Origin: Chondrosia reniformis
Taxonomy: Eukaryota; Porifera; Demospongiae; Chondrillida; Chondrillidae
DNA length: 64,000 nucleotides
Assembly: GCA_947172415.1 (NCBI GenBank)
Contig: OX359194.1
Span: 4,092,001 to 4,156,000, forward strand
Direction: 5' to 3'
The position numbers were made by a program, and so were the translations under genes. Shown one piece after another: positions 1-64,000 of this stretch (position 1 is its first letter; each line of letters starts with the position of its first letter). The notes under the pieces were generated by a model that did no database searches, had not been told where the DNA came from, and saw nothing but the letters and a program-made list of their open reading frames with translations.

Positions 1-1524
1 GCACTAGTACCTACAATTAGTAAATAAAACTAGTACATACAACTTGTACGTACCACTACGTAGTATATGCAATTAGTTCTACAACTAGTACATATAACTA
101 GTACATAGAATTAGTATATAGAACGGGAACATAAAACTAATACATACAACTAGTACATACAACCAGTACATACAACTAGTACATACAACTAGTACATACA
201 AGTAGTACATACAACTAGTCCACACAACAAGTACATAAAACTAGTACATACAACTAGTACAAACAACTAGTACATACAACTAGTACTTTCAACTAATACT
301 ACAATTAGTACTTAGAACTAGTACATACAGTTATAACTAGTACATGTAACTAGTACATACAACTAGAACATATGACTAATTCAACAACAAACAAGTACAA
401 ACAACTAGTACATACAACTAGTACATACAACTAGAACATACAACTAGTACTTGGAACTAGTACTACAACTAGTACTTGCAACTAGTACTACAACTAGTAC
501 ATACACATATAACTAGTACATATAAATTGTAGATACATCTAGTACATACAACTAGTACCTACAACTTGTATATATAATTAATACTAGTACATACAACTAG
601 TACATACAACTAGTACATACAACTAATACATACAAGTAGTACATACAAGTAGTACATACAACAAGTACACACAAATATTACATACAACTAGTACTTACAA
701 CTAGTAAAAACAACTAGTACAAGCAACTATAACCTCCCTAGTACCTATTATAAGTAGTTCTAGAACCTATAACTATATATTACATACAACTGGGACACAC
801 AATTGGTACATATAACTAGTACATACTACTAGTACACACAACTAGTACATTAATTAGTTCTGCCACTAGTACATAGAAGTAGTACATAAAACTAGTACAT
901 ACAACTAGTCCATAAAACTACTACATACAACTGATAAAATACTACTAATTAGTAGTAAATACAACTAGTACCTACAACTAGTACATACAACTAGTACATA
1001 CAACTAGTAAAAACAACTAGTACAAGCAACTATAACCTACCTAGTACCTAGTATAACTAGTTCTAGAACCCACAACTATATAGTACATACACCTAGTACA
1101 TACAACTAGTCCATACACCTAGTATATTCAAGTAGTACTTACAACTAGTACACACAACTAGTACATTAAAGTAGTACTACAACTAGTCTATACAACTAGT
1201 ACATAAAACTAGTACTAGATACAACTAGTCCATAGAACTAGTATATATAACTAGTACAAACATCTAGTTACTAGTAAATATATATAACCCGTACATAAAA
1301 CTGGTATATGTTATTAGTACATACAACTAGTACTAGTACATGCAACTAGTACATACAACCAGTACATATAACTATAACCTACCACGTACCTATTATAACT
1401 AGTTCTAGAACCTACAACTATATAGTACATACAGCTGCTACATGCAAGTGGTACATATAACTAACACATACAAATATTACACACAACTAGTACATTAAAT
1501 TATTTCTGCAACTAGTACATAGAA
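1..1524 (-). repeat. 13-bp satellite array, ACTAGTACATACA orientation
   Basis: Degenerate head-to-tail copies of a 13-bp unit fill this stretch. It has a higher-order layer: the phrase CTATAACCTACCTAGTACCT recurs near 730 and 1,030, and variants of it near 1,370 and 1,930. A segment at about 1,371-1,560 is repeated 556 bp downstream. No coding potential: the unit places TAG in each forward frame every 39 bp, and open frames appear only where that codon is mutated. Confidence 0.95.
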
Positions 1525-1560
1525 TATCTTTGGGATGGTACATCCTTCGAATTTTGAGCG
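1525..1560 (-). mobile_element. Penelope-like element terminal fragment
   Basis: Short non-satellite piece whose sequence (TATCTTTGGGATGGTACATC and following bases) matches the terminal region of the PLE copies at 2,081 and 10,680. The rest of the element is missing and satellite resumes directly. It lies in a 556-bp direct duplication with the 2,081 copy, so it is probably a duplicated and truncated version of the same insertion. Confidence 0.7.
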
Positions 1561-2080
1561 ACATGCAACAAGTACTAGGAACTAATTCTACAACTAGTAC
1601 ATAGAACTAGTACATACACATATAACTAGCACATAAAACTGGTACATACAACTAGTTCATACAACTAGTACATAGAATTAGAACATACAACTAGTACTTG
1701 TAACTAGTACTACAACTAGTACATAGAATTAGAACATACAACTAGTACTTGTAACTAGTACTACAACTAGTACATAGAATTAGAACATACAACTAGTACT
1801 TGTAACTAGTACTACAACTAGTACATAGAACTAGAACATATACATATAACTAGAACATATAAATTGTAGATACAAGTAGCTCATACAAGTAGTACATACA
1901 ACTGGTCCATACAACTTGTACATACAACTATAACCTACCACGTACCTATTATAACTAGTTCTAGAACCTACAACTATATAGTTCATACAGCTGCTACATG
2001 CAAGTGTTACATATAACTAACACATACAACTATTACACACAACTAGTACATTAAATTATTCCTGCAACTAGTACATAGAA
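1561..2080 (-). repeat. 13-bp satellite array with a triplicated 51-bp block
   Basis: Satellite as before. Between about 1,665 and 1,830 a block of about 51 bp (four units less one base, containing CATAGAATTAGAACATACAA) is present three times in tandem with almost no differences, which marks a recent local expansion. Confidence 0.93.
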
Positions 2081-2258
2081 TATCTTAGGGATGGTACATC
2101 CTTCGACTTTTGAGCGTTTAAAAATGCAGTTGGTTTTTTCAATTCTTGGTCAAACGTTTCGACCCTGGGGGTCTTCCTCAGTGACTGATCACAAAAGTCG
2201 AAGGATGTACCATCCCAAAGATAAGTTCAACGTAGTTATAAGGAATCCTTATTCTATT
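2081..2258 (-). mobile_element. Penelope-like element fold-back remnant (solo terminal repeat)
   Basis: A 178-bp island made of an inverted repeat: GGATGGTACATCCTTCGACT near 2,089 returns as its complement near 2,195-2,215. The loop carries a hammerhead-like motif on the minus strand. The right end runs into AGGAATCCTTATTCTATT, the same terminus seen at 10,646 and, in a diverged form, at 3,087. PLEs commonly have terminal repeats with partial inverted copies, and this looks like such a terminus without any coding region. Confidence 0.75.
2149..2185 (-). ncRNA. Hammerhead ribozyme motif, PLE type
   Basis: On the minus strand the order is GTCA (stem I), CTGAGGA (the CUGANGA core), one extra A, stem II GACCC/GGGTC with a CCA loop, GAAAC, GTT, then TGAC (stem I partner). 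This fits the hammerhead core with a minimal helix III (AC against GU), a layout reported for PLE hammerheads that are thought to act as dimers. All core bases are present, so this is the best-preserved copy of this type in the window. Activity is inferred, not shown. Confidence 0.6.
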
Positions 2259-3086
2259 AGTACATAGAATTATTACATAAATCTACTACATACAACTAGT
2301 ACATACAACTAGTACATACAACTAGAAGCTAGTACAGACAACTATTACAAACAACTTGTACCTACAACTAGTGAATAAAAGTTGTACTAGTATATACAAG
2401 AAGTACCTACAACTAGTAAATATAACCAGCACTAGAACATACAACTAGTACATACAACTAGTACATACAACTACTACCTACAACTAATACATGCAACTAG
2501 TTACTAGTACATAAAACTACTACATACAACTAGTTAATCGTACATGCAACTAGTACACACAACTAGTTAATCGTACATGCAACTAGTACACACAACTAGG
2601 ACACACAAGCAGTTACAAGTACATGCAACTTGTAAATTGAATTAGTACATACAACTATTACATATAACTAGTACATACAACTAGTACATATAAATAGTAC
2701 TTACTACTACAACATACAACTGGTGTATAAAACTGCTATATAAAACTAGTACATACAAATAATACATGCAACTAATACATACAATTAATACTACAACTAG
2801 CGCAGAGTATTAGTAGATACCCATACAACTAGTACATACAATTGGTACATACAACTAGTACATACAACTAGTACAAAAACTAGTACAAACAACTATAACC
2901 TACTTAGTACCTAGTATAGCTAACGATGGAACTTACAACTATATAGAACATACAGCTAGGACCTACTACTAGTACATACAACTAGTACATGCAGCAAGAA
3001 CATACAATTATTAACTAAAACTAGTAGATATAACTAGTTCATACAACAATTTCCAACAACTAGTACATACAACGAGTACATGCAAT
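2259..3086 (-). repeat. 13-bp satellite array
   Basis: Degenerate ACTAGTACATACA units between two PLE fragments. A higher-order block containing CCTAGTATAGC recurs near 2,890. No genes seen. Confidence 0.93.
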
Positions 3087-3222
3087 AATAGAATAAGGAT
3101 TTCTTCTAACTGCGTCAAACTTATCTTTGTAAAGGTTCATCTTTCCACTTTGGGAGCGTCTAGAGATGCAGTTGTTTCGTTTCTTCTTTCTGCCAAACGT
3201 TTCGACCCTGGGGGTTTTCATC

Positions 3223-3540
3223 TTCACAAAGCAGAGATCACTGAGGAGTATCCTCTCTAGGCCTAAACAACCACAGCCTATCATGGATATAAAAGGTGTC
3301 GTTTACCAGATCCCCAGTTCTAGTTGCCCTGCAGTGTACACTGGAGAAACAGGAAGAACACTGAAAGTCAGGATGGGGGATGTGAACAATGGCTTAGCTG
3401 TTCACTCCCTAAAACTGGCCATCCAATTGAGTGGAGCCAACCAGAGTTGCGGAGAGGGAAGAGAACTGGTATAGAAGAAGAATTAAGGAAACCCTGAAGA
3501 TCCAACAATGTCAGGTGAGAATGAACTTTGATAAAGGAAT
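3223..3540 (+). pseudogene. GIY-YIG endonuclease tail of a Penelope-like element, broken
   Basis: Translation gives KQRSL..., then PKQPQP, MDIKGVVYQIP, AVYTGETGRTLK and, after a change of frame, RRRIKETLKIQQCQVRMNFD. This parallels the better copy at 9,991-10,371 (GVVYLIP...AVYIGGIGRTLKERLAEHKRAV). The GIY and YIG halves are recognisable as GVVY and VYTG. About 30 bp that encode RLAEHKRAV are deleted, and another frame change follows near 3,430-3,470. In PLEs this C-terminal nuclease nicks DNA to prime reverse transcription. The upstream reverse transcriptase is absent, so this copy cannot function alone. Confidence 0.8.
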
Positions 3541-3694
3541 TGTATTGAAAAATGTTTGGAAACCCTCTTTTATGAATACTCCTTTCACTTCTCCTTCCTC
3601 CGGAAATGAGGTAACCGATGACATCACTGATGAGGTAATCGCAAATGGCAGTAAAAGATGCCTATAAATGAAGACACCTTGAAGACTAACATCA

Positions 3695-3731
3695 GTCACT
3701 GAAGAAGACCCCCAGGGTCAAAACGTTTGGC
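3695..3731 (+). ncRNA. Hammerhead-like motif in PLE 3' terminal repeat, degenerate
   Basis: Stem I GTCA/TGGC (one wobble), core CTGAAGA, stem II GACCC/GGGTC, then AAAAC where GAAAC is expected, then GTT. The G12 equivalent is lost, which should abolish self-cleavage. Position and order match the motif at 2,149-2,185 and 11,284-11,320. Confidence 0.5.
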
Positions 3732-3801
3732 AGAAAGAAGAAACGAAAAAAACTGCTTCTCTTGACGCTCCCAAAGTCGAAAGATGAACCTTTACAAAGA
3801 T

Positions 3802-6800
3802 GACTACATGCAACTAGTAAATACTACTAATACATACAATTGGTTACTAGTACATAAAACTACTACATACAACTAGTTAATCGTACATTCAACTAGTACA
3901 TACAACTAGTACACACAACCAGTTACAAGTACATGCAACTTGTAAATAGAAGTAGTACATACAATTAGTGCATACAACTAGTACATACAACCAGATCTAA
4001 CAACTAGTACATACGACTAGTACATACGACTAGTACATGCAACTAGTACATACAACTAGTACATATAATTAGTACATACAACTAGTTCTACAACTAGGGC
4101 ATAGAACTAGTGCATAAACGATTCCATAAAACTAGAATGTGTCTAACTCTAACCCTAACCCTGGCAATAGTATATAGTAGATTACTAGCATATACAACTA
4201 GTACATACAATTAGTACAGAAAACTGCTACATACCATTAGTACATACAACTAGTACATAAACCTTGTACATGCAACTAGTACAAACAAGTAGTCCTTACA
4301 ACTAGTACACACAACTAGTACATATAACTAGTACATACAACTATTACAAACAACTAGTACATACAACTCTTACTTACCTAGTATTGCTAGTTCTAGAACC
4401 TACAACAATATAGTACGTAGAGCTAATAAATACAACTGGAACATATAACTAGTACATACAACTAGTACATATACTTAGTACATACACATATCACTAGTAC
4501 ATATAAATAGTACATACAACTAGTACATATAACTAGTACATATAACTGGTACCTCCAACTAGTACCTAAAATAGTAAATATAACTTGTACTAGTACATTC
4601 AACTAGTACCTACAACAAGTAAATGAAGCCAGTTCTAGTACATACAACTAGATCATAATACTTGAACATTAAACTAGTACATACAACTTGTTACCAGTAC
4701 ATACAATTAGTATATACAACTAGTACAATCAACAAGTACATACAACTAGTCCTACAACTAGTACATACAACTAGTAACTAAAACTTGTATTTAAAACTAG
4801 TACACACAACAATTACAAACAAGTAATACATACACCTAGTACAAGCAACTAGTATATACACCTAGTACACACAACTAGTACATATAAATAGAACACTCAA
4901 CTACCACATAAAACTAGCACATACACAAAAACTAGTACATAACTAATATATATAACGAGTCATAACGCTAGTACATAAACTTAGTTCTTAAAACTACTAC
5001 ATACAACTAGTATATGCAAGTAGTATGTACGACTAGTAAATTTAATTAGAACTAGAAAATACCCCTAGTACATACAACTAGTTCATACAATAAGTATATT
5101 CAACTAGTACATAAAACTAGTATATACAACTAGTATATAAAACTAGTACATACAACTAGTACATTTAAGTAGTACTTAAAAGTAGTACACACAACTAGTA
5201 CGTTAAACTAGGACTACAACTAATACATAGAACTAGTACATAAAACTAGTATATCCATACAACTAGTACATAGAGCCAATAAATACAACTAGTACTAGAT
5301 ACAACTAATACATTTAACTAGTACCTGCATCCAGTTAATGTAACCAGTACAAACAACTAGTACACACAATTTGTTACTAGTACCTACAACTAGTATATAT
5401 AGCTAGTACATACAACTAGTACATACAAGTAGTACATATAACTAGAACACACAACTACCACATATAACTAACACATACAAAATAACTAGTACATACAACT
5501 AGTACATACAATGGATACATACAACGAATACATACAACTAGTACATACAACTAGTACATTCAACTAGTACATTTAGGTACTACTTATAACTAGTACACCC
5601 AACTAGTACATTAAACCAGGACATATAACCAATACATACAACTAGTACATTTCAATAGTAAATATAACTTGTACTTGTACATTCAACTAGCACCTACAAC
5701 TACTAAATGTAACCAGTTCTTGTACATACAACTAGTACATACAACTTGTACAGACAACTGATACATACAATTTGGTACAAGTACATACAACTAGTATCTA
5801 TAGTTAGTACTAACAACTAGTATATACAAAGAGTTACTAGTACATACTACTAGTACATAGAACTACTACATAGAACAATTACATAACACTAGACCATACA
5901 ACAAATACATACAAAAATAATTATATAGAACATATAAATAGTTCCTACAACTAGTACATACAACTAGTACATAACTAGTACATACAACTAGTACATAAAA
6001 CGAGTACATGCAACTAGTACATACAACAAGTACATTCAACTAGTAGATTCAAGTACTACTTACAACTAGTACACACGTCTAGTACATTGAACTAGTACTA
6101 CCACTAATGCATAGAACTAGTACATAAAACTAGTATATACATACAACTAGTACATTCAAGTACTACTGCCAACTAGTACACCCAACTAGTACATTAAACT
6201 AGTACATATAAATATATACAATTAGGACGTAAAAGTTCTACCTGCAACTAGTGAATAAAACTAGTACTAGTACTCACACCTGGTACATACAACTAATACA
6301 TACAACTAGTACATACAACTAGTTCATACAAGTAGTACTTACAGCTATAACACACAACTAGGACATACAACTAGTATACACAACTATTACATTAAACTAG
6401 TACTACAAAGAGTATATAGAACTGGTACGTAAAGCTAGTACATACAACTAGTACATACAACTAGCACATACGCTAGTACCTACAACTAGGAAATATAACC
6501 AGTACTAATACATAAAATTAGTACATACAACTAGTACAAACAACTAGTCATTACAACTAGTACATAAAACTTTTGCAACTAGTACATAGAACTAGCACAT
6601 AAAACTACTACATACAACTAGTACATACAACTAATACATACAACAAGTACTTGGAACTAATACTACAACTAGTGTGTAGTACTAGTAGTTACCCATACAA
6701 CTATATAGTACATACAACTGGTCCATACAATTAGTATATACCTAGTAGATACAACTTGTAGATACAATTAGTACATACAATTAGTTCATAAAACTACTAC

Positions 6801-7067
6801 ATACAAATAGTACATACAAATAGTACAAACAACTAGTACATACAACTAGTACATGCAACTAGTACCTACAATTAGGAAATATAACTGGTACAATTACATT
6901 TAACTGGTTCATATAACATGTACTTACAATTAGTGCATACAACTAGTACATCAAACTAGTTCACACAACTACTACATACAAGTAATACGTACTACTAGTC
7001 CACACAACTAATACATATAACTAGTACAAAAAACTAGTACAAACAACTATAGCCTACCTAGTACCTA
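3802..7067 (-). repeat. 13-bp satellite array, left arm of an inverted duplication
   Basis: Continuous degenerate ACTAGTACATACA units. The segment about 3,990-5,050 matches the reverse complement of 16,490-17,440 plus 19,790-19,870. Shared landmarks are a telomere-like stretch, AGATCTAACAACTAG near 3,993, and ACTACTACATACAACTAGTA near 4,993. No genes seen. Confidence 0.93.
4144..4162 (-). repeat. Interstitial telomere-like repeat (CCCTAA-type)
   Basis: Three degenerate CTAACCCT-type units embedded in satellite. The inverted partner is at 17,354-17,372. Too short to be a functional telomere, but a useful landmark for the inverted duplication. Confidence 0.7.
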
Positions 7068-7346
7068 TAGTGCATTTCACCATAAAATTGCAGAAATGTA
7101 AAGTTCCTTAAAAGTGTTATTCTTTTAAAGCGCTTTGATAACTTTATATCAAAAGAAAGAGCAGTTAACAGGCTCAAACCTGTTGTAATCGGAATTTTAA
7201 TATCATACTCACAAAAGGAGATATTAACTATTTTATAATAACCAATCAGATTAGTAGCTTTTGTAAATTTTGCATAATTAATTAGACCACAAACTAGGTA
7301 ACATGCAAGCTTCATGGGTTTCCTTGGACACAAACATGGCTAACTC

Positions 7347-7354
7347 TATAAATA
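7347..7354 (+). promoter_or_regulatory. TATA-box-like element
   Basis: TATAAATA lies about 120 bp upstream of the ATG at 7,473, inside the transposon fragment. It could be the core promoter of the element's ORF. Only a sequence match, with no independent support. Confidence 0.35.
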
Positions 7355-7472
7355 GAAGCAACTCCCACCAACACTTGCTTTTTTGCTGCACACAAGCCTC
7401 CAAAGCTAAAAACGCTTTGTTTAACAGTGCAACCAATATTTTAAAGTGTTACACAACTCTTTAAAGTATAAT

Positions 7473-7838
7473 ATGTCCAATGAATATCAAAATATTACTG
7501 AAGAAAGAAGAGTCTATGACGACCGTTTACCGATCCACATGGATTCTGCCAATTTACAGGACAATCAGGAGAGCAGCAAGTCTAATAATACTATGGAATG
7601 TTTACCAATAGCAACCTCTAAGTAGCCTTATTGGAGAAAGAAAAAACGTTCTGAAGCAAGGGTGGTAGCAGCCTCCAAACGTTGGGCCCCAGTATCACAA
7701 ATTTTTCATCCCCAAGGATTAACTACAGGTAGGCAAGGATACAACAACACTAGTACAGTAACGTATACCATTTTATAATTTTCAGGAAGTTCTCAAGAGC
7801 CACTTAGCATTACGAATATATATATTAAATCCCAATGA
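7473..7838 (+). pseudogene. Transposon ORF, two exons with a 57-bp intron, in-frame stop; unknown function
   Basis: From the ATG at 7,473, 50 codons (MSNEYQNITEERRVYDDRL..., ending LPIATSK) run to a TAG at 7,623. The frame stays open after it for 35 codons (PYWRKKKRSEARVVAASKRW...) up to a good splice donor (ACAG|GTAGGC at 7,728/7,729). A pyrimidine-rich acceptor (TTTTCAG) ends at 7,785, and joining there keeps the frame (GSSQEPLSITN...) to TGA at 7,836-7,838. The open frame on both sides of a single stop, with a frame-preserving intron, suggests a once-coding gene broken by one nonsense change. The middle is rich in Lys/Arg (WRKKKR), which could bind nucleic acid. I do not recognise the family. 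Confidence 0.45.
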
Positions 7839-7844
7839 TGCGGC

Positions 7845-7905
7845 CAAGTAGTTCGAGTTAATTCGGGGGCGGCAGCCCCACGAGTTTTTAAACTCGAACT
7901 ACTTG
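7845..7905. repeat. Short hairpin repeat (CAAGTAGTTCGAGTT family)
   Basis: A 61-bp near-palindrome with arms CAAGTAGTTCGAGTT and AACTCGAACTACTTG and a G/C-rich loop. Diverged relatives sit at about 25,778-25,838, 50,571-50,635 and 58,021-58,094, where they lie about 110-130 bp upstream of a small ORF. Role unknown: a transposon end, a boundary or a structured RNA are all possible. Confidence 0.65.
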
Positions 7906-7910
7906 TTTCA

Positions 7911-7999
7911 GGTAACCCAGCCTGGTATTGAACCAGGGCATCCTCATACCTTGTATCCAGACGATATCATCCGGAACACCATCGGTCTCTTGGGTCACA
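7911..7999 (-). ncRNA. tRNA-like sequence, unit 1
   Basis: On the minus strand an acceptor-like stem (GGTGACCCA-type against TGGGTTACC) encloses a T-arm of five-base stem, seven-base loop and five-base stem (CCTGG TTCAATA CCAGG) with B-box match GGTTCAATACC. The outer stem is less perfect here than in unit 2. The anticodon arm is too long for a normal tRNA. Probably a tRNA-derived repeat. Confidence 0.45.
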
Positions 8000-8157
8000 C
8001 AATATATGTTGTAAATGAAGTCCTATTTATATATCACTCACTTTTGACTCTACATATATATGTAATATATAAGATATATAATATGAATATAAGAAATATG
8101 CAATATATATTATATATAAGATATATAATACGTATATAAAATGTATATTTTTTTTCA

Positions 8158-8246
8158 GGTGACCCAGCCTGGTATTGAACCAGGGCATCCTCGTACCTTG
8201 TATCCAGACGATGTCATCCGTAACACCATCGGTCACGTGGGTCACC
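8158..8246 (-). ncRNA. tRNA-like sequence, unit 2 (best preserved)
   Basis: Minus strand, 89 nt. The ends pair perfectly over nine bases (GGTGACCCA with TGGGTCACC). Near the 3' end is a textbook T-arm: stem CCTGG, loop TTCAATA, stem CCAGG. The 5' part holds an A-box-like TGACCGATGG inside a possible D-arm closed by CGT/ACG. The middle arm (CATC...GATG) spans 28 nt where 17 is normal, so there is no clear anticodon. No T-run terminator follows, an A-run does. A tRNA-derived SINE or tandem pseudogene fits better than a functional tRNA. Confidence 0.5.
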
Positions 8247-8402
8247 CAATATATGTTGTAAATAAAGTTCTATTTATATATCACTCACTTTTGACTTTAC
8301 ATATATATGTAATATATAATATGCCTAGAAGATATAAACAATATATATTATATATAAGATATATAATACATATATAAAATGTCTACCGTTTTTCTTTTTT
8401 CA

Positions 8403-8495
8403 GGTGACCCAGCCTGCATGGTATTGAACCAGGACATCCTCGTACCATGTATCCAGATGATGTCATCCGTAACACCATCCGTCATGTGGGTCACC
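8403..8495 (-). ncRNA. tRNA-like sequence, unit 3 (4-bp insertion)
   Basis: As unit 2, but with GCAT inserted (plus-strand reading) beside the T-arm stem, which weakens it. The nine-base outer stem is kept. The same insertion in unit 4 shows they arose by local duplication. Confidence 0.4.
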
Positions 8496-8651
8496 CAATA
8501 TATGTTGTAAATAAAGTTCTATTTATATATCACTCACTTTTGACTTTATATATATATGTAATATATAATATGCCTAGAAGATATAAACAATATATATTAT
8601 ATATAAGATCTATAATACATATATAAGATGTCTACCGTTTTTCCTTTTTCA

Positions 8652-8744
8652 GGTGACCCAGCCTGCATGGTATTGAACCAGGACATCCTCGTACCATGTA
8701 TCCAGACGATGTCATCCGTAACACCATCCGTCATGTGGGTCACC
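8652..8744 (-). ncRNA. tRNA-like sequence, unit 4 (4-bp insertion)
   Basis: Near-identical to unit 3, including the GCAT insertion and the intact outer stem GGTGACCCA/TGGGTCACC. Confidence 0.4.
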
Positions 8745-8898
8745 CAATATATGTTGTAAATGAAGTCTTTTTTTAAATATCACTCATTTTTGACTCTATA
8801 TATATATGTAATATATAAGATATATAATATACATATAAGAATTAAATATAAGATATATAATACATATATAAGATGTATACTTTTTTCTTTTTTCTGGT

Positions 8899-10371
8899 GA
8901 CCCCACAATGAAGATAGAACAGAAGGTAACTGAAGTTCTTAGGTCACTTGAGAAAAAAGGCAAACTCCCCTCTGATTTGAGGAAGAAGGTTCAGAACCAA
9001 AACAGCTCCACACCTCAGCTCTACGGATTACCAAAAATCCACAAGGCCCCTTGAGACCAATTGTTTCCTCCATCAATTCCCCTACCTACAACCTTTCCAG
9101 AGTACCTGGCAGGGGTATTGTCACCGCTATGGGGAAAACTTCTCACTTTTTGCCGGATTCTCATGACTTTGTCAAGAAGATCAGGGAATGGATGTGAACA
9201 CCGAAGATAAATTGATCAGTTTCGATGTAAGGAGCCTATTTACCAAAATACCCATTGATCTATCTCTACAGGTCATCAGGAGATGACTTACGCAAGACCC
9301 TAACTTGGAGCAACGGACACCCTTGGATGTATCCACCATTGCGGATCTTACAGAACTCTGTCTCAGGACAATGTACTTTCTGTACAGTGATGAGTTCCTT
9401 GAGCAGAAGGAAGGGGCAGCCATGGGATCTCCTCTCTCCCTGGTGGTAGCGAACATCTTCATGGAGGAATTCGAAATAGAAGCTCTTCGTGCTGCTGTGA
9501 TAAGGCCTAAGTTGTGGTTGAGATATGCGGATGACACATTTGTCATCTGGAATTATAGTGACGAGCAGCTGGAGGACTTCCTGAGTTTCCTCAATTGAAG
9601 ATATCGCAACATCAAATTTACCATGGAGAAGGAGACCAATGGTTCCTTACCCTTCCTGGATGTGCAAGTAAAGAAGTGCATGGAAAGTTTGGACACATTT
9701 GTGAATAGGAAACCAACACACACAGACAGGTACCTTCACTTTACCTCTCATCACCACCCTAGGGTAAAACCTGGTATCGCACTGTGTCTCAAAGACAGAG
9801 CCGAAAAGATTTGTGAACCAAACTCCAGTAGCTTGGAAAAAGAAAAGGAGCACCTGGAAGGAGTACTTCAAGCTAATGGATACCCTAAACGGGAGGCTCA
9901 CAGACTGCTCAACAGGAGAAGGCAGACTATGGGGAGTGAGGATGAGTGTAAACACAAACTCTTTATTCCATATATAAAGGGCTCAGTGACATGATCGATA
10001 AAAGCTGTAGAAAAATGGGTATCCAGATCATTTTCTCCAAGCAGAGATCACTGAGTACCGTTTTATCCAACCCAAAACAGCCACAACCACCTATGGATTT
10101 CAAGGGTGTAGTTTACCTAATTCCTTGCTCTGAGTGTTCTGCAGTCTACATTGGTGGAATTGGAAGGACCCTGAAAGAGAGATTGGCAGAACACAAACGA
10201 GCAGTCAGGATGGAGGATGTGAACAACGGTATAGCTGTTCACTCCCTCAAGACTGGCCACTCAATTGCCTGGGACAAGGCCAAGATTACACACAGGGATA
10301 CCCTCTGGCAAAGGAGAAAGGTCAAAGAAGCCATCAGGATCCAGAAGAGTCAGGTGAGAATGAATTTAGAT
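8899..10371 (+). pseudogene. Penelope-like element polyprotein (reverse transcriptase + GIY-YIG), decayed
   Basis: Piecing the frames together gives, in order: MKIEQKVTEVL, PQLYGLPKIHK (RT motif 2 of PLEs), PLRPIVSSINSPTYN, SFDVRSLFTKIP (motif A), GAAMGSPLSLVVANIFMEE (motif B), LRYADDTFVIW (catalytic YADD, near 9,520-9,552), NGSLPFLDV, the PLE-typical HFTSHHHPRVKPG, then GVVYLIP...AVYIGGIGRTLKERLAEHKRAV (GIY-YIG nuclease, about 10,108-10,203). The reading is broken by frame changes near 9,053 and 9,190 and by TGA codons near 9,285, 9,596 and 9,990. The N-terminal region is missing. The 3' end stops at the satellite at 10,371 without its terminal repeat. PLEs copy RNA into DNA using a nick made by the GIY-YIG domain. 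This copy is dead. Confidence 0.88.
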
Positions 10372-10645
10372 ATGTACTTCTATGTACTAGTTGTAAAACC
10401 AGTTGCAGAGATATACTTGTTTTATGTACTAGTTGTAGTTCTAGTTGTATGTACTGGTTATGTGGACTAGTTGTATGTACCAGCTGTATGTACTATATAG
10501 TTTTATGTTCTAGTACTAGGTATGCTAGGTATTAGGTAGGTTGTGTGTGTTAGTTGTATGTACTAGTTGTATGTACAAGTTGTATGTACTAGTTGTATGT
10601 ACTGGTTGTATGTACTGGTTGTGTGGACTAGTTTTATGTACTAAT
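10372..10645 (+). repeat. 13-bp satellite, opposite orientation (TGTACTAGTTGTA)
   Basis: A short array in the reverse orientation of everything to its left, squeezed between two PLE pieces. Strings such as VVCTSCMY and LYVLVVCT in translation are satellite read-through, not protein. Confidence 0.92.
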
Positions 10646-10826
10646 AATAGAATATGGATTCCTTATAACTGCGTTGAACTTATCTTTGGGATGGTACATC
10701 CTTCGACTTTTAAGCATATAAAAACGCAGTTGGTTTTCGATTCTTGGTCAATTCTTTGTCAAACCCTGGGGTCTTCCTCAGTGACTGATGGTTGAGTGGA
10801 AGAATAGCCTCTATATATAGAGAACC

Positions 10827-11258
10827 GCTTTATCCAACCCAAAACAGCGACCACCACCTATGGATATCAAAGGTGTAGTTTACCTAATTCCTTGCTCTGA
10901 GTGTTCTGCAGTCTACATTGGTGAAACTGGAAGGACCCTGAAAGAGAGATTGGCAGAACACAAGCGAGCAGTCAGGATGGAGAATGTGAACAACGGTATA
11001 GCTGTTCACTCCCTCAAGACTGGCCACTCAATTGCTTGGGACAAGTCCAAGATTACACACAGGGAAACCCACTGGCAGAGGTGAAGGGTCAAAGAAGCCA
11101 TCAGGATCCAGAAGAGTCAGGTGAGAATGAATTTAGATCAAGGCACTGTGTTACATCAAGCCTGGAGACGATTTAATATTCATACTTCCTGTTTTTCTCA
11201 TCCTGCTGAGGGTCACAAGACAGGAAATGGAAATGGCGGGAAAATCCTCTATAAATAG
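10827..11258 (+). pseudogene. GIY-YIG endonuclease tail of a Penelope-like element, one in-frame stop
   Basis: Reads ALSNPKQRPPPMDIKGVVY, then LIPCSECSAVYIGETGRTLK, ERLAEHKRAVRMENVNNG, IAVHSLKTGHSIAWDK and so on, to a TGA at 11,082-11,084 (an Arg or Lys in the ancestor). The frame continues RVKEAIRIQKSQVRMNLDQG beyond it. GVVY and VYIG are the GIY-YIG motif, ETGRTLKER holds the conserved Arg, and the HK of AEHK fits the family. Only the nuclease domain is present. It is very close to the 10,108-10,371 copy, with the same subfamily residues. Confidence 0.85.
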
Positions 11259-11283
11259 AGGCAATTCTTCCACTCAACCATCA

Positions 11284-11320
11284 GTCACTAAGGAAGACCC
11301 CCAGGGTTGAAACGTTTGAC
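11284..11320 (+). ncRNA. Hammerhead-like motif in PLE 3' terminal repeat, degenerate
   Basis: Stem I GTCA/TGAC, then CTAAGGA where CTGANGA is required (the core G is changed), stem II GACCC/GGGTT, GAAAC and GTT. The core substitution should inactivate it. Confidence 0.5.
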
Positions 11321-11386
11321 CAAGAATCAAAAAACCAACTGTGTTTTTAAATGCTCAAAAGTCAAAGGATGTACCATCCCAAAGGT

Positions 11387-11706
11387 AAATACACTATATA
11401 TACATAAAACTAGTACATACAACTAGTAGATACAACTACTACATAGAACTAGTACAAACATCTAGTTACCAGTACATTCAACTAGTACATACAACTAGTA
11501 ACTACAACTAGTACAAATAACTAGAACATACAACAATTACACACAAGTAGTACATACAAGTAGGACATATAATTACATACAACAAGTACATACAAATAGT
11601 ACTCTAACTAGTACATAGAACTAGTACATATAACCAGTACCTATAAGTAATAAACAAAACCAATACTAGTAAATACAACTAGTTACTAGTACATACCACT
11701 AGACAA
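11387..11706 (-). repeat. 13-bp satellite array, ACTAGTACATACA orientation
   Basis: Array back in the left-flank orientation for about 320 bp, so orientation changes twice between 10.37 and 12.27 kb. Confidence 0.92.
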
Positions 11707-12267
11707 ATTTCTTTAGGCCAAGAGGTGCTTGATTAATGCTGAAAAAGCGATTAATGAAGTAAGATAGCCTTCAAAACACTCAGAAACTAATATTAATAGT
11801 TTGGGAATGTAACATTATATATAATTATTGCGACATCCGTTGCTACGGACACCGGTAGTTGTGGAATCGAGTAGTTAAAGGATTCCTTCTTGTTGAGAAG
11901 TAGCCATTTCTAAGGTTACGTAAGTGTTATCTTAATAAAGTTATACAATTATTAGGTGTATTATAAGTAATACCTGATGAAATCTAGAAGCTCATTCGTC
12001 ACATGAGTTATTGAGGTTCGACTTAGTTTCTGTTATTTTCCAAAATTGCCAATTTAACTGTATGAAGAAGACACTTTTTACATAGGATTTGTTGTTAATT
12101 TGTAGATTGATAAGTAGTATTTATTGCAATAGAAGCCTTTTTTACAGTTTCTACTTGTTTCTTGAGTTACACATAATTATATATTTACAGAAATGTTAGT
12201 TTAGCCTGCCCATTTAGTACCCTGAAAACCTTCAATTTACAACCTAGATTCCTTTTGCTTTGCCATT
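11707..12267. other. Unique AT-rich island at a satellite orientation switch
   Basis: About 560 bp without satellite units. No ORF longer than a few dozen codons, no terminal repeats and no recognisable domain. It sits exactly where the satellite changes orientation, so it may be the spacer of an inversion or a decayed insertion. Nothing more can be said from sequence. Confidence 0.6.
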
Positions 12268-12550
12268 AATAGTTGTATGAACTAGTTGTGCACACTAGTT
12301 GTATGTACTAGTACTGGTTATATTTCCTAGTTGAAGGTACTAATTGTATGTGCTAGTTGTATGTACTGGTTCTTTGTACTAGTGACTAGTTGTATGTATT
12401 AGTTGTATATATGTACTAGTAACTAGTTGTATGAACTATTTGTATGTACTAGTTGTATGTTCTAACTGTATGTATTAGCACTGATTATATTTCCTTGTTG
12501 TACATACTAGTTGTATGTGCTAGTTGTATCTACTAGTAACTAGTTGTATG
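12268..12550 (+). repeat. 13-bp satellite array, TGTACTAGTTGTA orientation
   Basis: First part of the long plus-oriented domain that runs, with insertions, to 52.6 kb. Confidence 0.93.
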
Positions 12551-12552
12551 TA

Positions 12553-13008
12553 CGGTACAAGACAGAAAAATGTTGCCGTATTACGCTCATAGATAAGGCG
12601 TAGACATAAACGTACGTAATATAACCACTTACCGTAGATTGAATAAGCACCTTACGCCCTAACTATTTATCGCCTTTAGCAAATCCTTTTAAGGCTCACG
12701 CTATCTTCTATGGACCAGTATACGAGTGCATAGTCCTCCTGCTTCATCGTGGCTTTAAGCGTGCTGTGTAAACTCATTCTTAGACGTTTTTGACGAGGTC
12801 TATTCCTTGATTCTGACTAATATCGCACCTAAGAAAAGTGCGTTAACACGTCTTTCATTATTACAACTTGTCGATTAATAATGCTTTAGTATGTTCGTAG
12901 TGATAACCGTAAGAAATTTATTCTACGCCCGTAGTTAAACCATAGGAAGACACGTAGGCGCATATGTAATACACACATACTCCGTCAACTTTTTTCTGTC
13001 TTGTACCG
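12553..13008. mobile_element. Non-autonomous TIR DNA transposon (MITE), 456 bp, TA target duplication
   Basis: Begins CGGTACAAGACAGAAAAA and ends with its complement TTTTTCTGTCTTGTACCG. Similarity continues a few bases inward (GTTG.CG). A TA flanks each side (12,551-12,552 and 13,009-13,010), as expected for Tc1/mariner-like or other TA-inserting elements. The interior is not satellite and has no long ORF. Only one copy is in this window. Confidence 0.85.
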
Positions 13009-13010
13009 TA

Positions 13011-16000
13011 TAAGTTGTATGCAATAATTGTATGTAATAGTTGTGTGTAAAATTAACTAGTTATATGTACTAGTTGTATGTTGTGGTTACTAGTTTTTTT
13101 AATAGTTGAATGGACTAATTGTATGTACTATTACTGGTTATATTTCCTAGTTGTAGGTACTAGTTGTATGTGCTAGTTGTATGTAGTGGTTGTATGTACT
13201 AGTGACTAGTTGTAAGAACTAGTTGTGTGTGCTAGTTGTTTGTACTAGTAACTAGTTGTATGTTTAAGTAGTGTTTAACAATTGTATGTACTAGTTGTAT
13301 GTAGTGGTAATTAGTTGTATATCCAAGTTGTAAAGACTAGTTGTATGTACAAGTTGCATGTACTAGTAACTGGTTGCAAGTACTAGTTGGATGTACTAGT
13401 TGGAAGTACTTTTTGTATTTGCTAGTTCTATGTACTAGTTGTATGTGCTAGTACTATGTACTAGTTGTATGTACTAGATACTAGTTGTATGTATTAGTTG
13501 TGTGTAATAATTGTATGTATTAGTTGTATGTAGTGGTAATTAGTTGTATATCCAAGTTGTAAAGACTAGTTGTATGTACTAGTTGCATGTACTAGTAACT
13601 GGTTGCAAGTACTAGTTGGATGTACTAGTTGGAAGTACTTTTTGTGTTTGCTAGTTCTATGTACTAGTTGTATGTGCTAGTTCTATGTACTAGTTGTATG
13701 TACTAGATACTAGTTGTATGTATTAGTTGTGTGTAATAATTGTATGTACTAGTTGTTTGTACTAGTAACTATTTGTATGTACTAGTTGTATGTACTAGGT
13801 ATATATACTAGTTGTATGTACTATTGTAAGTACTAGTACTGGTTATATTTACTAGTTACATTTACTAGTTGTATGTGCTTGTTATATGTACTAGTTGTAT
13901 GTGCTAGTTGTATGGAATTGTTTTTTGTACTAGTTGTATTTACTAGTTCTATGTTCTAGTTGTAGTTAGTACTAGTTTTATGTACTAGTTTTATGTACTA
14001 GTTCTATATTCTATTTATAGTACTAGTTTAAAGTAATAGTTGGGTGTACTAGTTGTATATACTAGTTGTGTGTACTAGCTGTATGTAGTTGTTGTATGTA
14101 GTAGTTGTATGTACCAGATGTCTGTACTAGTACTAGTTTTATTTACTAATCCCAGGTACTACTTGTATGAACTAGTTGTATACAGTAGTTTTATGTACTA
14201 ATTGTATGTATTTCTATGTACTGGTTGTATGTGCTAGTTATGTACTATTTGTATGCATGTATTAGTACAGGTTATATTTACTAGTTGTATGTACTAGTTG
14301 TATGTAATATTGTAAGTACTAGTACTGGTTATATTTACTAGTTGTAGGTACTATGTGTATCTACTAGTATAAGTTATACTTACTATTTGCAGTTACTAGT
14401 TTCATGTTCTAGTTATATGTTCTCATTATATGTACTAGTTCTATGTACGTGGTGTATGGAATAGTTTTATGTACTAGTTGTATGGACTAGTTCTATGTCC
14501 TAGTTGTATAGTTAGTACTAGTTTTATGTACCAGTTTTATGTTATACTATTTGTAGTACTAGTTGAATGTAATAGTTGTGTTTACTAGTTGTATGTACTA
14601 GTTGTGTGTACTAGCTGTAAGTACTACTTGTATGTACTAGTTGTATGTACTAGTTCTATGCATTAGTTGCATGTACTAGTTGTATGTAGTTGTTGTATGT
14701 AGTAGTTGTATGTACCAGGTGTATGTACTAGTACTAGTTATATTTACTAGTCGTAGGTACTACTTGTATGTACTAGTTGTATACAGTAGTTTTATGTACA
14801 AATTGTATGTATTTGTATATACTAGTTGTGTGTACAAATTATGTTCTACTTGTATGTACTACTTGTATGTACTAGATATATGTCCTAGTTGTATATACTA
14901 GTTTTATCGTTCTATGTACTAGTTCTATTTACTAGTTGTAGTACTAGTTGTGTGTACTAGATATGTAGTAGTTATACGTACTAGTTGTATGTAATAGTTG
15001 CTTGTACTGGTTGTATGTAGTAGAAACTAAATGTATGTATTAGTTGTATGTAATAATTGTATGTACTAGTTGTATATATATACTAGCAACTAGTTGTATG
15101 AACTAATTGTATGTACTAGTTGTATATATGTACTAGCAACTAGTTGTATGAACTAGTTGTATGTAATAGTTTTATGTACTAGTTGCATGTACTAGTTACT
15201 AGTTGTATGTATTAGTTGTGTGTAATAATTGTATGGACTAGTTTATGTACTAGTAACTAGTTGTATGTACTAGTTGAATATTCTAGGTATATATACTAGT
15301 TGTATGTACTATTGTAAGTACTAGTACTGGTTATATTTACTAGTTGAAGGTACTACTTGTATGTACTAGTTGTATGTACTAGTTGTATGTATTAGTTGTA
15401 TGTACTAGTTTTACGTAGTATTTTTTGTGCCAGGTGTAAGTACTAGTACTAGTTTTATTTACTAGTTGTGGGTACAACCTGTATGTACTAGTTGTATGCA
15501 GTAGTTTTGTGACCTCATTGTATATATTTGTATGTACTAGTTATGTACTAGTTGTATGTACTTATTTTTGTGTTCTAGTGTTATGGAATCATTCCATGTA
15601 CTAGCTTATTCACTTGTTGTGGTACTAGATATAAGTACTAGTTGGATATACTAGTTTTTTGTACTAGTTGTATGTACTAGTTGTTTGTACTAGTTGTATC
15701 CACTATTTATTTGTACCTGTTATATTTGTATGTGCTAGTTATATGTGGTAGTTGCGTGTTCTAGTTGCATGTACTAGTTGTATGTAATAGTTGCATGCAC
15801 TAATTGTATGTAATAGTTGCATGCACTAATTGTATGTACTAGCTGCATTTATTAGTTATATATACTAGTTGTGTATAATTGTTGTTTGTACTAGTTATAA
15901 TTACTAGTTGTTGTTACTAGTTGTATGTACTAGTTGCATGAGCTAGTTGTATGTAGGAGTAACTAGTTGTAGGAACTAGTAACTAGTTGTACGCTTTAGT

Positions 16001-17446
16001 TCTAAATACCAGTTTTTAGCATTAGTTTTGGTTTTATTTACTAGTTGTAGGTACTAGGTGAATGTACAAATACAAGTTATATTTACTATTGAAATGTACT
16101 AGTTGTAAGTAGTACTTTAATGTACTAGTTGAATGTACTAGTTGTATGTATATACTAGTTTTATGTACTAGTTCTATGCATTAGTGGTAGTACAAGTTTA
16201 ATGTACTAGTTGTGTGTACTAGTTGTAAGTAGTACCTGAATGTACTAGTTGAATGTACTAGTTGCATGTACTAGCTATATATACTAGTTGTAGGTACTAG
16301 TACAAGTTGTGTGTGCTAGTTGTGTGTGCTAGTTGTTTGTACTAGTTGTAGTCCTAGTTTAATGTACTAGTTGTGTGTACTAGTTTTAAGTATTACTTGA
16401 ATAAAACTAGTTGTATCTACTAGTTTTATGTACTAGTTGTATATACTTATTGTATGAACTAGTTGTATGTACTAGGGGTATTTACTAGTACTAGTTAAAT
16501 TTACTAGTCGTACGTACTACTTGCATATACTAGTTGTATGTAGTAGTTTTATGAACTAAGTTTATGTACTAGTTTTATGACTCGCTATATATACTAGTTA
16601 TGTACTAGTTTTTTGTGTATGTGCTAGTTATATGTGGTATTTGTGTGTTCTAGTTATATGTACTAGTTGTGTGTACTAGGTGTATATACTAGTTGCTTGT
16701 ACTAGGTGTATGTATTAGTTTTTGTAATAGTTGTGTGTAGTAGTTTTAAATACAAGCTTTAGTTACTAGTTGTATGTACTAGTTGTATGTACTTGTTGAT
16801 TGTACTAGTTATATATACTAATTGTATGTCCTGGTAACAAGTTGTATGTACTAGTTTAATGTTCAAGTATTATGATCTAATTTTATGTACTAGAACTGGC
16901 TTCATTTACTAGTTGTAGGTACTAGTTGAATGTACTAGTACAAGTTATATTTACTATTTTTAGGTACTAGTTGGAGGTACCAGTTATATGTACTAGTTAT
17001 ATGTACTAGTTGTATGTACTCTTTATATGTACTAGTGATATGTGTATGTACTAAGTATATGTACTAGTTGTATGTACTAGTTATATGTTTCAGTTGTATG
17101 TATTAGCTCTAGATACTATATTGTTTTAGGTTCTAGAACTAGCAATACTAGGTAAGTAAGAGTTGTATGTACTAGGTGTATGTAATTGTTGTATGTACTA
17201 GTTGTAAGGACTACTTGCTTGTACTAGTTGCATGTACTAGGTTTATGTACTAGTTATATGTACTAGTTATATGTACTAGTTGTATGTGGCAGTTTTCTGT
17301 ACTAATTGTAGGTACTAGTTGTATATGCTAGTAATCTACTATGTACTACTGCTAGGGTTAGGGTTAGAGTTAGGCTCGTTCAAGTGTTATGGAATCGTTC
17401 TATGTACTAGTTCTATGCCCTAGTTGTATGTACTAATTATATGTAC
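13011..17446 (+). repeat. 13-bp satellite array, right arm of an inverted duplication
   Basis: Plus-oriented units. Higher-order repeats include a block containing GTAGTGGTAATTAGTTGTAT at 13,301, repeated at 13,530. The part from 16,490 to 17,440 mirrors 4,050-5,050. No genes: a 73-codon frame at 14,680 is satellite read-through. Confidence 0.93.
17354..17372 (+). repeat. Interstitial telomere-like repeat (TTAGGG-type)
   Basis: AGGGTTAGGGTTAGAGTTA, the inverted partner of 4,144-4,162, in the same satellite context on both arms. Confidence 0.7.
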
Positions 17447-17518
17447 TACAGGGGAACCTCTCTATAATGGACACTTTGGGAACTGAAAGAAAGGATGTTA
17501 TACAGAGCTTTCCATTAT

Positions 17519-17719
17519 TCAGAGGTTTTCACTGAAGTCAATGAATATGTAATGAATATATGAATATATATGATTAACACTAAACCTTGTATTGTTAGCT
17601 TCCTTAGTGTGTCCATGATAGTCCAAGAATGCTGCTACATCCTCAAGTGATGTGACTGCTTCTCTGAAATTTCTGATCGTGGGCACAGTAGTAACCAAAT
17701 CACTAATATGTACTGCCAA
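17519..17719 (-). pseudogene. Possible pogo/Tigger transposase C-terminal remnant
   Basis: Minus-strand frame AVHISDLVTTVPTIRNFREA followed by VTSLEDVAAFLDYHGHTKEA. The amphipathic 'EAVTSLEDVAAFLDYHGHTKEA' type tail resembles the C-terminal segment often seen in Tigger-like transposases, but no DDE catalytic region is present and the frame is lost upstream. The family link rests mostly on its position just inside the element's end. It could be chance. Confidence 0.3.
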
Positions 17720-17815
17720 ATTGAAAAGGGAGGCATGACGGTGTCTAGTCTTGTGAACGTGAACCAGACCCCTGGCAGTTTTTCGAACCTTTCAAGGGTG
17801 TGGTTCACGAGGCTA

Positions 17816-19474
17816 TAGTGCATTTCAGTCAAAGCTTCCACTTTTTAAAACCTGTATAAATATTATACAGTACGGAACCGCTATGACATAAATACGTACA
17901 TATAGGTTTTTCATACCGTAGATTCCGAATCTGACATTAGATTTTTAAAACGATCGTTCTAAAGTACAGTTTCGATATAAGCCAATCATATGGCTTGTTA
18001 GCTGTGACATCAGGATGTGTTACTATGGTTTCCTATGACGTTTAACCACAGAATCCGTATAAGTCCGTCCTACTTATAGATAACAACGCCCATCACCGGG
18101 AAGAGATTCATTTTATTCGTTTGTTCTTTCAGTCGATTATTCTAAGGCTTTATTATGCCTAAAAGGAAGTCAAGAGTTAGTATTATGAAGAATAAAATGG
18201 ATAAGTTGCGAAATCTGAAAAATTCAAGCTCAATGAAGAAGAAGTCGATGAAAATGTTCAGTCATCTTCACGGCAACTTCCCAAAGAGCCTTTGTTAGTA
18301 GTCAATTCGCCACAAGTCAGCGTCAGTGAAAGCCTAAGTGATCAATACTCTGCCAATGAAGAGACAGAAGAAGAAGAAGAAATGATTGAAGCGATCACTG
18401 GTACAAATCAGTCAGAAGCTGAAAATCCTAGTGAAGATGAAGACGGCGATGTTGGGTATGTTTTCATATTGAATACTGGGATAGAGAAACGTATTATGCT
18501 TTAAACTAGAGCATTTATTTAAGTATCTAAAGTTTAACTAAAGCTTGGTTCGTTTAGATTTCTACTTTAACTGAATATTATGCAATGTTTGTTTATAAAC
18601 ATTAATGTATAGCAATCATTTGGCCTTTCTCACCTATTTACACACTTAGAGCATACCTAAAAGTCTTATAATTAGACTAAATGTGCTCTGTTTGTGTTCT
18701 AAAGGTATTCAAAGGTAATTTCAACCATTATTAAATTTTAATTACTTGGTTCTTTCCAGCTTTCACAACTGAGGAGGCATAAGTAAATTATAAGGATTGG
18801 GTAAGGGATCAGGCCGGTGAAGTACAAAATGGTAGGGTTAAGAGTAGTAGATTCCCTAAGGAAAGAGGGTAAGGGTACAGTACAAGCTTGTAGGCAGACA
18901 GAATCTTTAGTAGGCATATCAGAGCCATCTGTTTACATTGTGGTTTCAAATATGCAAATTAGGTAAAATATAAAAGTTAATAACTCCTTTCTAGAACCAT
19001 TTATGGAAAAAATCCTCTTTACAAATTTAGATAATTCATTCTGGTTTAGAATGTTAGCAAAATTTACTTCCTAGAAGGTTTCCCCACAAACTAGATAGAA
19101 AATGAATATATGTACCATTAAAAATTTCCAACTGATATTTCTCAAAAATAAAGAAGTATATTACAAAAAGCCTCTTTATAAAGTTTAAAAATTATCTTAA
19201 ATAAATGTTACATTAAACAAAGTAAAAAAAATTCAAACAACCTAGGAGGAGATTGAAGAAAAGCATCTCTTTACCTTATTAGGAAATTGGGGGCAATTAC
19301 GCAAGCCCATGGTTACCATGGTAACACTATTATCTCGCTAATCCAAAGCTACACGACTTAGCTACAACCTGTCCAAGTTTCAAAGAAAATGACCTTACCA
19401 AATTTGAATTTAAGCTTATCAAAGCTTAAGAGGTAAAATATTCAAAAAGTGGAAGCTTTGACTGAAACGCACTA
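17816..19474 (+). mobile_element. TIR DNA transposon nested in the Tigger-like element, 1.66 kb
   Basis: Left terminus TAGTGCATTTCAGTCAAAGC and right terminus (reverse complement) TAGTGCGTTTCAGTCAAAGC, with similarity over about 32 bp (continuing TTCCACTTTTT) and a TA on each side (17,814-17,815 and 19,475-19,476). The first 12 bases are shared with the 7,068 fragment. The interior contains a decayed, apparently spliced ORF on the plus strand. Nesting gives the order: Tigger-like element first, this one later. Confidence 0.78.
18155..18846 (+). pseudogene. Decayed spliced ORF inside the nested transposon, function unknown
   Basis: From ATG 18,155: MPKRKSRVSIMKNKMDKLRN, a basic start. A frame change near 18,220 leads into FKLNEEEVDENVQSSSRQLP, EPLLVVNSPQVSVSESLSDQ and an acidic tract (EETEEEEEMIEAITG, PSEDEDGDV) up to a strong donor (GTATGT at 18,456). 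A likely acceptor (TTCTTTCCAG, ending 18,759) gives a 304-bp intron. The next frame reads FTTEEA, stop, then NYKDWVRDQAGEVQNGRVKS. Further on, RQTESLVGISEPSVY looks like a helix-turn-helix. A basic-acidic N-terminus followed by an HTH would suit a transposase, but no catalytic core is visible. At least one frameshift and two stops make it dead. Confidence 0.4.
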
Positions 19475-19789
19475 TAGACGACCGTGGCACTAAATCATCA
19501 CAGGAAGGGTGTTAACTAGTCGGCGCATTGGCACAGAGTTATCGCAGAGTCATGCAATCTATCTCTATATAATTCATTTTAATATGATTTTACATTATGT
19601 TCCGTTTCATAGAGATTTTATTGGGGCTATATCATTTCTTTACCATTAGTTATACGGGATATAGAGGTTTCGTTATTCGGAGGTTACGTAAGTATGGAAT
19701 CCTATGACAACTATTCGGGCCACAGGAAAATGTCTGTAGTAGAGACGTTTCCGCTATTCGGGGAGTCCGTTATAGGAGGTTCCACTGTA

Positions 19790-19986
19790 GTTGTATGTAA
19801 TAGTTGTATATACTAGTTGTATGTGTTAGTTGTTAGATCTAGCTAGTTGTATGTACTATTTATATGTGATAGTAATATGTGTATGTTCTAGTTATATGTG
19901 GTAGTTGAGCGTTCTAGTTGTGTGTACTAGTTGTATGTACTAGTTGTATGTACTAGTTCTATGTACTACTTCTATTTACAAGTTGC
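19790..19986 (+). repeat. 13-bp satellite array
   Basis: Continuation of the right arm beyond the Tigger-like insertion. GTTGTTAGATCTAG at about 19,828 matches the complement of the stretch near 3,993. Confidence 0.92.
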
Positions 19987-19997
19987 ATGTACTCGTA

Positions 19998-20845
19998 CAT
20001 TGCATGGACCTCCTCCTCTTTTCACAACCATTGCCTTAGTCTTCCCCCAGTTTATCTTCATCTGCCACTTTGCCATCACACCGTCTAAGATCCTTAGATT
20101 GCTCTCCACATCCTCCTCTTTCTCAGCCACTAGCATTAGGTCATCCGCAAATAAGAGAAACTGCACATTTCTATCTTCCAGTTTGACTCCTCCTCTAAAC
20201 CTCTCCTTCGCCTCCCTCAATATATGGTCCATGTACACATTAAAGAGCCACGGGAACATTACACAACCCTGTCTCACCCCCTGCTCCACCTTGAACCCGT
20301 CCGATGTGCCTCCTTGTACGTTCACACATGCCTCACAGTTCACATACATTGATCTGACTGCCTTCACCAGGCTTCCTCTAATTCCATAATCTTCCAGCAC
20401 CTTCCACATCATCTCCCTGTTTACATTGTCATAGGCTTTCTCCAGATCCACACATACCATGATCATACTTTTGTTCTTTGCAATAACCTTCTCACTTAAC
20501 ATTCTGACAGTAAACAGTTGATCCGTACAGCTTCTCCTCTTCCGAAAGGCCCCTTGTTCTTCCAAAATCTTCTCTTCCGTAATATCTCTCATCCTCTTGT
20601 CCAGTATCTTAGCATACACTTTCCCCGGTATACTTAGCAGACTGATCCCTCGGTAGTTCTTACGTTGCACTTTGCTGCCTTTCTTGTGTACTGGCACCAC
20701 TAGCGCTTTCCTCCAATCATCAGGCACCATGCTGCTCATCCATGCTCTGTTCATAATTCTATGCAACCATTCCACTACTACTTCACCCCCAGCCTTCAGC
20801 ATCTCACCACTTATATCACACACCCCTGGCGCTTTCCTATTCTTG
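19998..20845 (-). pseudogene. LINE reverse transcriptase, inverted 5' segment
   Basis: About 280 codons, minus strand: KAPGVCDISGEMLKAGGE (start of the RT domain), DDWRKALVVPVHKKG, NYRGISLLSIPGKVYAKIL, EEQGAFRKRRSCTDQLF, MIMVCVDLEKAYDNVNRE (motif A, catalytic Asp), VEQGVRQGCVMFPWLFNVYM (motif B), LLFADDLMLVAEKEEDVE (motif C, FADD), ending at KTKAMVVKRGGGPCN. The frame is open throughout. The element is 5' truncated just before the RT domain, so endonuclease and ORF1 are absent. VCDISGE replaces the usual VDGI(S/T)GE, a small defect. Not functional because the remainder lies in the opposite orientation. Confidence 0.88.
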
Positions 20846-21375
20846 CATGCAATGTATCGGTAAAGGGGGAAAAGATAGAAGAAGTGAAAGTGATGAAGTA
20901 TTTAGGGGCAATGTTCAATGAGGAGGGGTCATGCGAAGATGAGGTTGAGAGCAGAATAGGGCTGACATGCAGAACTATAGGGGCACTGAGAAAGGAGGTT
21001 GTAGATCGTAAAGAGCTAAGCAAGGCCACAAAATTGAGAGTATACAATGCCGTGGTGAAGCCTACACTACTCTACGGCAGTGAAACGTGGACACTGCAGA
21101 ACAGGCACAAGAAGAAGCTGCAGGGAACAGAGATGAGATACCTGAGGAAAGTTGAGGGTGTCACAAGAATGGACAGGATGAGAAGCGAAGACATTAGAGA
21201 GAGACTGAGGCAAGAAGATGTTATAGATACTGTAATAAGAAAGAAGAAGCAATGGATGAAGAAGATTGAAGAGATGCCAGAAGAGAGACTAGTGAAGACG
21301 GTGTATATAGAGGAGCTGCCAGGAAAGAGACCAAGAGGGAGACCGCGGAAAAGATGGGAAGATGACTTGAATTAA
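20846..21375 (+). pseudogene. LINE ORF C-terminus, direct 3' segment
   Basis: About 175 codons starting CNVSVKGEKIEEVKVMKYLG, then YNAVVKPTLLYGSETWTLQN and GKRPRGRPRKRWEDDLN, stop at 21,376. KYLG followed by LLYGSETW is the usual RT thumb and connection region of non-LTR elements, and the GRPRKRW-type basic tail is common in their C-termini. The first codons repeat the last ones of the inverted segment (PCNV against ACNV), locating the priming switch. Open frame upstream of 20,846 belongs to the antisense of the inverted segment. Confidence 0.85.
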
Positions 21376-21506
21376 TGCTAAAATTTATACAGAACTGTGC
21401 ATGCATATATCTAAGTTCGTATATCTTTATTTTAAAGCAACAGGTCCAGTAGGTATTATAACAATATGTATTTTGGCTACCTCCTGCATAGGAGAAACGC
21501 TCTTGT

Positions 21507-21534
21507 GATTGATTGATTGATTGATTGATTGATG
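21507..21534 (+). repeat. LINE 3' tail microsatellite (TTGA)n
   Basis: About six GATT/TTGA tetramers in a row at the element's 3' end, immediately before the target duplication. Several LINE clades end in short tandem repeats instead of poly-A. Confidence 0.85.
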
Positions 21535-21542
21535 TACTCGTA

Positions 21543-23470
21543 ACTGGTGGTGTGTACTAGTTGTATGTACTAGTTGAATGTACGATTAACTAGTTGTATG
21601 TAGTAGTTTTATGTACTAGTAACTAGTTCTATGTACTAATTGTATGTACTCGTTACAATTTGAATGAACTAGCTGTACGTAATAGTTGTATGTACTAGTT
21701 GTACGCACTATTACTAGATATATCTACTAGTTGTAGGTACTAGTTTTTTGTAATTGTTGTATGTACTAGTTATATATACTAGCTGTATGTACTAGTTGTA
21801 TGTTGTAGATGTACGTACTAGTTGTGTGTACTAGTTGAATGTACGATTAACTAGTTGTTTGTAGTAGTTTTATGTACTAGTAACTAGTTCTATGTACTAA
21901 TTGTATGTACTCGTTACAATTTGAATGAACTAGCTGTACGTAATAGTTGTATGTACTAGTTGTACGTACTATTACTAGATATATCTACTAGTTGTAGGTA
22001 CTAGTTTTATGTAATTGTTGTATGTACTAGTTATATATACTAGCTGTATGTACTAGTTGTATGTTGTAGATGTACGTACTAGTTGTATGTTGTAGATGTA
22101 CGTACTAGTTGTATGTACTAGTTGTATGGACTAGTTGTATGTACTAATTGTAAGTACTAGTTATAGGTACTAGTTGTAAATACTAGTTGTATGTTTTAGT
22201 TGTCTGTACCAGTTGTATAAACTAGTTGTATGCGCTAATTGTACGTACCAGTTGTATGTAGCATATAGTTGTATGTACTAGTTGTATACACTAGTTGTAC
22301 TTACAAGTTGTATGTACAAGTTGTATGTAGTAGTTGTATACTCTAGTCCTATGTACTAGTTGTAGCACTAGTTGTATGTAGTGGTTGAATGTACGAATTT
22401 TATGTACTATTTGTATGTACATAGTTGTATGTACTAGTTGTATGTACTAGTTGTAAGTACAAGTTGTATGTAAAAGTTGTTTGAACTTGTTTTATGTACT
22501 AGTTGTTTGCACTAGTTGAATGTATAAGTTGTATGTATTAGTTGTACGAACTAGCTGTATGAACTGGTTGATTGTACTAGTTTTATGTACTGGTTTTATG
22601 TACTAGTTGTATTTACGAGTTTTATGTATTAGTTGGATGTAGTATTTCAATATACTAGTTTTATGTGTATGTTGTAGTTGTAGGGTCCAGTTGTATGTAC
22701 TAATTGTAGTACTAGTTGTATATAGTTCTTGTATGTACGAATTGTATGTACTAGTTGTATGCACTAATTACCTGAACTAGTTGTATATACTAGTTGGACT
22801 TTCACTTGTATGTACTAGTTGTAAGTACTAGTTGTACATACAAGTTGTATGTACTAATTGTATACTCTAGTTCTATGTACTAGTTGTTGTTATAGTTGCA
22901 TATACTAGTGGTATGTATAAGTTGTAAGTACTAGTTGTATGTACTAGTTGTATATACTATATGCATTTACTAATTCTATCTGCTAGTTCTATGTACTAGT
23001 TGTAGTACTAGTTTAAAGTAATAGTTGTATATACTACTTTTATGTATATACTAGTTGCATGTACTAGTTGAATGTACTAGTTGTATGTTCTAGTGTAATG
23101 TACTAGTTGTATGTCGGAGTTATATTTACTAGTTGTATATACTAGTTGTATTTATTAGCTGCTGAAATTATTTGAAAGTACTCGTTGTATGTATAAGTTG
23201 TATGTACTAGTTGTATATACTAGTTATATGCACTAGATGTATGTACTCGTTGAAGGTACTAGTTATATGTACCGGTGGTATGTATCAGTTATCTGTACTA
23301 GTTCCAAGTACTAGTTGTATGTACTCGTTACTAGTTGATTGTACAAGTGGTATATACTAGTTGTATGTACTTGTTTTATGAAGTAGTTGTTTGTATTGGT
23401 TGTATATACTAGTTGTATGTGATAGTTATTTATTTACTAGATGTAGGTACTAGATGTGTGTTCTAGTTGT
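21543..23470 (+). repeat. 13-bp satellite array with a 261-bp duplication
   Basis: A block beginning TACGATTAACTAG at 21,581 is repeated at 21,842 (261 bp, twenty units plus one base) with few changes. No genes seen. Confidence 0.93.
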
Positions 23471-23945
23471 ATGTAAATGATGTAAATGCTACGGATATAG
23501 ATATATATATATACAGTACAAGTTACAATATACTAAGGTAATCTAATATAATATAATATAAATAAATTAATAATTAAATAATTCATATGGCTCCAAGAAA
23601 GGACCTAGAAACAAAATGGGCATATCATCATAAAGTTTAGGGTATAAAACTCATTTTAAATTAAGGGATTTTAGATTTAGGCCTCCGTTTCTTAGAAAAC
23701 GGAGGACAAAGTTTGCATATAAAAGGCCATAGGACTATAGAAAACTTATGGGAAATTTATATGCAAACCATGTGTTATATTGATAAAACTTTTCAGTTTG
23801 TCCGATAACTGTGAAATCAACATATATCATGGTACATGTGTATAAGAAACGTCTGGCGAAGTTTTGCGTAATTAAATGAGCAAAATAATCAAGATATAAT
23901 GAAGAATTCAAAGTTACGATTGCGGAAGCTGGTGATGTATTGTGA

Positions 23946-24137
23946 TGTTCTTCGAATGCGTCACCAACACCTTCGTATGTCGCTCGGTACACACATTTTG
24001 TGAATCTTGTGACGTTGCGAAAACGTAACCGCCTCGTTGCTAAAGAAGATCATCCTTTCGAGAACGGCTATGACAAGTCGACGCTCTCCTACGAGAAGGA
24101 GCTACCGAATAAGCGAGTTGTAGCGAAGGTTAGATAA
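23946..24137 (+). pseudogene. Coding-like fragment, no start, unknown
   Basis: An open frame of 63 codons between TGA (23,943) and TAA (24,135-24,137) without an ATG: SPTPSYVARYTHFVNLVTLR, KRNRLVAKEDHPFENGYDKS, TLSYEKELPNKRVVAKVR. The charged composition and high CpG content contrast with the AT-rich surroundings, suggesting a former exon. It overlaps the minus-strand 85-codon frame, and at most one of them is real. Function unknown. Confidence 0.25.
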
Positions 24138-24295
24138 AGCGTTTTTGTATACGTTCCCGTCAAGTTTGAGGCAGAGTTGTTCCTATATTGATGCGAAAGA
24201 CTGGATTCGTTTGGTCGACCATATTACTTTGGTAATTTAAGCTCTGTCTTCTCTTCTTATGTTATCTGTTAATATTTTTACTTGTCCATGTGTAG

Positions 24296-24485
24296 GAATA
24301 AGGAGTGTTTGTTGCGATCATTACGAGAGTAAAGCTTTGTTGAGTGTCAGCAACATGAATTTACTAATTTCCTATTTATACTGAATTGTATTCCCACTCC
24401 TCATATATTGCTGATGCATGAAGACCTCTGGGTCAAAACGTCCAGAATTAGTAAATTCATATTGCTGACTTTCAACTAGGCTTTA
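24296..24485 (+). mobile_element. Penelope-like fold-back terminal fragment, third subfamily
   Basis: Inverted arms (GTCAGCAACATGAATTTACT near 24,347 and AGTAAATTCATATTGCTGAC near 24,450) flank a loop with CTGATG, GAAGACC, GGGTC, AAAACGTC. This is the same order as the hammerhead core in the other PLE termini, but with three inserted bases after CTGATG and AAAAC for GAAAC. The layout mirrors 2,081-2,258. No coding part. Confidence 0.55.
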
Positions 24486-24600
24486 TTCTTATCCATGTTA
24501 GTACGTTTTCCATGTGTACTACATACAGTAACGAAATTGCTTATAGCGAATGTCTATAAGTATAGTGAAATACTTTGTTAGCTAATTACACTCAAATACA

Positions 24601-25270
24601 CTACACAGTGCAAGTTACTAGCAAATATATAAAATATTAAATTACAATCAAGTACTACACAGTACAAGTTACAAATTTAAGAGATCCAAGTGACTATGTA
24701 ATATTAAAATTACAATCAAGTACTAGCTACACAGTGCAAGTTACAAATTTAAAGAGATCCAAGTGACCCCTAGGATAATCAGTATTTTAAACAGTAAAAG
24801 ACTTTAGTCACACTAGTACTGTTGCAGGCTTTGAAATCCTCAACCACTGCATAGAGAGTAGTAGTTGATACAGATCATCCAATTGCAAGGTAGAACACAT
24901 GGCCTACTAATTACCTTTTCACACCTTAGTATAGACTGAAGATGATGCATCTGCATGCCATATATCAACAAAGGCTCCAGTATTAAAGGGGTCTCAGCTA
25001 ATAACCACAGCAGATTTGATTTGCCTTGTGAGGGAGCTAAGAACACCGACGGTTGGTTGCATGCATTGGCATAATCAACAGGGTTAGAGACCATTTTGTA
25101 ACTTGTACACAAGGGACATAAAAGGCCAAGGCCTTTATATAGAATATGATGTTACATAGTCACTTGGATCTCTTAAATTTGTAACTTGTCCTGTGTAGCT
25201 AGTACTTGATTGTAATTTTAATATTACATAGTCACTTGGATCTCTTAAATTTGTAACTTGTACTGTGTAG
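24601..25270. mobile_element. Fold-back MITE with tandem sub-repeats in its inverted ends
   Basis: The left end has three tandem starts of a 54-72-bp motif (CTACACAGT(G/A)CAAGTTAC at 24,601, 24,655 and about 24,727). The right end (about 25,150-25,270) has two copies inverted, including GTCACTTGGATCTCTTAAAT. Total 670 bp. The interior lacks a recognisable gene. Tandem motifs inside both inverted ends are typical of Foldback-like elements. Target duplication not resolved. Confidence 0.65.
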
Positions 25271-25360
25271 TAATAGATATATACATACATACAGACGCAC
25301 GGTGAGACTGGCATACAGATTACTTGTCTCGCCTTCCGGCTCGGAAACCACTTATCTCTA

Positions 25361-25627
25361 CTAGTTCTATGCACTAGTTGTAAATACTAGTTGAACATAC
25401 AAATAACTAGTTGTATATATTTGTTGTATGTACCTATTCTATGTACTAGTTTTTGGTATAAGCTGTATGTACTAGTTGTTTTCACTAGTTTTATATACTT
25501 GTAGTTTGAACTAGTTGTATGTAGTTATATCTATTACTTGTATGTACCAGTTGTGTGTAATGTTTGTATGTACTAGTAATATTTACTAGTTGTAGTTACT
25601 AGTTGTATGTACTAGTTGTATGTACTC
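25361..25627 (+). repeat. 13-bp satellite array
   Basis: Degenerate plus-oriented units, no genes. Confidence 0.92.
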
Positions 25628-25845
25628 TCTTCCTTAGGGTAGAACATTGAACGAACGAAATGGACTTAAAAACCTTCCTAACTAAAACAATGTAACATAA
25701 AGCTTGTGCAAAAATTGACGGCCAACAAGAATCGATTTGAAATCAGTTTACCGGATATCCATGAGAAGGAGTCAAGTATTTCGAGTTTACTCAGGTCTCC
25801 TAGGGCCCCAAGAGTTTTTTAAACTCCAACTCTTTGTTTTTGTAT
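25628..25845 (-). mobile_element. Truncated copy of the small-ORF (MFYPKEEK) element
   Basis: Matches the 5' half of the elements at 50,265 and 58,018: CTTCCTTAGGGTAGAACATT (complement of the ORF start), about 110-bp leader, then the CAAGTATTTCGAGTTTAC...CTTTG hairpin. The ORF is cut after about six codons at the satellite boundary. Confidence 0.75.
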
Positions 25846-27050
25846 CTACTAATTTTAATTACCATTTGTAGTTACTAGTGTATGTATTAGTTGTATGTAG
25901 TAGTAACTAGTTGTATGTACTACTTGTATGTCCTCTTTGAATGTACTAGTTGTATGTACTAGTTCTATGTACTAATTGAATGTACTAGTTTTATGTACTA
26001 GTTGTACGAACTTGTTGTATAGGTGTTCTAGTGTGTAGTTTTTGCATTGGTTATATGAACCAATTGTATGTACTAGATGTATGTACTAGTTGTATGTACT
26101 AATTGTATGTAGTAGTGGTATCTACTAGTTATTCATTGCATGTACTAGTTATATAAACTAGTTGTATGTACTAGGTGTATTTACTAGTTGTATGTACTAG
26201 TAACTAGATATATGCACTAGTTGTGTGTAGTAGTTGTATATACTAATACTATATACTAGTTGTAAGTACTAATAAGTAGTTGCAAGTACTAGTTAAATGT
26301 AATAGTTGTATGAACTAGTTGTAGGTACTGGGTGTAGGTACTAGTAACAATCTGTATTTACTAATTGTATATACCAGTTGAATGTACTAGTTTTAAGTTA
26401 TTATATGTACTAGTTGTATGTACTAGTTGTGTGAAATTGTTGAATGTACTAGTTGTTTAGAACTGGTTGTATGTAATTATATGTACTACTTGTATGTACT
26501 AGTTGTGTGAAATTTGTGTATGAACTAGTTATATTTACTAGTTGTAGTTACTAATTGTATGTACTAGTTGTATGTACTAGTAACTAGATATATGCACTAG
26601 TATGTAGTAGTTGTATGTACTAATGGTATGTAATAGTTGTAAGTACTAGTACGTAGTTGCATGTACTAGTTATATGTAACAGTTGTATGAAGGAGTTGTA
26701 GGTACTAGGTGTAGGTACTAGTAACAATCTGTATATACTAATTGTATATACCAGTTGAATGTATATACTAGTTTTAATTAATAATCTGTACTAGTTGTAT
26801 GTACTAGTTGTGTGAAATTGTTGTATGCACTAGTTATATATACAAGTTGGGTGCAATTGTTCTATGTACTAGTTATATGTACCAGTTGAATGTACTAGTT
26901 TTAAGTAATTATATGTACTAGTTGTATGTACTAGTTGTGTGAAATTGTTGAATGTACTAGTTGTTTAGAACTGGTTGTATGTAATTATATGTACTACTTG
27001 TATGTACTAGTTGTGTGAAATTTGTGTATGAACTAGTTATATTTACAAGT
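25846..27050 (+). repeat. 13-bp satellite with ~505-bp higher-order repeat
   Basis: A block with TGTGTGAAATTTGTGTATGA and TAACTAGATATATGCACTAG recurs with a period near 505 bp (about 26,549, then continuing after the LINE at about 31,018, and again near 31,523). The LINE copy at 27,051 interrupts one such unit. Confidence 0.92.
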
Positions 27051-30000
27051 TGTCTGGACCGAGGAAATGGTTAGGGCACTAATTGATTGCTTTGAGCGAT
27101 CTGAACCCAAAAGAGGTGGCTATCAAAAGCGTTTAGAGCGGGAATGGCTGAGCAAATACCCACATTTGCCTCAGACCGGTCGAACCCTTGCCTTCCAAGC
27201 CAAAAGGAGCTTGGTAGGAGACGGAGTACTGCAAGTAACGGGTAGCCGAGATTTAGATTTGGTTAATGATGCACCGCAAGGTGCCTCTAGAAGGAGAAGG
27301 ATCCAAGGGGTGATCTGGAACCTTCAGAGGGATAATATCCTCATGGAGCTCTACCGAGAAAGTAAGCCCATGGAAAAGGGGTATGCCGAGCGGTTGTACC
27401 AGGCTTGGAATGCTAAAATGCCAGACCATAAAACCACAAAGGTAGTGCTAACTACGAGAATTAGTAGAATCCGAAGAGGTCAAGGTCTCTCGAGACTAAA
27501 CCTTATGGAACTTGACTATTGTGGTTTAGCCACCCTAACTGAGACTGTGGAGGAAGGTGTGGGAGCCCAGGGGCAGGGGGAGCTTCACCAAGTTCAGGCT
27601 GTGACTGATCAAAATGGTGAGCTGCCTGCAGCCCCTGTTGAAACTCCTACAAATGATCATCCTAGTCCCAGGACAAGTGGAAATGATCAACTGATGCAAC
27701 TTTTAGGCAAAGCAAAAAATGCCTGTCTCTGAAAGAAACCTGGAGATTTCTCTGATAGAAAACCCTGGGGGGCAGTGCGGTTCAACCATGGCACTGCTTC
27801 AGGAGGCCAATGATTGGGTGGAGAAAGAGTGGCAGGAAGGCCCTAGGTCAGCCTGGCACCTGAACTGCCTAGTCTACTCTGTTGCTATGGCTGTGAGGGG
27901 AAAAACAACCTACGAATCGCAGCCATGCAACCAGGGAAGGAAATCAGATAATCAGAAGGGAAGTAAGAGACAGGAAGGTCACATAAGTGACAGGAAGGCC
28001 AAAGGCCTTAGGTTTAGAAGACTGCTTGCCTGGTTGGATGTGGAAATAGCGCGTCAACAGAATAATAATCCTATGACCAAACGCCAGAAAGTACTCCAAA
28101 GAAAGCTTAGGAAGGAGTTCCATTCATTAAACCTGAATGTGCTGATCAGAGCTCGGGAACAGACACTGGGGAAACTCAGGGTCTGGACCCTACAAGAGCG
28201 AAGATCGGCTGAACGCAGGAAATTCCAGGAACAAAACCACCTTTGGAATACCCAAAGGAAGTTCCGGATGAATGGCAATGTTCCAACCTCCAATGAAGCT
28301 CCCTCAATTGAGGTAGTAAGAGACTTTTGGACAAAGATTGTAGGTACTGTTGGTAAGGTCAACAAAGACGACCCAGGGGTGAAAGAATGGCTAAAGGAAA
28401 CCAAAAAGAGGGTGGGTAGAACCTCCTCTGAAGGTCCCGATAGCATTGATGAGACCAAACTGAGGAAAGCCTTGAAAAAGGCAAAAAGCTGGTCAGCCCC
28501 TGGGCCGGATGGCATCCACACTTTTTGGTGGAAAGCACTCCCCTCTGCACAGTCTGCCTTGGCAGATGTACTACGGAGGGTGGTGAGCGGAGATCTGTCA
28601 GTCCCAGACTGGCTTACAAGGGGTCGCACTCTACTCATCCCCAAAAAGGGTGACCCGAAAAGTGCGGCCAACTACCGACCACTTACACCTACACTAATGA
28701 TCTTTTACCTATGGCTCAACGAGCCATGAGAAAAGGGAGGTGGGGCTGTGTGGACTGTCTACTGCTGGATCAATCAATCGGTCTAGATGCCAAAATTATG
28801 GGCAAGCCACATAGTGTGGCATGGATCGATTATGAGAAGGCATATGACAGAGTCCCTCACAAGTGGGTGATGAAGGTGCTAAAAACCATCAGGTGCCCAG
28901 GTTGGATCCGGAGGTCTATAGAGCTCTTCTCCAAACACTGGGCTACTGTGCTTGAGTTGAGGACCGTGGGGAAGGTGGTTAGGAGCACCCCTGTTAAATA
29001 TAACAGGGGACTCTTCCAAGGAGACTCCTTATCGCCACTCCTCTTTTGTCTGGCCATAGCTCCCATATCCCAAGTTCTTAACACAACCAAGGGATATACC
29101 CTCTGGCATAATGGGGAAAGGAACACCATGTCACACTTGCTGTACATGAATGACCTTAAGATATATACTGGAGGGCCTGATAAACTCAGGGAAGCCATGG
29201 AATGTGTGGAGAAAACCTCAAATGCCATTGGCATGAGGTTTGGAGTGAGAAAGTGTGGAACAGCTCACATGCAAAAGGGGAAAGTTCTGGCTGGCCCAGA
29301 CAACCCTGAACGCAGTGAAGAATCCATAAGGAGCCTTGAAAAAGGTACTACCTATAAGTACCTAGGGCTAGAACAACTGTTTGATGTAGATGACAGCAAG
29401 ATCAAAGCTTGCTTGATCAATGAATTGAGGAGGAGACTCCACAAAGTGTGGGGCTCTCACCTCAATGGTAAGAATGCTGCAGAAGCCTCTAACATGTTGT
29501 GTGCCTCTCTATTGAGATACTCTTACCCAGTTTTGAAGTGGACTCAAAGTGAGCTTCCAAAACTGGACCGAATGGTGAGAAAGATCATGAGAAAGTACCA
29601 GTATCATCACTATAACTCTGCCATTGAGAGAGTGAATTTGCCTCGCTCTCAAGGTGGTAGAGGGCTCTGTAGTTTTCCTTTGGATCACGACAGGGCTGTT
29701 GTGAATCTGGCAAGATACCTCCATACTGCCAATGATCCACTCATAGCTGTTGTGGTTAAACACCAAAAGTGGCTGGAGTGCTCAAAGCAGAGGAGGACTG
29801 TCTTGAAAGAAGCCAGATTGATACTGAGAAGCCACGGAATAGAACTAGAACCGGAAATGTGGCTGAAGACAGATCCCTCACAAAATAGTGTAAGAGAATG
29901 GAGGAGAGTGGCACGTGAGCTCTGGGAGGCTCAGACTGAAAGGTTAAAAAGTAACCTAGCCGAAAAGTCTCACCAGGGCTCATACCACAGACAAGTCACA

Positions 30001-31012
30001 AATAGGGAGTCTTATGTGTGGCTTTCTGAGGGGAGACTCAGACCTCAAACTGAGGCTCTGATTCTCGCAGCCCAAGATGATGTGCTGCACACTAGGTGGT
30101 ACCAAAATAGGATTCTGAAAAATTCTAGCCTCCTAATGTGCAGAGAATGTGGCAAGGCTATGGAAACGGTCAAACACATACTAAACATGTGTGAGCCCAA
30201 GGGATTTTCTCTCTACAAAGAGAGACATGACCGGGCAATACTGATAGTGTTGTGGAGACGGTTGAAAGAATATGGATTCAAGCAGGAAGAGCCCTGGTAC
30301 CAACTAGAAGCAAAACCAGTCTATGAGAATAGGTCTGTCAAAATCTTGTGGGATCCTAGTATCCCTACAGATGATGAAATGACAGAAAGAAGGCCAGACT
30401 TAGTGGTTGAGGATCGGCTATGTAAGTCCATCTTCATTATTGAGATGTCAGTTCCTACTGACAGCAATATTAATGGAAGATGGCAAGAGAAGTTCCAAAA
30501 GTACCAGAAGCTGGCAGCTGATATGAGGAAACAATTTAGGGGCTACCGAATTAAGGTAGTCCCGATGATAATTGGTGCTTTGGGGACAGTGGACACGCTC
30601 CTGGAAGACCTTAGGGGAATTCCAAAGCTGTCAAAAAGTGCAGTAGAAGTGATGAGAGCCATGCAGAGAACTGTTCTCTGTTTGGCTGTGAGGATATTGA
30701 GGCGACATCTATCTGTTGAGGGATTGGGGCCTGGACGATAAGTAGTCCTGTCCCAGTCCTTGCCTGTCGACCTCTGGAAAGCAGTGGTGGATTGGTGTAT
30801 GGAGGTACTCCCTCCTATTATGACGGTCAACTTTGGCCCGACGTGCACCCATCTGCTGCTGTCGGAGGAGGAAAAGCCGAGGCTTCTGGCTAAAAACCCA
30901 AAGAAAGGAAAACATAACTGACTGAGGGTTGTCCAAGCCAGATACTCCTTGCTTTAGTACACTAAGGCAAGAAGTAACAAGGTTCTCCGTTAAGGCTTTT
31001 GTTTTTCAAGTA
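27051..31012 (+). mobile_element. RLE-type LINE (R2/R4-like), copy A, 5'-truncated and decayed
   Basis: Begins at TGGACCGAGGAAATGG, about 330 bp inside the element relative to copy B, and ends with the same 3' untranslated region and TTAAGGCTTTTGTTTTTCAA terminus. The satellite immediately downstream is the same as that downstream of copy B, base for base over dozens of positions, so A and B are related by segmental duplication and not by two insertions. Confidence 0.9.
27067..30741 (+). pseudogene. RLE-LINE ORF, copy A, inactivated
   Basis: Closely matches the intact ORF of copy B but carries four visible defects. A CGA-to-TGA stop lies at about 27,730 (after GKAKNACL). An 8-bp deletion follows near 27,788 (A lacks TTGATACG). 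A 61-bp deletion near 28,680 removes RT residues equivalent to PIACLNTMYKAVTAYIASEL. The RT active site reads YMND instead of YMDD near 29,145-29,156. The two deletions sum to 69 bp, so the frame is restored downstream and the second half (QRAMRKGRWG... to stop at 30,739-30,741) is open, including the CCHC knuckle and nuclease-like region. Loss of the catalytic Asp means no RT activity even if read-through occurred. Confidence 0.9.
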
Positions 31013-32730
31013 GTTACTAATTGTATGTACTAGTTGTATGTACTAGTAACTAGATATATGCACTAGTATGTAGTAGTTGTATGTACTAATGGTATGTAAT
31101 AGTTGTAAGTACTAGTACGTAGTAGCATGTACTAGTTATATGTAACAGGTGTATGAAGGAGTTGTAGGTACTAGGTGTAGGTACTAGTGACAATCTGTAT
31201 TTACTAATTGTAAATACCAGTTGAATGTATATACTAGTTTTAATTAATAATATGTACTAGTTGTATGTACTAGTTGTGTGAAATTGTTGTATGCACTAGT
31301 TATATATACAAGTTATGTGCAATTGTTCTATGTACTAGTTATATGTACCAGTTGAATGTACTAGTTTTAAGTAATTATATGTACTAGTTGTATGTACTAG
31401 TTGTGTGAAATTGTTGAATGTACTAGTTTAGTGAACTAGTTGTATGTAATTATATGTACTACTTGTATGTACTAGTTGTGTGAAATTTGTGTATGAACTA
31501 GTTATATTTACTAGTTGTAGTTACTAATTGTATGTACTAGTTGTATGTACTAGTAACTAGATATATGCAATAGTTGTATGTAGTAGTTGTATGTACTAAT
31601 GGTATGTAATAGTTGTAAGTACTAGTACGTAGTTGAATGTACTAGTATTATGTAATAGTTGTATGAAGGAGTTGTAGGTACTAGGTGTAGGTACTAGTAA
31701 CAATCTGTATTTACAAATTGTATATACCAGTTGAATGTATTGTTGTATGTATATTAGTTTTAATTTATAATATGTACTAGTTGTATGTACTAGTTGTGTG
31801 AAGTTGTTGTATGTACTAGTTATATATACTAGTTGTGTGAAATTGTTGTATGTACTAGTTATATGTACTAGTTATATGTACTAGTTGTATGTACTAGTTG
31901 TGTGAAATTTGTGTATGAACTAGTTATATTTACTAGTTGTAGTTACTAGTTGTATGTACTATTTCTATGTACTCTTTGTATGTACTAGTCATATGTACTT
32001 GTTGAATGTACTAGTTGTATATATCTTCTGGTCAGTGGTTGTATGTACTAGTTATATCTACTAGTTGTAAGTACTAGCTGTTGTACCAGTGGTAGGTACT
32101 AATTGTATGTACTAGTAACAATCTGTATTTATTAGTTGTATAGACTAATTGTATGCACTAGGTTTATGTATTTATACATACCAGTTGTATGTACTAGTGG
32201 TGTGTAATTTTTGTATGTACTAGTTAAATGTACTAGTTGTATGTACTAGCTGTATGTACTAGTTGTATGTACTAGTTGTTTGTACTAGTTGTATGTACTA
32301 GTTGTATGTACTAGTTGAATGTGTGTAATATTTGTATCTACTACTTATAATTACTAGTTGCAGTTACCAGTTGTGTGTACTAGTTCTGTATAGAAGTGAT
32401 TAGTTTTATGTATTCCTTGTATGGACTATTTGTATGTACTATTTGTATGTACTAGTTATATATACAGGTTATATGTACTAGTACTATGTCCTAGTTGTAG
32501 TACTAGTTGTCAGTACTACATAGTTGTATGTACTGGTAGTATATACCAAATTTTATGTACCAGTTGTCTCTACTTGTTGTATTTACTAGTTGTATGTACT
32601 AGTTGTATATGGTTAAATATATGTACTTGTTGTATATACTAGTGTATGCAATTAATGTATGAACTAGTTATATGTAATAGTTGTATATACTAGTTGTATG
32701 TACTAATTGTATGTACTAGTTATATGTACT
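31013..32730 (+). repeat. 13-bp satellite, duplicated with the LINE
   Basis: The part from about 31,540 to 32,730 is repeated at about 37,109-38,300 (shift 5,569-5,571 bp) with only a few substitutions. One extra ~505-bp higher-order unit is present here compared with the copy-B side. Apparent 73-codon frames (MDYLYVLFVCTSYIY...) at 32,421, 37,992 and 42,555 are satellite. Confidence 0.92.
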
Positions 32731-32731
32731 G

Positions 32732-32847
32732 GGAATTGGAGGCTGTGGTTCCGAGCTGACAAGAGGATGGGTATTGTCCAGTTCAACCCCCCGACGGAGC
32801 AGGGTGCTTAGCCCTTCATGTGGCATCCTGTGGCTAAATCAGCCTCC
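32732..32847 (+). ncRNA. Candidate HDV-like pseudoknot at the LINE 5' end
   Basis: Pairings in HDV-ribozyme order: GGAGGCT (32,738-32,744) with AGCCTCC (32,841-32,847) as P2; AGGATG (32,764-32,769) with CATCCT (32,824-32,829) as P4; and GCTAAAT between P4' and P2', where the catalytic C is expected. GGAATT (32,732-32,737) can pair with GGTTCC (32,747-32,752) as P1, with two G-T wobbles. A clear P3 is missing, which weakens the case. R2-type elements are known to carry such ribozymes at their 5' ends. Speculative here. Confidence 0.3.
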
Positions 32848-33074
32848 CTGTCAGTATGGGCTAACCCCCCGTCTGGCAGCTACACTGGGTTACGTTACGT
32901 CATGAGAATAACAATTTTCAAGACAGGCTGTGGCCTAGGTGCACCAGTGGTGAAGAAAACCCTGGGTCAACCAGAATAGGTGATTCCACTGGTGCCTCAC
33001 AGGTAGATGTACCTGAATGTAATAACCCTTCTTCGGTCCCCGTGACGGGCCAACCAGCCCTATGGACCGAGGAA

Positions 33075-36000
33075 ATGGTTAGGGCACTAATTGATTGCTT
33101 TGAGCGATCTGAACCCAAAAGAGGTGGCTATCAAAAGCGTTTAGAGCGGGAATGGCTGAGCAAATACCCACATTTGCCTCAGACCGGTCGAACCCTTGCC
33201 TTCCAAGCCAAAAGGAGCTTGGTAGGAGACGGAGTACTGCAAGTAACGGGTAGCCGAGATTTAGATTTGGTTAATGATGCACCGCAAGGTGCCTCTAGAA
33301 GGAGAAGGATCCAAGGGGTGATCTGGAACCTTCAGAGGGATAATATCCTCATGGAGCTCTACCGAGAAAGTAAGCCCATGGAAAAGGGGTATGCCGAGCG
33401 GTTGTACCAGGCTTGGAATGCTGCAATGCCAGACCATAAAACCACAAAGGTAGCACTAACTACAAGACTTAGTAGAATCCGAAGAGGTCAAGGTCTCTCG
33501 AGACTAAACCTTGTGGAACTTAACTCTTGTGGTGTAGCCACCCTAACTGGGACTGTGGAGGAAGGTGTGGGAGCCCAGGGACAGGGGGAGCTTCACCAAG
33601 CTCAGGCTGGGACTGAACAAAATGGTGAGCTGCCTGCAGTCCCTGTTGAAACTCCAACACATGATCATCCCAGTCCCAGGACAAGTGGCAATGATCATCT
33701 GATGCAACTTTTAGGCAAAGCAAAAGATGCCTGTCTCCGAAAGAAACATGGAGATTTCTCTGGTAGAAAACCCTGTGGGGGGGTGCGGTTCAACCATGTT
33801 GATACGGCACTGCTCCAGGAGGCCAATGATTGGGTGGAGAAAGAGTGGCAGGAAGGCCCTAGGTCGGCCTGGCACCTGAACTGCCTGGTCTACTCTGTTG
33901 CTATGGCTGTGAGGGGAAAAACAACCAACGAATCACAGCCATGCAACCAGGGAAGGAAATCGGACAATCAGAAGGGAAGTAAGAGACAGGAAGGTCACAT
34001 AAGTGACAGGAAGGCCAAGGGCCTTAGGTTTAGAAGACTGCTTGCCTGGTTGGATGTGGAAATAGTGCGTCAACAGAATAATAATCCTATGACCAAACGC
34101 CAGAAGGTACTCCGAAGAAAGCTTAGGAGGGAGTTCCATTCATTAAACCTGAAGGTGCTGATCAGAGCTCGGGAACAGACACTGGGGAAACTCAGGGTCT
34201 GGACCCTACAAGAGCGAAGATCGGCTGAACGCAGGAAATTCCAGGAACAAAACCACCTTTGGAATACCCAAAGGAAGTTCCGGATGAATGGCAATGTTCC
34301 AACCTCCAATGAAGCTCCCTCAATTGAGGTAGTAAGGGACTTTTGGACAAAGATTGTAGGTACTGTTGGTAAGGTCAACAAAGACGACCCAGGGGTGAAA
34401 GAATGGCTAAAGGAAACCAAAAAGAGGGTGGGTAGAACCTCCTCTGAAGGTCCCGATAGCATTGATGAGACCAAACTGAGGAAGGCCTTGAAAAAGGCAA
34501 AAAGCTGGTCTGCCCCTGGGCCGGATGGCATCCACACTTTTTGGTGGAAAGCACTCCCCTCTGCACAGTCTGCCTTGGCAGATGTACTACGGAGGGTGGT
34601 GAGCGGAGATCTGTCAGTCCCAGACTGGCTTACAAGGGGTCGCACTCTACTCATCCCCAAAAAGGGTGACCCGAAAAGTGCGGCCAACTACCGACCTATT
34701 GCGTGTCTCAACACAATGTACAAGGCTGTCACAGCATACATTGCGTCGGAACTACTCACTTACACCTACACTAATGATCTTTTGCCTGTGGCCCAAAGGG
34801 CCATGAGGAAAGGGAGGTGGGGCTGTGTGGACTGTCTACTGCTGGATCAATCAATCGGTCTAGATGCCAAAATTATGGGCAAGCCACTTAGTGTGGCATG
34901 GATCGATTATGAGAAGGCATATGACAGAGTCCCTCACAAGTGGGTGATGAAGGTGCTAAAAACCATCAAGTGCCCAGGTTGGATCAGGAGGTCTACAGAG
35001 CTCTTCTCCAAACACTGGGCTACTGTGCTTGAGTTGAGGACTGCAGGGAAGGTGGTTAGGAGCACCCCAGTTAAATATAACAGGGGACTCTTCCAAGGAG
35101 ACTCCTTATCGCCACTCCTCTTTTGTCTGGCCATAGCTCCCATATCCCAAGTTCTTAACAGAACCAAGGGATATACCCTCTGGCATGATGGGGAAAGGAA
35201 CACCATGTCACACTTGTTTTACATGGATGACCTTAAGATATATGCTGGAGGGCCTGATAAACTCAGGGAAGCCATGGAATGTGTGGAGAAAACCTCAAAT
35301 GCCATTGGCATGAGGTTTGGAGTGAGAAAGTGTGGAACAGCTCACATGCAAAAGGGGAAAGTTCTGGCTGGCCCAGACAACCCTGAACGCAGTGAAGAAT
35401 CCATAAGGAGCCTTGAAAAAGGTACTACTTATAAGTACCTAGGGCTAGAACAACTGTTTGAGGTAGATGACAGCAAGGTCAAAGCTTGCTTGATCAACGA
35501 ATTGAGGAGGAGACTCCACAAAGTGTGGGGCTCTCACCTCAATGGTAAGAATGCTGCAGAAGCCTCGAACATGTTGTGTGCCTCTCTATTGAGATACTCT
35601 TACCCAGTTTTGAAGTGGACTCAAAGTGAGCTTCCAAAGCTGGACCGAATGGTGAGAAAGATCATGAGAAAGTACCAGTATCATCACTATAACTCTGCCA
35701 TTGAGAGAGTGAACTTGCCTCGCTCTCAAGGTGGTAGAGGGCTCTGTAGTTTTCCTTTGGATCACGACAGGGCTGTTGTGAATCTGGCAAGATACCTCCA
35801 TACTGCCAATGATCCACTCACAGCTATTGTGGTTAAACACCAAAAGTGGCTGGAGTGCTCAAAGCAGAGGAGGACTGTCTTGAAAGAAGCCAGATTGATA
35901 CTGGGAAGCCACGGAATAGAACTAGAACCGGAAATGTGGCTGAAGACAGATCCCTCACAAAATAGTGTAAGAGAATGGAGGAGAGTGGCACGTGAGCTCC

Positions 36001-36818
36001 GGGAGGCTCAGACTGAAAGGTTAAAAAGTAACCTAGCCAAAAAGTCTCACCAGGGCTCATACCACAGACAAGTCACAAATAGGGAGTCTTATGTGTGGCT
36101 TTCTGAGGGGAGACTCAGACCTCAAACTGAGGCTCTGATTCTCGCAGCCCAAGATGATGTGCTGCACACTAGGTGGTACCAAAATAGGATTCTGAAGAAT
36201 TCTAGCCTCCTAATGTGCAGAGAATGTGGCAAGGCTATGGAAACGGTCAAACACATACTAAACATGTGTGAGCCCAAGGGATTTTCTCTCTACAAAGAGA
36301 GGCATGACCGGGCAATACTGATAGTGTTGTGGAGACTGTTGAAAGAATATGGATTCAAGCAGGAAGAGCCCTGGTACAAACTAGAAGCAAAACCAGTCTA
36401 TGAGAATAGGTCTGTCAAAATCTTGTGGGATCCTAGTATCCCTACAGATGATGAAATGACAGAAAGAAGGCCAGACTTAGTGGTTGAGGATCGGCTATGT
36501 AAGTCCATCTTCATTATTGAGATGTCAGTTCCTACTGACAGCAATATTAATGGAAGATGGCAAGAGAAGTTCCAAAAGTACCAGAAGCTGGCAGCTGATA
36601 TGAGGAAACAATTTAGGGGCTACCGAATTAAGGTAGTCCCGATGATAATTGGTGCTTTGGGGACAGTGGAAACGCTCCTGGAAGACCTTAGGGGAATTCC
36701 AAAGCTGTCAAAAAGTGCAGTAGATGTGATGAGAGCCATGCAGAGAACTGTTCTCTGTTTGGCTGTGAGGATATTGAGGCGACATCTATCTGTTGAGGGA
36801 TTGGGGCCTGGACGATAA
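33075..36818 (+). CDS. Non-LTR retrotransposon polyprotein: reverse transcriptase with restriction-like endonuclease
   Basis: 1,247 codons from the first ATG, uninterrupted. N-terminus: two similar Myb-like blocks (about 1-45 and 84-136) sharing the pattern W..., L, S.P...GY..RL...W, P, T, L. Then a Gln/Glu-rich linker and a basic stretch. RT about 460-760: APGPDG 480-485, YRPIACLNTMYK about 539-550, motif A AWIDYEKAYDRVPH with Asp 611, motif B GLFQGDSLSP 671-680, motif C FYMDD with Asp 718-719. CCHC knuckle C1048, C1051, H1060, C1065. Nuclease RRPDLVVED (Asp 1134)...FIIEMSVP (Glu 1149). Role: nicks target DNA and primes reverse transcription from the nick. In-frame sequence is open upstream to a TAA at 32,862-32,864 without any ATG, and the Trp of the first repeat lies four codons before this ATG, so true initiation may be upstream or non-AUG. 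Start chosen as the first ATG. Confidence 0.93.
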   Translation: MVRALIDCFERSEPKRGGYQKRLEREWLSKYPHLPQTGRTLAFQAKRSLVGDGVLQVTGSRDLDLVNDAPQGASRRRRIQGVIWNLQRDNILMELYRESKPMEKGYAERLYQAWNAAMPDHKTTKVALTTRLSRIRRGQGLSRLNLVELNSCGVATLTGTVEEGVGAQGQGELHQAQAGTEQNGELPAVPVETPTHDHPSPRTSGNDHLMQLLGKAKDACLRKKHGDFSGRKPCGGVRFNHVDTALLQEANDWVEKEWQEGPRSAWHLNCLVYSVAMAVRGKTTNESQPCNQGRKSDNQKGSKRQEGHISDRKAKGLRFRRLLAWLDVEIVRQQNNNPMTKRQKVLRRKLRREFHSLNLKVLIRAREQTLGKLRVWTLQERRSAERRKFQEQNHLWNTQRKFRMNGNVPTSNEAPSIEVVRDFWTKIVGTVGKVNKDDPGVKEWLKETKKRVGRTSSEGPDSIDETKLRKALKKAKSWSAPGPDGIHTFWWKALPSAQSALADVLRRVVSGDLSVPDWLTRGRTLLIPKKGDPKSAANYRPIACLNTMYKAVTAYIASELLTYTYTNDLLPVAQRAMRKGRWGCVDCLLLDQSIGLDAKIMGKPLSVAWIDYEKAYDRVPHKWVMKVLKTIKCPGWIRRSTELFSKHWATVLELRTAGKVVRSTPVKYNRGLFQGDSLSPLLFCLAIAPISQVLNRTKGYTLWHDGERNTMSHLFYMDDLKIYAGGPDKLREAMECVEKTSNAIGMRFGVRKCGTAHMQKGKVLAGPDNPERSEESIRSLEKGTTYKYLGLEQLFEVDDSKVKACLINELRRRLHKVWGSHLNGKNAAEASNMLCASLLRYSYPVLKWTQSELPKLDRMVRKIMRKYQYHHYNSAIERVNLPRSQGGRGLCSFPLDHDRAVVNLARYLHTANDPLTAIVVKHQKWLECSKQRRTVLKEARLILGSHGIELEPEMWLKTDPSQNSVREWRRVARELREAQTERLKSNLAKKSHQGSYHRQVTNRESYVWLSEGRLRPQTEALILAAQDDVLHTRWYQNRILKNSSLLMCRECGKAMETVKHILNMCEPKGFSLYKERHDRAILIVLWRLLKEYGFKQEEPWYKLEAKPVYENRSVKILWDPSIPTDDEMTERRPDLVVEDRLCKSIFIIEMSVPTDSNINGRWQEKFQKYQKLAADMRKQFRGYRIKVVPMIIGALGTVETLLEDLRGIPKLSKSAVDVMRAMQRTVLCLAVRILRRHLSVEGLGPGR

Positions 36819-37090
36819 GTAGTCCTGTCCCAGTCCTTGCCTGTCGACCTCTGGAAAGCAGTGGTGGATTGGTGTATGGAGGTACTCCCTCCTATTATGA
36901 CGGTCAACTTTGGCCCGACGTGCACCCATCTGCTGCTGTCGGAAGGAGGAAAAGCCGAGGCTTCTGGCTAAAAACCCAAAGAAAGGAAAACATAACTGAC
37001 TGAGGGTTGTCCAAGCCAGATACTCCTTGCCTTAGTACACTAAGGCAAGAAGTAACAAGGTTCTCCGTTAAGGCTTTTGTTTTTCAAGTA
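36819..37090 (+). other. 3' untranslated region of RLE-type LINE copy B
   Basis: About 272 bp, almost identical to 30,742-31,012 in copy A (one extra A near 36,943). In R2-like elements the 3' UTR is the RNA segment bound by the RT. No terminal poly-A: the end is a T-rich stretch followed by CAAG and satellite. Confidence 0.75.
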
Positions 37091-37092
37091 GT

Positions 37093-40000
37093 TACTAATC
37101 GTATGTACTAGTTGTATGTACTAGTAACTAGATATATGCAATAGTTGTATGTAGTAGTTGTATGTACTAATGGTATGTAATAGTTGTAAGTACTAGTACG
37201 TAGTTGAATGTACTAGTATTATGTAATAGTTGTATGAAGGAGTTGTAGGTACTAGGTGTAGGTACTAGTAACAATCTGTATTTACAAATTGTATATACCA
37301 GTTGAATGTATTGTTGTATGTATATTAGTTTTAATTTATAATATGTACTAGTTGTATGTACTAGTTGTGTGAAGTTGTTGTATGTACTAGTTATATATAC
37401 TAGTTGTGTGAAATTGTTGTATGTACTAGTTATATGTACTAGTTATATGTACTAGTTGTATGTACTAGTTGTGTGAAATTTGTGTATGAACTAGTTATAT
37501 TTACTAGTTGTAGTTACTAGTTGTATGTACTATTTCTATGTACTCTTTGTATGTACTAGTCATATGTACTTGTTGAATGTACTAGTTGTATATATCTTCT
37601 GGTCAGTGGTTGTATGTACTAGTTATATCTACTAGTTGTAAGTACTAGCTGTTGTACCAGTGGTAGGTACTAATTGTATGTACTAGTAACAATCTGTATT
37701 TATTAGTTGTATAGACTAATTGTATGCACTAGGTTTATGTATTTATACATACCAGTTGTATGTACTAGTGGTGTGTAATTTTTGTATGTACTAGTTAAAT
37801 GTACTAGTTGTATGTACTAGCTGTATGTACTAGTTGTATGTACTAGTTGTTTGTACTAGTTGTATGTACTAGTTGTATGTACTAGTTGAATGTGTGTAAT
37901 ATTTGTATCTACTACGTATAATTACTAGTTGCAGTTACCAGTTGTGTGTACTAGTTCTGTATAGAAGTGATTAGTTTTATGTATTCCTTGTATGGACTAT
38001 TTGTATGTACTATTTGTATGTACTAGTTATATATACAGGTTATATGTACTAGTACTATGTCCTAGTTGTAGTACTAGTTGTCAGGACTACATAGTTGTAT
38101 GTACTGGTAGTATATACCAAATTTTATGTACCAGTTGTCTCTACTTGTTGTATTTACTAGTTGTATGTACTAGTTGTATATGGTTAAATATATGTACTTG
38201 TTGTATATACTAGTGTATGCAATTAATGTATGAACTAGTTATATGTAATAGTTGTATATACTAGTTGTATGTACTAATTGTATGTACTAGTTATATGTAC
38301 TAGTTGTGTAATAATTTTACATACTTGTTCTACCTACTAGTAAATAGTTGCATATACTAGTTGTATGTACTAGGTATAAGTATTTGTAACAATCTGTATT
38401 TACTAGTTCTATGTACTAGTTCTATGTACTAGTTGTATGTACTAGTTATATGTACTAGCAACTATTATATGTAACAGTTGTACAAACTAGTTGTATGTAC
38501 TTGTTGTTTGTACTAGTTGTTTGAACAAGTTGTATGTAATTTTATGTACTACTTGTATGTATATACTAGTTGTGTGTTTTTTTGTATGTACTAGTTGTAT
38601 GTACTAGTTGTATGTACTAGTTGTATGTACTAGGTGTATGTACTAGTTGTTTGAACAAGTTGTATGTAATTTTATGTACTACTTGTATGTATATACTAGT
38701 TGTGTGTTTTTTTGTATGTACTAGTTGTATGTACTAGTTGTATGTACTAGTTGTATGTACTAGGTGTATGTACTTGTTGTATATGTGTTCTAGTAAGTAG
38801 TTTTATGCATTAATTTTATGTGCTAGTTGTATGTACTAAATGCAAGAACTAGTTGGATGTTCTAATTGTGTGTAGTAGTTGAATGAACTAGTAAAAAGTT
38901 GCATGTTCTAGTTATATGTACTAGTTGGATGTACTAGCTGTATGCACTAGTTGGATTATACTAGTAACTAGTTGTATGTACTAATTTTATGTACTAGTTC
39001 TATGTATTAGTTTTATGTACTAGTTTTATGAATTGATGTATGTACTAATTATATGTAGTAGTTGTATGGACTATTTCTTTGTACTAGTTGTATGTACTAG
39101 TAGCTAGTTATATGTATTAGTTGTATGTACTAGTTTGATGTACTAGTTGGATGTACTAATAACTTGTTGCACATACTTGTTGTATATAGTTTTATGTAAA
39201 TAGGTTTATTTATATACTAGTTGTGTGTAATTGTTCTATGTACTAGTTTTATATACTAGCTGTATGTACTATTTGTATGTACTAGTTCTATGTCCTAGTT
39301 GTAGTACTAGTTGTATGTAATATATAGTTGCATTTACTAGATGTATGTACTAGTTGTGTACTAATTGTATGTATATACTAGGGGTATATACTTGTTATAT
39401 GTACTAGTTGTATGTACTTATCTGTACTAATTTTATGTGCTAGTTGTATGTTCTAGTAGGTAGTTGCATGTAATAGTTGTATGTACTTGTTCTGAGTACT
39501 AGTTTTATGTACTAGTTGTAGGCAGAAGTTGTATGTACTAGTTATATGTACTAGTAACTTTAAGTATATACTAGTTGTATGTATTAGTTGTTTGAATTAG
39601 TTGTATTTAGTAGTATGTACTACATGTATGTACTAGTTGTGTGTATTTTTTGTAAGCACTAGTTATATTTACTAGTTTAAGTTACTTTTATTATGTACTA
39701 GTTGTATATACTAGTAACTAGATGTATGTGATGGAATAAGGATTTCTTCTAACTGCGTCGAACTTATCTTTGTAACGGTTCATCTTTCGACTTTGGGAGC
39801 GTCTAGATGTATGTGCTAGTTGTATTTATTAGTTGAATGTACTGATTGTATGTACTAGTTTTATGTACTAGGTTTATGTACTTGCTGTATATGTGTTGTA
39901 GGAAGTTGTGTGCACTAGTTATATGTACTAGTTGTATGTACTAGATGTATGTACTAGTTGTATGAATTAATGTTATGTAGTAGTTGTATGTACTAGTAGT

Positions 40001-42834
40001 TAGTTGAATTTACTAGTTGTATGTACTAGTTGTATGTATTAGTTGTATGTACTAGGTGTATGAAGTAGTAACAATCTGTATTTTCTAGTTTTAAGAACTA
40101 GCTGTATGGATAATTTGTATGTAGTTATATGGACTAGTGGTTTGTACTAGTTGTGTGTAATTGTTGTATCTACTTGTTATATGTACTAGTTGTATGTTCC
40201 AACTGTATGTACCAGTTATATGTACTAGTTGTATGTACTAGTTGTATGCACTAGTTGTACATACTAGTAACTAGTTGTATGTATTAGTTGTATGTACAAG
40301 TTCTATGTACTAGTTCTATGTACTAGTTTTATGCATAAGCTGTATGTCCTAATTTTGTTTACTAGTTTTATGTACTAGTTGTTTGAACTAGTGGAATGTA
40401 GTTAGATGTACTACTTGTATGTACTAGTTGGGTGTTATTTTTGTATGTACTAGTTATATTTACTAGATGTAGTTACTAGTTTTATGTACTCGTTGTATGT
40501 ATAAGTTGTATGTACTAGTAACTATCAGAATATACTAGTTGTATATACTAGTTGTTGGAACTAGTTGTATGTAGTTATATGTACTACTTGTATGTACTAG
40601 TTGTGTGTATTTTTCGTATGTACTAGTAATTAGATGTATATACTTGTTGAATGTTCTAGTTGTATGTGCTAGTTGTATGTACTTGTTGTATATGTGTTCT
40701 AGTAAGTGGTTGGATGCACTAGTTATATGTACTAGTTTTATAAACTAGATGTATGTACTCGTTGAATGTACAAATTTTATGTACTAGTAGTATGTACTAG
40801 TAGTTAATTGTATTTACTAGTTGTATGTACTAGTTGTATGTATTAGTTGTATGTACTAGGTTTATGAAGTAGTAACAATCTGTTTTTACTAGTTGTAAGT
40901 ACTAGCTGTATGGACAATTTGTATGTAGTTATATGGACTAGTTGTATGTACTAGTTGTGTGTAATTGTTGTGTCTACTTTTTGTATGTACTAGTTGTATG
41001 TACTAGCTGTATGTACCAGTTATATGTACTAGTTGTATGTACTAGTTGTAAATACTAATTGTACATACTAATAACCAGTTGTATGTATTTGTTGTATGTA
41101 CCTATTCTATGTACTAGTTTTTGGTATAAGCTGTATGTACTAGTTGTTTTTACCAGTTTTATATATAGTTGTATGTAGTTATATGTACTACTTGTATGTA
41201 CCAGTTGTGTGTAATTTTTGTATGTACTAGTTATATTTACTAGTTGTACTTACTAGTTTTATGTACTAGTTATATGAACTAATTGTATGTACTAATTTTG
41301 TGTAATTGTTGTGTGTATTACTTTTATTTACTAGTTGTAGTTACTAGTTGTATGTACTAGTTGTATGAAGTAGTAACTAGTTGTATGTAGTATTAACTAG
41401 TTGTATGTACTACTTGTATGTACTTGTTGTATGTACTAGTAGTATGGACTAGTGGTATGTACTAGTTGTGTGTACAAGTTGTGTGTAATTGTTCTATGTA
41501 CTAGTTATATTTAGAAGTTGCCTGTACTAATTGTATATACTAGTAACTAGTTGTATGTACTAGTTCTATGTACTAGCTTTTTATACTAGATTTATGTACT
41601 AGTTGTATGTAGTTATAGGTACTACTGGTATGTTCTGGTTGTATGTACTAGTAACTGGATGTATGTTCTGGTTGTATGTACTAGTTGTTTGCACTAGTTG
41701 TATGTAGTTATATGTAATAGTTGTATGCATATACTAGTTGTTTGTAATTATTTTATGTACTAGTTATATGTAGTAGTTGTATGTAGTAACTGTATGTGCT
41801 AGATGTAAGTACTAGTAAGTACTTGCATGTACTAGTTGTATGTACTAGTTGTATGTACTAGTTGTATGGACTAGGTGTATGTACTAGTAACAATCTGTAT
41901 TTACTAATTGTATTAACAAGTTGTATGTACTAGTTATAAGTTATTATATGTACTAGTTGTATTTACTATTTGTGTGAAATTGTGGTATGTACTAGTTATA
42001 TATACTTGTTGCATGTACTAGTTGTATGTACCAGTTGTATGTAATAATTGTATGTATCAGATGTATATTTTAGGTGGAAGAACTAGTAACAATCTGTATT
42101 AACTAGTTGTAAGGACTAGTTGTATGTACTTGTTGTATGTAGTAGTTGTATGTCCTAATTGTACGTAATAGTTGTAAGTACTAGTAAGTAGTTACATGTA
42201 CTGGTTATATGTAACAGTTGTATGAACTAGTTGTATGTACCAGGTGTATGTACTAGTAACAATCTGTATTTACTAATTGTATGTACTAGTTGTATGGACT
42301 AGCTGTTTGTACTAGTTATATGTAATATTTGTTTATACTAGTTGTAGGTACTAGTTGTATGTACAATTATGGAGTTGTATGTACCAGTTATATTTACTAG
42401 TTTTATGAACTATTTGTATGTACTAGTTGTATGTACTAGTTGAAAGTACTAGGTGTGTGTAATGTTTGTATCTACTAAATATATTTACTAGTTGCAGTTA
42501 GCAGTTGTGTGTACTAGTTCTATATAGTATGAATTAGTTGTATGTACTTCTTGTATGGACTATTTGTATGTATTATTTGTATGTACTAGTTATATATACA
42601 GGTTATATGTACTAGTACTATGTCCTAGTTGTAGTACTAGTTGTAAGTATTACATAGTTGTATGTACTGGTAGTATATACCAAATTTTATGTACCAGTTG
42701 TCTCTACTTGTTGTATTTACTAGTTGTATGTACTAGTTGTATATGGTTAAATATATGTACTTGTTGTGTGTACTAGTGTGTGCAATAGATGTATGAACTA
42801 GTTATATGTAATAGTTTTATGTACTAGTTGTATG
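37093..42834 (+). repeat. 13-bp satellite array with several nested duplications
   Basis: Contains the second copy of the LINE-flanking satellite (to about 38,300) and a clean 130-bp tandem duplication (ten units; TTGAACAAGTTGTATGTAAT at about 38,521 and 38,651). The block with TACCAAATTTTATGTACCAG recurs near 32,545, 38,117, 42,685 and 51,768. ACTATCAGAATATACTAG at about 40,521 is an empty insertion site for the Helitron-like element below. Confidence 0.93.
39733..39805 (-). mobile_element. Penelope-like element terminal fragment
   Basis: GGAATAAGGATTTCTTCTAA and the following 50 bp match the left end of the 3,087 copy (same subfamily: GGTTCATCTTTCGACTTTGG, GGGAGCGTCTAGA). Satellite resumes on both sides and no other part of the element is present. 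Confidence 0.7.
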
Positions 42835-42836
42835 TA

Positions 42837-43276
42837 CAGTGTAACTGGGAAAATCCGCCACAATTCGTTCTAGCACTTTTTTGGCAGAATATTGAGTTTG
42901 GTGGATTAGCCAAATATCGTCATTAATTATAACCAGCTAAATAAAACGATGAACGATATTTGCTCTTGCGTTGCCGTCGAATTCTTCCTCTTACAGTCAC
43001 ATATCGGGCAATTTTCAAGTCAGTTTTGGAACGCTTAGAGGTAATCTCTAAGATTTATTTCGTACGATTAAAATGTTGACGAAAGCGGCGGATTTCAAAG
43101 GTGGAAAACACCTATAAATGTACAATTGAAGCGAGAAAATAATGGCGGATGGTGGATTTGGCGGTTGGCAGATTACATATATACTTCTAGTATGTAAATG
43201 AATTCGTTTAATACGAACTCAGACCGATTGAGAGGTTGTGCGTATTAAGTGGGAGCAGATTATCCGGGTTACACTG
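42837..43276. mobile_element. pogo/Tigger-like MITE, 440 bp, complete
   Basis: Ends CAGTGTAACTGGGAAAATCC and (reverse complement of the right end) CAGTGTAACCCGGATAATCT, with TA on both sides (42,835-42,836 and 43,277-43,278). CAGTGTAACC...ATAATCYGC termini and TA duplication fit pogo/Tigger non-autonomous elements. Inverted copies start at 63,674 and 53,414. The satellite beside the 43 kb and 63.7 kb copies also matches in inverted form, so those two are one insertion duplicated. Confidence 0.88.
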
Positions 43277-43278
43277 TA

Positions 43279-45734
43279 CTAGTAGTGTGTAATTGTTGTA
43301 CGTACTAGTTTTAATTACTAGTTGTATATACTAGTAGCATGTTGCATATACTAGTTGTATATGCTAGTCGTTAGTTGTATGTACTTGTTGTATATGTGTT
43401 TTAGTATGTAGTTTTATGCACTAATTCTATGTGCTATTTGCATGTACTAGATGCATGTATTAGTTGGATGTTCTAATTGTATGTAGTAGTTGAATGAACT
43501 AGTAAAAGTTGCATGTTCTAATTATATGTACTAGTTGTATGTACTTCTTGTATATACTTGTTGTATGAACTAGGTATATGTACTAGTTGTGTGTACTGGC
43601 TGTATATAATAGGTGTATCTACTAGTAACTCTCGGTATTTACTAGTTGAATGTAGTAGTTGTATGTATTAGTACATAGTTGTATGTACTAATTGTATTTC
43701 CCAGTTGTATTTACTAGTTGTGTGAAATTGTTGTATGTACTAGTTATATGTACTAGTTGTGTGTAATAATTTTACGTACCTGTTCTATGTACTAGTAAGT
43801 AGTTGCATGTACTAGTTGTATATACTAGGTGTAAGTACTAGTAACAATCTGTAACTACTAGTTCTATGTACTAGTTCCATGTACTAGTTATATGTACTAG
43901 CAACTATTATACGTAATAGTTGTACGAACTAGTTGTATGTACTAGATGTATGTACTGGTAACAATCTTTATTTTAATATTGTATGTACTTGTTGTATGTA
44001 CTAGTTGTTTGTAATTATATGTACTAGTTGTGTGAAATTGTTATATGAACTAATTATTTGTAGAAGTTGTATGTAGTTATCATATGTACTAGTTATATGT
44101 ATTAGTTGTATGTACTGGTTGTATGCACTAGGTGTATGTACTATTAACAAACTATATTTACTAACTTTATGTACTAGTTGTATGTAGTAGTGGTAAGTAC
44201 TAGTAATTAGTTGCATGTACTGGATATTTGTAATAATTGTATGAACTAGTTGTATGTACTAGTGTATGCGTTAGTAATAATCTGTATTTACTAATTCTGT
44301 GTACTAGTTGTATGTACTAGTTGTATGAACTAGTTCTCTGTATTAGCTTTAAGGACTAGTTGCAGGAAATTGATGTATTTACTAGTTTTATGGACTAATT
44401 GTATGTACTAGCTGTATAAACTAGTTATAGGTCCTAGTTGTATGTACTAGTTGTATGAAATAGCTGTATGTACTAGTTATATGCACTAGTTGTATATAAT
44501 AGTTGTATGTACTAGTTGTATGTACTGGTAACTAGTTGTATGTACTAGCGGCGTGTACTAGTTGTTTGTAGTTATATATACTACTTGTATGTACAAGTTG
44601 TGTGGATTTTTTGTATACTAGTTAAATTTGTAGCTACTAGTTTTATGTAGTAGTTGAATGTACTAATAACTAAATGTGTGTAGTAATTGTATGTACTAGT
44701 TGTATGTACTAATTGTATATACTAGTTGTATGTCCTAGTAAATGGTTACCTGTACTAGTTATATGTACTAGTTGTATGTCATAATTGTATGTTCTAAGTG
44801 TATGTACTTGTAAGTAGTCGCATGTACTAGTTATATGTACTTGTTGTATGTAATAGCTGTATGTACTAGTTATATATATTAGTTGTAGTTACCTTTTGTA
44901 TGTACTAGTTGTATGTACTAGTAACTAGTTGTATGTACTAGTTGTATAAAATAGTTCTATGTCCTAGTTTTATATACGAGCTGTATGTACTATCTGTATG
45001 TACTAGTTATATGTACTTGTTGTATGTAATAGCTGTATGTACTAGTTATATATATTAGTTGTAGTTACCTTTTGTATGTACTAGTTGTATGTACTAGTAA
45101 CTAGTTGTATGTACTAGTTGTATAAAATAGTTCTATGTCCTAGTTTTATGTACGAGCTGTATGTACTATTTGTATGCACTAGTTCTATGTACTAGTTCTA
45201 TGTACTAGTTGTATATATGTTCTAGTAAGTAGTTGTATGTACTAGTTTTATGTACTAAGTGTATATACTAGCTGTATGGACTAGTGGATGTACTAATTGT
45301 ATGTCCTAGTTGTATGTACTAGTAACTATCAGACTATTCTAGTTGTATGTACTAGTTGTTTGAACTAGTTGTATATAGTTATATGTACTACTTGTATGTA
45401 CTAGTTGTGTGTATTTTTCGTTTGTACTAGTAACTAGATGTATTTACTTGTTGTAGTTACTAGTTTTATGTACTAGTTATATGAACTAATTGTATGTACT
45501 AATTGTGTGTAATTGTTGTGTGTATTACTTATATTTACTAGTTGTAGTTACTAGTTTCATATACTAGTTGTATGTACAAGTTGGATGTACTAGTATCTAA
45601 TTGTATGTATTAGTTGTAAGTAGTATATAGTTGTATGTATAAGTTCTATGTACTAATTGTATGTACTAGCTCTATGGATTAGTGTATGTACTAATTGTAT
45701 GTACTAGTTGTATGTACTAGTAACCCTCAGAATA
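43279..45734 (+). repeat. 13-bp satellite array
   Basis: Contains a 176-bp duplication (TTATATGTACTTGTTGTATG at 44,831 and 45,007). From about 45,530 on it belongs to a 2,851-bp-shifted duplication that includes the Helitron-like element. A minus-strand 71-codon frame at 44,001 is satellite. Confidence 0.92.
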
Positions 45735-46501
45735 TCAGGGAGTACGGTAGTACTCCTTATGTAGGGATGACGTGGTTTTTTCGTTTTCCCCATACATCGG
45801 TATAGGAGCAAAATCCCGAAATAGGCCGAAAATCGACAAAACAAGGTTATGTATAACCAAATATACAATATACATACTCTAAATAGACCTTAAAAGCAGG
45901 CGAATATGTTCTGCTGGCGAAATAATAAACTTTAAAAATTCCCATTTTCGTCTTCTTCATATTCTTCTTCTTATTCTCATTCTTCTTCTTCTTTGTCAGC
46001 CATAACTAAAAAACTATATAAGGTTTTGGACTAATGGTTAAACGAAACGATTGCAAATTTTCCGAGCTGTATTCTTTTGCAGAAGCGAGAGCAATAGCGC
46101 TATTATTGAGTATGACAGTTTTCATGGCCCCAGAGTCAAGACCTCAATAAATCTCCATTTTAATGACGTCATATTCAGTCGAAGATTGCGAAATCAAAAT
46201 GGGTTTAAATAAAATCGAATTCCTAGCTTATGCTCCATAAAAAGAACAGAAACTAGAGAAAAATAAGCATTTTCTACAGAAATAGTGAAGATGTAGGGAT
46301 GGCACAAAAAGCACATAAACAAGAAAGGGATGTTACACAGTGAAGCATTAGCTATGCATGAATCCTACAAGCAAGGGTGTAGTATGATTCATGCATATAT
46401 AGCTAATGCTTCACTGTGTAACATCCCTTTCTTGTTTATGTGCTTTTTGTGCCATCCCTACATCTTCAATATTTTTGTAGAAAATTTTTATTTTTCTCTA
46501 A
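45735..46501 (+). mobile_element. Non-autonomous Helitron-like element, copy 1
   Basis: 767 bp. Starts TCAGGGAGTACGG and ends TTTCTCTAA, between an A and a T, without target duplication. Removing it restores CAGAATA|TACTAG, which is exactly the uninterrupted satellite at 40,526 and about 47,911. The 5'-TC, 3'-CTRR (CTAA) and A/T insertion are Helitron signatures. The left end holds a perfect GGAGTAC/GTACTCC palindrome. The right third is one huge hairpin. No Rep-helicase gene, so it would depend on an autonomous partner. Confidence 0.65.
46254..46500 (+). other. Long hairpin (arms 111 and 115 nt) at the 3' end of the Helitron-like element
   Basis: Arms 46,254-46,364 and 46,386-46,500 are almost fully complementary, with a 21-nt loop that itself can pair CTACA/TGTAG. 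Landmarks: AAGCACATAAACAAGAAAGG and CCTTTCTTGTTTATGTGCTT. The arms contain a 91-codon frame at 46,330 that is a by-product of the palindrome. Transcription would give long double-stranded RNA. Confidence 0.85.
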
Positions 46502-48585
46502 TACTAGTTGTATGTACTAGTTGTGTGTATTTTTCGTATGTACTAGTAACTAGATGTATTTACTTGTTGTTGTTACTAGTTTTATGTACTATTTATATGA
46601 ACTAATTGTATGCACTAATTGTGTGTAATTGTTGTATGTATTACTTATATTTACTAGTTGTAGTTACTAGTTGTATGTACTAGTTGTATGTAGCAGTAAC
46701 TAGTTCTATGTAGTAGTTTTTTATACTAGATGTATGTACTAGTTGTAAGTAGTTATAGGTACTACTGGTATGTTATATTTGTGCATAATCTTATATATTA
46801 GTTATATTTGGTAGTTGTAGTTACTTGATTAATGTACTAGTTGTATGTTCAGGTTGTATGTAATAATTGTATGTACCAGATGTATATACTAGGTGTAAGA
46901 ACTAGGAACAATCTGTATTTACTAGTTGTAGGGACTAGTTGTATATACTTGTTGTATGTAGTAGTTGTATGTCCTAATTGTAGGTACTAGTTGTAAGTAC
47001 TAGTAGGTAGTTGCATGTACTGGTTATATGTAACAGTTGTATGAACTAGTTGTATGTACCAGGTGTATGTACTAGTAACAATCTGTATTTACTAATTGTA
47101 TGTACTAGTTGTATGTACTAGTTGTATGTAATAATATGTACTACTTTTATGTGCTAGTTGTGAAAAGTGGTTGTATGTATTAGTTATATGTACTAGTTGT
47201 ATGTACTAGTTGTATGTACTAGTTGTATGTATTAGTTGTATATATGTACGAGTAACTAGTTGTATGTACTAGTTGTATGAACTAGTTCTCTCTATTAGCT
47301 TTAAGTACTAGTTGCAGGAAATTGATGTATTTAATAGTTTTAAGTACTAGTTGTATGTACTAGCTGTATATACTAGTTATAGGTCCTAGTTGTATGTACT
47401 AGTTGTATGAAATAACTGTATGTACTAGTTATATGCAATAGTTGTATATAATAGTTGTATGTACTAGTTGTATGTACTGGTAACTAGTTGTATGTACTAG
47501 CTGAGTGTACTAGTTGTATGTAGTTATATATACTACTTGTATGTACAAGTTGTGTGGATTTTTTGTATACTAGTTAAATTTGTAGCTACTAGTTTTATGT
47601 AGAAGTTGAATGTACTAATAACTAAATGTGTGTAGTAATTGTATGTACTAGTTGTTTGTACTTGTAAGTAGTTGCATGTACTAGTTAGATGTACTTGTTG
47701 TATGTAATAGCTGTATGTACTAGTTATATACATTAGTTGTATATACTTTTTGTATGTACTAGTTGTATGTACTAGTTGTATAAAATAGTTCTATGTCCTA
47801 GTTTTATATACGAGCTGTATGTACTATTTGTATGTACAAGTTCTATGTACTAGTTGTAGGGACTAGTGTATGTACTAATTGTATATACTAGTTGTATGTA
47901 CTAGTAACTATCAGAATATACTAGTTGTATGCAGTTATATGTACTACTTGTATGTTCTAGTTGTGTGTATTTTTCGTATGTACTAGTAACTAGATGTATG
48001 TACTTGTTGTAAATGTGTTCTAGTAAGTAGTGGATGCAATAGTTATATGTACTAGTTGTATGAACTAGATATATGTACTAGTTGAATGTACAAATTTTAT
48101 GTACTAGTAGTATATACTAGTAGTTAGTTGTATTTACTAGTTGTATGTACTAGTTGTATGTATTAGCTGTATGTACTAGGTGTATGAAGGAGTGGCAATC
48201 TGTATTTATATACCAGTTTTAAGTACTAGCTGTATTTTAATTTTTTTATGTATTATATGGACTAGTTTTATGTACTAATTGTTTTTAGTAGTTTTATGTA
48301 TTCGCTGTTTGAACTAGTTGAATGTAGTTATATGTACTACTTGTATGTACAAGTTGTGTGCAATGTTTTTATGTACTAGTTATATTTACTAGTTGTAGTT
48401 ACTAGTTTCATATACTAGTTGTATGTACAAGTTGGATGTACTAGTATCTAATTGTATGTATTAGTTGTGAGTAGTATATAGTTGCATGTATAAGTTCTAT
48501 GTACTAATTGTATGTACTAGCTCTATGGATTAGTGTATGTACTAATTGTATGTACTAGTTGTATGTACTAGTAACCCTCAGAATA
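46502..48585 (+). repeat. 13-bp satellite array
   Basis: Plus-oriented units parallel to those at 43.3-45.7 kb (for example GAACTAGTTCTCTCTATTAG at about 47,279 against about 44,327). An empty Helitron-like target site lies at about 47,906-47,918. Confidence 0.92.
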
Positions 48586-49352
48586 TCAGGGAGTACGGTA
48601 GTACTCCCTATGTAGGGATGACGTGGTTTTTTCATTTTCCCCATACATCGGTATAGGAGCAAAATCCCGAAATAGGCCGAAAATCGACAAAACAAGGTTA
48701 TGTATAACCAAATATACAATATACATACTCTAAATAGACCTTAAAAGCAGGCGAATAAGTTCCGCTGGCGAAATAATAAACTTTAAAAATTCCCATTTTC
48801 GTCTTCTTCATATTCTTCTTCTTATTCTCATTCTTCTTCTTCTTTGTCAGCCATAACTAAAAAACTATATAAGGTTTTGGACTAATGGTTAAACGAAACG
48901 ATTGCAAATTTTCCGAGCTGTATTCTTTTGCAGAAGTGAGAGCGATAGCGCTATTATTGAGTATGACAGTTTTCATGGCCCCAGAGTCAAGACCTCAATA
49001 AATCTCGATTTTAATGACGTCATATTCAGTCGAAGATTGCGAAATCAAAATGGGTTTAAATACAATCGAATTCCTAGCTTATGCTCCATAAAAAGAACAG
49101 AAACTAGAGAAAAATAAACATTTTCTACAGAAATAGTGAAGATATAGGGATGGCACAAAAAGCACATAAACAAGAAAGGGATGTTACACAGTGAAGCATT
49201 AGCTATGCATGAATCCTACAAGCAAGGGTGTTCTATGATTCATGCATATATAGCTAATGCTTCACTGTGTAACATCCCTTTCTTGTTTATGTGCTTTTTG
49301 TGCCATCCCTACATCTTCACTATTTTTGTAGAAAATTCTTATTTTTCTCTAA
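48586..49352 (+). mobile_element. Non-autonomous Helitron-like element, copy 2
   Basis: The same 767 bp as copy 1, shifted by exactly 2,851 bp with no length difference and a handful of substitutions. The flanking satellite is also duplicated (at least 45,530-46,575 against 48,381-49,426), so this is a segmental duplicate and not a second transposition. The 3' hairpin is kept (49,105-49,351), with a slightly changed loop. A 71-codon frame at 48,902 is not conserved in copy 1 and is not considered a gene. Confidence 0.65.
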
Positions 49353-50264
49353 TACTAGTTGTATGTACTAGTTGTGTGTATTTTTCGTATGTACTAGTAA
49401 CTAGATGTATTTACTTGTTGTAGTTACCAGGTACTACTGGTATGTTATAGTTGTGCATAATTTTATATACTAGTTATATTTGGTAGTTTTAGTTACTAGA
49501 TTAATGTACTAGTTGTATGTTCAGGTTGTATGTAATTATTGTATGTACCAGATTTATATACTTGGTGTAAGAACTAGGAACAATCTGTATTTACTAGTTG
49601 TAGGGACTAGTTGTATATACTTGTTGTATGTGGTAGTTGTATGTCCTAATTGTTGTATAACCAGTACATATAACCAGTACATGCAACTACTAGTAAGTAG
49701 TTGCATGTACTGGTTATATGTAACAGTTGTATGAACTAGTTGTATGTACCAGGGGTATGTATTAGTAACAATCTGTATTTACTAATTGTATGTACTAGTT
49801 GTATGTACTAGTTGTATGTAATAATATGTACTAGTTTTATGTGCTAGTTGTGTGAAATTGTTGTATGTATTAGTTATATGTACTAGAGTTATGCACTAGT
49901 ACCTAGATGTATGTACTAGTTGTATGTACTAGTACCATGTATATATTAGTTTTATGTGCTAGTTGTGTAAAATTGATGTATATACTAGTTATATGTACTC
50001 ATTGTATGTGCTAGCTATATGTACTAGTTATATGTACTAGTTGTATGCACTACTTGTATGTACTGGTAACTAGTTATATTCACTAGTTGAATTTACTAGT
50101 TGTGTGAAATTGTTGAATGTACTAGTTATATGTACTAGTTGTATGTACTATTTATATGGACTAACTGTAAGTATATACTAGCTGTATGTACTAGTTATAT
50201 GATCTAGTTGTATATACTAGTTGTATGTACTAGTTGTATGTACTATTTGTATGTGCTAGTTGTA
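49353..50264 (+). repeat. 13-bp satellite array with a local inverted segment
   Basis: Plus-oriented units, except for about 30 bp in reverse orientation at 49,656-49,691, which form a hairpin with the following bases (arms 49,666-49,691 and 49,696-49,721). Confidence 0.92.
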
Positions 50265-50444
50265 TGTTCTAGTAGTCTCTAATTGGGACGCCGCAAGGGC
50301 CCCTATATTGTTTTCAGAAATTATGTTAACGTATGGCTTCCTGTTTGTAGTTTTGTAAATACATACATTTTTATATCTGTTAAACAATGCCGGATGCTCG
50401 GGTAGCTTTCGTTTTCTAGCTTTCTCTTCCTTTGGGTAGAACAT
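50256..50444 (-). CDS. Small ORF of unknown function, copy 1
   Basis: 62 codons: MFYPKEEKARKRKLPEHPAL, FNRYKNVCIYKTTNRKPYVN, then IISENNIGALAASQLETT, with the last four residues read from satellite. The start is basic and could carry a nuclear localisation signal (KARKRK). Compared with the 58,211 copy there are four amino-acid changes and about one silent change, which gives no sign of selection. The end at the satellite suggests a truncated or first exon. No known family recognised. A true gene product is doubtful. Confidence 0.35.
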   Translation of the reverse strand: MFYPKEEKARKRKLPEHPALFNRYKNVCIYKTTNRKPYVNIISENNIGALAASQLETTRTYN

Positions 50445-50640
50445 TGAACAAACAAAATGGACTTAAAAACCATCCTAACTAAAACAATGTAACATAAAGC
50501 TTGTGCAAAAATTGACGCCCAACAAGAGTCGATCTGAAATCAATTTACCGGATATCCATGAGAACCAGTCAAGTATTTTAAGTTTACTCAGGGTCGCCTA
50601 GGGCCCCACGAGTTTCTTAAACTCGAACTCCTTGATTTTG
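50265..50640 (-). mobile_element. Small-ORF (MFYPKEEK) element, copy 1
   Basis: About 376-bp non-satellite block. On its own strand the order is: hairpin (CAAGGAGTTCGAGTTTAAG arm, about 50,571-50,635), leader of about 125 bp, then a 62-codon ORF that runs into satellite. Copies: 58,018-58,385 (inverted) and a truncated one at 25,628. Ends are not defined by TIRs, and the type of element is unknown. Confidence 0.7.
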
Positions 50641-52600
50641 TATCTACTAATTTTAATTACCATTTGTAGTTACTAGTTGTATGTATTAGTTGTATGTAGT
50701 AGTAACTAGTTGTATGTACTACTTTTATGTACTCTTTGAATGTACTAGTTGTATGTACTAGTTCTATGGACTAGTATAATGTACTAATTGTACGAACTTG
50801 TTGTATAGGTGTTCTAGTTTGTAGTTTTTTGCATTAGTTATATGAACTAGTTGTATGTACTAGATGTATGTACTAGTTGTATGTACTAATTGTATGTAGT
50901 AGCGGTATCTACTAGTAATTAGTTGCATGTACTAGTTATATGGACTAGTTGTATGAACTAGTTGTATGTACTAGGTGTATGTACAAGTTGTATTTACTAG
51001 TTGTATGAACTAGTTGTTTTTACTAGCTGTATGTAGTAGTTATATTTACTAGTTGTAGTTACTAATTGTATGTACTAGTTGTATGTACTAATAAGTAGTT
51101 GCATGTACTAGTTATATGTAATAGTTGTATGAACTAGTTGTATGAACTAGTTGTATATACTAGGTGTATGTACTAGTTGTATTTACTAGTTGTTTTTACT
51201 AGCTGTATGTAGTAGTTATATTTACTAGTTGTAGTTACAAATTGTATGTACTAGTTGTATGTACTAGTAACTAGATAATTGCACAAGTTGTATGTAGTAG
51301 TTGTATGTACTAATGGTATATAATAGTTGTAAGTACTAGTACGTAGTTGCATGTACTTGTTATATGTAATATAATGTTGTTATATGTAGGTACTAGTAAC
51401 AATCTGTATTTACTAATTGTATATACCAGTTGAATGTACTAGTTTTAAGTAATAAAATGTACTAGTTGTATGTACTAGTTGTGTGAAATTGTTGTATGTA
51501 CTAGTTATATGTACTGGTTGTGTGAAATTGTTGTATGTACTAGTTTTTTGAACTAGTTGTATGTAATTATATGTACTACTTGTATATACTAGTTGTGTGA
51601 AATTTGTGTATGAACTAGTTATATTTACTAGATGTAGTTACTGGTTGTATGTACTAGTTGTATGTACTAGTTATATATATATATATACAGATTATATGAA
51701 CTAGCACTATGTCATTGTTGTAGTAATAGTTGTAAGTATTATATAGTTGTATGTACTGGTAGTATATACCAAATTTTATGTACCAGTTGTCTCTACATGT
51801 TGTATTTACTAATTGTATGTACTAGTTGTATGTACTATTTGTATGTACTAGTAAATATATGTATGTACTAGTTGTAGGTATTAGTTGTAGGTACTAGTTG
51901 TATGTACTAGTAACTAGTTTTATGTACTAGTTATGTGTACTACTTTTATGTGCTAGTTAAATGTACTTAGTTGTATGTACTAGTTGTATGAACTTGTAAC
52001 CATATGGATGTACTAGTTGTAGGTACTACTTGTATGTACTGGTTGTGTGTAATTGCTGAATGTACTAGTTATATTTACTAGTTTAGTTACTAGTTGTATG
52101 TACTAGTTGTATGTACTAGTAACTATTTGTATACACTAGTTGTTTTTACTAGTTGTGTATTCTACTTCTATGTACAAGTTGTATGTCACTAGTTTTATGT
52201 ACAAGTTGTATATACTAGTTATATGTACTAATTCTGTGAAATAGTTATGTAACAGTTGTAGGTACTAGTTGTAAGTACCAGATACTAGTTGTATGTACTA
52301 GTTGTATGTACTAATTTCATGTACTAGTTTCTAGTTGTAAGTACTAGTTGTATACACTAGTTATATGATCTAGTTATATGAGTATGTAATGGTTATATGT
52401 ACCAGTTGTGTGTAACATTTGGATGTAATAGTTGCATGTACTTTAGTTGTATGTACTATTGTAAGTACTCGTTATTAGTTGTATGGTCTAGTTGTATGTA
52501 CTAGGACTAGTTATATTTACTAGTTGGAGGTTCTAGTTGTATGTACTCAATTGTAAGTAGTAGTTGCATGTTCTAAATGTATATACTAATTGTATGTACT
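50641..52600 (+). repeat. 13-bp satellite array, up to the orientation switch
   Basis: Plus-oriented units. The stretch next to the small-ORF element (50,641-50,900) mirrors 57,780-58,017. It ends at a 22-bp perfect palindrome centred at 52,600/52,601, where unit orientation reverses. Confidence 0.92.
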
Positions 52601-52611
52601 AGTACATACAA
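52590..52611. repeat. Perfect 22-bp palindrome at the satellite orientation switch
   Basis: TTGTATGTACT joined head-on to its own complement AGTACATACAA. To the left all units read TGTACTAGTTGTA, to the right ACTAGTACATACA. The palindrome is simply two units meeting in opposite directions. Confidence 0.9.
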
Positions 52612-53411
52612 CTAGTTCATACAATTATTAAAAATAACCAGTACATGCAACTAATTACTAGTACTTACCACTACTACATACAACTAGCATATAAAGTTAG
52701 TAAATATAGTTTATTAATAGTACATACACCTAGTACATACAACTATTACATACAACTAATACGATAACTACATACAACTACTATATATAACTAGTACATA
52801 GAACAATTACACACAACTAGTATATACATAAAACTATTTACATAAAACTACATACAACTAGTATATGCAACTAGTTACTAGTACATCCAACTAGTACATC
52901 AAACTAGTACATACAACTAGTAGATATAACTAGTTACTAGTACATACAACTAGTAAATACAAATAGTCCATACATCAATTTCACAAAACTAGTACATAAA
53001 ATTAATACATAGAACTATATAGCTCATACAATTAGTACATACAACTAGTTACTAGTATAATCCAACTAGTACATACAGCTAGTACATCCAACTAGTACAC
53101 ATAACTAGAACATACAGCTAGTACATCCAACTAGTACATATAATTAGTACATACAGCTAGTACTTACAACCAGTTCGTACAACTATTACGTATAATAGTT
53201 GCTAGTACATATAACTAGTACATACAACTAATACATACAACTAGTACATACAAGTAGTACATATAACTACATACAACTTGTTCAAACAACTAGTACATGC
53301 AACTAGCTACTAGTATATACAACTAGTACATGCAACAAGCTACTAGTATATACAACTAGTATATAAAACTAGTATGTACAACAATTAAATGCTACTAGTA
53401 CATCAATCTAG
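52612..53411 (-). repeat. 13-bp satellite array, ACTAGTACATACA orientation
   Basis: Directly repeated, with the MITE that follows, at 62,692-63,671 (shift 10,091 to 10,260 bp). Confidence 0.92.
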
Positions 53412-53413
53412 TA

Positions 53414-53706
53414 CAGTGTAACCCGATAATCCGCCCCCGCTTAATACGCACAACCCCCCAATCTGCCTGAGTTCGTATTAAACGAATTCATTTACAAACT
53501 AGAAGTATTTATATAATTCACCAAACGCCAAATCCACCATCCCCATTATTTTCTCGCCTCAATTATACATTTATAGGTGTTTTCCACCTTTGTTATCCGC
53601 CGCTTTCATCAACATATTAATCGTACCAAATAAATCTTAGAGATTGCCTCTAAGCGTTCCAAAACTGACTTGAAAATTGCCCGATATGTTACTGTAAGAG
53701 GAAGAA
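53414..53706. mobile_element. pogo/Tigger-like MITE, truncated copy
   Basis: Starts CAGTGTAACCCGATAATCCG after TA and follows the reverse complement of the 42,837-43,276 MITE to about two thirds of its length, then stops at GTAAGAGGAAGAA and satellite resumes. The other TIR is missing. Confidence 0.85.
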
Positions 53707-53763
53707 CATACATCCAGTTACAAGTACATACAACCAGAACATACAACTAGTTACTAGTACATA

Positions 53764-53995
53764 CCAAAAATTCACAGAAGATCAAGATAAAGAAAAAGAC
53801 AAAGACTCCCAGGATCACTGATGAAGGGTGTAATTCACAGAAACGGCTGTCTGACCCAGTGGAGAAGAAGATGAAAGAAGGGAAAAGAAGGAAGAAAAGA
53901 CTACTGTATCTTCATCTAAAGCTCTCTTTAGGTTTAGTTCCCCTATAGGCTCTTTTTACAGAATAGGCATATAGCATGTAGGAAAATGGTATCTT
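53764..53995 (+). mobile_element. Penelope-like terminal fragment carrying a hammerhead motif
   Basis: A 232-bp island with a purine-rich stretch (GGAGAAGAAGATGAAAGAAG) around a hammerhead motif. AAACGGCTGTCTGACC is wording I associate with PLE 3' regions. No coding sequence. Family assignment rests on the ribozyme motif and context. Confidence 0.5.
53812..53857 (+). ncRNA. Hammerhead ribozyme motif with short helix III
   Basis: GGATCA (stem I), CTGATGA (exact core), a stem II region with GTG/CAC, GAAAC, GGCT loop, GTC (cleavage triplet), TGACCC (stem I partner, one mismatch). Helix III is the two-base AC/GT with a four-base loop, as in minimal PLE hammerheads. Stem II is weakened (unpaired AGG, A next to GAAA), so activity is uncertain. 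Confidence 0.6.
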
Positions 53996-54396
53996 AGATT
54001 TTTCATACAATTAGTACAGACAACTTGTACATATAACTAGTACATAGCACAATTACACACAACTAGTACATACAACTAGTATATACAACTAGTCCATACT
54101 ACTAGTACATACAACAAGTACATACAAGTAGTACATACAACTAGTTACTACTACATTCAACTAGTACATAGAACTAGTTACTACAACTATATAGTAAATA
54201 TAAGTAATACATACAACAATTACACACAATTAGTACATAAAACTAGTAACTACAACAAGTAAATATAACTAGTACATACAAAAATTACACACAACTGGTA
54301 CATACAAGTAATACATGTAACTACATACAACTAGTTCAAACTATTAGTAATACGTATAACTACATACAACTAGTTCAAACTGGTACATACATGTTG
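53996..54396 (-). repeat. 13-bp satellite array
   Basis: Matches about 56,484-56,880 in direct orientation (shift 2,488 bp; ACAGACAACTTGTACATATA at 54,016 and 56,504). Confidence 0.92.
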
Positions 54397-54541
54397 TTTT
54401 TTAAAGACACTGTCAAAATCCATCACGTATTAATAATCTCTTGTAGATGAGCAATTAGGCATTTTTTAATTCTTCTTTTGAATGTATAGCATCACTTCAC
54501 TATTTTAACTCATTTGTTGTACACTAGTTATTTATTTATTA
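54397..54541. other. 145-bp unique insert, copy 1
   Basis: TTTTTTAAAGACACTGTCAA ... TTATTTATTTATTA, found again at 60,742-60,886 with essentially no change. No ORF, no inverted ends. It is absent from the 2,488-bp-shifted partner near 56,860. Nature unknown: possibly a short MITE, SINE or captured sequence. Confidence 0.6.
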
Positions 54542-57500
54542 TTATTTCTCACTAGTTCAAACTACTAGTAATACGTATAACTACATACAACTAGTTCAAA
54601 CTACTAGTATATAAAACTAGTAAAAACAACTAGTACACACAGCTTATACAAAAAACTAGTACATAGAACTAGTACATACAACTAGTCACTAGTATGTACA
54701 CCTAGTATGTACAACTAGTACATTCAACAAGTACATACAACTAGCACATACAAATAGAACATTCAACTAGTGCATTCATCAAGTACATACAACTAGTACA
54801 TACAACTTGTAACTTCATCTAGTAAATATAATTATTTCATACACAAATTTCACACAACTAGTACATACAAGTAGTACATATAATTACAAAAAACCAGTTC
54901 AAACAACTAGTACAAACCATTAGTACATACAACTACTACATACAACTAGTGCATATATCTATTTACTAGTACATACAACTAGTACATACAATTAGTAACT
55001 ACAACTAGTAAATATAACTAGTTCATACACAAATTTCACACAACTAGTACATACAAGTAGTACATATAATTACATACAACCAGTTCTAAACAACTAGTAC
55101 ATTCAACAATTTCACCCAACTAGTACATACAACTAGTTCATATAATTACTTAAAACTAGTACATTCAACTGGTATATACAATTAGTAAATACAGATTGTT
55201 ACTAGTACCTACACCTAGAAACTACAACTAGTTTATACAACTATTACATATAACTAGTACATGCAACTACTTATTAGTATATACAACTAGTACATACAAT
55301 TAGTAACTCCAACTAGTAAATATAACTACTACATACAGCTAGTAAAAACAACTAGTACATACAACTAGTAAATACAACTAGTACATACACCTAGTACATA
55401 CAACTAGTTCATACAACTAGTTCATACAACTATTGCATATAACTAGTACATGCAACTACTTATTAGTACATACAATTAGTAACTACAACTAGTAAATATA
55501 ACTACTACATAAAACTAGTAAAAACAACTAGTATATACAACTAGTAAATACAACTAGTACATACACCTAGTAAATATAACTAGTTCATACAAAAATTTCA
55601 CACAACTAGTACATACAAGTAGTACATATAACTAGTACATAGAGCTAGTACATACAATGAGAACATATTACTAGTACATATAGCAATTTAACACAACTAG
55701 AACATGAAACTAATATATACATAGTACTAGTACATACAACTAGTACAAACTTCTGGTTACTAGTTCATACAACTAGTACATATAACTAGTACATACAGTT
55801 AGTACATACAACTAGTACATATAACTAGTACATACATCAATTTCACACAACTAGTACATAAAACTAATATATACATAGTTATAGTACCTACATCTAGTAC
55901 ATACAGCTAGTTACTAGTGCATACAACTAGTACATATAACTAGTACATACGGCTAGTACATACAACTAGTACATATAACTAATACATACAACAATTTCAC
56001 ACAACTAGCACATTAAACTAGTACATATTATTACATACAACTAGTACATACAATTAGTAAATACAGATTGTTACTAGTACATACACCTGGTACATACAAC
56101 TAGTTCATACAACGGTTACATATAACCAGTACATGCAACTACTTACTAGTACTTACAACTAGTACGTACAATTAGGACATACAATTACTACATACAACAA
56201 GTACATACAACTAGTCTCAACAACTAGTAAATACAGATTGTTACTAGTTCTTACACCTAGTATATACATCTGGTACATACAATTATTACATACAACTAGT
56301 ACATACAACAAAAACATATAACTAGTACCTACCATAATTTCAGAAAAATAGTAAATACAACTAGTACATATAATTACTTACAACTAGTACATATAATTAC
56401 TTACAACTAGTACATACAACTAGTACATACAACCAGAACATACATCCAGTTACAAGTACATACAACCAGAACATACAACTAGTTACTAGTATATACAATT
56501 AGTACAGACAACTTGTACATATAACTGGTACATAGCACAATTATACACAACTAGTACATACAACTAGTATATACAACTAGTCCATACTACTAGTACATAC
56601 AACAAGTACATACAAGTAGTACATACAACTAGTTACTACTACATTCAACTAGTACATACAACTAGTAACTACAACTAGTAAATATAAGTAATACATACAA
56701 CAATTACACACACTTAGTACATAAAATTAGTTCATATAACTAGTACATAAAACTAGTAACTACAACAAGTAAATATAACTAGTACATACAAAAATTACAC
56801 ACAATTGGTACATACAAGTAATACATATAACTACATACAACTAATTCAAACTACTAGTAATACGTATAACTACATACCACTAGTTCAAACTACTAGTATA
56901 TAATACTATTAAAAACAACAAGTACATACAGCTTATACAAAAAAATAGTACCTACAACTAGTTACTAGTATGTACACCTAGTATGTACAACTAGTACATT
57001 CAACAAGTACATACAACTAGCACATACAAATAGAACATTCAACTAGTGCATTCAACAAGTACATACAACTAGTACATACAACTTGTAACTACATCTAGTA
57101 TATATGACTATTTCATACACAAATTTCACACAACTAGTACATACAAGTAGTACATATAATTATATACAACCAGTTCAAACAACTAGTACAAACCATTAGT
57201 ACATACAACTACTACATACAACTAGTGCATATATCTATTTACTAGTACATACAACTAGTACATACAATTAGTAACTACAACTAGTAAATATAACTAGTTC
57301 ATACACAAATTTCACACAACTAGTACATACAAGTAGTTCATATAATTACATACAACCAGTTCTAAACAACTAGTGCATTCAACAATTTCACACAACTAGT
57401 AAATACAACTAGTTCATATAATTACTTAAAACTAGTACATTCAACTGGTATATACAATTAGTAAATACAGATTGTTACTAGTACCTATACCTAGAAACTA

Positions 57501-58017
57501 CAACTAGTTCATACAACTATTACATATAACTAGTACATGCAACTACTTATTAGTACATACAACTAGTACATACAATTAGTAACTCCAACTAGTAAATATA
57601 ACTACTACATACAGCTAGTAAAAACAACTAGTACATACAACTAGTAATACAACTAGTACATACACCTAGTACATAAAACAAGTTCATACAACTAGTTCAT
57701 ATAACTAGTACATGCAACTAATGACTAGTAGATTCCACTACTACATACAATTAGTACATACAACAAGGAAATACATCTAGTACATACAACTAGTTCTTAT
57801 AACTAATGCAAAAAACTACATACTAGAACACCTATACAACAAGTTCATACAAGTATAGAGTACATAAAACTAGTACATTCAACTAGTGCATAGAACTAGT
57901 ACATACAACTAGTACATTCAAGAGTACATACAAGTAGTACATACAACTAGTTACTACTACATACAACTAATACATACAACTAGTAACTACAAATGGTAAT
58001 TAAAATTAGTAGATACA
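54542..58017 (-). repeat. 13-bp satellite array with a 2.49-kb duplication
   Basis: About 54,000-55,330 is repeated at 56,490-57,640. The stretch 57,780-58,017 mirrors 50,641-50,900. No genes. Confidence 0.92.
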
Positions 58018-58385
58018 AAAACAAGGAGTTCGAATTTAAGAAACTCGTGGGGCCCTAGGCGACCCGGAGTAAACTTGAAATACTTGACTGGTTCTCATGG
58101 ATATACGGTAAATTGATTTCATGTCGACTCTTGTTGGCCGTCAATTTTTGCACAAGCTTTATGTTACATTGTTTTAGTTAGGATGGTTTTAAGTCCATTT
58201 TGTTTGTTCAATGTTCTACCCAAAGGAAGAGAAAGCTAGAAAACGAAAGCTACCCGAGCATCCACCATTGTTTAACAGATATATAAATGTATGTATTTAC
58301 AAAACTACAAACAGGAAGCCATACGTTAACATAATTTCTGAAAACAATATAAGGGCCCTTGCGGTGTCCCAATTAGAGACAACTA
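58018..58385 (+). mobile_element. Small-ORF (MFYPKEEK) element, copy 2
   Basis: Inverted counterpart of 50,265-50,640: hairpin (58,021-58,094), leader, then ORF. The satellite on both sides also matches the first copy in inverted form, so it belongs to the large inverted duplication. Confidence 0.7.
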
Positions 58386-58399
58386 GAACATACAACTAG
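58211..58399 (+). CDS. Small ORF of unknown function, copy 2
   Basis: 62 codons, MFYPKEEKARKRKLPEHPPL then FNRYINVCIYKTTNRKPYVN, differing from the 50,256 copy by A19P, K25I, G48R and A52V. Mostly replacement changes indicate drift. Same caveats as copy 1. Confidence 0.35.
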   Translation: MFYPKEEKARKRKLPEHPPLFNRYINVCIYKTTNRKPYVNIISENNIRALAVSQLETTRTYN

Positions 58400-60741
58400 C
58401 ACATACAAATAGTACATACAACTAGTACATACAACTAGTATATACAACTGGATCATATAACTAGTACATACAGCTAGTATATACTTACAGTTAGTGCATA
58501 TAAATAGTACATACAACTAGTACATATAACTAGTACATTCAACAATTTCACACAACTAGTAAATTCAACTAGTGAATATAACTAGTTACTAGTACATACA
58601 ACTAGTGCATACAACTAGTACATATAACTAGTACATATAGCTAGTGCATACAACTAGTACATATAACTAATACATATAGCTAGCACATACAATGAGTACA
58701 TATAACTAGTACATACATCAATTTCACACAACTAGTACATAAAACTAATATATACATGGTACTAGTACATACAACTAGTACATACATCTAGGTAATAGTA
58801 CATACAACTAGTACATACACTAATCCATAGAGCTAGTACATACAATTAGTACATAGAACTTATACATACAACTATATACTACTTACAACTAATACATAAA
58901 ACTAGATACTAGTACATCCAACTTGTACATACAACTAGTATATGAAACTAGTAACTACAACTAGTAAATATAACTAGTACATACAAACATTGGACACAAC
59001 TAGTACATACAAGTAGTACATATAACTACATTCAACTAGTTCAAACAGCGAATACATAAAACTAGTAAAAACAATTAGTACATAAAACTAGTCCATATAA
59101 TACATAAAAAATTAAAATACAGCTAGTACTTACAACTAGTATATAAATACAGATTGCCACTCCTTCATACACCTAGTACATACAGCTAATACATACAACT
59201 AGTGCATACAACTAGTAAATACAACTGACTACTAGTATATACTACTAGTACATAAAATTTGTACATTCAACTAGTACATACATCTAGTTCATACAACTAG
59301 TACATATAACTATAGCATCCACTACTTACTAGAACACATATACAACAAGTTCATACAACAAGTACATACATCTAGTTACTAGTACATACAAAAAATACAC
59401 ACAACTAGTACATACAAGTAGTACATATAACTCCATACAACTAGTATATTCTGATAGTTACTACTACATACAACTAGTACATACAAATAGTACATACAGC
59501 TCGTATATAAAACTAGGACATAGAACTATTTTATACAACTAGTACATACAACTAGTTACTAGTACACACAACTAGAACATACAAAAAGTATATACAACTA
59601 ATATATATAACTACTACATGCAGCTATTACATACAACAAGTACATATAACTAGTACATGCAACTACTTACAAGTACAAAAAACTAGAACATACAATTATG
59701 ACATACAACTAGTACATATAACAATTACATACAACAATTAAACAAAACAAGTACATACAACAATTAAACACAACAAGTACATACAACTAGTACATATAAC
59801 TAGTACAGGCAACCATTTACTAGTACATACAACTAGTATATACAATTAGTACATACAACTAGTATATACAGCTAGTACATAAAATTAGTCCATAAAACTA
59901 GTAAATTCATCAATTTCCTGCAACTAGTACTAAAAACTAATACAGAGAACTAGTTCATGCAACTAGTACATGCAACAAGTTACTCGTACATATAGACAAC
60001 TAATACATACAACTAGTACATACAACTAGTACATACAACTAGTACATATAACTAATAAATACAACCACTTTACACAACTAGCACATAAAACTAGTACATA
60101 TTATTATATACAACTAGTACATACAACTAGTACATACAACTAGTACATACAACTAGTACATACCATTAGTAAATACAGATTTTTACTAGTACATACACCT
60201 GGTACATACAACTAGTTCATAAAACTGTTACATATAACCAGTACATGCAACTACCTACTAGTACTTACATACAATTAGGACATACAACTACTACATACAA
60301 CAAGTATATACAACTAGTCCCTACAACTAGTAAATACAGATTGTTCCTAGTTCTTACACCTAGTATATACATCTGGTACATACAATTATTACATACAACC
60401 AGAACATACAACTAGTACATTAATCTAGTAACTACAACTACTAAATATAACTAGTATACTAAATTACACACAACTATAACATACCAGTAGTACCTATAAC
60501 TACTTACAACTAGTACATACATCTAGTATAAAAAACTAGTACATAGAACTAGTACATACAACCAGTACATACAACTACTTACTAGTATATACAATTAGTA
60601 CAGACAACTTGTACAAATAACTAGTTACTGCTACATACAACTAGTACATACAACTAGTAACTACAACTAGTAAATATAAGTAATACATACAACAATTACA
60701 CACAATTAGTAGTTCATATAACTAGTACTTGTAGCTTTGAT
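58386..60741 (-). repeat. 13-bp satellite array, right arm of the second inverted duplication
   Basis: The first few hundred bases mirror 49,800-50,264 (for example ATACTTACAGTTAGTGCATA at about 58,481). Near 59,450 TATATTCTGATAGTTACT is the complement of the block that hosts the Helitron-like insertions, here without the element. Confidence 0.92.
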
Positions 60742-60886
60742 TTTTTTAAAGACACTGTCAAAATCCATCACGTATTAATAATCTCTTGTAGATGAGCAAT
60801 TAGGCATTTTTTAATTCTTCTTTTGAATGTATAGCATCACTTCACTATTTTAACTCATTTGTTGTACACTAGTTATTTATTTATTA
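60742..60886. other. 145-bp unique insert, copy 2
   Basis: Same sequence and orientation as 54,397-54,541, but in a different immediate satellite context. Confidence 0.6.
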
Positions 60887-63671
60887 TAATATGTACTCTA
60901 ACATAAAACTAGTAACTACAACAACTAAATACATCTAGTTACTAGTACATACGAAAAATACACACAACTAGTACATACAAGTAATACATATAATTATATA
61001 CAACTAGTTCAAACAACTAGTACATACCACTATTATATTCTGATAGTTACTAGTACATACAACTAGGTCATTCAATTAGTACATACACTAGTCCATAGAG
61101 CTGGTACATGCAATTAGTACATAGAACTTATACATACAACTATATACTACTTACAAGTAATACATACATCTAGATACTAGTAAATAAAATTTGTACATAC
61201 AATTAGTATATACAACTAATTAATACATCTAGATACTAGTACATCCAACTTGTACATACAACTAGTATATGAAACTAGTAACTACAACTAGTAAATATAA
61301 CTAGTACATACAAACATTGCACACAACTAGTACATACAAGTAGTACATATAACTACATTCAACTAGTTCAAACAGCGAATACATATAACTAGTAAAAACA
61401 ATTAGTACATAAAACTAGTCCATATAACTACATACAAATTTTAAATGCAGCTAGTACTTACAATTAGTATATAAATACAGATTGGCACTCCTTCATACAC
61501 CTAGTACATAGAGCTAATACATACAACTAGTGCATACAACTAGTAAATACAACTAACTACTAGTACATGCTACTAGTACAAAAAATTTGTACATTCAACT
61601 AGTACATACATCTAGTTCATACAAGTAGTACATATAACTATATACAAATAGTTCAAACAACTAGTACATACAACTAGTATAGTCTGATAGTTACTAGTAC
61701 ATACAACTAGTACATACAATTAGTACATACACTATTGCATACAAATAGTACATTCAGCTCGTATATAAAACTAGGACATAGAACTATTTTATACAACTAG
61801 GACATACAACTAGTACATATAAAAGGTACCTACAACTAATATATATAACTAGTACATACAGCTATTACATACAACAAGTACATATAACTATTACATGCAA
61901 CTACTTACAAGTACATACACTTAGAACATATAATTATGACATAGAACTAGTACATATAACTAGTACAGACAACCATTTACTAGTACATACAACTAGTATA
62001 TACAATTAGTACATACAACTAGTACATACAGCTAGTACATACAACTAGTACATACAATTACTACACACATTTCGTTATTAGTACATTCAACTACTACATA
62101 AAACTAGTAGCTACAAATTTAACTAGTATACAAAAAATCCACACAACTTGTACATACAAGTAGTATATATAACTACATACAACTAGTACACGCAGCTATT
62201 ACATACAACTAGTTACCAGTACATACAACTAGTACCTACAACTATTATATACAACTAGCGCATATAACTAGTACATACAACTATTTCATACAACTAGTAC
62301 ATACAACTAGGACCTATAACTAGTATATACAGCTAGTACATACAATTAGTCCATAAAACTAGTAAATACATCAATTTCCTGCAACTAGTACTTAAAGCTA
62401 ATACAGAGAACTAGTTCATACAACTAGTACATACAACTATTATATACAACTAGTGCATATAACTAGAACATACAGCTATATCATACAACTAGTACATACA
62501 ACTAGTACATATAACTAGTACATACAGCTAGTACCTACAACTAGTACTTATAAATAGTACATAAAACAATGTCACACAACTAGTATATATACAACTAGTA
62601 CATATAATTATATATATACAACTAGTACCTACAACTAGTACACAGAATTAGTAAATACAGATTATTACTAACGCATACACTAGTACATACAATTAGTTCA
62701 TACAATTATTACAAATATCCAGTACATGCAACTAATTACTAGTACTTACCACTACTACATACAACTAGTACATAAAGTTAGTAAATATAGTTTGTTAATA
62801 GTACATACACCTAGTGCATACAACTAGTACATACAACTAATACATATAACTAGTACATATGATAACTACATACAACTTCTACATATAATTAGTACATATA
62901 ACAATGTCACACAACTAGTACATACAACTAGTACATATAATTACAAACAACTAGTACATACAACAAGTACATACAATATTAAAATAAAGATTATTACCAG
63001 TACATACATCTAGAAAATACAACTAGTTTGTACAACTATTACGTATAATAGTTGCTAGTACATATAACTAGTACATGGAACTAGTACATAGAACTAGTAG
63101 TTACAGATTGTTCTAGTGCTTACACCTAGTACATACAACTAGTACATGCAACTACTTACTAGTACATAGAACAGGTACGTAAAATTATTACACACAACCA
63201 GTACATATAACTAGTACATACAACAATTTCACACAACTAGTAAATACAACTGGTAAATACAATTAGTACATACAACTATGTACTAATACATACAACTACT
63301 ACATTCAACTAGTAAATACAGAGAGTTACTAGTAGATACACCTATTATATACAGCCAGTACACACAACTAGTACATATAACTAGTTCATACAACAAGTAT
63401 ATACAAGAAGTACATACAACTAGTACATATAATTAGAACATGCAACTTTTACTAGTTCATTCAACTACTACATACAATTAGAACATCCAACTAATGCATC
63501 TAGTACATGCAAATAGCACATAAAATTAGTGCATAAAACTACATACTAGAACACATATACAACAAGTACATACAACTAACGACTAGTATATACAACTAGT
63601 ATATGCAACAAGCTACTAGTATATACAACTAGTACTTAAAACTAGTACGTACAACAATTACACACTACTAG
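60887..63671 (-). repeat. 13-bp satellite array
   Basis: Contains the second copy of the block that starts at the 52.6 kb switch (about 62,692 onward). Near 61,200-61,500 it repeats 58,860-59,160. No genes. Confidence 0.92.
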
Positions 63672-63673
63672 TA

Positions 63674-64000
63674 CAGTGTAACCCGGATAATCTGCCCCCG
63701 CTTAATACGCACAACCCCCCAATCGGTCTGAGTTCCTATTAAACGAATTCATTTACATACTAGAAGTATATATGTAAACTGCCAACCGCCAAATCCACCA
63801 TCTGCCATTATTTTCTCGCCTCAATTGTACATTTATAGGTGTTTTCCACCTTTGTAATCCGCCGCTTTCGTCAACATTTTAATCGTACGAAATAAATCTT
63901 AGAGATTACCTCTAAGCGTTCCAAAACTGACTTGAAAATTGCCCGATATGTGACTGTAAGAGGAAGAATTCAACGGCAACGCAAAAGCAAATATCGTTCA
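63674..64000. mobile_element. pogo/Tigger-like MITE, cut by the window end
   Basis: Starts CAGTGTAACCCGGATAATCT after TA and matches the reverse complement of 42,837-43,276 up to the last base of the window (GCAAATATCGTTCA). This copy extends further than the truncated one at 53,414. Confidence 0.88.

Follow-up and report, generated by a model that had tools for sequence, protein, structure and literature searches.

A 767-bp element in a satellite of the sponge genome is almost certainly of Helitron type, and its family is well supported as Helitrons with an extreme 3′ hairpin and an autonomous partner, that is, as a variant within a known superfamily. Our best explanation of the whole is that the 3′ end of this Helitron would fold as single-stranded DNA, that the fold would terminate transposition and that the two hairpin arms would be homogenised, a reading to which we give a probability of roughly 0.6. 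To our knowledge, what is known of the use of the 3′ hairpin and of the intermediate in Helitrons comes mostly from a single reconstructed element of bats. Each sponge arm has some six to eight times the length of the whole 19-bp palindrome of that element, Helraiser, and the family offers hundreds of sequence matches, an autonomous partner, long arms and a built-in tracer, namely changes that appear in both arms if a copy is dispersed and not if it was amplified passively; with this tracer and the copy number, folding of the intermediate becomes testable from genome sequence. In the openly accessible literature searched (titles and abstract starts), long, flipping or parvovirus-like Helitron hairpins and sponge Helitrons of this kind were not found, and neither the paired arm changes nor the invertible long loops were described there.

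The window, by which we mean the whole 64-kb stretch of DNA analysed, contains two copies of the element (Table 1). Copy 1 begins with TCAGGG, ends with CTCTAA and stands between the flanks ...CAGAATA and TACTAG; a sequence-only reading had proposed a Helitron-like element at these positions, and its extent proved exact. The same reading had claimed an exact empty site elsewhere in the array, and CAGAATATACTAG was found three times in the window; with up to one mismatch there were five matches against 0.38 expected. The wider flanks of the three sites align over the join at ~79–84%, as does much of the satellite. Further copies with the flanks of the window element lie on contigs C6 and C8, and these, together with copies 1 and 2, were treated as a single insertion that multiplied along with the satellite. 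An Rfam scan of the window at gathering scores gave no match.

Table 1 Features of the element and its target sites in the window
Feature	Positions	Strand	Evidence or remark
Non-autonomous Helitron-type element, copy 1	45735..46501	+	Ends common to dispersed copies; host A left, T right; empty site
Same element, copy 2	48586..49352	+	98.2% identity to copy 1 across 767 bp, same flanks; carried by satellite duplication
5′ terminal hairpin (GGGAGTAC / GTACTCCT)	45738..45757	+	Fold z −2.4; 8/200 shuffles as good
5′ copy of asymmetric inverted motif ATGTAGGGATG	45759..45769	+	Inverted match to 3′ end
Left arm of giant 3′ hairpin	46254..46363	+	Inverted repeat; motif TGTAGGGAT at 46292-46300
Loop and inner part of hairpin	46364..46390	+	Short loop, common orientation
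Right arm of giant 3′ hairpin	46391..46500	+	One base from terminus; inverted motif CATCCCTACAT at 46453-46463
Empty target site CAGAATATACTAG in satellite	40526..40538	+	Exact
Empty target site CAGAATATACTAG	47912..47924	+	Exact
Empty target site CAGAATATACTAG	59441..59453	−	Exact

The genome searched comprised 117,379,552 bases in 15 contigs; on contig C15, a COX1 that looks sponge-like has eight TGA codons in its reading frame, which are read through. With the whole element as query, the best 40 of 1085 candidate places were scored and 41 long matches, 89–100% identical, were obtained; exact 22-base 5′ ends numbered 193 genome-wide, and many copies with the same ends lie outside the window duplication. 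The 5′ junctions were read from the first 100 of these 193 matches and the 3′ junctions from the first 100 of 122 and the first 100 of 268. An A adjoined the element in 99 of the 100 listed 5′ rows, the remaining one, a variant of a satellite flank, having a C. Merging three near-duplicates, one of them with the C at the junction, reduced 77 distinct 5′ flanks to 74, and among the matches listed all 74 ended in A, 58 of them with T before it. The 200 listed 3′ matches consisted of 108 at the inner arm and 92 external ones, from which 65 distinct junctions were kept: CTAG in 34, CTA in 20, CT in 7, CTAA in 3 and another end in 1. A recount at 13 bases in both lists gave 64 junctions (33 CTAG, 20 CTA, 7 CT, 3 CTAA and 1 other). 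Among the matches listed, 64 of the 65 junctions were readable as running on into a host T, a real constraint because random sequence fits one such 3′ parse at 0.49, that is, only about half the time; in the copies with CTA/T, one base is assignable to either element or host. The target thus appears to be TA/TA-like. Most fetched copies begin with TC, and 37 of the 65 junctions end in CTRR (CTAG or CTAA) while 28 depart from it, 27 with CTA or CT and 1 otherwise. The 5′ TC and 3′ CTAA ends that had been read from the window element are right for this copy, but CTAA is rare in the family (3 of 65 junctions), CTAG being commonest.

The claim of insertion between A and T with no duplication was borne out by the junction counts and by three unrelated families of empty sites that lack a target duplication: the window satellite, a ~254-bp tandem array that is the empty-site context of the autonomous copy on contig C4, and a second satellite, where the joined flanks had one exact match (C10:3545978) and a reversed control also had one match with one mismatch allowed. 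These sites bear on a different reading, which takes the hairpin for an independent fold-back MITE that duplicates TA (TA-GAGA...TCTC-TA) and inserted itself at another element's end. A TA does end the arms on both sides, and TA ends 58 of the 74 distinct 5′ flanks among the matches listed; yet both TAs are kept at the empty sites, so that nothing was duplicated, and the hairpin travels with the 5′ end. Of the 30 external 3′ ends listed for contigs C1 and C4, 20 are preceded on their strand, 0.4–2.5 kb upstream, by a 5′ end that matches exactly, and the other 10 lack such an exact match; the autonomous copies carry the hairpin too. We regard the separate MITE as highly improbable. A TA-duplicating MITE was rejected by the empty sites, and the inverted ends of such an element were not found in the element as a whole. 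One locus, L080, was considered as a nested insertion with an empty site and rejected, as its right flank does not resume; in it, one copy's tail is followed, head to tail, by a truncated copy and then by another one, which makes it a chimera or a serial insertion. Positions 7902–8903 of the window hold a 249-bp tandem repeat whose consensus resembles, by eye, the reverse complement of the host array of the C4 autonomous copy.

The sequence-only reading had suggested looking for a partner that encodes Rep and helicase, and the genome has one, whose ends are related to those of the window element and which shares its hairpin; this check and the one for further copies with A/T insertion both favoured the reading. 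The PF14214 profile gave 133 genome matches in several groups, and downstream of the one at C4:3329045 lay hairpin arms at 93–96% identity. The autonomous copy there (C4:3323670-3334567) is 10,898 bp long with an open frame of 2510 aa, and a copy on contig C5, 11,012 bp long with a frame of 2555 aa, is 98.8% identical to it at a different site; both were read from end to end. The first 440 bp of the autonomous copies match the window element at 75–78%, starting from its first base, and their 3′ hairpin has 156-bp arms and a 485-bp loop; in the C4 copy the arms are identical over 156 bp. A Pfam scan of the C4 frame in three pieces found Helitron_like_N (86 bits), PIF1, Pif1_2B, OTU and DUF6570 and no endonuclease family at E 0.001; the C5 frame has its PF14214 match, the domain scan having been run on the C4 frame. 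Helraiser aligns with the Rep region of the C4 copy at E 1e-8, over what we read as the HUH and two-tyrosine segments. We propose that these ~11-kb Rep-helicase-OTU relatives would move the non-autonomous element.

Elsewhere in the group of C4:3329045, the hairpin was present in parts only in the regions read of C2a and C2c and was not found in those of C2b, C2d and C13:3435200. The Helitrons of groups A to E were rejected as partners, since 5.2 kb of 3′ sequence at 7 loci, four of which show their own element end, contained no such hairpin. Group-A Helitrons (four loci) have a compact 3′ hairpin of ~50 nt and end in ...TTGTTT, which shows that a giant hairpin is not required for Helitron movement in general; one group-A Rep had no match to Helraiser at E 0.01. 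In another Helitron group on C5, PF14214 matches of identical score at 4589442 (L067), 4601407 (L068) and 4613372 follow one another at intervals of exactly 11,965 bases; this head-to-tail array is possibly a rolling-circle concatemer. The autonomous frame 3545-7099 of L097 contains, ~290–300 residues in, GDIESNPGP, which presumably resembles a 2A self-processing peptide.

A giant hairpin reaching the 3′ terminus had been read from the window sequence, and the measured arms, which make up the 3′ third of the element, are 110 nt long, 94% complementary and spaced by 27 nt, ending one base short of the terminus. The fold of this hairpin as single-stranded DNA has an energy of −119 kcal/mol against −22.4 ± 3.0 for shuffled sequences (z −31.8; 0/200 as good). 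The hairpin of this family has CTAG at its inner base and commonly at the outer base too. In L071, L073, L075 and L086, parts of the hairpin are lost or rearranged, which is what the instability of a long palindrome would lead one to expect.

The reading of a folded intermediate is carried by changes that are shared between the two arms. Sixty short-loop loci were fetched, and 7 without a complete matched hairpin (L038, L069, L073, L075, L083, L085 and L086) were dropped; the remaining 53 copies had two readable arms, each of which was compared with the majority sequence of its group. Twenty-seven of the copies are dispersed, with distinct flanks, and were taken as transposed; 26 were amplified inside two satellites. 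The dispersed copies had 110 arm changes, and at 20 sites both arms carried the identical change, where 0.87 such sites would be expected, whereas among the 132 arm changes of the satellite-amplified copies no site was common to both arms, 0.44 being expected (Fisher, 3.5e-9 for dispersed versus satellite). The 20 instances represent 18 distinct changes. When L022 (27 changes) and L071 (19 changes), which have broken arms, were left out, the counts were 91 changes with 19 shared for dispersed and 105 with none for satellite copies. The majority arms of the two subfamilies differ at 8 positions, each of them in both arms.

Because paired changes occur in dispersed and not in satellite-amplified copies, homogenisation goes with transposition on the whole, and the paired changes of the jumped copies suggest that the hairpin folds during transposition. 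As judged from these alignments, homogenisation probably takes place in the folded transposition intermediate. Repair or recopying of the folded strand would explain the data most simply, with compensating selection and in-place conversion as weaker rivals. If selection acted alone, each pair would be two independent substitutions, favoured since the hairpin is needed as a terminator or as dsRNA. Such selection for pairing could replace copying and would, we infer, likewise confine the paired changes to lineages still transposing, yet it requires 18 distinct double hits among close relatives, and L087 has just one change per arm, the identical one. In addition, a 110-bp stem should tolerate a single mismatch, which weighs against selection for pairing; we consider selection alone quite unlikely. 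Beside the mode of spread, satellite and other copies may also differ in chromatin and age.

In the alignment of ten long-loop copies, the right arm being truncated in one, 39 columns varied, and changes in both arms were seen in six of these (30, 58, 63, 74, 91 and 113): columns 58 and 113 in C4 and C5, column 91 in C8 and C6, and column 74 in C8 alone. The remaining variable columns are changed in one arm or readable in one arm only. Three long-loop copies, L111, L112 and L113 (C9, C7 and C14b), have in common one-arm changes in columns 109 and 129, reflecting either three transpositions without homogenisation or one insertion passively duplicated; their 3′ flanks are alike, suggesting one duplicated insertion.

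The loop between the arms can also be inverted. Between the C4 and C5 autonomous copies the 485-bp loop is inverted over its full length, and in a search with the C4 3′ end (best 40 of 991 candidates scored, 141 rows, strands read by eye) 25 orientable places with long or intermediate loops stood 12:13 by orientation; C11:4007885 and C11:4081320 are perhaps one duplicated insertion among them. Ten long loops, eight fetched and those of C4 and C5, stood 6:4, the other 15 places resting on search rows. The tree of the ten long-loop copies contains at least four inversions, two of which separate well-supported sisters (0.997 and 0.972). The 21-nt short loops were inverted in 2 of 27 dispersed copies (L071 and L079) and in 0 of 26 satellite copies, so that 13 of 25 long or intermediate loops compare with 2 of 27 short ones (Fisher, 5.5e-4).

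This difference by loop size would be expected if duplex arms must bend to meet, as in recombination or gene conversion between the inverted arms in place, after insertion; homogenised arms and inverted loops would then both arise with no role for the hairpin in transposition. The sister copies C4/C5 and C8/C6, which differ in loop orientation, also fit such an origin. It is, though, hard to apply to copies with a 21-nt loop, yet dispersed ones have the 20 paired sites and satellite copies none among 132 changes. We therefore take recombination in place to be a serious minority possibility, which may hold for the inversions and fail for homogenisation, because the paired changes of 21-nt-loop copies are found in dispersed ones only.

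In AAV, the terminal hairpin occurs with its loop in two orientations, flip and flop. A hairpin transfer of the parvovirus kind would have the folded 3′ end prime the second strand and Rep nick the inner CTAG, each round copying one arm and flipping the loop. The homogenised arms of dispersed copies, the 12:13 ratio of long and intermediate loops and the CTAG at the inner and commonly the outer base of the hairpin agree with it, and the Rep is of HUH type, as is that of AAV, which acts on the terminal hairpin according to the excerpted text of PMC5714925. Dispersed short-loop copies stand 25:2 instead of 1:1, so there is no flip in every round there, and we judge the transfer unlikely. A flip in every transposition round was rejected for short loops; the loop-size difference argues against it and leaves recombination in place a fair explanation of the inversions. 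The likeness to AAV and other parvoviruses (an HUH Rep, a terminal hairpin and two loop orientations) is an analogy only, as a linear hairpin-primed genome is not evidenced here and short-loop copies are not 1:1. A Helitron lineage with a parvovirus-like end, in which HUH Rep acts at the basal CTAG of a folded intermediate and copying renews an arm and flips the loop, seems to us possible but rather doubtful; if true, arm identity and loop orientation would be a record of past transposition events.

The 5′ end also has a potential hairpin. Taken alone its fold is weak, being reached by 8 of 200 shuffles, and one stem pair that is G-C in the window element is A-T in both autonomous copies, a paired change. 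Just outside this hairpin, at base 25, begins a motif with an inverted match of 11–12 bp to the 3′ end in the window element and both autonomous copies; when the first 60 bases were shuffled 2000 times, a match of 11 bp was reached 3, 0 and 1 times, respectively. When the outer 60 were compared with the outer 160 bases, this subterminal motif was the single inverted match. The 767-bp element contains the motif TGTAGGGAT three times, once at base 26 and twice in the hairpin, where it runs in both directions. Each 11-kb autonomous copy has five, one at base 26 and four within the hairpin; elsewhere in the 767-bp element or the 11-kb copies it was not found even with one mismatch. TGTAGGGAT is thus the likeliest candidate for a Rep recognition site.

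The family has both features of the Helitron superfamily, a RepHel partner with the same kind of ends and A/T insertion without duplication. With Helitron1, represented by Helraiser (Helibat1), it shares RepHel, the 5′ TC, CTAG as the commonest 3′ end, the A/T insertion without duplication and a 3′ palindrome. In the portions of PMC4778049 consulted, the 19-bp palindrome of Helraiser lies 11 nt from the end and the ends of bat Helitrons contain no inverted repeats; in contrast, the sponge stem of 110–156 bp extends to the terminus, the 3′ end is ragged and a 5′ hairpin is present. The short hairpin 10–12 nt from the 3′ end, with none at the 5′ end, that defines Helitron1 is not what we found. 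Helitron2 is described in the excerpts of PMC3627910 and PMC5148889 as having a 5′ terminal hairpin and a short asymmetric inverted motif near both ends, and FoHeli1/2 of Fusarium, according to the same excerpts, start with TCAG. The sponge element likewise has a 5′ hairpin, an inverted motif at both ends and a TCAG start, and hairpins are present at both ends as in Helitron2, the 5′ fold being weak; however, its 5′ motif starts at base 25 and not inside the hairpin within 0–2 bp of the 5′ end, the 3′ motif lies inside the giant hairpin, and the 3′ end is CT(A)(G), not ATTTT. A defining feature of each is missing here, so that a placement in Helitron1 or in Helitron2 would be tentative. Helentrons, as defined in the accessible part of PMC5148889, have a RepHel protein and an endonuclease; the sponge family has the former in common with them, and no endonuclease domain was found in the C4 frame at E 0.001.

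In the folded-intermediate reading that we prefer, Rep would nick at A/TC, with TGTAGGGAT serving as its recognition site, and the helicase would displace the element as a single strand, whose 3′ part would snap into a duplex of 110–156 bp with the cut site CTAG/T at its base. This duplex would stall the helicase and present the end for the second nick, which is the role ascribed to the 19-bp palindrome of Helraiser, here on a far larger scale. By that analogy, we lean slightly towards the giant hairpin being a terminator; the sequence-only reading had likewise suggested a rolling-circle stop signal or, alternatively, a possible source of long dsRNA. Mismatches between the folded arms would be repaired or recopied, giving matching arms in each new copy, and small shifts in nick position at the foot of the hairpin would produce the ragged CTAG, CTA and CT ends beside the host T. 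These ragged ends form a natural mutant series for the choice of the 3′ end.

The window also holds two copies of a reverse-transcriptase-like frame, at 27067–30741 and 33042–36818, one intact with 1258 aa and one broken into several, and a frame at 9991–10470 gives the impression of a GIY-YIG domain as in Penelope-like elements.
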